This document shows, one piece after another, positions 1 through 64,000 of a DNA stretch of 64,000 nt (the stretch's first letter is position 1; every line of letters begins with the position of its first letter). Source of the DNA: Cunninghamella blakesleeana (taxonomy: Eukaryota > Mucoromycota > Mucoromycetes > Mucorales > Cunninghamellaceae); the NCBI GenBank assembly GCA_017871115.1, contig JAFCIZ010000006.1, forward strand, positions 3,100,001 through 3,164,000, in the 5' to 3' direction. The translations under genes and the position numbers were made by a program. Below the pieces are notes generated by a model. That model was given only the letters and a program-made list of their open reading frames with translations, was not told where the DNA came from and ran no database searches.

Positions 1-96
1 AATAAAAATGATCCACCCCGTGATCACTTTTACACCAATAAGAAACATTTTTTATTTTATTTAAATCTCAATAAACCTTTTTTTTTATTATTATAG

Positions 97-902
97 AAAT
101 TTTATTGGCACCTTTTGTACCTAGTAATACAGCACGAGGTGGAGGAATCATTATGCCAATTGTCAATTCCATGAGTAAAACTTTAGGTTCTACCCCAGAC
201 CATCGTCCGGAAATCGGTGCTTTTTTAATGCTATTAGGCTCTCATAGTAACCTTTTGTCAGCTTCCATGTTTCTTACCGGTAATAAAAAAATACAACACA
301 ATAAATTAAAATAGAATGATCATTGTATATAAAAAGGATGGGTTCTTATGCTTTTTTTTTTTTGTAAAAAATAAAAAGGAATGGCATCAAACCCTTTGGC
401 ATTAGCAAAAGCAAATGAATTATTTCCTGATATGACCTTTACGTTTATGACTTGGATAACTGGAAGTATCATCCCTGCATTAGTATGTGCATTCTGTTTA
501 CCTTTAATCATGAGTAAATTCGTTTTTTCAAAAAGTAATTCATCCAAAAATCAATTGAATACTCAAGTTGTTGAACATTCTAAAACTCAGCTTCAAGATA
601 TGGGTCCAATGTCTATAAAAGAAAAAGTAAATATAGAAAATATGATTACCTTTTTTTTTTTTCCAAAAAAAAAAAGTATATAAATAGATGATTTTATTTA
701 AAAATTTTATTATTATTAGCAATTATGCTTTGTTTTATTAGGTTGTTTAGTTTTATGGGTAACTTCGGGATATACAAAATTAGATTCGACTCTGGTAGCT
801 TTGTCTGGAATTGTTGTCTTGTTACACATGGAAACTATTACATGGAAAGATGTATCCACCAATACGACTGCTGTAAATAAAATAAAATAAAATAAATCGA
901 TT

Positions 903-942
<40 letters not shown>

Positions 943-1643
943 GATAATGAATCAAGGGTGACCCTTATTTTATTTTTATTTTATTTATATAGTGGGATAC
1001 ATTATTTTGGTTAGGTGGATTTATAACAATAGCACAGCATTTATCTAAAGCAGGAGCTTCTGCATTCTTAGGTCAACATATTTCTTCAGCAATTACTGAT
1101 TTAGGACTTTCCCCTATTCCTTGTTTAGCCATCGCTTACTTTTTAACTACCTTTTTATTTTCATCCCTCAGTGCTCATACCGTTGCTTTTATCTCTACAT
1201 TTTTAGAAGCTGGGAAAGTATTAGGTGCAAATCCAATTATCTTAACGGCTTTATTATCTTATTTCGGTGCATTAGGTGGCTGTTTTGTAAGTTATATATA
1301 CATATATATATATATATATATTTAATAAAATTTATGCAAAACAATATTAATATCAAACATTTACTTTTTTTCGAATACAATTTATTTATTTATAGACGAA
1401 TTTTTCAACTGGTAAAAATAAAAATAATTATAAACAAATAGTAACTTCTAATAATTAATATATATATATATATATTACATATATTTTTTTAAAAAAAATA
1501 TAGGCACTACTGCTATGTATTTTGCTCATGGTTATGTATCACGTTCAAAATGGTTTAGTATTGGATTTTGTGTTGGATTATTCTATATTATTGTTTATTT
1601 TACCATTGGTATGGCTTGGTTCAAATTATTAGGATGGTACTAA
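97..1643 (+). CDS. DASS/SLC13-family anion (dicarboxylate) symporter, 5' truncated
   Basis: C-terminal ~344 residues of a divalent-anion:Na+ symporter; the 5' part lies outside the window. Exons: 97-279, 379-626, 720-872, 993-1286, 1396-1411 (a 16-nt microexon) and 1504-1643. The first exon carries the DASS signature PSNTARGGG. Then follow membrane segments, a short cytosolic loop rich in Lys/Ser/Gln, a second repeat-like half with LDSTLVALSG, and a closing half with LSAHTVAF, GCFTNFSTGTTAMYF and a hydrophobic tail ending KLLGWY. Family knowledge: such proteins move dicarboxylates (malate, 2-oxoglutarate, citrate) or sulfate/phosphate across membranes. The style looks closer to the bacterial/plastid 2-oxoglutarate-malate type than to Pho87/Pho91, but any N-terminal SPX domain would be off the window. 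Substrate is therefore unassigned. The microexon is well supported because it restores the conserved FSTG motif. Confidence 0.85.
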
Positions 1644-1864
1644 GCAATCTATATATATTAATATAAATTATTAGATATGATACACTTCTTTATATATAAA
1701 TTATACCCTATATAAATTTTTTATTGATTAATCTTTTTCCCCTGTTAAAACATGGCCAATTAATATTTTTTTTTGAACTTTTTAATAAAAAATATATATT
1801 ATGGGTCATCAAAAATTTTTTTTCATGCTTTTTCTTTTATTTTTTCTTTTTTTTTAATTGGATT

Positions 1865-3539
1865 ATGGCAGCTCAATTATATAAGACTGAATCAGGTAGA
1901 TTATTTCATGCTGGTGCAATTTGTGTAATCACTGTTGGGTATAGTTAGTAAAAGAATAAAAAATTAAAGAAAATGGTAAAATGATATATAAAAAAAATAT
2001 GAGTTGACTTTTTTTTTTAAAAAAAAAAAGATTACCTGCGTCTGGTAAAACGCATTCTACTAGATTACTTTTAAGATTTATGCGTTGGTTAGGCGTTTCC
2101 ACGGAAATATTTAGTGTTGGGGAATATCGTAGAAAGCATTTAAATTATCTTCCAAAAGCAGAGTGGTTTGATCAAAGTATATTATAATAATATTATAAAA
2201 CTATATTCTTATAGCAAAAGTTTAAAAAATTAAAAAATAAATTAATAGGTAATATCGAAGGAGCAAAAATTAGATCTCAATTAGCAAAAGATTGTTTAAA
2301 TAAAGCAATTGAATGGCTATTACATAAAAAGGGACAAATAGCCATATTTGATGCAAATAATGTCACGAAAGCAAGAAGGGAGTTCATCTACCAACAATTA
2401 ATTCAAAACAATATCCAACCACTTTTTATTGAATTTATATGTACAGATCCAGCAATGATCATGAAAAATATTTTAAAAGTTAAAGTGGCATCCAAAGACT
2501 ATGAAGGTTGGGCATTAGAGGACGCCATCAACGATTATAAAGAACGAATTGAACGAAATAAATCTAAATATCAAACCATTGAAGAAACGCAATTATATTC
2601 ATTTATTAAAATCATCGATGCTGGGAAACAATTAAGAATCAATAAAGTCGAAGGGTATTTATGTTCTAAAATTGTTTATTTTTTATTAAATATACATGTT
2701 CAAGAAAGGACTATTTATCTCGCAAGAGCTGGAGATGCTGGTGAGAATAATCATTCTTATAAAATCGATGCGCCTTTATCAAAACAAGGGGAGGCTTATG
2801 CAAACAGGTTGGCTCAGTTTATGAAACAATATCGTAATCTAAAAATGGTTGAACAAGAAGAAAAAAACGATACCGACCATCATTATTTACCAGAAAGTCA
2901 AATAAGATCGCTTACTGTTTGGACATCAACAAGAAGAAAAGGGATTCAAACTGCTCTTCCTTTTTCAAAACAACAATTCCCTATTTTAACTATGACGGGA
3001 TTAACTCAATTAAATCCGGGCGAATGTGATGGTTTATCAGAACAAGAAATAGATTTGAAATTCCCTGAGGAAGTGCTTTCTTCAAAAAAAAACCCTTATT
3101 GCCATCGATATCCTAGAGGAGAGGTAATTAAAAAAAAATAGGTATATATTTTTCTTTATTTTATTTTATTTTATTAAAATAAAATGAATATTTATTTTTT
3201 TTTATTTTTTTAAAAAAAAAATCAAGTCATATCATGATCTAGCTATAAGACTAGAATCCATTATTATGGCTTTAGAACGAGAAAAATCAGATGTATTAAT
3301 CATTGCTCACGAAACAGTTTTAAGATGCTTATATGGATATCTCTTTGGTTTGCCAGAAAATGTAATATAAAAAACATATTTATATATATTTATATTTATA
3401 AATAAGATGATGATTTAGTTATTTTATTAATATGTCTATTTTTTAGAAAATACCATTTGTATCAATTCCTCGTACAAGTGTAATTGAAGTATCAACAACA
3501 CCATATAAAAGTGTAGAAAAAAGACTGGAAATCACTTGA
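1865..3539 (+). CDS. PFK26-like: 6-phosphofructo-2-kinase / fructose-2,6-bisphosphatase with a degenerate phosphatase site
   Basis: Makes fructose-2,6-bisphosphate, the main allosteric activator of glycolysis, in the cytosol. Exons 1865-1938, 2031-2176, 2249-3123, 3227-3361 and 3447-3539 give 440 aa. Kinase half: Walker A GLPASGKT spans the first splice junction, followed by VGEYRRKHL, FDANNVTKARRE and FICTDP. The phosphoglycerate-mutase-like half follows: WTSTRRKGIQTA, LNPGECDGLSEQE, YPRGE and the second catalytic His in IIAHETVLRC. The first catalytic motif, normally RHGE, reads RAGD here (codons near 2725), so the phospho-acceptor His is absent. Expected activity: kinase only, as in yeast Pfk26, where Ser replaces this His. 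The N-terminus is short, with no long regulatory extension. The ATG at 1865 was chosen because the region before the P-loop is conserved and upstream sequence is T-rich. The 3' end lies 157 bp before the next gene. Confidence 0.93.
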
Positions 3540-3696
3540 TGTTTTTTTAAAATTCCGTATTTTTCTTTTAAAAAAAATCCAAGGAATTTTTTTTCATTCT
3601 TTCGTTTTTCTTTCCCTTTCATTTTTTTTAATAAAATATAGAATATATATTTATATATATATATAATAAACTTTATATATATATATTTATCCTTTA

Positions 3697-5803
3697 ATGA
3701 AATATATAGCACCTAAACTATTATATACCTTTATATTTGCATGCCAAGGATCAGCTCCTGTATATTTAACTTTATTTTATTCAACCCAACTTGGATTAAA
3801 AGGTGATCAAATTGGTCTACTAATAGCTATTGGTAAAAATAAAATAAAATGGAATAAAATAAAATAAAGTAAAATTATAATAATAATAATAATAATAATA
3901 CCATTGATAAAACGTAACAATGTTAGTAGTAATATTAATAAAAGGGTAGAGTATTCGTATACTTATATATCCTTTTATTATTATTATTATTATTATTATT
4001 TTATTTTATTCAAAAAAAAAAAACGATTAGCGCCTTTTATCGCAGCAGTAGCATGTCCATTTTGGACTGCCTTGGCAGATAAAACAAAAACTCACAACTA
4101 TATTATGTGTATGATTCAAACATTAGCAACAGTAGCTATCGTTAGTGTTATGGGTATCTCAGTCGTTGTGCAAAGTATCATAGAACCTGAAGCAAAGAAT
4201 CACTTAACCATTACTTTGGTCACTATTACTTCTGTTTGTTTTGCTTTTTTTGGGGTGCCTGTATTACCTCTGGTCGATGGTGGTGTTTTAAAAATATTAG
4301 GAAAAGAGAAAAGTTTATATGGTAAAGATATATACAATTAGTAATAATAATAATAATAATATGTATTAAAATAGGAATTTTCGTATATATATATAAATAT
4401 ACATTTATGCTCATATTTGTATATTTCGATTTTTTACTTTCATTTTTTTATGATGATAAAGGTAGACAAAGAATGTTTGGTTCATTATCATTTGGAATAG
4501 CTTCATCATTTGTTGGATTTATAGCTGATTGGACAAAAGATATGAACACTATTTTTTATGTTTATGCAGTTTCAGCTGTATTTTTTATTATGACAGCTGG
4601 TAGTACGCTATTTAAACCTGATAAATCAAGACCAAGATGGAATAGTACAAGAAGAAGGGTATCGTCATCATCTATTCATTCCTCAACTGCTTTGGTATCA
4701 TTCAACAGAAACAACAACAATAGTAATAATAATCATAATAGTGGTAGTAGTACTAATGTTAATAATACGAACAAGAATCAACTTCATAGACAACACGATA
4801 AAAATCAATTATTACATAATATACAACAATTCCATTTAGATCATATGTACAATGATCCTTATGAAAGAGATGATGAAGAAGAAGAGGATGAGCCTTTACA
4901 AATTAGACAAAATGAAATCCAACGTTTAATTCAGTTTGCAACAGAATCTAGTATTATTGAAGCTGTTAATTTATCCAACCCTCCACTTCATCGTAGATTA
5001 TCGAGTAATAATACTAACATAACAGATGATCATGGTTTTGAATCTTCATCACTTACTATGTCCACCTCACCATCCATTTATGCACCTTCTACTACAATTA
5101 TTGATTTATTGAAACAACGACAAGTTTATTTATTTTTTATCACAATGATGTTAATGGGGGCTGCTTTAAATATGGTTATTAGTTTTTTATTCATTTTCCT
5201 TACAAAAGATTTGGGTGCAAGCTCTTCTCTTACTGGATTAACAGGCTTAGTTGGTTCTTTTACCGAATTATTGTTTTTTTTATATTCCCGTGATGTAAGT
5301 AGTACATATATATATAATAATATAGTAAATCCTTTTTTTAAAAAATATGAAAAACGAAAAAAGTGAAAAGGAAAAGAGAAAAACATTACTCGTTATTCAT
5401 GTTTCATATATATATTGTAGTTAATTCGTATTTTTGGTATTCGATTCTTGATTATTCTTGGCCACGTTTTAACCATCATTCGTGTATTTGCTTATACTTT
5501 ATTACCAAAGAGTCCTACTGGTGCAAATATAGCGCTTGGTTTGCATTTATTAAATGGTAAATATAAGCATAAATAAAAAAAATCAAGCATATATATATAT
5601 ATATATGGATTAATAATAATAATAATAAAAATAAAAAATAACAAATTATATATGCATAAACTAAATAACATATATTAATTTTATATATACATACATATAT
5701 TGATTTGTAAAACAGGTGTTGCCTTTTCTGCATTATGGGGCGCTGGTGTTGTTCAAGCAGATGAATTAGCTCCTCCTTCCTTACAAGCAACTTCTCAAGG
5801 TAA

Positions 5804-5857
<54 letters not shown>

Positions 5858-6264
5858 GGTATCAACTTATAGTAATGAATACATAAATATATATCTTTTT
5901 CATTGTTAACACTCTTGTTTTTATTATTATTATTTTAGGTATTTTAGCAGCAATGTACACAGGTATTGGTGCTGGATTAGGAAGTTTATTAGGAGGCGTG
6001 ATTTATGAAAATTTTGGAGCCCATCAAATGTTTTATACAGTGATTTTTTTAACATCTATTAGTTTAGAAATGTATTTGGAAACCAATACTCGATGTGGGA
6101 TTAGTGATCTAATCAAATGGGTACTCAAAGCTATTATTGGCACTTATAGATGGATGCAGTCTGCTCGTAGTAGACAAGCCGTTCCTAGATGGCGAGGTGC
6201 AAGAAGAATGAATGGCCCTATCCATCTACAAGTAGATGATGATGAAGAAGTTAATGATCATTAA
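3697..6264 (+). CDS. Major facilitator superfamily transporter (MFS_1-like/MFSD6-like)
   Basis: 601-aa multi-spanning membrane transporter from six exons: 3697-3832, 4031-4321, 4462-5294, 5421-5556, 5716-5799 and 5939-6264. The order is typical of the MFS_1-like family. TM1 is FACQGSAPVYLTLFY; LGLKGDQIGLLIAIAPF and ACPFWTALADKTKTH form the loop 2-3 signature; VPVLPLVDGGVLKILG and RQRMFGSLSFGIAS make the mid-domain. A roughly 200-residue cytosolic loop, very rich in Asn, Ser and acidic runs, separates the two six-helix halves. The second half has LIRIFGIRFLIILGH, GVAFSALWGAGVVQADELAP and GAGLGSLLGGVIYENFG, which match this family closely. The tail is basic, then acidic. Substrate cannot be read from sequence; family members include proposed sugar/nucleoside or small-solute carriers. 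Introns contain (TAA)n and (TA)n tracts. Confidence 0.87.
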
Positions 6265-6697
6265 AAAAAAAAAGAGAGAGAGAATAATAGAAAATCCATT
6301 CATATATATATAATACCCTTCATCATTTTTTTTTTTTTTTTTGCTAATCTCCCCTGAAAAAAAGAAAAAAAATATTGAAATAAAATGTATAATTTCTTTA
6401 TGTATATACTATATATACTATATTGTCATTATTATTATTTTATATTTTAATACATAAAAACATCATTCATATTTGATTTATAACCTTATCAAAATAAACA
6501 TGTAATTAATTACAATAATAATAATAAAAAAAAAGCCATGATCTTGTTTTTAATGCTGAAAAGTTACACAAAAATGCTCTAATTCATTCCTCCTTTTTTT
6601 TAAAAAAAAAAGCATGCCTTATTAGTTTATTTTATATCCGAGAAAAAGAAAATGCTGTTATTTTATATATAAATAATAAATAGATGAATAATATATG
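6265..6697. other. Convergent intergenic spacer
   Basis: AT-rich spacer between the 3' ends of the MFS gene (+) and the RasGEF gene (-). It has poly-T and poly-A runs and AATAAA-like polyadenylation signals (for example near 6379). I see no gene. Confidence 0.6.
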
Positions 6698-6939
6698 TTA
6701 TAAAGGTCCAGGTTCACATAGGCTGCTTTGTTTTCGAATTTCAGAGTTATCTAATAATTGCATTTTTTTTAGATTCATGGCAATTTCTTCATGATAGTCA
6801 AAATGGTAAGTTCGGCAAAGGACTTGAAAAGCAAGAATATGTTTAATAATAGAAGCTATAATTATAGTATTATATATAAAATATGTAAGTATAATATTAT
6901 TATCCAATATACATACACACAAACATTCAGCCTCTCCTA

Positions 6940-6977
<38 letters not shown>

Positions 6978-7709
6978 GCGTGCATTGATTTATTTTAGTG
7001 CTATTTATTTTTACCTGTAATTCTAAATTTATTATAATTTACTAAATGTGTTCCTAATCTTTTACATAATTCTTTATCTTCAAGAGTTTCTCCAAAAGGT
7101 TCTCTATTTTCTAATTTACTTGTATCAATATAAGTCGGGAGTTCTGCATTAAAAACTAGATCCGATAAATAAAGTCCTATTATTTGTTTTTTAATAAATA
7201 AATAAATAGAAATGTAAATAAAAATGCAAGATTGTTATCTATTTATATTTTTTTTGATGATTAAACTTTTTTCGTTTTTTCTTTTCAATTATTTACCGAG
7301 AAAAGGAATACATCCACTTATTGAATCTGGAGAACTAGATAAAAAAGGGATTTGTGAATCTGTGGATAAATGATGATGTTGCTGCTGCTGCTGCTGTTGT
7401 AATAGTAGTAATTGTTGATGTCTTTTTTTGATAAGAATGGAATCTACCGCAGACGATTCGGATATATCTTCGGTTGCTTTTGTCATGGCATCACGTATAT
7501 TTTTCCAATTTCGAAATGGTTTTGCTAATTCTTTCAATTCACCAAAAATTTGCATTTCATAATGATCTACACGTTGCCATGTTTTTTCTAACCTTGATAC
7601 TGCTGGCGATTGTAAACCTAATAGCATCTGCATTAATGTACTATAATTACGATGATGATAACATTTCTATTCATTTTTTTAAATAATAGTAATAATAGTA
7701 TTAATATAG

Positions 7710-7780
<71 letters not shown>

Positions 7781-9109
7781 TAGCATTGATATATATTGAC
7801 CCATTAAAATATATATATATATATATTATAAAAGCCTTACCAAAGCAATTCTGATGAATTTTTCTATCACTCGAACCCTTGTATCCATATTTCTTGTTCT
7901 TACAATTTCAGAGGCTACCCATTGGCAAGTCTATAAAGTAAACAAAAAAACAAAAATAAAATAGGATAAATAAATCAAAATAAAGAATGATGACATTGAA
8001 ATGATATTTAGATATTTGCATATATGTTAAATAATATACCTTATTAAAAAATCCAATTAATTGTTCTACACCATCTCTAATTATATCATTATCTACATCA
8101 GGAGAGATAACCTTTCCTTTAGATTTTTTTCTCCATCTTAATTCGGCCAACTCATTCCAAGTAACCAATTGAAGCATCCTTTGCTCCATAATGCAAAATT
8201 GTTGAGCAATGATTTCCGATCTATAATGTAATATAAATGATTTATAATCCGTTCGAAGAAGTAAAGGAGTATCAGCTCCAATGGTTATAGAAGGTGGTGG
8301 TGCATCGCTATAAAAAGAAGCTCGTGGTAATAAATGGCGATGCTGCTGTTGAAGATGATGATGTTGATGATTGTTTTTTATAGAAGAAGAGTATGACTTG
8401 AATCGTTGATGGTTTACGTTAGCTGTAGTTGTAGTAGTGGAGGATGATGATGAGGATGATAAAGAAGGGGCACCCTCCATCGCTGATGATGAAGATGTTG
8501 ATGTAGATGGATATATATTATCATTTATTGTTGTTGAAAGCTCAGTTGTATAAAAAGGACATGTTGGAAGGTGAAATGGGCTAGCTGTTGTAGTAATGGT
8601 TTGCTTTTTTGCTTGGGATGATGCCGTTTTTTTAAAATCAAAAAATCGACTTGCTGATTTCATTAGAGAAGGTGTAGATCGATTTGATAAAGATCGATAA
8701 CGTTGATTATTACTATTATTTTTTATTTTTTTCTCACATAAACATTTTTCTGATATGAAATCATATGATTGCTGTTGTTGTTGAAAATAATCAATAGAAG
8801 AAGGATGTGGTGTTGTAGTCATGCCTTGTAAAATAGATTGATAAACGGTAGGTACAGATCGCTTAATCTTTTTTATATTAAAATTCATTTTTGCAGACCA
8901 AGCGTTTTCTGAATAAACACTTCGTTGAGAACAAGTAGAATGTCTTCTTGCACGACGATTACCAATAAAAGGTAATGATGAAGAGGAAGTGGATGTTCTA
9001 ACTTCTTTCCATTGTCTAAATAATTGATTATCAATATCTCCATCTGATTTGGAAGTTCCTTGACGATGTTTTCTTTGGCAGTTCAGTACTGCTAATGGTA
9101 TTTTATGAA

Positions 9110-9143
<34 letters not shown>

Positions 9144-11213
9144 TCCTTGCTGTTGTAGTTCATGATATGTAGAGGGTTGCCAATGCCAATTGGTCTCTGA
9201 TATCAAAGGGTGTTTATTATATAAATAACTCTGATGGTTATCCAAGATGATAGGAAGAGGAGGAGTATTAGTATTATTAGTAGTTGCTGTAGTTGTACGT
9301 GTTACTGAATGATCTAATTGGCTACAATATAATTTACGTTGGCGTTTTAATACATTTCTTAAATTTCTTATAATATTTTCATCTCTAGGTGAATTTAGTA
9401 TGGTTGGATGTGATCGAAGCTGTGATAAAAATGTACATAACATAAACCGGAGTGTTCTTGATGTCATAAAATCATGTTCCCAATAATGAGTTAACCAATA
9501 TCTTATTACAACAAACGTTCTATAAACATTTTTTTTTAAAAAAAAAAAAAATAAGGAAATTAGCCAACTTTTTTATTCAGGTGTTGTCTTGAAATGTATA
9601 TATATATTCATTATTTTCCCGTTTATCTACTTTTTTTTTTTTTTTTACTCCTCTCGAACGTATTCTCCTACACATATATATACACACACGATCGTTACTC
9701 TTATAATAATAATAAAAAAATAACCCCTTCACTCCTTTTTTTTATATTTAAAAAAAAAGTGGATATAAAGTATATCTATTTACCTTATCCGTACTAAACG
9801 TCGATCATCATCATTATTCAACAGTGCCCACCTGAACCGTAGAATAAGTAGTTTACAAAGTTTGATTGGTGTTAAAAATTGTCGAAAAGTAAGAAAGAAA
9901 TCCATTAATAAATCCGTATCTAAATTTGGTATTTATTTGAACAATATGCCAAATAAGGGTTTCCATAATTAAAATATAGAGAGTGAGAGTGAGAGTGAGA
10001 TCATAAGTTGTTTGAATTATTTAATTATTATTTATAATTAAAAAAAAAAAGATTTTTTTTTACATACCTATATCTTTTGTTATGATTTCCACTAATTTTT
10101 CGACTGTTGCAGAATTCATAGAAGAAGTAAGATTATCATTCTTTTTGCTATAATGAATGAAATAAGCATTGTTTTTACTTAAAAGATCAAAAATATGCGT
10201 ATCATTTTCAATAGGAGGCGGAGGTGGTGGAGTAGTAGATAATGTGATAGAAGCTGTATCATGTATATCACTTTCATGTTGTTCTTCAATACCGACCCAA
10301 CCCAGGGATTCTTTTTCAGGACATTTAGCCACATCGATAATAGCTGACACTATACCTTTGGATCGCTGTTTTGCTGTTGCTGTTGTAGTAGTTGTTGTCG
10401 TCGGTAATTCCATAGTTGGTAATATTTTAGATTCTAAATAAACAAATAAATAATAAAAGTAAAAGTAAATAAATAAATAAATAATAAATCTAAAAGAAAA
10501 GAAGAAGAAAAAAGTAATAATAATAAAAAAGACCCAAGATCTTTTTGAATCCCTCGCTCTATCCCCTTATTCTTTGTCTTTCTGCTTTTCCCCATTCAAA
10601 CCTTTTTTTTTTTTTTTGACATATTTCCTTTATTTTTTTTTCTTTATTTTTTTTTTCCCATTTACGTTCTACTACTTCGTTGTATTTTATTTTATTTTCC
10701 AATTTTTTCGGTAAAAAAGATTCATGCAGGGTAATTGTTTTTGTGTCTCTATTTTACAAAAAAAGGAAATAAAAAAATAGAACAAAAAAATATGTAAGAT
10801 TTTTTTTTTTTTTTATTTCCCAAATAGAATATTATACCGATATATATTTTCAAATGATAGCATATTTATTATTTTTTTACTTTTGGAGAGTTGAATCGCT
10901 ATTATTATGTTGCTGTTGTTGTTGTTGGAAAGGTTTTAAGTCATATTTATAATCATTAAATGAGCTATGTCTACGTCGCCTTATATGTGGCGCTGTTGTT
11001 ATTGAAGAAGTATGTTCTTGCTCTTGTTTATAAAGATCAAACGTTCTCTTCAATTTTAAATCCCCATAAGATTTAGATCGTCGTCTATCATAATAAATAA
11101 AGAATGACAATTTAATCGTGTTAGAAAAATTAATGAAAATGATAAGTTTAAAAGAAAAAAAAGAGAATTTTTATAAAATTTTACTTTAACTCCGGAGCTA
11201 CTTTTGATACCAT
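6698..11213 (-). CDS. Ras-type guanine nucleotide exchange factor (CDC25-like RasGEF)
   Basis: Activates Ras-family GTPases at membranes by GDP/GTP exchange. Minus-strand exons: 11213-11185 and 11084-10881 (tentative 5' exons), 10433-10068, 9919-9784, 9519-8040, 7930-7841, 7666-7297, 7176-7015 and 6855-6698. The last seven join in frame to 919 aa. The RasGEF_N domain spans the 10433, 9919 and 9519 exons (ITKDIDTDLLMDFFLTFRQF, then YWLTHYWEHDF). A long low-complexity Ser/Asn/Gln/Thr region follows. The catalytic Cdc25 domain runs from DYKSFILHYRSEIIAQQF through NKTCQWVASEIVRTRN, FIRIALKCYHHRNYSTLMQM, LQSPAVSRLEKTW and PFLGLYLSDLVF to a tail ending SLCEPGPL. A His/Gln tract interrupts the region before PFLG. 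The two 5' exons fit each other but leave a phase mismatch of one base with exon 10433. A small unseen exon is needed, or translation starts at the ATG at 10413. Divergent from the dysferlin-domain gene. Confidence 0.9.
7711..7781. repeat. (TAA)n microsatellite in a RasGEF intron
   Basis: About 23 uninterrupted TAA units fill the intron between the minus-strand exons 7930-7841 and 7666-7297. It is one of the longest pure trinucleotide runs in the window. Confidence 0.95.
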
Positions 11214-12005
11214 AAAGTGAAAAAAAGAAGAAAAAGAGACAAAAAAATTCAAAATAACAAATCCCAGATTGTTGTTACCTCTTTATTTGATAAAAGGGGG
11301 TGAGTGAAAAAACACTTATAAAAAAAATACTATCTAAACTTAAGGGGAATGTGAAAATATCCACCTAAAATTTCTTTTTGAATTGTAACTAAAATAAGTC
11401 CCCTTTTGATTATAGACACTATTTATTATAAATCACATATTTTATTTATTTTATTAAAATAATTATAATAGCTACATACATAATTATATAATTACATAAT
11501 GATGGTGTTAAAAAGTAAAAGGTACATACATCGAAGGAAAAATATACATGTATCATTAGGCATACATTATACATTTATTCGTATATAATATAGATGCTAA
11601 ATATTGTTCGTATACATGCAAATATTATATATGTTTAATGATACATAGATCATATTTAAATTTTTATAGTTAAATAGATATACTTGTTGTATACTTGCAT
11701 ATTTCGATTACATTTATAACATATCCATATTATGCATTATAAAATAATATTAGGATATATAAAATAATATAAAAAAAGGAAAAAGGAAAAGATTTGGTTT
11801 CCACTTTTGGAATCCATCCTTTTATCCAGCTTTTATTTCTAGCCAATCAGATTCATGAAACCAATTTCTTAAAATTTATTCCATATTTTTTTTTTTTATT
11901 AGCTCGTTTCTTTTTTTTCTCCAACTCTTTCTTTCATTTTCTTTTTACTACCCTTACTTTTTTTTCCCTTCACTTTGAATTTTTTTTTATTACGGTTATT
12001 AAAAT
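11214..12005. promoter_or_regulatory. Shared upstream region between divergent RasGEF and DysF-domain genes
   Basis: A 792-bp AT-rich spacer between two divergently read genes. It has T/C-rich tracts just before the plus-strand ATG at 12006 (11885-11990) and TATATA-like stretches near 11580-11770. No ORF or RNA gene seen. It presumably holds both promoters; specific factor sites cannot be assigned. Confidence 0.55.
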
Positions 12006-13720
12006 ATGACGAGTGAAATCGGTACACCATTATCACAACGTTCTTTTCGTATTCGTAAATCATTAAGGGATCTCGCAAATAAACCAAGGATACATAAACG
12101 GAAACAAAGTTTGCCTTTACCCTCTCTACCTTCTCACCTTAATGACAAAGATGACTATACATACGATATACTATATGAATGTCAAAGAGGGTAAATATAT
12201 ATATATACATATATTTATTATAAAAGAAGGAGATAGACTAATAGTAATGAATAACTACGATTTTTACTTGATTTTAATCTATTATATTTTCATAATAGTT
12301 CTTGGTTATTTGGTTATAGTACAAAAACGTAAGTATATATAATGAAATCCTCTATTGTGGAACATAGTCTCTTTTTATTTAATTTAAGGTTTTAAAATAG
12401 TGTAGCATTTTTTTTTAATCACGAGTCTTACTTTTTTCCTCTCTCTCTCTTTACCTTTCCATTTTTATACATAGGTTACTTCAATTTGATCCAAATCAGT
12501 GGTGTGATGCATATATGAAGTAAATTAAATAGCAAGAATTAATATATATGTACATGAATATATTTTTTATACTAATAAATATATATTTGTATCATTTTAA
12601 ATATATAGATATACTCCAATGACACCAGCTACCTACCAATTACCAGATCCAACTTGGGAATGGGTAATATATATATTAAAAATATATTTCTTATTTGTCT
12701 TTTACCTTCTTCTAACACTATACAAATCAATATATATATACTAGGTCAGTAAAGAGTGGATGGTGGATATGACGGATGATGTTGACGAAGCTGGTTGGCA
12801 GTAAGTTATTTATTTTAAAAAAGGAAAGAATAATCGAGATATAAATATTAATATATATATATATATCTTTTTTTATTTATTTTAAAAGATACGCGGTTAA
12901 TTTTCATGGAGCAGTATGGCATGGCAATTATAAACACTTCCGATCCTTTGTTCGAAGAAGAAGATGGATACGTTTAAGGCATAAAATAAATAGTATAGAT
13001 CAGCCTACATCATCACCTTCTATCAAAAATAATAATGATAATAATAATAGTAGTAGTAGTAGCAATAAAAATATAAAAGGCAAAAGTGCAGATCATGTAA
13101 AAACTCGAATATTAGTGGATGTAGGTAGTTTACAAGAAAAAGAAGAACAGCAACAACAACCTGAAACATCGAAGCATATTTTGGACAATGATCAATTTAT
13201 AAAAAAACTTGAAAAGTGCCGATTAGATCGTGAACGAATATCATTATTAAATTCTTTAATAACTTCTTTATCGAAAAGTCAATTAAATGAATTCATTAAA
13301 GATGAATCAAAGGTAATAGCGTTAAAAAAGTAGAAAAGAAGAGAGAGAAATATAGCGCCATTACTATTAATATTTAATGTAATCGTTTTATTTATGAAAT
13401 TATTTCATTTATTTTTATTATTTACAGTTATCAAGCTATTTAAAATTAATGGATTTTGAAAGTTCAAAACGAACCATAATACAAGTAAATATATAATTGC
13501 AATAATAATAATAATTGTAATAGTAACAATATATACAAAATACTTGATGACTTATGTTCTTTTTTTTATTATTTTATTTATCTAGAAAATTATCGATATC
13601 AACCATGATAACAGTTCATTAAAAAACCCCATATCATTATCATCTTTATCACAAGAAGAAAAAAATCTCCTCCAATCATTATCATTTTATTCAGATATAT
13701 ATACCATACTTCATATTTAG
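12006..13720 (+). CDS. Dysferlin (DysF)-domain protein, Mug65/Spo73-like
   Basis: 318 aa from seven exons: 12006-12190, 12475-12519, 12609-12663, 12745-12800, 12889-13312, 13428-13484 and 13586-13720. The DysF N- and C-terminal signature is clear: YDILYECQRG, LLQFDPNQWCD, then PDPTWEWVSKEWMVDMTDDV, DEAGWQYAVNFHG, WHGNYKHFRSFVRRRRWIRL. The paired Trp/Arg motifs are diagnostic of this domain in fungal peroxins (Pex23/30 group), Spo73 and S. pombe Mug65. There are no obvious membrane segments, unlike the ER-resident Pex30 group, so a soluble Mug65/Spo73-like protein is the better match. Those proteins act in prospore/meiotic membrane growth. The C-terminal half is a Lys/Glu-rich, probably helical region with Ser, Asn and Gln runs. 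The N-terminus before the domain is basic. Confidence 0.85.
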
Positions 13721-14877
13721 CATTTACCTTTTTTTTTTTTCAAAAAAAAAATAAAAATAAAAAAAAAAATGGCATCAAACTTCATTATTACATACTTTGG
13801 GTAAATTTATTAATATATAAATGACAATAATAATACGTTAAATAGAATCAATGGTTTTAGTATTTTTTTTTAACAAAGATTAGTATAATATACATCTATT
13901 ATGCAAACATCAGTATTTTGTAATATAAAATTCTACTTGGTAGGTATTATCAGTTTATATATATATTTCAAGTTGTAAATAGGTAAATATCACTCTCTCT
14001 AGAAGTCATTTCTTTTTCTTTTTTTTTTTCTTTTTGAACATATGATTGCATGTCATCATTCAGTTTATATAGTTTTATTTTCATAAAATAATCGACCAAT
14101 AGATTTGAAATTTTAACAGAACCACTGCATATTCATTCTCTACTTGTAAGTTAACTCTATTTGGACAATATTAAACATTGATAGATTTATATAAATAATA
14201 AAATACAAGTTATATATCATTTGCACCCATATACAATTAAAAAATATACATAAAAATTTCAATAGTTTCGCATGACATAATCATACTCTATATATACGTT
14301 GGTTAAATTTTATAAAATGATCTGGAGTATTGATGAACTAAATAGAGAAAACTCGTTCCATGTTAAATATTCATTTATTTTTATAGATAGTAAACCAATT
14401 GATTTTATAATTTAATATAAATATATTGATTTTCATATAATGATCTTGAATATTATCTGAATAAACTTAAAATTTAGTTTTCAATGTAAAGATAAGCATA
14501 TATATAATGATTTAGGCATTATTTGAAGAGATTGTTTTTTTTTTATTATTATTATTCACGATTATTCACCCAATTTTTTAAAAATAAAACTAAAACATAT
14601 ATAAAAACGATTTGCATAATTATAATATATTTTGAAAATTCTATAGTTTAATTTTATTTTGCTCCATTAAACAAATTAATAAAACAATTAAACAATTCGT
14701 TAGATTTGGTGCAAAAATAAATTAAATCTCAGCCACTTGGCAGATTTTTTTAAAAATACAATTCGATATCGATTTTTTTTCTCTTTTACTTTTTTTTTTT
14801 CTTTGATCTTCTATTAATTATTTATTTCTAATAATTAATAGCCATATAAATCATTATTTAATATTTAATAGTTTTAT
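13721..14877. other. Intergenic region, no gene seen
   Basis: 1.16 kb of AT-rich DNA between the DysF-domain gene and CPSF100. It contains a T-run/A-run pair near 13730-13775 and scattered TATATA. No credible ORF in six frames and no tRNA. Confidence 0.6.
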
Positions 14878-17800
14878 ATGACCAGTTATATCAAATTTAC
14901 ACCTCTTTCTGGTGCAAAAAATGAAAACGCGTTATGTTATTTATTAGAAATAGATGAAGTTAAAATTTTACTTGACTGTGGTTGGAATGATCAATTCGAA
15001 CTTCAAGATTTATCCTCTTTAAAAAAGTAAAGCAACAGTAATAATAATAGTAATAATAATATTATTAGTAATAGTAATAGTAATAATTTATAGATATAAT
15101 ACAAATTGAAAACTTTGATAAAAAACAATATATCAATTCAACTTTATATATTTATATATTTTATTCTTGTTTTATAGAATAGCCAAACAAATCGATGTAG
15201 TATTGCTATCTCACTCTGATCTACCACATCTTGGAGCTTATCCTTACGCAAAAGGTCAACTTGGTTTACAATGTCCAGTTTATTCAACTGTACCTGTAGT
15301 TAATATGGGAAAGATGTGTATGTATGATATATATCAGAGTAAAGCCAACGAAATGGAATTTACAGCCTTTTCACTGGAAGATGTTGATAATGCCTTTGAT
15401 AAAATTACCTCACTTCGTTATTCTCAACCTTTCTCACTTCCCGGAAAGTGTCAAGGTATAACTATTACTGCTTATGCTGCTGCCCACACTGTTGGTGGTA
15501 CTATTTGGAAAATTAAACAAGATACAAATGATATTATTTATGCAGTTGATTATAATCATAGAAAAGAAAAGTATGATATATAATAATAAGAGTAATATTT
15601 TATGTAAAAAAGAAACGATTCTTTTATATTAATATAAATTTTATTTATTTATTTATAAATTAGCCATTTAGATGGCACAATTCTTTTATCGGATGGTGTT
15701 GCATTAGATTCCTTGGCTCGTCCTTCATTATTAATTACTGGCGCCTTAAATGCCGAAATTCCTAGTAGAGATAGATACACCGAAATGTTTGGTAATGCAT
15801 ATATATATATATATATATACTTTATTATTTATTTTGTTTTATTTTATTGTATTTTATTGTATTAATTATTGTATATGTTTGAATATATTTTAGATACCAT
15901 AAATAAAACATTAACAAAAGGTGGATCAGTTCTTCTTCCTTCAGATTCAGCAGCTCGTGTTTTGGAACTTTGTTATGTATTAGATCAATATTGGACAAAA
16001 CATCAACTGAATTATCCTTTAATTATGCTCAGTAATACTAGTTATCACACCATACATTTTGCAAAGGTCATGTTAGAATGGATGGGGACGGATTTAACAA
16101 AGCATTTTTCACAGACTCGTGAAAATCCATTTGAATTCAAATACCTACGGTTATTCCATAAATTAGAAGACTTAGAACAATACCCAGGACCAAAAGTAGT
16201 GATTGCAAGTAATTATAGTTTAGAAACAGGTTTTGCAAGGGATTTATTTATAAAATGGATGACAATACCAATGAATAAAGATGATAATGATGATGATGAT
16301 CCATTATTTGTGAAAAATACCTTATTGCTCACAGAACGCGCACAACCTGGTTCTTTAGCTAGACAAATGTATGATCAATGGGAAGTGGAAGCTACTAATT
16401 TAATAACACAAAAAGAAGACACAACGCAATCAACAGGAAAAAATAAGAAAGCTATTATAAAACCAGGCATTGATTATAATACAGAGATGGATTTAACCTT
16501 ATTTCAACGTGTACCATTGGAAGGAGAAGAACTACAAGCCTTTGAAGCTGCTCAACGTGCTAAAGCCGAAAGAGAAGCAGCTCAAGCTGCTATGATTGCT
16601 CGTAATAAAACCATTATGGAAGATGAGTCTGATAGTTCAGATTTAGATGAAGCAGACGATCCTATGGAAGATTTATTAGCCAATCAACATGATTTATATG
16701 TACGTGATAGTGGCCGTTCTGGAGGTTTTTTTAAGCAAGCTCAAAGCTATCATATGTTTCCTTATCATGAAAAAAGAAAAAAAATTGACGATTATGGGGA
16801 AGCCATTCAACAAGAACATTTTATGTTGGCAACTGATTTAACAAGAATATTAGAAAGTAAACAATCCTCTTCCTCCTCTACACATGAGCTTGGGGCTAAT
16901 TTTGGTAATGGCAGTGCTTTGGATCAACATGGGAAAAGGGAAAACAACAATGATGATATGATACAAATGGATATAGATGAACCTTTATTAAATGCTCGTG
17001 ATAAAACACCAACAAAATATATTTCTAATAGTCAACATGTACAAGTACAATGCTATTTAAGATACATTGATTTAGAAGGTTTATCTGATAACATCTCTAT
17101 AAAAAATATTTTATCACAGATTGCACCAAGAAAAATGGTAAGAATGAAAAATAATAATAATAGAAATCAATTAATCTACACATTTATATATAAAAATATG
17201 AAGAATTATCCTAAAAACTAATTACTATTCTTTTTATTATTTTATTAAATATATAGATTCTCATTCATGGTCAAGAAGAAGCAACTAAAAATTTGGCTTT
17301 AGCATGTTCATCAATGAATCACTTTACAAAAGAAATATTTACACCTAATATCGGAGAAGTACTTAATGTATCATCAGCAACAAATATTTATCAAGTTCGA
17401 TTGACAGATGGTTTAGTAAATACATTACAGTTTTCAAAATTAGGCGATCATGAATTAGCAAGAGTATCAGGGCGTATTCATTTTAGAGATGATTCCACCA
17501 CACCTTCTTTGGATATTATCGATAATATGAATGAAGTACAGAAAAAGAAAATACAACCAACCATCTTGGTTGGTGATACAAGATTGACAGAATTCAAGCG
17601 AATATTACAAGGGGAAGGCATTTCTGCTGAATTTAAAGGTGAAGGAATGTTAGTATGTAATGATCATGTTGTTGTTAGAAAAGTAAGTCCTTTTAATTAT
17701 TATTATTATCATACATATATATATATATATATATATTATTCGAAAGACTAATATTTTTTTTTTCTTTTTTTTTTCTTTATGTTTAGTCTGGTATTGGGCA

Positions 17801-17879
17801 ATTATTGATTGAAGGTGTATTATCTAAAGATTATTATAGAATTAGATCTCTTTTATATTCTCAACATGCTGTTTTATAA
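14878..17879 (+). CDS. CFT2: Cleavage and polyadenylation specificity factor subunit 2 (CPSF100/Cft2)
   Basis: Non-catalytic metallo-beta-lactamase/beta-CASP subunit of the mRNA 3'-end cleavage complex; nuclear. Six exons (14878-15026, 15178-15570, 15664-15791, 15894-17137, 17257-17682, 17787-17879) give 810 aa. N-terminus IKFTPLSGAKNENALCYLLE and LLDCGW are family hallmarks. The metal-binding motif of CPSF73 (HxHxDH) is degenerate: LLSHSDLPHLGAYPYAKG, as expected for CPSF100. Then come AAAHTVGGTIWKI, the YNHRKE-HLDG junction, the beta-CASP part (GGSVLLPSDSAARVLELCYVL, PLIMLSNTSYHTI, FARDLFIKWM), an acidic/Ser-rich insert (MEDESDSSDLDEADDPMED), a nuclear-localisation-like EKRKKID, and the C-terminal domain with MILIHGQEEATKNLA and GIGQLLIEGVLSKDYYRIRS. 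Confidence 0.95.
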
Positions 17880-18676
17880 AAATAGGCTTTAGGTTATTTT
17901 ATTCTTTTGGTTTTCTTTATTTGTATATAGTTTCATAGTTAAGGGAAAAATGCTAATAGAAGAAAAAAAATTTTTCGTTGATATGCATATTTTTTTTTTT
18001 AAAAAAAAAAAAAAAAAATTATTAATAAATGAATTATTATTGGATGCTTTTATTTATCGGATCGAAGATGTAATGGGTTATTACTTAAAAATGGAAACTA
18101 AAAAAGAAAAAAACTATACTATTGTTATCAAGAGAATTTTTCTTTTTTTAATTCTCAGCATAAACAATAGAATATTTTTTTTCGGAGATAACTCATGATT
18201 AAAAATAAAAATAAAAACAACTTATTCTTAAAACTCTAAAACACTTGTGGAGAAAATATATCTTTTGTTATAAAATATACTTGGCAACTGTTTACTATTT
18301 TATTATAAATATATAGTAAGAAATACAAACATTTATTTCATTTTTTAGTATATGATTACGTTAACATCTATTGCATAATTAATTAATTATCTTGGCTATA
18401 ATAATAGTAAGTATTAATATAATTTAATTTCAATTTTACTGTGGTACATATATTTAGTTATTATTTGTTAAAAAAAAAAAAAGTATATAAAAATGGTAAA
18501 TTTGTATGTAATGATTATCATTATAATTGCATTTTGTTCTAGTCTATTTTTTATAAAAAAAAAAACTTTATCGCAATAAATTAATAATAATAAAAAACAT
18601 TTTTAATTCTTATTCCCCTGATTTTTTTTATAGATAATCAATTGATTATAAAAAAAAACTATATTTATTAATAATT
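17880..18676. other. Convergent intergenic spacer with T/A homopolymer junction
   Basis: About 800 bp between the 3' ends of CPSF100 (+) and the epimerase-like gene (-). A poly-T run meets a poly-A run at 17991-18018. AT-rich, no gene seen. Confidence 0.6.
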
Positions 18677-20367
18677 TCATGGCCAAAGGTCTAAAGCTTT
18701 GAATTCATCGATAATATTTTGTAAGTTTTCTTTAGTAAGGAGTGGAACAGAGTATTGGAAACCCGTTTTTTCAATTGCTTCACCATTCACAGAGAGAGCA
18801 TTGTTGTAAAGTAATTCAGGATCTAAATATGGAGAAAGAGGAGTATTTTGAATATTGTTTGCCTTTAAAATATCTGCCCATGGTTGTAAATGTTTTTCGT
18901 TAATATCTTCAACTACAGAATTTAAATTAAGCTAAAAGGATGTATATATTTTGTAATTAATATGTAATCTATATTTATCTATTTATTTATCCATATATAT
19001 ACATATTTGTAAACGTATTTACCTTGGCGAATGTAGAAATAACACTTCCATGGTACCCAGTTTTAATACCAAAAATAGCACGCAAGTGGGTATTAATAGT
19101 TTCTTGATCTGTTTTTAAAAAATAAAATGAAATAAATAAAATAAAATTAGATTAGATTATTATTAATATTATTAATATTTTATTGATAATGATAATGGTG
19201 CTATATACATATATATACTGTATTTTAATTATTATTTTCTTACCAGTATCTTGTTTATCCACTAAATTAAAAACAGGAGCTACTTGATGATCGGCAGGTT
19301 TGTACCACAATGCTAAATGCCACAATCCTTTAACAACATCTGTTACATGTACAGTATTTATTTTTAAATCTTTTGACCATAATAAGTTCATTTCTTCATT
19401 TAAATATTGGTATACACGACCAACAATTAAGCGAGGAGTTAAACCTAATAAACCACCTGGTCCATAAGTTGTTGCTGGTCGAACAATCACTAAATTTAAT
19501 CTATTTGAATACAAGTATACGATAATGAGTTGGTGTTATTTATTGTATTCCTTTTATTTTGAATGACTTTATATCCATGTTTATATTATTGTTTTTTAAT
19601 GACTCTATATCCTTTATATCTATTACTATTATAATCCCTACCCATCAATTTTTCTTAATTCTTCTTCAGCTTTATATTTATATTTAGCAACTTTTGTCCA
19701 AGGTTTAATTTTAGAAGATTCAGTTGATGCTTCCTATTTTATTTTTTTTTAAATTCAAAGAAATATAATAGATAGATAGATATAATTAATGCATTATAGG
19801 AAGAAAAACAAAAAAAAAAAAAAAACTTTTTAATATGATTTACCTGATCACTATCATAAACTTCAGCGGTAGACAACATAATAAATACCTTTATTTTACG
19901 TTTAGCTGCTTCTTTTCCACAATTAGTTGCCAATAATACTGTACGTTCTTGATATACTTCATCACCTTGAGAATATTTCGTTTCAGCTGCTAAATTAAAA
20001 ACATAATCAAATTCACTACCATCTTCACGTTGGAAACAAGAAGCAATGGAAGCTATAAAAAGGAAAATAGAGATGATGATGATGATGACAAGAATTATAT
20101 TAGATAAGCTGTTACTGTTCTTTTTATTTCTTTCTTGAAAAAATTATATATATATATATTACTTGGATTAGAAAGATTAGCTTGTTTAAATTCTACTTTT
20201 TTGAAGTCGTTTTCAAAGGTTTCAGATAAATATGCAGTTTGTGGTAACATTTTATCAGCAACGCGTATAAATGAAGCTAAATCATTTTGGACTAAATAAT
20301 GAACTAAATGTCTACCAACATAGCCGACACCTCCTAAAATTAAAACTGCTGGTTTATCTTGACTCAT
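18677..20367 (-). CDS. NAD-dependent epimerase/dehydratase-like (extended SDR) protein
   Basis: 367 aa from six minus-strand exons: 20367-20163, 20052-19844, 19733-19642, 19500-19244, 19108-19023 and 18931-18677. The Rossmann NAD(P)-binding motif is at residues ~9-16 (LILGGVGYVGRHLV). Further extended-SDR marks are DYVFNLAAETKYSQGDEVY, IMLSTAEVYDSD, LNLVIVRPATTYGPGG and INTVHVTDVVKGLWHLALW. Sugar-nucleotide epimerases and dehydratases share this architecture, but the usual catalytic Tyr-xxx-Lys is not present where expected: the region reads WTKVAKYKYKAEEEL. The protein may be an atypical SDR with a binding or altered catalytic role. No signal peptide or membrane span. Substrate unknown. Downstream of CPSF100 in convergent orientation, upstream region shared with the chitin synthase gene. 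Confidence 0.85.
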
Positions 20368-20850
20368 CTATATTTGTAAAATAATATATAATTTATTATT
20401 ATTAATTGAAAATAAAATAAAAGTTACAATAGGTAAAGAAAAATAATAATAATACAGATAAATAAAAACGTACGGGAGATAAAAATAAAGAGAAAAGAGA
20501 AAAAAAAGTAAAAGAGTGCAAGTGATTTTTTAAGGTACGCAAGTATTTAAAAAGGAAAGTAACACAATTAAACGCTATTTTTAGATCCCCGCTTTGAAAA
20601 AAAAACTTTTTTTTTTCTATTATAAAAATTCTTGGTATTCACTCATCCTTTTTTTTTCCTTCTTTCTTTCGTTTTAAAATATTTTTTTTACCTTGCTTTC
20701 TTTTTTCTTTCTTTTATATTTTTTTTTTGCAATCATTGCATGTATATATACTAAAGGAAGAAATTCTTTCTTCTTTATAATATTTAATTAACTAATTAAA
20801 GAATAGATAAAATATTATTTATTATTCTAAAACCCTTATACATATTTAAA

Positions 20851-20902
<52 letters not shown>

Positions 20903-20945
20903 TATAGCTACTGATAAAATAAATTAAAAAATTAAAAAATAAACA
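20368..20945. promoter_or_regulatory. Divergent upstream region with pyrimidine tract and (TA)n
   Basis: 578 bp between the starts of the epimerase-like gene (-) and the chitin synthase gene (+). A T/C-rich tract (about 20585-20730) and a (TA)n block (20850-20907) lead to the chitin synthase ATG at 20946. This arrangement is common before strongly expressed fungal genes. Individual elements are not assignable. Confidence 0.5.
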
Positions 20946-23900
20946 ATGTCACGTACTTCATCGGGTTATCAACCAGCACTAAATAGAGAATTATCGGTCA
21001 GCTCTACTTCAAGTGTTGAAGCTTTACCAATGTCATCAGCAGGGATTCATCAAAGAGAAGTACCAAAAAGGAAAGTATCGCTGGTTAGACCTGAAAGACA
21101 GCGTATAGATCCTTCACATAGGCAATATCATTATAGACAAGCAGCAAAGCAAGATAACAGTATAGTTGCACCAAGTACAACTGGAAACTTACCTGTAACT
21201 TTATATGAAACACAACAACAACAGCAACAGTTACAACAACAACAACAACAACAGCTACAACCACACCAACTAGAACATGGAGGAACTACTACTGTACGTA
21301 GAGGGAAAAGTATATTAGGAAGAAAAGAAAAGTTTTTAGCAAGTTTTAATCAAGATGATGATGAGGATGATGAGGATCAAGAATTATCTAAAACCAGAAA
21401 AAAATCTTCTTTCCAATGGCCAGATCCTTGGTATAGTTATTGTGTTTTAATTACTTGTTGGATACCAAAGCCTTTTTTACGGTGGTCAGGTAAATAAATA
21501 AAAAAATAAATAAATAAATAATAATTACAAAATACAAAATTTAGAGATAATTATTTTTATGTGTAACCGTAATTAAATAATCATCTTCCTTTTTCCTTTT
21601 TCTTTTTTTCTTTTTTCTTTGATAAATAGGTATACCTGATGGACCTGCACAAAGAGCTTGGCGAGAAAAAATAGGCCTGGTATCGTTAATTCTTGTTGTC
21701 ATGGGTTTTGTTGGTTTTTTAACATTTGGTTTCACTCAAGCAGTTTGCCCTGTGCCTCCTTTAAGTGTTCATGGCGGGGAAGTTGGTAATGGTTATTTAA
21801 TTATGAATGGGTGGGCATATATGTTAGCAGACTGGGATCAACATCCAGGCATTCCTGGGGTAAACAATGGTTCAGCTACTATCATTGATGCACCTTTCAA
21901 TGGCGGTGGAATGGATGCTACCTTTTTATTTCAACAACAAAAAGATATCTCTTCTTGTCAACAAGTTATTACTGCAAAGCAACAACAAGTGCAACAAGGT
22001 CAATACTTTCCATGTCAGTTGTTTAACCCAAACTCCACTGTTCCTCCCAGTGCATCTTTATTTACAAATACAACCAGCTGTCACACTGGATCCAAAGCTA
22101 ATCAATTAATGGATTCCTTTTTTCATCAAGGGGTCCCTAAAAAAGATGGGGATGGATTTAATAAAATTGCTCGTGTGTATTATGATTGGACCGATTTGAA
22201 TATGGAGAATCAATTAATGGCTTATAATGGCGATGTGCTTAATCTTAAATTATTACAATCATTACCTATGGATCATTTTACTTTATTACCTGGTGGATTA
22301 ATCGAAACTTTGAAAACCAATCCAGACCAATTTGCTGGGAAAGATATGACCACCACTATTCAAAGTTATCGTTTAGAAGGGAATCAATGGGAACAAGAAG
22401 CTCAATGTTTGCGACAAATTATTAAAGTAGGATCTATTGATACATTTAGTATTGGCTGCATTGCTTCCGATATTGTTTTATATGTCTCTTTAGTAGTTAT
22501 TTTGGCTGTCATCTTTATTAAATTTATATTGGCCGTCATTTTTGGTTGGTTCTTATCTTGGAAATTAGGTTATTTTACAGAAGAGCAAACATCTTATGCT
22601 GCTCGAATGAAACGGGAAGAAGAAATTGAAAATTGGACAAAAAATTTGAATACCCCAGCTCCTGCTTATTATCAACCCAATAATCCTTATAATTCTCAGA
22701 AAAAACAAAATAGAAAAACTCTTTTACCTCAAACTTCTCGTTTTACTCAACCTGAACACCGTCGTTTTGAATCCAGTCATAATCTTGCAAGTGGTCAAAT
22801 CACTCCTTCGGCTTCTTGGACACCTCCATTACCTACTACTCCCTGGATGAATAATCATCGTTCTTCTATGGCTAGGTAAATAATTATAATAATAATAATA
22901 ATAGAAAAAATAGAAAAACCTAGAAAATGATAATTAAGGAGAGATTATTTTTTTTTTTTTTTTTAATACTCATTCTTTCTTATCTTTTTATTTTATTTTT
23001 TTATAGTTTACCTACTGGTTTTGGACAAAGTCGACCTAGCTCTGTTCATGCTGGTCATTCAACACCTAGATTAAGTTATTTCGATAATAGCAGCGGACAT
23101 AGAGTTTATACAGCCTCACCTCAGTTATCTACAACCAGTTTATCACTTTCAAGTGGAGAAAGTAATGGTAATCAATCATCTTCTGGGCCTAAATGTCCAT
23201 TACCTTTATCGCCTTATGTCAATCCTCAACCACCTTCTGATTATATGCCATTTAAATTTGTCCTTGCACCAACAATTTGTCTTGTTACATGTTATTCAGA
23301 AGGAGAAGAAGGCATTCGTACCACCCTGGATTCTATTGCTGTCAGTGATTACCCTAATTCTCATAAATTGTTACTAGTTATTTGTGATGGGATCATTACA
23401 GGACATGGTAATAGTAAGTCAACCCCTGATATTTGTGTTGATATGATGCGTGATTTAATTATTCCTCAAGATCAAGTCCAACCTTATCCTTACATAGCTA
23501 TTGCTGATGGTAAAAAGAGAAACAATATGGCCAAAGTATATGCTGGATTTTATAAATTTGATGATGCAACCGTGGATCCATCTTTACAACAACGTGTGCC
23601 TATGGTTACTATTGTAAAATGCGGTACGGAAGAAGAAGTTGCTACAGCTGCTAAACCTGGTAATCGTGGTAAACGCGATTCTCAAATGGTATTAATGCAA
23701 TTTATGCAAAAAGTAATGTTTGATGAAAGAATGACAAGAATGGAATACGAATTTTTTAATTCGATTTGGCGTGTTTCTGGATTACCTGCTGATATGTTTG
23801 AACTCTGTCTTATGGTGGATGCCGATACAAAACTTTACCCCGATGCTTTGACTCGTCTGGTTTCAGCTGCTGTCAAAGATCCTTCTATATCTGGTTTATG

Positions 23901-25450
23901 TGGGGAAACAAAAATTGCTAATAAAAAAGATAGTTGGGTCAGTATGATTCAAGGTAAAAATAAAAATAAAATGATATATATATATAAAGGACAGGAATAA
24001 AGGACTAGATAGATAAACTAATATATTTATTTGTTTTATTATATTTTATATCATACTAGTGTTTGAATATTATATCTCTCATCATCAAAGTAAAGCATTT
24101 GAATCTGTATTTGGTGGTGTTACTTGTTTACCAGGATGTTTCTGTATGTATCGTATCAAAGCACCAAAAGGACCTAATGGCTACTGGGTTCCTATTTTAG
24201 CTAACCCTGATATTGTAGAACGTTATTCCGAAAATGTAGTAGATACATTACATAAAAAGAATTTATTATTACTTGGTGAAGATCGTTATTTATCCACTTT
24301 GATGTTAAAAACTTTTCCTCATCGTAAAATGATGTTTGTTCCTCAAGCTGTGTAAGTATTTAATAAATAAATATATAAACATGTATATAAAAGGAAGAGA
24401 TAGGAAAAAAAAAAATGAAAAATGAAAAATAAATAAATATTTAATTTTATTTATCATTTTATTTATTTATTTTTTCTATATTTCGATTCTATTTCTATTT
24501 TTGTATATTATAGATGTAAAACAGTTGTTCCTGATACTTTTATGGTACTTTTGTCTCAACGACGAAGATGGATTAATTCTACCATTCATAATTTAATGGA
24601 ATTATTATTTGTCAATGATCTGTGTGGTACATTCTGTTTCTCCATGCAGTTTGTCGTTTTTATGGATTTAGTTGGTACATTAGCACTTCCAGCCGCCATC
24701 TCATTCACTCTTTATTTAATTATCATGGCTATTTTGGGACAACCATCTGTGATTTCGCTTATCTTATTAGCACTTATTCTTGGTTTACCAGCTGTATTAA
24801 TTATGATGACCAGCCGTAAAATTGTGTATGTTGGATGGATGATCTTATACTTGTTCAGTTTACCTATATGGAATTTTGTCTTACCAGTGTATGCGTATTG
24901 GCATTTTGATGATTTCTCATGGGGGGATACACGTAAAGTTGAAGGGGAACAAAAGGGACACGATGGACACGGTGATAAGGATGGTGAATTTGATTCAAGT
25001 GTGTTTACAATGAAAAAATGGAGTGAATTTGAACAAGAAAGAAGAATTGAATATGCACAACAACATCAATTACCAGTACCCAAGTTTATTGAACAGCGTC
25101 CACGTACTGAATTATATCGTGACTCTGTATTAATGAAATATCGTCAAAGTACAATGTTAGCATCTCATCAAAGTGAAAGCGAATGGCCATTAACGCAATC
25201 AGCTGTCTTTCCTGCAGGTATAACTGAATCAACCAATGATATTATTCATACAGCAAATTCGCCATCCTCACCATCATCGTCATCATCATCATCATCTCCT
25301 TCTCCTCAATCAAAAAATCTTCCATCATTTGTTTCAACAAAATCAACTCATAATGCTCCAAGTAAAATGAGACAAGAAATTTATAATGATAATATTGTGG
25401 AAGCTGTACCACTATCTGATATGAATAGTCAAAGATCAAAAGATATTTAA
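20946..25450 (+). CDS. CHS3-like: Chitin synthase, class IV (Chs3-like)
   Basis: Membrane glycosyltransferase that polymerises UDP-GlcNAc into cell-wall chitin at the plasma membrane. Exons 20946-21489, 21630-22875, 23007-23953, 24060-24351 and 24514-25450 give 1321 aa. Order: a disordered N-terminus with polyGln and an acidic run; [21 protein letters not shown]; a membrane span ([20 protein letters not shown]); a luminal domain rich in Gln and NxS/T sites; a double span around [20 protein letters not shown]; a Ser/Pro linker; then the GT2 catalytic domain. Catalytic motifs are intact: [64 protein letters not shown] and QRRRW. C-terminal spans and FSWGDTR follow. No myosin motor, which separates it from class V/VII. 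Tail Ser-rich. Confidence 0.96.
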
Positions 25451-25702
25451 TTCCATTCTCTTTTTTTTTTTAAAAAAAAGAAAAAAGAAAAAGAAAAAGA
25501 AAAAAAAATAATTCAATTTGTATTATCATATCCATTTTTCTTTCTTTCTTTTATTTATTTATTTATTTATTTATTATAAATACTAGTAATAATTTAAAAC
25601 TGCATCCTTTTCTATTATTTATTTATTTATTTATTTTTTACTTGTATATTATTTTCATTATCATTCTTTAAATAAACTACTAGTCAATTTTTTGTTTTTG
25701 TT

Positions 25703-25741
<39 letters not shown>

Positions 25742-25792
25742 TAAGCACTATGTATAAAACAAATAAAATATTATTTGTGGCGTTTTCTTGAA

Positions 25793-25823
<31 letters not shown>

Positions 25824-26984
25824 GCAGGTAGATATACAAGTGATGTATTTTTTTTTTTTTTTTCAAAAAAAAAAAAGAATCGATTATTCATTTTTTAATA
25901 ATCGATGATCGATGGTATTTTTTATTCTATTTCAAAATTAGTTTTAATTAAAAATAAAAACAATAGGTAATAAATAGGGGAAACTACGTATGTACGTAAA
26001 GCATTTTTTAACGTTAAATTATAAATTTATATATATTTGGTATGATTGATATAAAGAACAATCAATACATTGCTCTTTTTCTTTTCTTTCTTTTCTCACT
26101 CTTTCACTCCCCTTATTATTTATTTATTTATTTATTTATTTTTCCCAAAGAAAGGTCTTTTTATAGTTATAGTTCTTTTTGTTTTTAAGATTTTCCGCCA
26201 TTTTATTTGTTACTCCTCGTTATTATATATCCTTAAAAACTGATTGGTTTATAAAACAAGTCCTTTAACGTATAATCTTAATAACGTTCAAAAACGTACC
26301 AATGATTTACCCTAGGGGAAGGTTAACTTTAAAAAGAAAGTTAGCCAATTTCATTTCATTTTATTATATTTCATTTTATATTATTTTTGGAGATAAAAAA
26401 AGAAAAACACATCATTATCGTTCATCGTTAAAAAAAAAAAAAAAAATGAGAGAAGGGAATGTTTAGATCCCAGAATTACAAATAAATTCCTTATTTGATT
26501 TTTATTAACATAATATTTATATATATGTAAATATATATATGTAAATATATATATAAATATATATATATATTTAAAGTATGCATTTTTTATTTATTTATTG
26601 AACAGATGATTATTATGATATATATATATATATATAAGAAAAGCAAAAACAATAATAATAAAGATGAAAGAAAAAAAAAGAGAGAGATAAAAATAAAAAA
26701 AAATATAGAAAATAAAGATTGACATGAAGGGGAAACTGAGGGATAAACTATAATTTCTACTATAGGAGGGAAAAATACCCAAAAGTATAAAAAAGTAATT
26801 CATAATAATTATAATAATAATAGGAGGGCTAGACATATACTATTATTTCAATATCTATTTTTTTTTTTTTTGATGCGTCATAAATAATACATACAGTGCT
26901 TATTCCCCCTCATATTATAATTTTTTATATATATCCTTTTCTAAATTTATTCTCCCTAATATGTACATTTTTTTTAAAATAGTC

Positions 26985-27030
<46 letters not shown>

Positions 27031-27999
27031 CATTTTAAGAATAAAGATTTTTCAGAGTCAAACTGATTTATCATAATAATCATAATCAAAATCAAAACCA
27101 CGATAATATTTCATATCATTCTTTAAAACCATTTCAAATATCATTTAAAACGAAACCAATTCATCATATATTTATATTAAAAAAAAGTTTGGTATCGGAA
27201 TTTAAATACGCGTTTATGCAAAAGAAGGTTTTATTTTTTGACCAAAAAAGGGTTACCCCATGTTTCTCCCCTTCGCACATCCACTCACTCACACTTTCTC
27301 TTTATCCCTTTATCCCTTTTTTATTCTTTACCTTTGCTTAAGGTTCCCCTTTAATTGTTGTAATATTTGTCATAATAGATGGTGCTTTTATTAGTTATAT
27401 ACTAAACATACTGAAAAATCTTTTGGTGATTATATAAAAAAATTGTTCTAAAATTTATATATATATATAAAAAGGTAGAAAATCATAGTAAAAAATAGGG
27501 AGATGTTTATAATAAAATGATGATTAAAATATATACAAGTTATTTGATATATAATAATAAATATGTAATATAAAGAAAAAAAATAAGATGTATATGCGTG
27601 TATGTGTATATGTAATTGATGTAAAAAAAAAAAAAAATCAAAATAAAAAAAAAAAAAAGTCAACTAGCTAATATTTTAATAAAGCAATTTCGGTTGATTA
27701 TTTTTTTTTTTTTTTTTTTTTTTTTGAGCCCTTTTTATTTCTCTCATTTTTTTTTTTTTCTTTTTCTTCTTTTTCTTTTTTCTTTCTTTCTTTCTTTTAC
27801 TTCTTCGTTTTTTTTTTTATTACTTTTATTGTATTTCAATTTTCTGTATATACTCTTTTTTTTTTAAAAAAAAAAAAAAAATTATATTTTCTTTAATCCT
27901 TTAACTTAATATTTTAATTCTATAATATTTTAATTATTTTTTATTACTTATTTTTCCATTCATCCATTCAAGTGGGTAATAAGTAATTAATTAATTACA
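25451..27999. other. Long intergenic region upstream of the H+-ATPase
   Basis: 2.55 kb without a supportable gene. It contains a T-run/A-run junction at 25700-25739 (about 30 A), (TTTA)n and (TAA)n tracts (25556-25632, 25795-25822, 26987-27030), and several mirrored T/A blocks. A few less AT-rich patches (26280-26345 and 27215-27315, with CCTAGGGG and GGGGT/ACCCC-like runs) may hold regulatory sites for the downstream H+-ATPase, but I cannot assign factors. Confidence 0.55.
27690..27860 (+). promoter_or_regulatory. Pyrimidine-rich core promoter tract of the H+-ATPase gene
   Basis: A nearly continuous T/C stretch ends about 140 bp before the ATG at 28000. Such CT blocks precede highly expressed fungal genes, and the downstream gene shows the strong codon preference of an abundant protein. 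Functional role is inferred. Confidence 0.45.
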
Positions 28000-30956
28000 A
28001 TGTCACATCATCCAGAAGATGAAAAGAAAACCGAAGTTCAATTTGAAGAACATGAACATGTTGAACATAAAGATGATATCTCACCCGAATTAGAGGCTTT
28101 ATTGCATACTGATACTACAACGGGGTTAAGTAGTCAAGAAATAGCAGAGCGTACGGCCCAGTTTGGTCCTAATGAATTGCCAGAACGAAAAACCAATCCT
28201 TTGATCAAATTTTTAATGTATTTCACGGGGCCCATTAGTTATTTGATTGAAATTTCATGTATCATTGCTGCTGTAGTAGGCGATTGGATTGATTTTGGGA
28301 TTATTTTGGCCCTTTTATTGATTAACGCTGTAATTGGGTATATCGAAGAAGCTAAAGCCGAATCAGCTTTAGATGCATTAAGACAAACATTGGCTTTAAA
28401 GACAAGAGCTTTTCGTGATGGCCAATTGGTGGAAATTGAAGTTCGTGATTTAGTTCCTGGTGATATTATTATTTTACGTATTGGTGATATTATCCCTGCT
28501 GATGCTAGATTGTTAGGTTTGGGCGCTAATGGCGAAGTCTCTGATGCTGAATTACAGATTGATCAATCGTCATTAACAGGTGAATCCTTACCAGTGTCTA
28601 AAAAGAAGGGGGCCACCGTTTATTCTTCCTCTATTGTAAAACAAGGACAACAATTGGCTGTGGTAACAAAGACTGGTGCTAATACATTTATTGGTCGTGC
28701 CGCAAACTTGATTGCTATTACTACCGAAGAAGGCCATTTCCAAAAGATTATTGGTAAAATTGGTAACGTATTGATCTGGTCTACAGTTGTTTTAGTTTTG
28801 ATTGTCTTTATTTATCAAATGGTCCGTTTCCGTGGTACTGAACAAGGTAACTGGAAATTGGTTCTTGAAAACTGCTTGGTATTAACGGTTGCTGCTATTC
28901 CCGTTGGCTTACCTACTGTGATGTCCGTAACCATGGCGGTGGGTGCAAAACAATTGGCCGCCAAAAAAGTAATTGTAAAACGTTTAACCGCTGTAGAAGA
29001 ATTGGCCTCTGTATCAGTTTTGTGTTCTGACAAGACTGGAACATTGACATTAAATGAATTGACTTTTGATGAACCTTGGTTGAATGGAGGATACACTAAA
29101 GATGATATTTTATTATATTCCTTTTTAGCTGCTGAACCAGGAGCAAACGACCCTATTGAAAGCGCTGTCCGTCGTGCTGCTGAAGATACTTTGGATATTT
29201 TAAAAAATCGACAAGATGTACGCCAAGTTCCTGGATATAAAGTGACTCAGTTCCAACCTTTTAACCCTGTTACAAAAATGACCCAAGCTACCATTTTGGA
29301 TTTAGATACTAACACTTCTTTCCGTGTTGCCAAAGGTGCCCCTCAAGTGATTACTAAATTGGTTGGTGGCCATGATGAAGCCGTCCATGCTGTGAATGAT
29401 TTAGCTCGTCGTGGTTTACGTGCTCTTGGTGTTGCTAAAACAACTGATGAAGCCATGGAAAAGTTTGAAATGGTAGGTATGATTTCTTTATTGGATCCCC
29501 CTCGTCCCGATTCTGCTGAAACAATCAAAAACTGCAATGCCCTTGGTGTAGATGTTAAAATGATTACTGGGGATCAACAGATCATTGCTAAAGAAGTTGC
29601 CGTTCGTTTAGGTATGGGTCGTGTTATTTTAGATGCTAATCATTTGGTAGATCCTACTAAATCCGAAGATGAAGTCACTGAACATTGTCAACGTGCTGAT
29701 GGTTTTGCCCAAGTTATTCCTGAACACAAATATCGTGTCGTAGAATTATTACAAAACAAAGGTCTTCTTGTTGGTATGACTGGTGATGGTGTAAACGATG
29801 CTCCAGCTTTGAAAAAGGCTAATGTAGGTATTGCTGTTTCTGACTGTACTGATGCTGCTAGATCCGCCGCTGATATTGTTTTATTGGCTCCTGGTTTGTC
29901 TACTATTACCGATGGTATTATTACTTCTCGTGCTATTTTCCAACGTTTAAGATCATATGCTTTATATCGTATTACTTCCACTATTCACTTTTTATTATTC
30001 ATGTTTGTTGTAACTCTTGTTGAAGACTGGACAATGCCTGCTGTATTATTGATTATGATTTGTGTTTTGGTAAGTGATACTATATATATATAAAAAATAA
30101 AATAAATTTGAGAGAAAAAAAAATCTTTTTTTAATCTCTATTTTTTTTTTTTTATAGAACGATGCTGCCACCTTGGTTATTTCTGTAGACAATACTGAAA
30201 TCTCCGAACGACCTGATAAATGGCGTATTGGTCAATTATTAACACTTTCTACTGTTCTTGCTGTTTTATTAGCTGCACTTTCTTTTGCTCACTTTTATGT
30301 TGCTCGTGATGTCTTCCATGTTTCTGATAATGAATTACATTCTATTATGTATTTACACATTTCATCAGGTACATATTATATATAAATATATATATAAATA
30401 TATTTAACGTAAATGATTTTTTTTATATATAATTTTCTTTTTTTTTCTCTCAATCTATTTTCATAGCCCCTCACTTTGTTATTTTCTCTACTCGAGTTCC
30501 TGGTTTCTGGTGGGAAAACATGCCAAGTTGGATTTTCTCAGTTTGTATTATCGGTACTCAAATTGTAGCATTATTCTTCTCAGTTTATGGTGTCTTTGGT
30601 GAAGCAGAAGGAGTAGCACCTTGTGGTTATGCTTGGGGTTTCGCAGTTTTAGGTATTTCTTTAGTTTACTTTATGGTTTTGGATGTAGTTAAAGTATATA
30701 TCTTTAGATCTTGGAGTTTTGAATTAACAGCCAAATTAGTTCCTGTCAAATCTCGACGTGAAAAATTATCTAATAGAAAATTAGATCAAGCACAATATTT
30801 ACGTGTACAAAATTCATGGAATAAGATTGCAAGGTAAAAAAAAAAAAAACAAAAAAAACAAAAAAAAAATCATTATTAAATCATTATTTATTTACTTGTT
30901 TTCATAGAATTTCCGAAGCTCATAACATTATTGCTGCATTACAAGTCAAACCATAA
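28000..30956 (+). CDS. PMA1: Plasma-membrane H+-transporting P3A-type ATPase
   Basis: Pumps protons out of the cell using ATP and sets the gradient that drives nutrient symporters. Four exons (28000-30069, 30158-30368, 30467-30833, 30908-30956) give 898 aa, close to the 918 aa of yeast Pma1. In order: cytosolic N-terminus rich in Glu/His; TM1-2 (TGPISYLIEISCIIAAVVGDW); actuator domain with LTGES (~residue 193); TM4 VAAIPVGLPTVMSVTMAVGA; phosphorylation site CSDKTGTLT with Asp at ~344; nucleotide-binding KGAPQVI; MITGDQ; hinge MTGDGVNDAPAL (~590-600); TM5-10. All catalytic motifs are intact. The C-terminal regulatory tail is short and basic, ending AALQVKP. Codons are visibly biased, suggesting high expression. 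Confidence 0.97.
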
Positions 30957-32993
30957 ATAATATATACACACATTTTATATATATATATATAATAATATAT
31001 TTTTATCATCTATCATTTATTTTATTTCTTTCTACGTATTATAATTATTTATTATTCTTATTATTATTTATTATTCTTATAAACTTTTGTCACAAATACC
31101 ATAGTAAATCGGTATGCGTAACAATTGATTAATAAACAAATAAAAAAAACATATATATCTTTCTCTTATAATAATAAATATTTCAAGTTAATTAGTGATT
31201 TTAATTAAGATAGAAAATATTTAAATAAATAAATAATAATAAACTAAATGGGGAAATTATTTTTTTTAAAAAACATCATTATATAATAAATAAACTATTA
31301 TTATCTTTTTGCTGGGGTACTACTTTTTTTAAATAAAATCACGAGTTTCTGTGTTTATTATTCCAAGACTACTTTCATCATCTTGGTAAACAATGATGCT
31401 GATTTTCTTATTTTAATTATCATTTATTTATTTATTTTTAAGTAAAAGTTTCGATAGCAATGTTACCATATTTGGATTATAAACAAAAGAGCCAAGAAAC
31501 TATTTACAAAAAAAAAAAAAAAGAGAGAGAGAGAGAGAAAACGAGAGACAGAGATCGCCTCAAAAAAGTTTAGAACTCCGAGAATATATTTTTTTCTCTT
31601 GGTTCTCTTTTTTTCTTTATTATTATTTATATACAACTTGACGACATCGATTTGTTTATTATTATTATTTTACCAATTCATTTATCTTTAAAAAAAAACA
31701 ATAAAATAACAATACGTATCATTTTTCTTTTTTTTTTTTAACCATCTGAACACATCACTCCGATGTTCACAGATTAATAAACGTCTGTGCACCCAATTTT
31801 TATATATTTTTTTATTCTTTAAACTAACCTTTTTATATAATTGGGGGGGAAAGGAAAAAATCATCGTTTTATTTTTAAAAAATGATCGATATAAAGGAAC
31901 CATCATCCTATTTTTTTTATTTTAATGTAACATGTGAAGAAATAAATTTGACAGATATCAGATTATATATATATATATATATATAAATATATACACATAC
32001 ATACATACATACATAACAAAGAAGTATATATTAAAAAGGAGTTTTATAAAAAAAGAGATTAATAATAATAATATAAAGCAATCACTATTTATATATATAC
32101 AAATGATATATAAATATATATTTATATAGCATTTATTTATATTTATATTTATATAAAATATGTTTACTTGGAATAATAATAATAGAATCATTCTTTTATT
32201 TTTTTCGACGGCCAAAGTCGGAAAACTAAACATTTTTTTTTTTTTTTTTAATTTTTTAATTCTTACATATATTGTACACAACTTTTATCAAGTTACACTT
32301 TTTTTTTTAAACATTCAAAGAAACCAAATTTGTATATTGTTACTTTCATATGGTTTATTAATAAACCCTTTTCTTTCATATGACATTAAATCATCATCCT
32401 TTCAAAAAAAAAAAAAAAAAAAAAGGTATGGAAACTAAAAGGTGATCATCGAAAATAAAAAACCAAAAAAAAAAAAAAGAAAAAGGAAAATCATTCACAC
32501 GACTTGATTATCGTCAAGGGAAAAAAAAAATTGAAAGAGAGAAAAAGAAAGAGAGAGAGAGAGAGAGAAAGATGGAAGGGTTAAAATGATAAAATTATAT
32601 TTATACTAGATCAAAGTTTATCGATTGAAGAGCCGATTAGAAAATGCATTGACCCACTATCCTTTTAACTAGTAGCATGTGAATATCAAGATTGAAATGT
32701 AAATAGTAATACAACTCGTTTTTACTCACTATATTTAAATTTGTTTTTTTTTTCATTTTTCATTTTTAGTAGTAATACTTTGGGGGACTTTATTATCAAA
32801 CACATGCATTGTAGCAAAATAATATATCAAACACTTTTTTTTTTAAAAATAAAAAAAAAGATAAACAATTACTTTTTTCACATGAAAATAATATAATAAG
32901 AGTGTCAAAAAAATATTATTATAATTAAGACGATAAACAACCCAATTTTTTTATTTATATAACCATTATCTCCCTAAAAGCCTTTTTTTGAAA

Positions 32994-33024
<31 letters not shown>

Positions 33025-33291
33025 AGCGTGGGTAACATAAAAATTAAAAAAATATTTTTTTTTATTCTTTTTTCTTCTTTCTCTTCTCTTTTTTTTTTTT
33101 CTTTTTCTTTTTTTTTTTTTTTTAAAAAAAAATATATATACATATTACATTTTATTTTATTTTTTTTCATATCCATCTTCTCTCAAGTTAATATTTAACA
33201 CGTTAATTAATCAATAAACAACAACATCCTTTATCTATCTATTTATTAAGTTAAAATACAACATTTGAAAGGAAAAAAAAAAAAAGAAAAA
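30957..33291. other. Long intergenic region before the perilipin-like gene
   Basis: 2.3 kb with no supportable gene: homopolymer T and A runs (for example 32229-32249, 32405-32424, 32997-33024, 33120-33131), (GA)n near 31520-31550 and 32545-32571, a (CATA)n tract near 31993-32013, and (TA)n. The last ~150 bp before the ATG at 33292 are less homopolymeric and probably hold the core promoter. Confidence 0.55.
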
Positions 33292-34941
33292 ATGGCTAGA
33301 CATCATCATCATCATCATCATCATGAAAATGGTAATTAAATTATTATTGATTATTGAATCACGTTGATATTTCTTTTGATAAGAATGATTGGGACTTTTT
33401 TTTTTTGTGAAAATTAAACTTGAAACAATCATCAAAAATAAAAATAAAAGCTTATCTAAAAAAGAGATGGAATGTTGGAATAATAATAAAAAAAAAAAAA
33501 AATTTAAGGGATTTAAAGATGTATCTATATAGGAAAATAAATTTACATTTATAAAGAATGAAATAGGATGAAATAGGATGAAATAGGATGATAAAATATT
33601 TATTCATGAAAACCTGTATACTTAAATTATTTATTTTTATTATTAAAAAAAGGAAATGGACATGTTAAGCATTCTGAATCCAATGGTCATGCGACAAAAG
33701 AAAACAATACCACCACTAACACCACCACCACCAACACCACTACTGAAAAGAAACAACAAACAAAAACCCGCTTTGTCTCACGTGTCACTTCCTTCCCTCT
33801 TGTTTCTGACAGTGTTTCCACCGTCTCCAATTTAGCCAACAAGACATACATTGGAAGATTCGCTATCAACACAGCCAACTCCACTTTGTCTACTGTCGGC
33901 AAATATACTAGCCAACAACCTGCTTATGTTCAAACTTACTACGAAAGCTATGTCCAACCTCATTTAGAAAAAGCTGACCAATTGGGCTGCAAATCCTTGG
34001 ACTTGCTTGAAACCCGCTTCCCTGTGGTCAAGGAACCTACTTCTAAATTAGTCGATGTCGTTCGTCAACCTTCCGCCCAAGTCATTGGTGGTGTTAAGGA
34101 ACGCTTAGACACAACCATTACTACCGTCAAATTGCCCGCTACCTATGCCAACAAACGCTTGGTAACCGTTGTTAGCGGCGTCGAAGCCCTTGTTGATAAA
34201 TACTTGCCCGCTCAAGATCAACAATCTAAAGACGAAAAGGATAGAGATATTAAAAAGGAAGGCGAAGAAAAAAAGAATATAGATGAAATGAACCAAGTTT
34301 ATCGTGCTTACGGCGTTTTAAATCAAGCTACTGCTCGCTTGACCCAAAAGGTTACTAATCAAGTGAAAACCACCGCCTCTGCTATCCCTAAATCTACCAA
34401 TGATTTGGCTCAATCTCAATATACCAAGGTCTCTGCTTTAATCCAAACCACCACCGATAATTTGAAATCCGTTCAAGCTACTTTAACACAATCCATCACC
34501 GTTTACGCCGAAGCTACTTCTAAAAAATTGCCCCCCGGTGTTCAAGAAAAGATTACCAAGTTACATCTTTCTACTACCGAACGTTTACAAGGTTTGACTA
34601 ATCAAGTCAATGTTCAATTAAATCAAGTCGTTACCTTTGTAAAATCTTCTTCTCAGCCTCCTGAATGGTTAAAATCCCGTGTTCTTTCCTTAGTAGACAT
34701 TGCCAACCATCAATTTGAATTGGTCCGTGCTGAATACACTCGTACCGATATTGCCTATAGTGAAAAGGCTAAGAACGTTGCTCATGGTTTACAAAATCAA
34801 GTTCTTCCCGTTTTACAAAACATTCAATCCCAATTGACTCATTATTCTCAATTAGCTCGTGAAAAGGCTGAAGCTGACTTGAAGGTTCCTTTAGGTTATT
34901 TAGGTTTGAACGTTTCAAATGCTGCTCCTCTTAAAGCTTAA
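33292..34941 (+). CDS. Perilipin-like lipid-droplet coat protein
   Basis: 442 aa from exons 33292-33331 and 33653-34941. After a His-rich start (eight consecutive His) and an Asn/Thr-rich linker comes the PAT-family opening RFVSRVTSFPLVSDSVSTVS. Then KTYIGRFAINTANSTLSTVGKY and a long series of amphipathic helices with 11-mer-like periodicity (ATARLTQKVTNQVKTTASAI, NQVNVQLNQVVTFVKSSSQ), and a C-terminal helical bundle. Perilipins coat lipid droplets and limit lipase access; fungal members include Mpl1 and Cap20. There is no signal peptide or transmembrane span. Codon use is strongly biased to C-ending, preferred codons, unlike most neighbours, consistent with an abundant protein. Family call rests on the N-terminal PAT motif and helix pattern. 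Confidence 0.75.
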
Positions 34942-35502
34942 ATAAATATATATTTTATTATTAAATTTAAAAAAAAAAAAAAAGGAAAACATAGATACAT
35001 AGATACATATATATATATATATATATATATACATTATATTATATGTTCATGTTTCTTTTTTTTCTTTTTTTCTTTTTTTTTCTTTTTTGTTCTTCTTTAT
35101 TCCTTATCTTTATTTTATTTTTATAATCAGAAGAAAAAAAAAATTTACACACCAAAAAAAAAAAAATATATAAACAAACAAACAAAGAAAAACAAATAAA
35201 AAAAATATATATATCCCCCTTTATCATATATTTATCTTTTATCCCACCTATTCTTATAACACCAACAATAATAACAATAATAAAAACAACAATAAACCTT
35301 ATAATGTTCTACAAAAAAAAAGTTCCATTTCCTCTTTTAATAATCTTTTTTTTTTTTATTCTATTTACATTAAAATTATAACTTTAATACTTGTTATATA
35401 TAAATGAATCAGTTAATGAAAATGCTACGAGTCTATTACTTAATCAAATAATTTAGGTAGTCGATGAATGATGAATGATTTCAATTGTATATTACTTATT
35501 AT
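34942..35502. other. Convergent intergenic spacer
   Basis: About 560 bp between the perilipin-like gene (+) and COX20 (-). (TA)n at 35006-35031 and homopolymer T/A runs. No gene seen. Confidence 0.55.
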
Positions 35503-36221
35503 CTATTGTTTGCTGGTGTCATCGTCGTTGTTGTTGTTTCTTAAAACCTCATCATCAATAACCACTTGAATACTTTTATTAATAGCTTCTTGTTTTAATT
35601 TTTGTTGTTTTGGACTAGAATCTGTTTCCTTGATAATTAATTGTAATCTTTCTAATTTTTGTTTTCTATCCATCTGACATACTTCGAAACTAACAATTGA
35701 TACACCACAAAAGGCCCCTACTGACCAATTAGCTGCTGAAGGTATTGATCCTATTTATATATATATATATATAATTATAGAATAAGATATCATCCATTTC
35801 ATATCAATATTTTCCTATCCCTTTCCTTTTTTTATATGTATTTTCATGTACTTTTGAGTATAAAACGAATGGCTCCTAAACCAAAAGCTGCACCTATAGT
35901 AATAATAATAAAACATAATATATGTTATATTTAGTTATATATATATATGTGAATGTGTTTGTATGTGTTTTACTTTTATTTATTTACTTATTCATTATTC
36001 TTATTACCTATCCCATAAAGTAAAGAGTTACGAGCACAGGGTATCTTACCAACGTCTTTAAAGTCTTCAACTTTGACAGTCTTTAAAAAAAAAAAAAAAA
36101 ACAGTACAAGTAAATAATAGTTATAGAAAAAAAAAATAGAAATATCAATAAGTATTAAATAAATGATAACCTTTAAAGCTTCCATATAATCAGATTTTTC
36201 AGGTACTCCGTCTGGTCTCAT
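35503..36221 (-). CDS. COX20: Cytochrome c oxidase assembly protein COX20
   Basis: 137-aa mitochondrial inner-membrane chaperone for newly made Cox2, part of complex IV assembly. Minus-strand exons 36221-36171, 36080-36008, 35893-35852 and 35750-35503. The family core is VGKIPCARNSLLYGIGAAFG followed by GLGAIRFIL and SAANWSVGAFCGVSIVSFEV with the closing C-x-x-D/R motif (EVCQMDRKQK). Two membrane spans are visible (LLYGIGAAFGLGAIRFIL and NWSVGAFCGVSIVSF). The C-terminal extension is Lys/Gln-rich and ends with Asn/Asp repeats, not part of the conserved domain. The third exon is only 42 nt. Divergent from the ATP synthase gamma gene, with which it shares a short promoter region. Confidence 0.88.
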
Positions 36222-36535
36222 TTTATAATATTTATATATATATAGTTCAATAAAAAAAATATATGGGTTGTAGTTAAAAAAAATAAAAGAATGAAAGGGA
36301 GAAAAAAAAAGCGGAAGTTAAATAATATATAAATTATTTTTTATAGTGATGACGCTTAAAAAAAAGGTGTAAAAAAAAAGGCCAATAATATCCCTTGCTT
36401 TTTTTTAATAGCAGCCGTAAAATTTTTTGTTTTTATTTTTTCTATTCCCTCCCCCCTCCCTTCCCTTTTATTTTTTTTTCTCTTTTTGAATTTTATAACC
36501 TTTTCTTTTAAGAAAAAAAATAATATAGAGAGAGA
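36222..36535. promoter_or_regulatory. Compact bidirectional promoter of COX20 and ATP synthase gamma
   Basis: Only 314 bp separate the two ATGs. The ATP3 side has a C/T-rich tract (36440-36490); the COX20 side is A-rich. Both products are mitochondrial inner-membrane respiratory components, so co-regulation is plausible. This is inference; no factor site is identified. Confidence 0.6.
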
Positions 36536-37241
36536 ATGTTGTCCACTACATCTCGTATTGCCGTTCGCCCTGCTCTTCGGTAATAATAATAATAATAATA
36601 AAATAATAAAAAATAGAATGAAATGGATTTTATTTAGATGGAATTATTATTATTAAATATCAACAAAAAACGATAAATTGAAAAAAAAATAATATAAACA
36701 GTCCAACACGTTTTATTCAATAAATAACAGCTACAGCAACTACAACAACAGCAATATGATATATATATATATATATATTTAAAATAAAAGAACATCTTTT
36801 TATTATATAAACGATTCATACAATAATAATAAAAACATAAATACATATGGATAGTTACTGATAGGTCTATTATTATAAATATTATTTTTTATATTAATAT
36901 AGCAATGGTGCTCAAACCCGTAACATGGCTACTTTAAAAGAAGGTATAAATATAGATAAATAGATGAATAAATAAATATTTTTATTTTAACACCATTTAT
37001 GTAACTGAAATATGAATTAATATTAATATATAAATATCTTTATTATATTATCTATTTATTTATTATTAAAAATAAAAAAAATAGTCCAATTACGTTTAAA
37101 GTCTGTTCAAAATATTGAAAAAATTACTGGTTCCATGAAAATGATTGCCTCCACCAAGGTTAACAAGGCTCAACGTGGTATGGAAGCTGCTCGTGCTTTT
37201 GGTGTCTCTTCTAATGGTAAGTTAATATTAGGATCATCATC

Positions 37242-37277
<36 letters not shown>

Positions 37278-38143
37278 TGTTAAAAACAAAATAAAAAAGT
37301 GATAATTCAAAAAAAAAATTGAGAGAAAGAATGAAAGAAGGAGAAAAAAATATAAAAATCATTTGCTTATTCTTTTTTTTCTTATATATATATAATTAGC
37401 TTTATTCAACAATGCTGAAACCAAACCTCTTGAAGGTAGCAAAACTTTATTCGTTGCCTCCTCCTCTGATCGTGGTCTTTGTGGTGGTATTCACAGTAGT
37501 GTCTCTAAAGCCACTCGTCGTGCTATTGCTGAAAAGCCCGAAGCTCCAGTTGTTGTTTTAGGTGATAAACCCAAAGCTCAATTAAGTCGTGCTGTCCGTG
37601 GTAACATTGCTATCACTTTTAATCAAATTGGTAAAAACATTCCTACCTTTGAAGAAGCTGCTTCTATTGCTGAAATCATCGAATCCTCTGGTATTGAATA
37701 TGATACCGTTGATATCATTTACAACAAATTCTTGTCTGCTATTTCTTATGAAGCCGATGTCATCCGTGCTTATTCTCAAGATACCTTCAAGGCCTCCGGT
37801 AACTTCGGTGCTTATGAAATCGAAGATGATGTCCTTGCCAACTTGCAACAATTCTCTTTAGCTAATGCTATCTACCATGCTATGGCTGAAGGTCATGCCG
37901 CTGAAATGTGTGCTAAGCGTGCTGCTATGGAAAATGCTACCAAGAATGCTGGTGAAATGATCACCAAATTAACTATGTTCTATAATCGTGGTCGTCAAGC
38001 TGTCATTACCAATGAATTGAGTAAGTTTAAAAAAAATAATAAAAACGATTTATATATATATATGTGTGTGTGTATGCGTGTGTCTAAACATTTTCCTTTT
38101 TCTTTTTATAGTTGATATTATTACTGGTGCTTCTGCTCTTTAA
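36536..38143 (+). CDS. ATP3: Mitochondrial ATP synthase F1 subunit gamma
   Basis: Central rotor shaft of F1 ATP synthase in the mitochondrial matrix. Exons 36536-36579, 36903-36943, 37085-37216, 37400-38020 and 38112-38143 give 289 aa. N-terminal presequence MLSTTSRIAVRPALR, basic and Ser/Thr-rich. Gamma-subunit core RLKSVQNIEKITGSMKMIA, SSDRGLCGGIHSSVSK, and the C-terminal helix MENATKNAGEMITKLTMFYN with RQAVITNELIDIITGASAL, the family's near-invariant ending. Highly biased codons in exon 4 suggest strong expression. All exons join in frame and the final 32-nt exon supplies the last ten codons. Confidence 0.97.
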
Positions 38144-39072
38144 ATTAAATAAAATCATTCATTTATATTTATATAAAAAAAAAGTATATATAGGATAGAA
38201 ATATCTCTTTTTTTTTATTTATTAAAATATATTATTCTCTCTCCCTCATCTACTTTTTTTTTTTCTTACAATTTTTTTGTTCTTCGTTAGATCAAGAAAC
38301 TATTAATAAAATATGACCTGGATTGTATATTTTGTATTAGAAATAAATAAATAATATCTTAAAAAAATCAGTAGCCTTATTTATTTTATATGTTTTTAAA
38401 AAAATCGGTTAAAAAAATGGATAACCGAAAATATGCATGTCAATGATCATAATCAATTTATATATAAACACGCGTTTTATAGTAGTATATAGAGTATATT
38501 CGCTCTTACTATTTTGGTGGGGGGTTATTTTTTTTCAAAAATCATACAAGTTCCAGTAAAAAAAAAGAAACCAGTGCTTCAAGTTTATGTTCAGGCAAAG
38601 ACATGTTAAAACGCCTAATTTAATAAATATTATAAAAGCCAAGTTTTTTTTTATATTTATTGCGTTTATAAAAAAGAATATCACTAGTATTTCGGATTTA
38701 TGTTCAGTAAAAGAAATGCTAAGTCGCCCAATTTTAATCATTGGAAAAATAGTTTTTTTTTTTTACTTTCTAATTTTTGTGTCATTGTTTATTTTGTTTA
38801 CTTAAGGTTTCCGATATGTCTGTGAGTACTTTATTCCCATGTTATCAATATTACTTTTTTTTTTTGGTTTGTGTATGTGTGGACTGATTTGAAACTGTTA
38901 TAAAATAAATTTCTCATACAATTTGTTTTACATTTATTTTATTTATTTATTTACTATACTCTTTCTCTCTTTCTCTTTCTCTCTCTCTCTTTTTCTAGTT
39001 ACTTTTTAAAAGAAAAAGAAAAATCAATGCCTATTTAATAAATAAATAAATATATATACATATATATAAACG
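38144..39072. other. Intergenic region with a degenerate tandem duplication
   Basis: AT-rich spacer downstream of ATP3. Apart from the duplication at 38584-38736 (listed separately) I see no gene. (CT)n lies at 38960-38996. Confidence 0.5.
38584..38736 (+). repeat. Degenerate tandem duplication with conserved reading frame
   Basis: Two ~38-bp segments (about 38584-38622 and 38698-38736) share TTATGTTCAG...AAAGA.ATG..AA..CGCC.AATTT. Translated in the same frame, they read LCSGKDMLKRLI and LCSVKEMLSRPI. The differences are mostly conservative at the amino-acid level, which suggests a coding origin, now a remnant. The first copy ends in a stop. Confidence 0.5.
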
Positions 39073-39266
39073 ATGATCAATCCTACTTCAAAAATTATTA
39101 AACAACATTTCATTTCTACAAAAAAATATTCGTATCAAACATGTCCTATTTGTTCTGAAAAACTATTAGTGCGTATGAATGGAAACTTTGTTCATAAATG
39201 GATCAATTTACATTTTTCAAGTCATCATCACGAATATATGCATATGGTTGTTAATCTGCGATCATA

Positions 39267-39267
<1 letters not shown>
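39073..39267 (+). CDS. Small hypothetical protein with zinc-finger-like Cys/His spacing
   Basis: 64 codons, no intron. The peptide carries TCPICSEKL (C-x2-C) followed by FVHKWINLHF and a His-rich stretch (SSHHHEYMH), which could form a single C2H2-like zinc site. I do not recognise a family. It lies between ATP3 and the convergent PIL1 gene, and upstream is AT-rich without clear promoter marks. It may be a real small gene or a chance ORF. Confidence 0.3.
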
Positions 39268-39303
<36 letters not shown>

Positions 39304-39589
39304 TATACCACTCATTTATTATATATCATTTATCATCGCTATCATTACAAAATCATTTTCAATATAAAATTATTTACAAACATAAATAAATAAATATAAA
39401 TAAATAAACAAATAATAATAATACATGATCTTTTTATTTTTATTTAAAATTTCATTTTCGTCCATTTTTTTATTATAAATATATAAAAAGTAAAATTACA
39501 CAAAATACAAATAAATATGTATTGGAGTTATCCTTTTTTATTATGATTTTTTGTTACCTATCATTAGATTTTTTATTTTTTATATTTTT

Positions 39590-41889
39590 TTAAATTCGCT
39601 TTTTATCAGCTTTATAACCAGGATTTTCTGGTTCCTCAGGCTTGATAACAGATTGTTTTTTAGGAGGTAAAGGTTTTTCGTCTTGTTGGAAAGAAAGAAT
39701 AGAAGCTTGACGAGCTTGAGCTTCTTCTGCTGCATACCTTTCAGCTAATCTACGTTTTTCTTCATCTGCACTTAAAATCCGGTGCTGTTCTGGATCAAAA
39801 TGTTGTTGTTGTTGAGGAATTCTAAATCCACCAGCATCTTTACGAGTAAATTGTTGACGGAATTCCGTATAAGGAACTTGGTTAGCTTGTACTTGTTGTT
39901 GTTTTTGATTCATTTGATCATATAATTGCTGATATTGACCTTGATGATAGACAGGTTGAACACCGCCATAAATCATGTTATTTTGTTGTTGTTGAGATGG
40001 TATATTCCAATTTACGGTGGCATCGAAAGTGGAAGCAGTAGATCCACGATGAGGCTGCTGATACATTGGATGAGGTGATGCATGAGGTGTATAATGCATA
40101 GGTTGAGGTGATTGCTGATAAATAATATTAGAATGAGGTGTGGATGGTGTACCTAAAGTATTATGGGCTTGATATGGTGTTTGGAATCCACTTTCATTTG
40201 ATTCGTCTATTAATTCTTTATCTTCATGTCTAGAAGCATTACTAGTAGTAGTGGGCTGTTGTTGTTCTTTAGAGGATGTAGAGGTAGATGATGCTGGTAC
40301 TGGTACTGGTGCTGGTGTAGATGAAACAGAAGATGTGGATTGAGTGGATTCTACTCTAACGATAGGCTCATCATGTAATTGATAACGTTGCTTGGCATCT
40401 TGTGCTACCATTTTTTCATCTGAGTTTCTAGGAGAAGTACCACCAGTATTATTTTCTTGCTGGCTAGCTTCATACGCAGGAGGTGGGGCATCATATAAAT
40501 CCAATTGTTCTAAAAGTTCTTCTGATTCATGTAAATTAGCTTTATGGTCACTTGTTACAGAAGCTACTGCATCAGTTGAATAGCCGGTAGGTGCTATAGG
40601 TGTAGGTTGAGGACTTCTGGGTGGAAGTTGTGGTGGTACTTTCTGTTCTTGTTCTACTTCTTCTTCATCATCATTATTCTGCTGCTGATCTGCTAAAGTA
40701 GTTGTAATTGGTACTGATTCTTTTTCTTTTCCTTTTCCTTTTATATCTACTTCCTTTTCATCGTCTTCTTCCTCTAATTGCCCATTATTTATATTGGATG
40801 ATGACGATGATGTAGACGTGGTTGCTTGTTCATCACTTACTAATTGATCACCTAAAAGAGATGCATGATGTTGAAGAGGGTTTGTATTTGCAGCAATAGT
40901 AGGGCGTTCATCACCTTCACGAGGTTCCCAGGTATTGATGGCATTAATAGCATCAGCATAAATCATAGCAGCTTCTTGGCCTTTTTCATAAGGACGTCTT
41001 GTTGGTTCTGTTGCAGGTGTAGGAGCAATATCTAATAAATCCACAATATATTTTCCAAACCCAGCGATCATGGCGGTCTTTTCAGCATATTCATTCATGG
41101 CATTAAAACGGATATAAAAAGCTTCTTTCAATGCAAAGCGTTTAAAATCGCCCATTTCTAATTCTGCGTCATGTGTATCACGATCCAAAGATCCTAATTC
41201 CTTTTGAAGTTCACGTAATTTAGGTGATTTAGGGCTAGTTTTGGCTAAATTACTAATTCTGCTTTGGAGTGTACGTTTTTTTTCACGTATATCCGATAAT
41301 CTGTCTTCACGATCTCTAATAGATTTAATAGCATGTCTATATTGTTGATATTTAGCTTGAAAAAAAAAAAAAATAACAAAAATAAGTAATGGTCGATAAG
41401 CTCCATTCTATTTAAATAAAATACTAGTAACTTGCTCTTTTTTAATAAATTATAGCTGCCTATATTACCTGCAAACTGTTGCTCTATTTCTACTTGTTTA
41501 TCTAATAATTTCATAAGTTTATCACCAATATCCTAAATAAATAAATAATGATAAATATATAAAAAGAAAAAATAGATGGTTAAATCTTCAAAATTCACAA
41601 CAATAGTAATAAGACAATATAATAGATGATATATACTTACTTCAATATCACGTCCATTTTCACCTTTATCATTAAGAAGTTCTTCTTTTGTCCATTGTTG
41701 AAAAAACTTGTTTGTTTCAGAGTGTTGATAAGCTAAGGTACGCATGCTGGCAAGATTATTACGTTCATTATAGATCCACATAGACAAACTTTTTGTATCT
41801 TGTTTTTGCAGAGGATTCTTTTTAACGATTTGACTACGTACATCTGTAGTTAATCTACCAATAGAATATTGAAGATCTTTAAAATTCAT
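39590..41889 (-). CDS. PIL1: Eisosome core protein, PIL1/LSP1-type BAR domain
   Basis: Membrane-sculpting BAR protein that assembles eisosomes under the plasma membrane. Minus-strand exons 41889-41641, 41532-41469 and 41355-39590 give 692 aa. The N-terminal ~250 residues hold the Pil1 domain: NFKDLQYSIGRLTTDVRSQI, DIGDKLMKLLDKQVEIEQQF, AKYQQYRHAIKSIRDREDRL, DFKRFALKEAFYIRFNAMNE and KTAMIAGFGKYIVDLLDI. The C-terminal ~430 residues are disordered: Ser/Thr/Gln/Pro-rich with acidic patches, PPP and polyGln, much longer than in yeast Pil1 (339 aa). This tail could carry phosphorylation and SH3-binding sites (PPQLPPRSPQPTP). Yeast eisosomes are controlled by Pkh kinases. Confidence 0.92.
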
Positions 41890-42082
41890 TTTATTATTAA
41901 AAAAAATAATAGTAAGTTGAAAAGAGAAAAAGAAAGAAAAAGAGAGCGTGAAAAAAATTTAAAAATTTAAATGAAAAAAAAGGCTCACAAGACTTTTCTA
42001 TTTTTATTTTTTATTTTAAAAAAAATTAGTGTAACTATCCTTTTGGAGAAAAATGACAAAATGGTTATTTTATATCAGAGTT

Positions 42083-42940
42083 TTAAGTTTGCTTGTAGCA
42101 TACTTCGTTAGCAGAAGCGATAATATTGGATCCTGTATTGGGGTTAGGCGCAAGTCCACTTGGAGCACTATACTTCTTAAAAGGATCTTGAAGAATATAA
42201 AATGGAATGGATTCGTAAACACAATGCACACTTTCACCCTATTTATTTTATTAAAAAAAAAAAAGGAATCATATTATTAAATCATTAAATTGATAAACTA
42301 AATAAATATATTTATATTTACTAAAACTTACTGGATGATTCACCATGATACGATAATGATAAAGTCCTGTAATATCTTGAACGCCAAGAGGGAAAGAAAC
42401 TTGGTTCCCATTACTGCCTTCAGAATATAACGCTATATTGATATTTATATTAATAAATAATGAATACTCTTTTTTATTTTATCTTTTTGTTATTTGATTT
42501 ATTTGATTTAGCACTTACATATATTTTCACCAAGAATAAATTGGTTATGTTGAGTGCTATTTAAAATACGAATACGAGTAATAATGTCTGGTGGATTAGG
42601 AAGATCAGATTCTACTTCCCAAGAAAGCTGCTGTACAGAATTGGCTTGAAATGCAAGCCCAGGATAGGTAGGATAAGTAATACGGAATCCTTTTTTTTAA
42701 AAAAAATAAATAATAATAATCAACATTTATATCAATAATAAAATATACCTTATTTATTTGGTTACCTTTACAGTAATCAGGATTTACTCTTGGAGGATTA
42801 TAACCAAACATCATCATTGCTTCACCTAGTTCAGCTCTGGGCACATGATGTGAATTAATATCATTGTTTGGAACTGTGGCAGCATTGGTACTGGAAAAAA
42901 TTAAAAAAAGAGCTAATAAAGATGTATAAAATGACTTCAT
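42083..42940 (-). CDS. Secreted protein with signal peptide, beta-rich extracellular domain
   Basis: 200 aa from minus-strand exons 42940-42766, 42689-42519, 42432-42332 and 42238-42083. A clear signal peptide ([20 protein letters not shown]) opens the protein. The body has alternating polar/hydrophobic strands ([51 protein letters not shown]) resembling Kre9/Knh1-like or other Ig-like cell-surface domains. One NST glycosylation site and three Cys in the mature part. No GPI signal or C-terminal membrane span. I do not recognise a precise family; such secreted beta-sandwich proteins recur in Mucoromycota. Upstream neighbour is the PIL1-type gene on the same strand. Confidence 0.75.
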
Positions 42941-44152
42941 TTTATTATATTGTATTGGTATATCTAAATTACAAAAGGATATAATGAAGAAGAAGTAGAA
43001 GAAGAAGAAAAGAAACTTTTTATACATAAAATAATTTCATAAAGAACCATCAGAAAAAAAAATCTCCAACAAGTTAAAATATGATACAAATAAATAAACA
43101 AGAGAATGATAGAGGGAATATAATGTAATAAGAAAATATGACCTATGTATACATTTTATAAAATGATCAGCCATTTATCTATAAATAATGAATAAATCCA
43201 CTATAAATATTTGTTAATTGATTTCCTGGCTTTATTGATAATAATTATCATTTTCAAGCAGCAATACCTTTTTCGGGGTTATTTTATTATTACTATTATA
43301 TACTTTGTAATATAAGCTTTTTTTAGCATATATGTATTTCTACATGGAACCAAGTTTTTGTTTCCTAAACCATTAACCACTATTTGATTATGATTTTTAA
43401 AGATATTTTAATATAGATAGGCTTAAAAATGGTCTGGATCGGCCAAAGTTCTCCTGCTTTGAAAGGAGTCTTCTCTTCCCCATTCCAGAGTGAACAACAC
43501 AGGCAAAACACTACGATAAAAAATGTTTTATTTTTTTTTTTTATTACTTTTATATGTGCAAATATAAGATAAAAAATCAGTTTATCCTTGAAAAAAGTAA
43601 ACGAGATAAATTATATATTTATTTTTATCTTTTAGTGCTCTCTATTTTTCATAGATAATTAAAAATATAGTAAGATGATCAATATATGATTGTATATATA
43701 TATTTCCAGTATATATTATTTCAGTCGTTATTTATATTTAAATTCTACCTTAAAAATTGGCTATGCCCTTTTAAAGATATCGATTGAATGATATTGTACA
43801 AAAAAAATAACTTCGGGGATAAATAATTCTTATATGTTATTACTTGATATTTACTTGTGAATTGACAAAAAATGCAAAATAAAAAAATAAACATGATCAT
43901 ATGTATGGTCATAAAAATAGCTTTTTTTTTGTTCCATAAATAAATGAGTATTATATATTTTTTAGCTTAGCATTCGATTGTGAATTGAGAAAAGTATTAA
44001 AGTAGAATCGCATAATAATTTTATATTATATTGAAGTAGAAAGCTAAAAAATGACGGAGTTTAAATCAGCTACTTCGTCCAAAAATTTTAATTTTTAAAT
44101 TTCACTTCTTCCCTATTCTATTCTTATTCTTTCATTTTAAAACTAAAATAAA
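42941..44152. other. Intergenic region upstream of COG3
   Basis: 1.2 kb, AT-rich, with one GC-richer patch at about 43429-43520 (listed separately). Nothing else recognisable. Confidence 0.5.
43429..43572 (+). other. GC-richer island with a 47-codon open frame
   Basis: A ~90-bp segment with far more G and C than its surroundings contains an ATG at 43429 opening a frame that reads MVWIGQSSPALKGVFSSPFQ before running into a poly-T (polyPhe) stretch. It also has a small stem, CTCCT/AGGAG, around 43452-43469. It could be a fragment of a coding exon, a small RNA or an old transposon piece. No family recognised. Confidence 0.25.
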
Positions 44153-46455
44153 ATGGCAAAAGTAACACGTAGTATATCGTTGGAAGATTGGGAAGAAAAA
44201 ACTCGATTAAATGAAAAGCAATTACAAAGTGTTTATGAAGTGAAAGAAACTTGTACAGAATTACCTTTACCTTCGAGCTGGGTAATAATAATAAAGTCAA
44301 GATGAATAAATAAATATACTTGTATATGAATGTATTTACTTATAAAAAGTGTAACTTGTATATACATATGTGTATGTATGCATTTATATATATATATGTA
44401 TATATAGTATTTTAATGACAAGTCCTTAGGATCACCTTCAGCAGGAAAAACATTTTCTTCAGGAGGATTGACACCAGATGCTTCTACTTCACCTTTATTA
44501 AATCCATTGAATGCTGGCGTTCTATCTAGTCATTTACGCGCTATTAATCGATCTCGATCGGCTACTAATTTATATGTTGAATCAACTACTGCAGCTGAAA
44601 AACAATCTGCTAATGATATTGGAACTGATAAACCTATAGAAACTCTACAACAATTTTTTGATTGGTTTGCAATAATGGAAAAGGAAATGGAAAAAGGTCA
44701 AGAAGATATATATCGGTATGTTAAATAGATATAGATATAAACTTGCAATAGTTTGTTATATAAAAAAAAGAAAGAGTATAACTATATATAAATAATAATA
44801 TATGTATTTTTTTCAGCGATCATCTCTCTATTGTTTCATTTTATAAAGAAGTGTGTGATGAATTTTTAAATGACTTACAATCAACAAGAAAACTATTTGA
44901 TGACCTCAGAAATGATTATGGATTTGTTGAAAAACAAACAAAATCATTACAAACAACATGTGAAGAGTTATTGGAAGAACAGGTAAGAATATTAGGATGG
45001 CTTTTTATTAAATAGATTCGTACGTATAATTTATTTGATCCACTCTATTTAATTTTTATTATATATATATATTATTTAATATAGCACCAATTGACACAAC
45101 TTGCGGATGCTTTAACAGAACGACTACAATATTTCAATCAATTAGAACCTATAGCCAAAGTTTTCAATGCACCAGGAGATGATATATGTTTAAAACCTGA
45201 TTTTATACCAATGCTTGAAAAATTAGATGAGTGTATTGCCTATATGAATGATCATGTAAGATAAAAAATTAATAAAAACAATAATAGTAATAAAGATGAA
45301 AAAAAGCGACACTCTCATTTAAATAAAACTTTTATATATATATTTAGTTAAATTATCGTGATTCTGAATTATATCTTATGCGATTTAGACAATGCCTTAC
45401 CCGCGCAATGACGTTAATTAAAATGTATGCAATATCAACTATCAAAACTTTAGGTTATGAAACTTATAAACAAATCATGTCAAAAGTAAGTCCTTTTTTT
45501 TAATCAAAAAAAAAAAAAATAAAAAAGATAAAATGCATATATTTTGTATCATATATTAATTTGGTTTTTTTACATTTTTACCATTTACATTTATATATAA
45601 TAGAACGCCGATCCAACTATGACCCTCAGTAAACAAACTACCATATTTAATGTTAAATTTAGAACAATTGCACCAACAATAAAAAATTTAGCTGATGAAG
45701 TGGAAAAACGTGGACGTGGGCATACCGAGTAATTAAATATATACATAATCAAACATATCCACATATATTTATATATGCAATATTATTAATAAGAGTAATT
45801 AAATATACATATGTAATATTTTATAGATATATGACATTATATAAGGAAATCATTAGTGTTTACATTCAAATTCGGCAACAAGTACTTAGTCCTATAATTT
45901 CAAGAAAGATAATGGAATTAGGTCCAAACGGTAGTAATCTTCTTACATTTGTATGTTATCTATATAATTTATATATATATATACGAAAAATCTATACTTC
46001 ACTAGATTCTTACATCATAAACTATATTTATACTTGTATATTTCTTTTACATGCATAATTAGGCTCGTAATGGGTGTGCTTATATAATGGGACTTTGTTC
46101 CGATGAATATAATTTATTTTATACCTTTTTCCAATCTGGTGAAGATGAAATTTAGTAAGCTTGTATTTTTTATACTATTACCATTAAATTATTGATATTT
46201 ATAAAGATAAAGATGTTAACATATATATTGCTTACTTATTTGTTTATTTTTGTTAGCGAATATCTGGAATTACTGACAAGTTATTTACACGATTACCTTC
46301 GACCACGAATTATTCATGAAAATAATATATTAGTTCTATCTGAATTATGTAGTATATTACAAATGTATGTCTTACAGGAAAATCAGCTTTTACCAGGTAT
46401 ATTCATAATTAATATATAAAAAAAGTGACTACATAGCATATTCAATATCACTAGC

Positions 46456-46494
<39 letters not shown>

Positions 46495-47652
46495 GTGTGT
46501 GTATTATTTATTTATTATAGTTACTGATAATGATGCTTCAAAAAAGGAAGTAGTCTTTGGCCATTTAATACAAGACGCTCTAGAAGATGCTCAAACTCGT
46601 TTAGTATTTCGTTCACAAATGTATATACATAACGATATAGAAAAATATCAATCAAAGCCTGAAGATTTCCAACTTGAAAGATTAAAAGGAAACGGTAAAT
46701 AAATTGATAAAAATATTAATAATATTTATAACTAATAATGATGAAATTATGTTTCAATTCTGTTTATTAATATATTATTATTATGATTACTATTATGATT
46801 TTATATAATTAAAGGTGCATCATCTACTTCAATACTTTTAGATTCAAATCAACAACTGCAATCACAAGAGCAAGAGATTACAATTGGGCCTGCTACATTA
46901 AATATAGACGAAGATCAATCCGACACACAATCTATTACTCCATCGATAACTATGACCGAAAAAAGCACCTTTGAAGATCCAGATGTATTACTTGGGCAAG
47001 GTTTGGATGTATCAAAAGGATGGTACCCTACTTTACAAAAAACAATGTGGATTTTATCTAAGTTATATCGAAATGTCCAGGTAAAATACAATATATTAAG
47101 TGTCATATTATTTTTATATATCTTCATTAAATTTTTCCCTCTGTCCTTTTTTTTATCCTTTCATTTTTCATTTATTTTCTTAAAAAAAAATAGACCAAAG
47201 TTTTTGAAGACTTGGCTCAAGAAGCTATATCGTTATGTATTGAAACATTAAAAAAAGCAAGCGAAACAATGGCAGTTAATGAAGTAATTAACAATAGAAA
47301 TAGTAATATTAAAAACATATTAATTTTTTTTAATTTGTGAAATTTATTTAACTTTTATATTTTAGTCACGCCTTGTTGGTCAACTTTTTCTTATTAAGCA
47401 ATTAATCACACTCAAAGAACAACTGACACCATTTGAAGTAAATTTTGTACATGCTGAAAAAGCACTCGATTTTTCATCCGTCACTGGTAATAAAAAATAA
47501 ATTAAAATAAAAAAAGTAAACATCATAATTAAGATTACAAACGGCTGATAATTAAATATTAACCTATACCTATAATATCTATATGCTTATTTATTTTAGA
47601 CACACTCAATTCATTCCCAACAACCCGTTCACTATTATTTAACCGTAAATAG
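44153..47652 (+). CDS. COG3: Conserved oligomeric Golgi complex subunit 3 (Sec34)
   Basis: Tether of intra-Golgi retrograde vesicles, one of the essential lobe A subunits. Fourteen exons (44153-44281, 44408-44715, 44817-44982, 45085-45255, 45348-45485, 45604-45728, 45827-45950, 46063-46154, 46257-46396, 46521-46694, 46815-47080, 47194-47283, 47366-47486, 47600-47652) give 698 aa. Recognisable Sec34 segments: FFDWFAIMEKEMEKGQEDIY, HLSIVSFYKEVCDEFLNDL, ELYLMRFRQCLTRAMTLIKM, EKRGRGHTEYMTLYKEII, YIQIRQQVLSPIISRKI, YLHDYLRPRIIHENNILVLS and GRLV-like GQLFLIKQLITLKEQLTPFE. The N-terminal helix region is a coiled coil (SLQTTCEELLEEQHQLTQLA). All junctions keep frame. Confidence 0.93.
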
Positions 47653-48209
47653 ATTTTTAATTAAAAATATATTCATTATATTGAATATAAACTTTTTAAA
47701 ATTATATATACATAATAAAAGTTTAATTCCTATTTATATTAATATATAAAATACATACATTATTAAATGACTATTATGAAACAAGTTAAAAAATTATGCG
47801 AACAGAAAATGAAGTCCGGTTCCATATTATCCAATAAGAATTAAAAACTAATGTACCATAACTTCACACTATTAATTTACTTGCTTAGTTTGCATAGCTG
47901 ATCTAAACAATTGCTAGTAAAAGACTCCATTTATCACCTTGATTAAAGTAGTAAAAATAAATATGCGTTTTTTTTTGTTCTATTTGATTTTGGTAAAGAT
48001 ATACAAACATAGCTTTGATGTTTCACGGTTTTTTAAAAAAAAAAAGTCGCCAGTTTCAAATCGTTTTTTTCTTATATAAAATCACTAAAGAATAAATCAC
48101 TTTTTGTTTTATTTTACTTTTCATTCTTAACAATAATAAAAAATAATAAATATTATTAAGTAGAAAATACATATCACTATTTTATTTTAGTTTTTCTAAA
48201 TAATTAAAA
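47653..48209. other. Intergenic spacer between COG3 and the Ato transporter
   Basis: 557 bp, AT-rich. A 25-codon ATG frame at 47767 is too short to support. Nothing else seen. Confidence 0.5.
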
Positions 48210-49331
48210 ATGGAAGATCAACCTGAATTAATAACAACACTAACCCGAGGGTTACGACATCGATTATCAGTACCAGAAGTTATTACTGGAGATACCAAAG
48301 TACCATTAAAAGATTTAAAAAATATCTTTGCAACTTATAATTTAACAAGAAGAGTTAGTCCAGTTGTCAATGGACAAAATTCTGACCGACCAATTCACAT
48401 TGGTAACCCTGGCGTTGTTGGTAACCTTAAATACTTGAAACAAATATAAATTATAGATAGATGGTTTTGAATATAAATATTTAAATATTTATTAATTATA
48501 AAATATAGGGTTATTTAGTTTTGGAGTTGTTACAATAATATTAGGCATATTTCGTTTATTTTTACCTTGGAAATCACAAGTTATACTTTTACCTTCAGCT
48601 CTGTTATTCGGGGGCCTTACACAAATGATTGCAGGGTTTGTAACACGAATAAACATGCAAATATTACAAATAATGGATATTAGACTAATGCTTATTTTTT
48701 TTTTTTATTTTTTTTTAAAAAAAAAAGCTTTTTTGATTTATTTGTCGGTGGAACGTTTTCAGCAACCATTTTAATTTCATATGGTGCCTTCTGGACGGTA
48801 AGTATATGGGATAAATGCTTTATTAATTCTATTTTTAAAAAAAAATTCAGTCAATCCAATTTTTAATATATATATATAGGGTAATGGAATGATGATGGCA
48901 CCATCCATGAATATAGTATACAATGAATATACCAATCTTGAAGATAGAAATCAAGCACATGCTATTTATTGTTTTATGTGGGCATTTTATACCTTAATGC
49001 TTACTGGTATATCATTAGCTGTTAAATCTGGAACATTTATTCTTACATGGTGTTTATTATTTGTTTTTCTTGCTCTTACATTAGAAGCTATTTGGTATTT
49101 AGATGGAACTGAAAGTATCATACGTGCAAGTGGTAAAGCCATATATATGAAAAAATAAAAATAAAAATAAAAAAGATGTATATATATTAATATAGGTGTA
49201 TATGTATAGGTGTATGTGCAATATTAGCTGCTTTAGGATCATTTTATTCTGGTTGCACTGCTATATTTGAAGAACAAGGTGCTAATTTTTATGTTGGCCA
49301 TTATCCCTGGGTGAAAGATAAAATTAAATAG
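48210..49331 (+). CDS. Acetate/ammonium transporter, GPR1/FUN34/YaaH (Ato/SatP) family
   Basis: 260 aa, six-helix plasma-membrane transporter. Exons 48210-48420, 48509-48635, 48728-48797, 48880-49132 and 49210-49331. The family motif NPGVVGLFSFGV (NPAPLGL type) spans the first junction; GGLTQMIAGFFDLFVGGTFSA, ISYGAFWTGNGMMMAPSMNI and SLAVKSGTFILTWCLLFVF are typical helices, and CAILAALGSFYSGC leads to the last helix. N-terminus hydrophilic. Family members take up acetate or export ammonium and are glucose-repressed in yeasts. The last exon has two nearby acceptor sites; only the second (after 49209) leaves the frame open. Confidence 0.93.
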
Positions 49332-49555
49332 ATTATAAAATCATTTCATTATTTTAATTAATATCTTTGTTGTATAATGCTTATATTTATGTTTTTATAC
49401 TCTTAAAAAATTATAATAAATTACATAACAGCATGAAAAAAAATTGGGAGGCTATAATTTTTAAAATTCCGCATTTTTATATCCTCGAGAAAAGGTTTTT
49501 TTTTTTTGCCCTCTTTTTGTTTTAAATCCATTTATTTAAAACGCGATCTTTGAAT

Positions 49556-49963
49556 ATGGATACCCAACTTGGAATTAATGTCACTGGAAAGCCTTTAATG
49601 TTTGATGCAATTAAATGGTCAGAGGATGGTATGCTTTGTACCGGTTTAGAAAACAATATTTATATTCATGTAAAGAAAAAATAAAAATACTCTTTTTAGT
49701 GTACAAATATAAGAGGATAAATTATTTATAATTAGCCTATAATAATTCATATTTAAACAATTACCTAATGTGATCAACCTATTTATTTCTAACCATGTAT
49801 CTCTTTTCTTCCATTTATTTATTTAATTGATTTTAGACACCTTTATTAGTTGGTATTTCCTCAGAGCAAGAACAATGTCAACAAGCTTCTACATCTATTG
49901 ATCTACTTGCAGAACAAGACGATTTTGGGGAAAGTAATGGTAAATAATCTATAACAATACGAC

Positions 49964-49994
<31 letters not shown>

Positions 49995-52900
49995 AGAGCT
50001 TTAAAAAAAACACATTATATATATATATTATTAGTTGTTGAAAAACCAGTCGACTCGTCTTATACAATGAGTGAAAACTATCGTTGTGCAACATGGTCTC
50101 CAGCAGGTTTATCACAGAATTTTGGGTATATGCATAATCCATTGTCATATTAATATATATATATATATATATATATACATTAGGCAGCTAATATTTATAT
50201 ATTTTTATTATTATTATTTGATTTGATGTAGGTGCCTTTTGACTGTTGTTACAACCAAAAATAGAGTACTTCTTTTCGATGAAAATCCATATAGTAAATC
50301 AAATTGGATACTGGTAAATTGGTCTACTTTATTACTATTACTATTAAAAAGATTTATACAATCATGTATGTAATACTAATAATATATATTCATTTACATA
50401 TTTATATACAATAGCATTTGGATTTGACACCTTCTATACGAGATATAGTGCTGGGAAATAATGACTTTGAAACAGTAGATCAGATAAAGCAATTCCATTC
50501 TCTTTGTAAGTTACTCAAAGACAATATATAATTTATATATATGTACATCTTACATATTAAAATGGTCATTTTTTTATTTATTTTTATTAACCATTATCAT
50601 AGATATATCATGGTCACAAAGTATTATTATTGACCCATTATTACCAAAGTGTGCCATTTTAGCAACATCTAATAGAAATGGAGAAATATTCCTATGGAGG
50701 TGATATTAATAGAAAATGACAATAAATATAATTATATGAAATAAATAAATAAATAAAAAGCTATATAATATTAAATATTTTTCTATGCACATTTATATAT
50801 TTAAAAAAGTTATTCAAGACAACATGGAATTCGACATCAAATAACATATAAATCACACGCCTCCTATGTTAATTTATTAGAATGGTCAAGCTGGCGACAA
50901 CTAAGCGATAACCAATGTATGGAATATATTTATAAATTAAAAAAAAGAAAAAAGAAAAAAAAAACTAAAAAAAAAAAAGAATGACTAATTTAAATATATT
51001 CATTAAAATAGTCTCATCTTACCTTGTATCATCTAGTGCTGATGGAAAAGTGGCAATATCATTAATAAAAATTGAAGTCAATAAATCAGGAGATATATTA
51101 TCAATAAATACTGAAACATTGTCAACTTGGTTTAAAGACGTTTATACAATATCTACTATTATTAAATTATATGATGACAAGGTAGCATAATACAGTAATG
51201 TATTCATTTATTTATTATTTATTATTTTAATACTAATATACTTTATTATTATTATTATTTATAATTGATTAGGCGAACAAAAGAATGAAAATATTGGTTG
51301 GAAAACAAACTGAATTGTATTTTGGTATTATTCAAATTAATAAAGATGAAGGGATTCAGTTATTAGGAGACTGGATGATTTATGAAATACCAAGATCTGA
51401 TATTGGCATAACTGGTAAAATAAAGAATTAATAAATAATTAATATTTCAATAAATTTATATTTTATTTAAACTAATGGAACTTACATATACATTTATTAT
51501 TTTATCTTATTAGGTGCATATTGGCGAAATGATGGAGGATTCATAAATGTATATACTTTTGAAGGTGAAGAACTAGTATTTTCTGTGGAAACTGATCAAT
51601 TACAATTAAATAATAATCTCTCGGTCAATTATACTCTAAATTTACAAGAAAAATTTAAACAGCAATGGATGGAAACTCTTGCTAATGATGATAATGAAGA
51701 TATAACGACAGATTTTATACCATTGGTATGGGGTGCTACTACTACACCAAATAATCTTTATTCGGCTGTTTTATATACGTAAATGAAAAATTGTAGAAAA
51801 AAAATTAAAAATAAAAACATTACCTCTAAAGATTTTTTTTCTCAAATAAGAAAACAAACATAACTATACACTAATCATTAAACCACCTCCTCTTATTTTC
51901 ACTTTATATGTAACAGAATGAAGTCAACTGCAAAAATACATAGTTTTTATGATTCAAAAGATGAAACTTTTCTTGGGTTTGTTTATCACCCTTTACCTTC
52001 TAATGAAAAACAATTACCTAAACTTTGCGATCAATTACGTTCCTATGTTGAAAATCCTTATTTTTGTAAGCTTTTAAAATTGATATTAAATATATATATT
52101 AAATATACACATTAATATATTATTATATCGATAGTTTTTATACATCCTGCACATGCAATATTATTCGAACAGTTAGAATACCTTTTGGATGAAGATGATA
52201 GTCAATATATAACCACATGGATAGAAATTTTGAACCAACTCATAGATAAAAATGATAGTAATGACTTGAGGTAAGGATAGAAAAGACAAGAAAAATATTT
52301 GGATTATTATGTATATATATATATATGGATACGTATAGCTACTGAATAAATAATTATAATACTATTAATAGATTGGAATATTCTAAAGATATAAAAAAAT
52401 CATTATATTGCCGTTCAAATGTAATTGCTTCCCAAATAGCTATCTATGTCAATGAAGCAACCAAGGTAATTTATTTTACTTTTTAATTAACCAATTGACT
52501 GACTGATTGATTGAGTGATTGAACTTTTCTATTATTATTACTATTATTTAACAATTAGCTTTATAAATTAGAAAACAAAACAAAAGATTCCATCAATTTA
52601 TTAAAAATGAAAGCACAGAACTGTATCGTTGCCAATCTTATTGAAGCGTTTCTAATCTATATAAATCGACAAGAAACCCTTTGGAAGGATATAAATGGTA
52701 AGAATTATATATGTATAAGCATTTAGGTTTCAACATGTATATAATTTTTGGATTTTTCCAATCTATATTTTACTCTAGATGAAGATATTATTCAAATTAT
52801 ATTATGGTGCGATAGATCTTTATATATATTAATGCCTCCAAAAAGCTTGTATGAATTAGCAAAATCAACATATCAAAAATTGCAAGCTACTTTTAAAAAG

Positions 52901-53454
52901 TCAAATTTATTTGATGATTTTAGTACTAAATTACAATTAATAGATAGTGTATTAAATGATGGTCACGTCATGGATGTAGAACTTAAATCAAGACAAAAAT
53001 GCCCTGCATGCTTGGATCATATCCTTTTTTTTAATATATGTATATATGTATATATGTATATTTATGATTAACTATAAACTTATCCTTAACATATAAAATA
53101 CTAATTCCGTTTAATATAGGTTTGAATGCTGTTTGTGTAAATGGTCATATATGGGGTAAACATAAACATAAGCAATATAAAATAACACATACTCTTTACT
53201 ATTATTATTATTATTTATTTGAATATATATTTATCTATTTTATTCATACTATTTATTTTATAATATATTACTTTGCAGATCGATGCGGTATCACAATGCA
53301 AATTATAGACACACCATTTTATAGAAAATGTTCAAAATGTGACTTGAAAAGTATATTACCAAAATCAACCAATCCAAACTTATCTGATAAAATTGTATCA
53401 TATATTTCAAAATGCATTTATTGTGGATCAAACATTATCGACGTTAAACTATAG
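49556..53454 (+). CDS. RNA polymerase III transcription factor TFIIIC subunit (TFIIIC90/Sfc9-like)
   Basis: Subunit of the factor that recognises tRNA and 5S gene promoters; nuclear. Seventeen exons: 49556-49669, 49837-49939, 50035-50125, 50232-50313, 50415-50505, 50603-50699, 50810-50916, 51012-51181, 51273-51414, 51514-51778, 51917-52065, 52135-52270, 52372-52465, 52559-52697, 52779-53039, 53120-53155, 53279-53454. They give 750 aa. The N-terminal half has WD-like blades (IKWSEDGMLCTGLENNIYIH, CATWSPAGLSQNFGCLLTVV, AILATSNRNGEIFLWSYSR, YLVSSSADGKVAISL). The C-terminus is a zf-TFIIIC zinc finger: CPACLDHI, AVCVNGHIWDRC, KCSKCD, KCIYCGSNI. The zinc ligands are split by two introns, so the 36-nt exon 16 is essential. 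Confidence 0.9.
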
Positions 53455-53605
53455 TCATTCATACCCATTTTTTTAAAAAAAAATAATGATTAAATTTTAA
53501 TAGCATAATAAAAAAAATTAAAAAAACTGGGGTACAAAAAATTTTTTTCTCTTCTTTTTTTTAGTTTCAACTTTTATTTTTTCTTTTGATACTAGTTTCT
53601 GAAAC

Positions 53606-53972
53606 ATGGGAATTAAATTATCGCCTGCTGGTAGAAGGTAGAATCACTATATAGTCAGCACTATAGACATATTTAATAGTCAGCAAAGAAGTATAACGTA
53701 AAAAGAATAATGTCGTTTTTTGTATAGACTTGCCACCATTATTGTAGCAACCCCTTTTGTAGTAACAACAACTTGGATTCTTTATAAACGAAGTAATAAA
53801 TAATAAAAAGTAAATAATGCAGATAGTACGTAAATGACAAGAAAATTATATTCAATAAATATTTTCTATAATATTCTATTTTTAAGTTGTATTAGGTGAA
53901 GAAAGACGTGTTGCTGATGGTAGAGCTGTTCGACCTATGGGTGTGAATGAATTAGAACGCCAACAAAAATAG
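53606..53972 (+). CDS. Small single-pass membrane protein, 60 aa
   Basis: Exons 53606-53637, 53728-53792 and 53887-53972 join in frame. The protein starts MGIKLSPAGRR, has one membrane span (LATIIVATPFVVTTTWILY) with positive residues on both sides, and ends with a conserved-looking hydrophilic tail (VADGRAVRPMGVNELERQQK). The size, single span and Arg-rich start resemble small mitochondrial or ER membrane proteins, but I do not recognise a family. The three-exon structure with exact phase agreement argues that it is real. Confidence 0.7.
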
Positions 53973-54269
53973 TCAATATTTAGACAATAAACAAACAAAT
54001 AAAAAAGATAGACAAAATATTTATAGATGACAAATCAATTATTTTTAAATACTGGATGATGATAAGATAAAAACCAGTTTATTAGTATTGTTATTGTTAT
54101 TAATGAAAAATAAAGGGGGATAATACTTATTATGTTTATATAGACTTATCTACTTATTACTTTATAGACGCACATTATTAGTATCAGAAATAGAGCCATA
54201 TTTCCCCTTTATTGTTTGTAAATAGACTATACTTAATTTTTTTTTGAATTTTAAAAAAAATAATACATT
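53973..54269. other. Intergenic, nothing seen
   Basis: AT-rich 3' flank of the small membrane protein gene and of the decayed minus-strand gene; no feature recognised. Confidence 0.5.
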
Positions 54270-54779
54270 TTATATCACTAGTGATTGATTGCGTTTAGGT
54301 AGCTGTTTTCTAGGTAGTTTAATAGAATACCTAACAGGGGGTCCCCAATATGATACATGAATTTTATCCATACAATAAATTTCAAAATCGCATGTATCAT
54401 TAATCAAACAATTAATAGTTTCGCTTAAAGAATCAATATCGCATCTAAATTTTTTTTTCGTGATTGAACATCAAACAAAAAAGAATCATTCTAATGTTTG
54501 TTCATCCCAAATTATAAAAGAAATTAAGCCTATAATATATGCTTTCCAAATAATATACATATTCATTTTCAGTGCTCTTTGTCTCAACAAAATGTAATGG
54601 ATCATTTAATACGATCCCTAACATTATCAAAATTTGTGGTAACAAAACATATCGGGTTTTCCATATACGTAACCATCAATGGTTTTGTTAATATATATTA
54701 CTAGTTAATATTAATATTATATTTATATTTACTACTATTATTCACCAATAGATAAAAAGATAAAATAATTATAAGAAAC

Positions 54780-54810
<31 letters not shown>

Positions 54811-54960
54811 TTATAATCAACGTAATTGGATAATAAAATCTATGAAATTACCTTAATCAGAAAATAAACTTCATCATAAAGAGATTTATTCGGAGATCTA
54901 AGTTAGGCAAATCAAAATCCTTCTAAATTGTACCATTCAACATTGCAACATCAAAAATGA
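54270..54960 (-). pseudogene. Decayed coding region of unknown family
   Basis: Several minus-strand blocks look coding but cannot be spliced into one frame. 54444-54270 is open with a proper acceptor and stop (INCLINDTCDFEIYCMDKI, VSYWGPPVRYSIKLPRKQLP). 54687-54560 reads LIMLGIVLNDPLHFVETKST in one frame and DGYVYGKPDMFCYHK in another. 54897-54852 reads SPNKSLYDEVYFLIK and ends at a GT donor. The phases do not match between blocks, as expected after frameshifts. Family unknown; either a gene relic or a remnant of a mobile element. I cannot exclude a real gene with unusual splicing. Confidence 0.4.
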
Positions 54961-55112
54961 ATTTTACGAAATATATTTAAATAAAAAAGGGATATCCATT
55001 TTTTCTTTTTTCCTCTTTTTTATATCTCTTCTTTATACTTTTTATCTACTTTTTTTCACACACATACACACATACATATATATTTTTATTATTATTATTA
55101 TTATTATACACA

Positions 55113-55790
55113 ATGGCTCCTACTGAACTTGCTACTTTTGCTGCTGGATGCTTCTGGTAAATAACTATTTTGATAATAATAATAACTATTTTAATCTACG
55201 CTCTATATATTAAACTAATAAATATCCATGTAATTTATTTCAATAGGGGAACTGAACACATCTATAATAAACACTTTAAAGGCATTGAAACCAAAGTAGG
55301 TTATACTGGTGGTGATCTTATCAATCCCTCTTATAAACAAGTCAAAACTGGTACAACTGATCATGCTGAAGTTGTTGAAATTAAATTTGATCCTGAACAA
55401 ATTACCTATGAATCTTTAGTGGAATTCTTTTATAAAATGCATGGTAAATACTTATAATAATTATAATCATAAAAATAAAATAGACGATTGATTGAATGAT
55501 TAATTAATTAATCTTTATTTATTTATCTTATAGATCCTACAACATTAAATAGCCAAGGACCTGATGTTGGTACTCAATATCGTTCTGGTATCTTTTACCA
55601 CTCTGAAGAACAAAAGAAAATTGCTGACATTGTAACAGAACGTATCCAAAAAGAACATTATCCTAATCAACCTATTGTCACAGAAATCACTCCTGCTGGT
55701 CCATTTTACGATGCAGAAACTTACCATCAATTTTATTTAGAAAAGAATCCTGATGGTTATGCCTGCCCAACTCATTATTTAAGATGGTAA
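55113..55790 (+). CDS. MSRA: Peptide methionine-S-sulfoxide reductase A
   Basis: Repairs oxidised methionine (S epimer) in proteins. Exons 55113-55156, 55247-55443 and 55534-55790 give 165 aa. The active-site motif GCFWGTEH, with catalytic Cys at residue ~13, is split by the first intron. Then [51 protein letters not shown] and [13 protein letters not shown], all diagnostic. The C-terminal stretch is [25 protein letters not shown]; a C-terminal Cys is available as a possible resolving residue. No targeting signal, so cytosolic. The 5' flank has a (TTA)n tract directly before the ATG. Confidence 0.95.
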
Positions 55791-56517
55791 TTTCCTTTCT
55801 TTATCCTTTAATCACCAACAATCTCCCCTTTTTTCTTTTTAATACCAGCAATCACCACATTGTAATTATATATCATTTTTTTTAAAAACCTTTTTTTTTC
55901 CATTTACTATTTTTTCTACATGCTTATTTTAAAATCATTATATTAATAAAAAAAAATTAATCTAATAAAAAAATTCGTTCAATTCGTTCATTCTGTGTTC
56001 ATAACTCCATATTCGGAGTTCAGTTATACAACGGCATAAAAAATTATTATCTAGCTTTTATTAAAAATAAAAATAAAAATTTATTTATGTTTATATAGAA
56101 TAAAAAAATGATTATTAATATTTACTACTATTCTCTTACATACATGTATATTATATGAAATAAATAATGCATGTTTTTTATATATAAAAATCGTTGTATA
56201 AAAGAAATCTATAGCTCAAAAAAAGCCACTATGAAAAATTAAAATTCCGCAGAATTTTTTTTAAAAAAGACAATTTCGAGGAGTACATTTTAATTTTTTC
56301 CTTCCTTCTTTTTTTATCAACTCAATTCACTACTTGGTAATCACTTTTTAAAATAAAAAACCAACCATCCATCCATCCATACATACATAATTATAATATA
56401 AATCATTTATTCATCAAGTTATCCATTGTAAAAGTTAAAAATGCATCATCTATTTTAACTACTTACTTTGGATGTAAAATAAATTCGCTTTATTGAATCG
56501 ATTATTATAGTTGGTGG

Positions 56518-56550
<33 letters not shown>

Positions 56551-56661
56551 CGATGGATTAGTTTTGGATCGACACTCAATTTAGCGGCTCTATTAACAAG
56601 ATATATATTTTTTTTTATATTTTATTTTATTTTATTAAAATAATTTTTACATATAGGCATT
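55791..56661. other. Intergenic and 5'UTR region of the uS8 gene
   Basis: About 870 bp. A T-run/A-run junction lies at 56517-56550. The ATAG just before GCATTATG (56655) looks like a splice acceptor, so the ribosomal protein mRNA probably has a 5'UTR intron. No other gene seen. Confidence 0.5.
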
Positions 56662-57329
56662 ATGAGAGTTTCCGTTTTGAACGACTGTTTAAACAACATT
56701 AACAACGCTGAACGTCGCGGTAAGAGACAAGTTCTCATCCGTCCTTCCTCCAAGGTCATTGTCAAGTTCTTATCCGTCATGCAAAAGCACGGTAAGTTGG
56801 ATGATTTTATTTAAAATAAAGAAAGAAAGGAAGAAAATGGTCAAAATAGAAGGAATAAAAAAAGAAAGGTTTTGATAAAAACAATCCGAGTATAACTGGT
56901 GTTTTGGTAAATTATACTACATCATTGCGCTTTTAGAACTACGGTAGATCCAATTTCCTTTATCAACCTTTCTTTTTTTATTTTTTTCTCTCTTTAAAAA
57001 AATGAATACAAGGTATAAAAGGATACAATTTACTAAATTAAAACTATACATTATTTTAATTTCGTTTAGGTTATATTGGTGAATTTGAAGAAATTGATGA
57101 TCACCGTTCCGGTAAGATTGTTATCCAACTTAACGGTCGTTTAAACAAGTGTGGTGTTATCTCTCCTCGTTTCAACATCAAGGTTGCTGATTTAGAAAAA
57201 TGGACCCAAAACTTGTTACCTTCTCGTCAATTCGGTTATTTAGTCTTAACCACCTCCGCTGGTATCATGGATCACGAAGAAGCTCGTCGTAAACACGCTG
57301 GTGGTAAAATCCTTGGTTTCTTCTATTAG
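56662..57329 (+). CDS. RPS22: 40S ribosomal protein uS8 (S22/S15a)
   Basis: Small-subunit ribosomal protein. Exons 56662-56791 and 57070-57329 give 129 aa, one residue shorter than yeast or human (130). Sequence is highly conserved: [94 protein letters not shown]. The missing residue is at position 2 (yeast MTR, human MVR, here MR). Either the start is truly shorter, or the real ATG is in an upstream exon spliced to the AG at 56665-56666; I kept the local ATG. Codons are strongly biased. The 278-bp intron carries a structured element (see 56864-56972). Confidence 0.96.
56864..56972 (+). other. Long-range stem in the uS8 intron, candidate intronic structured RNA
   Basis: Within intron 56792-57069, GAAAGGTTTTGATAAA (56864-56879) pairs with TTTATCAACCTTTC (56959-56972) apart from a two-base bulge, closing an ~80-nt domain. 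Inside, GTATAA (56890-56895) pairs with TTATAC (56912-56917). The domain is much less AT-rich than the rest of the intron. Ribosomal protein introns often host snoRNAs, and yeast RPS22B carries snR44, but I see no clear C/D boxes and cannot prove H/ACA boxes. Confidence 0.4.
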
Positions 57330-58048
57330 ATTGTTTGCTATCCCCCCTTATTTTTATAATAAAAAAAACGAAACATTCATATATCTTTATGATTAACTGT
57401 AATTTATGAAATTCTAATTTTATTTAAAAAACACGGTAGAAAGTGAATGGGTTGTCCTATTTTATTATTGTTATTATTATTGTATATACGAAAAGATGAA
57501 TTTAAACTATTATGCAGAATGATTTTAAGAAAAAAAAACTCTACAACCTTAAAAATAATTACAAAGAGATTCATGCAAAAGATATATTTGCATCAAAAAA
57601 AAAAAAAAAAATACATAAATCTTCCCTAAAAAATATATATATACAACGGAAAATAGGTATATTCTTTTTCTTTTTTGAAAAAACAGTAGAATTTTCATAC
57701 GAGAATATACCACATTATCCCAAAAAAACAAACATTCCTTAATATTTTATCAAAAGTGCAGGATAAACTTGTATATATTACCTATATATTTACATGATAG
57801 GTTCAGTAAATAACCATATTTTATTAAATATAAAAGATATTTTAAAAATCATATTTTTAATTACCGCTCGCTCTTTTTTATCATATCTTTTATTTTATTC
57901 CGTTTTATTTAAGATAATCCATCAAGTTATTATAAATCATACTGTATTTATTTATTTTAAAAAAAAAATTAAGGATGGGATCTGAAAACATTAAAATTAA
58001 AAATAGTATTAATAATAAGTTTCATTATGGAACAAAAAATATAACGAT
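57330..58048. other. Intergenic AT-rich region, no gene seen
   Basis: 3' flank of the uS8 gene. Several short frames exist but are homopolymer-driven. It marks the border between the gene-dense and repeat-rich parts. Confidence 0.5.
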
Positions 58049-58135
58049 TTATTTATCATTTAAAGGTAATAACATAAAAGATTCAATGGAGAAAACTTAC
58101 AACTAAAAATAATGAAATAAAAAACAAAAATATGA
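58049..58135 (+). repeat. Direct partial copy of the 58989-59354 ORF (N-terminal half)
   Basis: This segment matches about 59043-59128 in the same orientation: shared blocks include AAAAGATTCAAT and ACAACTAAAAATAATGAA, then AAATAAAAAA.AAAAATATG. It has small indels and stop codons, so it is a decayed copy. Confidence 0.65.
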
Positions 58136-58549
58136 AAAATTATTCATTTAATTTATTTTTTTAAATATAATAACTAAATATAAAAATTTGATAACATTTG
58201 TATTAGTGCGAATAAGTAAAATTGGCACCAACGTCTGTCAGATGTGTATTCCATTTTAGAGTAGTATTTAGTTTTAAAAACAAGTATAAAAAATAAAATA
58301 TAGAATAATAAAAGGATAAAATAAAATAAAATTCAAAAATAAAAACAACCTTATACAAAGATGATTAAAGAAGTATATTAAACAAGGTAAAGCAATATTA
58401 TGCAGAGATGATCGAAAAGTATATTAAATAAAAACAAGTATATTTATGCTAAAAATAAAAACATCTAATACAAATGCAATAAAATAAAAGCATCTAAAAC
58501 TAAGAGGTAAAAATTAAAGAATAAAATATAACTCCAACCCCCTTATCTT

Positions 58550-58740
58550 CAAGCTGGCCTTTATATAGCTTTGAGGACCATGGTCAGAAATGATATGGAT
58601 GAACTTCCAGAATAATTCGATATGATACCTAGGATTACGAGCGATATTTAAAATATTGGTCCAGTTTAGGAAGATATTCGGACTTTGTATATTTTCTATT
58701 TTTGGAATTGTCGATTTAAAACTCCTTTTTTCTTTACTTT
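58550..58740 (-). repeat. Inverted partial copy of the 58989-59354 ORF (C-terminal half)
   Basis: The reverse complement aligns with 59150-59345: shared CTTCCTAAACTGG, ATTCCAAAAA, CAAAGTCCGAA and AGCTATATAAAGGCCA. The translated frame stays open through the whole match (FLNWTNILNIARNPRYH versus FLNWSKVLSAARNPGHH), with a one-codon length difference. This suggests a divergent copy that was once coding. Confidence 0.7.
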
Positions 58741-58988
58741 TTGTCCCTTCATTATATTCAATTGTAAATTTAATAATTTAATCTTTTTTAATATTAAAAA
58801 AATTAGTGCCTTCAACTTTTAATAATAGACTTACCATTAACTCAGTATATCAATCCATTTTAATACATTTTCATTACTTAAAACATCATATTTATATTAT
58901 TAACTATTTTATTTCGATCATATCTGTCGGCAATAAAATAACTAGTAATAGTAAGGACGATGCTTTCAAGGAATTAGAAAGCACTAAA

Positions 58989-59354
58989 ATGGATGAAGAC
59001 AATGATGACAATAACAATATTATTATTGAGGAAGAAAATAATGATTTATTTAAAAATAATAATATTACAAAAGATTCAATTAGTAAATCTACAACTAAAA
59101 ATAATGAAGAAATAAAAAATAAAAATATGGAGTTAGAAAGAGAAGAAAGGAAAAGAAAGAGGAGTTTCAAACCAACGATTCCAAAAAACAGGAAGAAATC
59201 CAAAGTCCGAAGAACCTTCCTAAACTGGTCCAAGGTTTTAAGCGCCGCTCGTAACCCCGGGCACCATGCCGTGTTGTTCTGGAAATTCCTCTCGGCGACC
59301 CACAAACGCCAAACCAAAAACTATATAAAGGCCAACTCGAAGGCAGAAAAATAA
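58989..59354 (+). CDS. Basic ORF of unknown function with repeated copies nearby (possible mobile-element protein)
   Basis: 121 aa from the ATG at 58989; the frame is open further upstream to 58806, where an intron or UTR is possible. The N-terminal part is Asp/Asn/Glu-rich; the middle is strongly basic (REERKRKRSFK, PKNRKKSKVRR). The C-terminal ~45 residues are compact and GC-richer: FLNWSKVLSAARNPGHH, then AVLFWKFLSATHKRQTKNY. Parts of it are duplicated in direct (58049-58135) and inverted (58550-58740) orientation. I do not recognise the family; the repeats suggest a mobile-element or multicopy protein, with a nucleic-acid-binding role guessed only from charge. Confidence 0.45.
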   Translation: MDEDNDDNNNIIIEEENNDLFKNNNITKDSISKSTTKNNEEIKNKNMELEREERKRKRSFKPTIPKNRKKSKVRRTFLNWSKVLSAARNPGHHAVLFWKFLSATHKRQTKNYIKANSKAEK

Positions 59355-59403
59355 AAGAGATACTCTTCCTCTCAAGCTTAGTTTTAGATACTTTTATTTT
59401 TTT

Positions 59404-59580
59404 GTCTTTGCGTTAGACATTTATTATTCTTTGCGTAAGAATATTTATTTTTTATAAAAATCATATACTTTTTAATCACCTTTGCGTAAGGTTGTTTTTA
59501 TATATTTTACTTACCTTGATCACCTTTGCGTAAGGTTGTTTTATTACTTTCTTTTACTCTTTATTATCTTTGCGTAAGAT
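59404..59580 (+). repeat. Five mini-hairpins with invariant TGCGT loop and covarying stems
   Basis: Each has a TGCGT loop closed by an inverted repeat: 59404-59418 (GTCT/AGAC), 59425-59443 (TATTCTT/AAGAATA), 59478-59492 and 59522-59536 (ACCTT/AAGGT), and 59566-59580 (ATCTT/AAGAT). Stem bases change on both sides while pairing is kept. The last three are spaced exactly 44 bp apart. The array lies 50-230 bp after the stop of the 59354 ORF and 115 bp before the tRNA. Confidence 0.8.
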
Positions 59581-59694
59581 TCTTTCTTTTATTTTATTTA
59601 TTTTTATTCTTTTATTTTATTTTATAATAATTGTATCTAAGCTAAATAAACTATTCTAATTAAAACGGAAACCGCGCTCGACATATCAGCAACA

Positions 59695-59768
59695 GCTTCT
59701 ATGGCGCAATTGGCTAGCGCGTTTGACTGTTAATCAAGAGGTTGGTGGTTCGAGCCCACCTAGGAGCG
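59695..59768 (+). tRNA. tRNA-Asn (anticodon GUU)
   Basis: 74-nt cloverleaf, no intron. Acceptor stem GCTTCTA pairs with TAGGAGC (one T-G wobble), D stem GCGC/GCGC, anticodon stem TTTGA/TCAAG with loop CTGTTAA (anticodon GTT), T arm GGTGG-TTCGAGC-CCACC, discriminator G. Box B GGTTCGAGCCC is intact. A T-run at 59769-59781 serves as the Pol III terminator. Confidence 0.97.
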
Positions 59769-59781
59769 TTTCTTTTTTTTT
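59769..59781 (+). terminator. Pol III T-tract terminator of tRNA-Asn
   Basis: TTTC followed by nine T directly after the tRNA 3' end. Confidence 0.85.
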
Positions 59782-60793
59782 CGCTCCTTTAAGAAAAGTC
59801 CGGATCGGACAATGCTGAACACGTAGTGTTATGTGGTGTTGTGTGGGTTTTTGTTTAAGATTTATTTTTTTTAAATGAGGAATGAGTATTATAAGTAATA
59901 TTTGATATGTATAATATAATTCCAGTGAGCACCAGTTCCTGTTTTATAAGTAGAACGACTTAATATAAAGGAATAAAAAAATAAAATAAAATAAAGTAAA
60001 AATAAAGAAATAAAAAATATAAAAATTTTAAAAGGTGTAATATAATTACAGGATTAAAGAGAGATTTCAGTAACCGCAATGTAAAATAAATATAATAAGA
60101 AAATTTAAAAAGTAATTTAAATTTGAGTTGTTGAAAAATATTTAAGTAAATAAATTGTTATGTGGGTTTTTGGTTAAGATTTATTTTTGAAATGAGGAAT
60201 GAGTATTATAAGTTATATTTGGAGTATATAATAAGTTTCCAGTGAGCACCAGTTCCTGTTTTATAAGTAGAACGACTTAATATAAAGGAATAGAAAATTA
60301 AAAAAAATAAAATAAAATAAAAAAAATAAAAGAAAATAAAATAAAGATTATAAGTAAAATATAAGCAGGATTAAAGCAAAAGTTTAATGACCGCCGAGTA
60401 AAATAAGTAGTAAAGAGTTTAAATGATTTAGATCAGTAGTATAGAATATTTAAGTGAATAAATATTATAAAATAAGATAGTATATAATAATATAAAATAT
60501 TATAAAGTAAAAATAAAATAAAAATAAAATAATTTGTTAAATAAAAAATAGATAAGTTCAATAATTGAATATGTTATAGTAAGTTAAAATAAAAAAATTT
60601 AAAATTATAAAGTTTATTTTATAAAGTGGACAAGTTCAATAATTATTTAGTAGATAATAATTTATTATAAAAATTTGACAATTTAAGAGAAAGAAAGAGA
60701 AAAAAATTGGTTCTATTTATATTTAAAAAAAAATTAAAAAAATTATTTAAAGTATATTGAGAGTAGGGAAAAGATATGGAAGTGACTTTCATA

Positions 60794-60838
60794 TTGAACA
60801 ACGGTGCAGTGAACATTGGTTCAGTGAACAACGGTTCA
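60794..60838 (+). repeat. 15-bp minisatellite, three units
   Basis: Three units of the type GTGAACAACGGTTCA, with few substitutions, follow block D of the first repeat module. Confidence 0.8.
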
Positions 60839-61147
60839 AAAAAGCAGTGACCAATTTCAAAGAGCGCCATTGGTATCACCATTGTCGACAAAATATAAAA
60901 ATATAAAATATAATAATATAGTTTGTTATAAAAAAAATAGATAAATTCAGTAATTTGAATAAGTTATAAGTAAAATAAGTTAAAATTATAAAATATGATT
61001 TATAAAGTGGACAAGTTCAATAATTATTTAATAGATAATAATTTATTATAAAAATTTGACAATTTAAAAGAAAGAAAGAGAGAAAAATTGGTTCTATTTA
61101 TATTTAAAAAAAAATTAAAATTTATAAGGATCGGGTAAGGAACAAAA

Positions 61148-61234
61148 GCACCTTGGTGTTTTTGTACCTTTGGTGTTTTTGCACCTTTGGTGTTTTTGCA
61201 CCTTGGTGTTTTTGCACCTTGGTGTTTTTGCACC
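61148..61234 (+). repeat. 15/16-bp minisatellite, about five units, each a small hairpin
   Basis: TTGGTGTTTTTGCACC repeats about five times. Each unit contains the self-complementary GGTG/CACC. It sits in the same place relative to block D as the minisatellites at 60794 and 62077. Confidence 0.9.
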
Positions 61235-62076
61235 AGTAGCACAAAGCCAATCCAAAAAAGGAAAGAAAAATCAGAGAGCGTTATTGCTAACAGTGGATTT
61301 TTTGGTCAAGGTTTATTTTCTTGAAATGAGGAATGAGTATTATGTTATATTTGGAGTATATAATAAATTTCCAGTGAGCAACCAGTTCTTGTTTTAAAAT
61401 AAAAAAATAATTTAATCACCGCTAAACTCGTCTGCTTGGACTACAAAAGAAATAAAAAAATTAAAAAAGTATAATATAATTGCAGGGTTCAAGTGTTGTG
61501 TGTGTTTTTGGTAAGAGTTATTTTTGTTAAAATAAAATATGAGAGTTTGTATTTATATTAATTATAAATAAGATAATTCCAGTGAGCACCAGTTCTTGTT
61601 TTGTAAGTAGAACGACTTAATATAATGTAAAAGTAAAAAAAGTAAAAAGATAAAATAAAATAAAAATATTTAAAAAAAATTCAAAAGTATATGCAAATGA
61701 ATTTAAAAGTCAGAGTGGATTATTATATAAAAAGAGTAATAATCAAATAAAGTAATAATAAAATTTAAAATAAAATATAAAAAGTTTATATATGTTATAT
61801 ATAAATAAAAATAGAGATTTCACTTAAGAAATAAAAATATATCTGTTATAGTAATAAATATGATTTCAATTAAGAAATTAGTATAAAATTAAAATAAAAT
61901 AAAAATAGAAATTGGTTTGGACAAATAAAATATTTATTATATAAAATATTATTTAAAAATTTGACATTTATATTTGACAAAGAAAAAAAAAAACAAAAGA
62001 GAAAGAAAAATATTCTTTCCTATTTATATTAAAACAAAATTTATTTTAGAGAGAGAGAAAGAAGTCATACGGTCAA

Positions 62077-62140
62077 GGATGTGCGGTTGTGGATGTACAT
62101 CTGTGGATGTGCGTCTGTGGATGTGCGGTTGTGGATGTGA
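62077..62140 (+). repeat. 14-bp minisatellite, about 4.5 units
   Basis: Units of GGATGTGCGGTTGT with variants GGATGTACATCTGT and GGATGTGCGTCTGT. A Cys-rich frame across it is an artefact of the repeat. Confidence 0.9.
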
Positions 62141-63564
62141 GCTTGACCAATTAAAACAAAAATTTAAAAAACTTTTTAAACACCGGTAGGATCATTATCC
62201 TGCGCGACACAAGTAAGATTTCAGTAACCACAAAGTAAAATAAAGAGGATAGTATAAAAATTTAAAAGTAACTTAAATCAAAATTGTTTAAAAATATTTA
62301 AGTAAATAAATATAAAAATATAAGATAAAATAAAATTATAAAATGTGTTTTATAAAGTGGACAAGTTTAGTAGTTATTTAGCAAGTATATGATTTATTAT
62401 AAAAATTTGACAATTTTAAAGGAAAGAAAAAGAGATAAATTGGCTCTATTTATATTAAAAAAAAAATTAAAAAAATTTATGAGAATGAGGGCAGATAAAA
62501 TAAAGTGTACTGAAATCGTTAAAAAGATCTAAATTACGATAGTTTGATTCAGTAGTAAACCAAAATAAAAGGATAAAACTGTGGAATAAAATAATAAAAT
62601 ATAGTTTGTAAAATGAGTCCAATAGATGTTAGAAAACTTGATATCGGAAAGAGCTCGATTTTTATTAAAATTAAAATTCTATGAAGATTTTTATAAGGTG
62701 TTGGAATTTGGAAAATGATTAAACGTGAAAAATAACTTTTTGTTTTTTATATCTTCCCAAAACCAACACAAAAGTTTGTAGCCATGGCACCGGAGTTATG
62801 GCGCCAATAACACAAAATCAGACCAAAAAAGGAAAAAAAGAAGAAAAACCCAAAGAGCATTACTAGCAGTAGTGTTGTGAATGTTTTTAATGAGTTGTTT
62901 TTGTTAAAATAAATAATAAGACTTTGTATTTACATTTATAATAAATATGAGAATTTTAGTGAGTATCAGTTCCTGTTTCAGAATTAGAACGATTTAACGT
63001 AAGACAAAAGTAAAAATAAAAAGTAAAAAAAATAAAGTATTTAAAAAATTCAAAAGTATATGCAGATTATTATATAAAAGGGGTAATAATTAAATATAAA
63101 AGTTTATATATATTGTATATAAATAAAATAAAAATGATTTCACCTAAGAAATAAATTATGTTTGCTGTAATAATAAATTAAAATAAAATGATTTCAATTA
63201 AGAAATTAAAAAGATAAAAAAATGGTTTGGACAAATATAATATACATTATATAAGTTATTATTTATAAATCTGACACTGACATTTGACAAAGAAAAGAAA
63301 AAAAAAAGAAAAGATATTCTATCCTATTTACATTAAAATAAAAATTTTTTTTTAGGAAGATAAAGAGGAAAAAAGAATGTGGAAATTTGGTTGTGAAAAA
63401 AAAAATAATCACCACCAACTTTATCGACTTAATCGACATTAGTTTAAATAAATAAAGTAAAATAAAGAATGTGATTATAAAAATAATAGTTTATTGAATT
63501 TTTAGTAAGCGTTTTATTTACTAGATTAAAATACATTACTTCGCTTATTTAATATTGTTACTTT

Positions 63565-63747
63565 ATGGTAAATACAACGGATGCTCAAGCCGGTATACCT
63601 ATTGATGACATTGTTGCTCATGGTTCTTGGTCTTCCAAATCTAGATTTGAACAATTCTATAGAATATCATCAGTAACGACTACGAATTTCACTCTTATAA
63701 CTCTGAATAAACAACCATTATTACAAATGAAGTATAATATTATGTAA
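63565..63747 (+). mobile_element. C-terminal fragment of a DIRS/Crypton-type tyrosine recombinase
   Basis: The first ~47 codons read like the end of a tyrosine-recombinase domain: DAQAGIPIDDIVAHGSWSSK followed by FEQFYRISSVTTTNF. HGSW supplies the conserved His/Trp pair and FYRIS the catalytic Tyr. The catalytic N-terminal part (first Arg, Lys) is missing and I find no upstream exon in the preceding AT-rich DNA, so this is a truncated relic. Its first ATG is probably not a true start. Its position beside the repeat field suggests they belong to the same transposon-rich block. Confidence 0.65.
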
Positions 63748-64000
63748 TACGAATGTTTTATGAATTATTTAATGTATTATATGAGTAAGTGATAATAGTT
63801 GTTCCCACCCATTCCCCATGTTTACTACATTCATTGTTATATTACATATTCTACAAAAAAGGTATTTTTTAAAAACTCATTTATTATGAAAATTTTAATT
63901 TTAACTTAATAGTTAGTAATAAATAAAGAAAAGAATTGATAAACAACCATGCTTGCTTATTTTTGTAATATGTTAAAATTGTTTGAATGGAAACACATGT
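63748..64000. other. AT-rich flank at the window end
   Basis: No gene or RNA seen; could include the 3' end of the element with the recombinase relic. Confidence 0.4.

Follow-up and report, generated by a model that had tools for sequence, protein, structure and literature searches.

A hairpin array inside the LTR of a tRNA-targeted Ty3/gypsy retrotransposon of Cunninghamella blakesleeana: a candidate RNA domain in R

An array of five short hairpins at 59404..59580 of the window (the whole 64,000-nucleotide stretch of C. blakesleeana DNA that was analysed) is an internal piece of the 759-bp LTR of a Ty3/gypsy retrotransposon. This LTR (58925..59683, plus strand, TGTCGG...CGACA) is a solo copy flanked by the target-site duplication TATC (58921..58924 on the left and 59684..59687 on the right, recognized by comparing the flanks of insertions), and its end lies 11 bp from the 5' end of a tRNA-Asn(GTT) gene (59695..59768, plus strand), the integration target. 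The element is of a known kind, the tRNA-targeted Ty3/gypsy LTR retrotransposons, in which the hairpin array in R and the LTR-encoded integrase tail are unusual. From sequence comparisons and predicted folds we lean, without great confidence, towards the view that the array is a selected, structured RNA domain in the R region of the element's genomic RNA.

An LTR search recovered at least 10 LTRs with 99-100% identity and the same termini throughout, derived from nine insertions (eight solo and one full-length), as well as one truncated copy (L041) and older copies; these copy counts are lower bounds. A 4-bp direct repeat is present at all nine intact insertions (TATC, GATT at three sites, CTTC, ATGT, AGAC, and AAAA at two sites of low complexity). 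Eight of these are solo LTRs, since a single LTR lies between the direct repeats. The exact sequence CTTTGCGTAAG occurs at 43 sites in the 31.9-Mb assembly versus 2 for the reversed control, which is beyond chance, and all 43 group into 11 clusters, each of them inside an LTR copy; ten of the clusters contain four sites, and the one in the diverged copy L040 contains three. The bare 8-mer TTGCGTAA shows no enrichment (440 in the assembly versus 498 for its control), so its occurrences outside LTRs are background. Most copies that we compared are dead and decaying. One older decayed LTR of the same lineage, found in the LTR search at 58282..58913 on the minus strand (65% identity, with array remnants), adjoins the young LTR upstream at the same tRNA-Asn locus.

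The full-length copy (C2:1855391-1866467) has two identical LTRs with TG...CA ends, a primer-binding-like TTGGTAGCTGAACC and a polypurine tract. We assign it to Ty3/gypsy because Pfam detects Gag/capsid, RT and integrase domains (rve and Integrase_H2C2) along with a protease match below the cut-off. No RNase H was found in the frames scanned of this F1 copy; a sister element, L049, encodes Gag, protease, RT-RNase H and integrase in that order in a single frame. Pfam detected no chromodomain, a chromovirus feature, at the integrase C-terminus of either the full-length copy or L049. The full-length element (L033, L034) is interrupted by Tc-type DDE and helix-turn-helix transposase frames, one of which splits RT. 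Named relatives of the integrase come from Rhizopus, Mucor, Lichtheimia, Absidia, Circinella and Choanephora, among others, and no relative was confirmed in the viral contig and genome contig collections.

At nine of the ten young sites, with truncated L041 counted, the LTR, inserted in either orientation, has its start or its end 10-12 bp ahead of the 5' end of a tRNA gene, and nine isotypes are found at the nine sites (Lys, Met, Gly, Leu, Gln, Val, Ser, Asn and Asp). The exception is L035, for which the nearest such tRNA is 1082 bp off. Around the older copy L040 there is no tRNA closer than 1.4 kb. In two sister elements, whose integrases are 69% identical, the end lies 10 and 12 bp ahead of tRNA-Thr and tRNA-Ala. 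A third family, L051 (52%), departs from the pattern, with a tRNA-Trp on its other side. Position-specific insertion upstream of tRNA genes is Ty3-like targeting. The original prediction placed the array between a repeated ORF and a tRNA gene, and this placement is right, except that the tRNA gene is an integration target outside of the element and the ORF is not a gene of its own. The sister element L049 (C1:7210391-7216855) sits between an old F1-type LTR (L042) and tRNA-Thr, as if insertions had been stacked successively at one tRNA gene.

Ty3/gypsy elements targeted to Pol III genes include Ty3, Tj1, DGLT-A, Beta/Tca8 and Ylt1/Tyl3/Tyl6, as presented in PMC5911963 (including its Table 1), PMC4600332 and PMC5006619. 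The duplication is 4 bp here and 5 bp in Tj1 according to PMC4600332. Compared with Ty3 and the other Pol III-targeted elements, the present one differs in that its integrase tail crosses the polypurine tract into the LTR, in that its R carries a hairpin array, and in its Mucorales-type host. By one Ras-GEF protein of the host, the closest fungus is Cunninghamella echinulata (89% identity over 89% of the query). The word "Mucor" is absent from the main text of two of the papers on tRNA targeting (PMC5911963, PMC5006619). A search of the open-access literature, which is not all of print and has PMC11105155, PMC5604411 and PMC7928374 outside its scope, turned up neither an account of tRNA-targeted Ty3 elements from Mucorales nor one of a hairpin array in R.

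The integrase core of the full-length copy belongs to a 568-aa frame that crosses the polypurine tract, enters the 3' LTR and ends at the equivalent of 59354. The ORF at 58989-59354 is therefore the LTR-encoded C-terminal tail of integrase (58925..59354, plus strand, with rve and Integrase_H2C2 upstream in the frame) and not a separate gene. The expectation that hairpins cluster after copies of this ORF was borne out, because both are inside one LTR. Sister L049 has the same integrase-into-LTR arrangement with a shorter tail. The two frames that extend into the 3' LTR in this way are L034:4221-5927 and L049:1800-6437; both contain a basic KRxFKP motif, which Mucorales relatives have as well. 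Proteins of these relatives have ...GRTxSxKGGNV..., which in F1 marks the polypurine-LTR junction, and then KRxFKP. Using our own patterns on the relatives' protein sequences, we found both motifs in this order in 19 of 227 retrotransposon proteins among the matches listed, and in 19 of the 53, likewise among the matches listed, that keep at least 100 residues past an HxDRL-like motif. Changes between F1 and L040 or L042 are distributed over the three codon positions as 16/14/22 and 18/12/28, respectively, and this third-position excess is a modest sign of coding constraint in the tail. Pfam returned nothing up to E 1 for the 121 LTR-encoded residues. The integrase tail with its KRxFKP motif is a candidate to act in targeting or in nuclear entry.

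Re-reading the sequence gave the array the same coordinates as in the original prediction, and its five mini-hairpins with compensatory stem changes proved real once the count of the core was corrected. That count had been five in 177 bp; exact TTGCGTAA is present in four units (at 59431, 59482, 59526 and 59570) while the first unit reads TTGCGTTA. One further TTGCGTAA site in the window is at 15244 on the minus strand. The hairpins, all on the plus strand, are H1 (59403..59419, TGTCT-TTGCGTT-AGACA, identified by fold energy and unit alignment), H2 (59425..59443, TATTCTT-TGCGT-AAGAATA) and H3 (59478..59492, ACCTT-TGCGT-AAGGT), both identified by fold energy and RNAalifold, H4 (59522..59536, the same sequence as H3 44 bp downstream, identified by fold energy, RNAalifold and tandem period) and H5 (59566..59580, ATCTT-TGCGT-AAGAT, identified by fold energy). 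Counting outward from the loop, stem position 1 is a T-T mismatch in H1, position 4 is T-A in H1, H2 and H5 and C-G in H3 and H4, position 5 is G-C, T-A or A-T, and position 6 is paired in H1 and H2 only, as had been described for positions 4 to 6. The 19 bases compared show no difference between H3 and H4, so these are not independent units; they are part of a 44-bp tandem period, and copies 3 and 4 are a single duplication.

Among the LTRs examined the array was seen in one lineage alone; of the sister elements examined, the two closest (integrase 69% identical) are without it. An Rfam search of 58900-59800 with E up to 1 brought the tRNA alone to its gathering score. A scan of IMG/VR for the 16-mer CACCTTTGCGTAAGGT gave single matches in 8 contigs, which we take to be chance.

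Upstream of the array is a TATA-box-like CTATATAAAG (59321..59330, plus strand), a putative promoter element whose TATATAA core is kept in the six diverged copies with aligned sequence covering the site; in L048old TATATAA is present outside the aligned part. Downstream is AATAAA (59645..59650, plus strand), a likely poly(A) signal. Because the array lies between the conserved TATA box and AATAAA, R probably spans it, and the genomic RNA would then contain the hairpins twice, once in its 5' leader and once close to its 3' end. The original suggestion of RNA hairpins in a 3'UTR came close, as the array follows the integrase stop in the 3' LTR. Of the 21 G residues of the array 18 are inside hairpins, and ATG is absent from R of F1 and L040, as in a leader (P 0.06-0.13 only); older copies have 1-3 ATG in R. 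Folded RNA in R beside AAUAAA, at both RNA ends, is familiar from HIV TAR, the HIV poly(A) hairpin and HTLV R. The likeness to these retroviral structures, for which we claim no homology, is a predicted fold in R beside AAUAAA, whereas the present element has a set of mini-hairpins that are nearly identical to one another and are probably closed off by a single helix.

We aligned nine R regions, two from young and seven from older copies. RNAalifold returned H2, H3, H4 and a long-range helix that closes the array, with compensatory change at 4 of 28 pairs, all in hairpins, and an unfavourable overall covariation term (+1.14). In the named structure (38 pairs in nine copies) 89.5% of cells are paired versus 36.6-46.1% with partners slid, and 8 cells are changed on both sides versus 3.7 +/- 1.4 in shuffles (1/500). 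Two of five measures do not separate from shuffles, these being the pairs with a double change (5 versus 3.1, 55/500) and further pair types (106/500). We also compared 30 distinct units from the nine LTR copies (45 slots minus 7 empty, 7 duplicates and 1 with a shortened loop, H3 of L036b, in which all five pairs form by eye). Here 81.3% of cells are paired versus 69.3 +/- 2.1 shuffled, 20 cells are changed on both sides versus 6.1 +/- 2.2, and the covariation score is 0.437 versus 0.183 (0/500 in each case). The score drops to 0.157 or less when the partner is slid, a control that we prefer because related rows can beat the shuffles. Pairs with a double change show no excess (4 versus 2.8, 102/500). 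The earlier claim that it is the dyad, and not the sequence itself, that persists agrees with the pairing in the nine copies and the covariation across units; covarying stems are found, with these caveats, for H2-H5 and not for H1 or the enclosing helix.

The single hairpins are weak, with fold energies of -1.7 to -4.5 kcal/mol, and three of them differ from shuffles by no more than 1.5 sd. For the whole of R, the plus strand of the window copy folds with z -2.82 (2/100) and the minus strand with z -1.76; the values are -3.83 (0/200) for L040 and -1.05 for L044, the latter no better than shuffles. A strand comparison of mismatch types gave G-U versus A-C as 19 to 12 (p 0.28), too small an excess to favor one strand. 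The R of the one sister folded, L049, is ordinary (z -0.56), and as the sisters are also without the array, a structured R is not needed by all relatives. The predicted enclosing helix has its 5' side at 59375..59391 (AGCTTAG...TAGATAC) and its 3' side, GTATCTAAGCT, at 59633..59643, both on the plus strand, so that AATAAA begins one base past it. It is 88.7% paired and H1 82.2%, neither with a pair changed on both sides. Pairing and energy support the helix, with registers that shift between copies, and its lack of a compensatory pair lowers our confidence in the RNA-domain reading. The ten young LTRs do not differ at any hairpin base; one of their differences, at LTR position 715 of L037, changes a U-A pair of the enclosing helix to U-G.

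If the array is an RNA domain, the enclosing helix, with its 5' side near the RNA 5' end, would enclose a stretch of U-rich linkers with four or five short hairpins, each of which displays a (U/C)GCGU loop. Such a multi-hairpin domain could bind a protein several times over. The likeliest partner would be Gag/nucleocapsid, because most of the array's G residues are in hairpins and UTR or POL sequences are required for Ty3 packaging, and binding would select genomic RNA for packaging or aid strand transfer through R. We propose this Gag-binding role in particular only tentatively, and consider it doubtful that the arrangement serves multivalent Gag docking, with identical-loop hairpins in a closed R domain evolving by duplication and compensatory stem change. 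In the parts of PMC4974528 and PMC11381356 that deal with Ty3 packaging, the UTRs contribute, UTR or POL sequences are needed and the precise signals are undefined; their accounts of the cis-acting regions of Ty3 genomic RNA describe no repeated hairpin array. With Ty3-type signals this imprecisely defined, a repeated-loop domain would be an easy substrate for probing them, and an odd array would become a defined and testable RNA domain of a Ty3 lineage that targets tRNA genes in early-diverging fungi. We also considered kissing contacts from one UGCGU loop to another and dropped the idea, as the loop is not self-complementary.

The array might instead work as DNA. The core TTGCGTAA, which we take to be a pseudo-palindromic bZIP/C/EBP-like site, would then be bound by a protein, and the array would be a transcribed enhancer of the LTR promoter. 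Besides the resemblance of the core to such sites, LTRs of another Ty3 family in the window carry short tandem arrays, one of them made of dyads, upstream of a TATA box. Our array is downstream of its TATA box, however, and H1 keeps its stem without a palindromic core. Furthermore, bases of the outer arms change while their pairing is retained, a pattern for which a protein that reads bases would have no need. We judge an enhancer function rather unlikely.

We give equally little credence to a functionless minisatellite, in which the dyads would be kept by duplication and by template switching within hairpins at reverse transcription, both arms being changed together. Turnover of this sort fits the recent H3/H4 duplication, the varying number of units (F1 and L044 have five, L040 and L042 have four) and the sisters without an array. 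Against it, paired sites differ less than unpaired sites in each of the seven older copies compared (summed, 77/460 versus 290/1172), and U-G stands beside both Watson-Crick forms at three hairpin pairs, suggesting stepwise change.

An independent family of mobile mini-hairpins, as originally proposed, is very improbable and was rejected at the sensitivity used: dispersed copies do exist, but every exact 11-mer in the assembly is inside an LTR copy, unit spacing is identical across the ten young LTRs, and a covariance-model search (E up to 1, 258 kb) placed 64 of 64 matches in LTR arrays and none outside LTRs.

The other Ty3 family in the window is represented by an LTR at 61494-62209 on the minus strand, with TG...CA ends and the 4-bp duplication CAAG, and by a related stretch at 60700-61300. 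In three related LTR stretches a TATAAATAG box, read on the strand of the element, is preceded by a short tandem array that differs from one stretch to the next (60795-60838, 61148-61234 and 62077-62139); the second array is made of CACC-TT-GGTG dyads. The differing arrays of this family look like turnover of U3 enhancer repeats.
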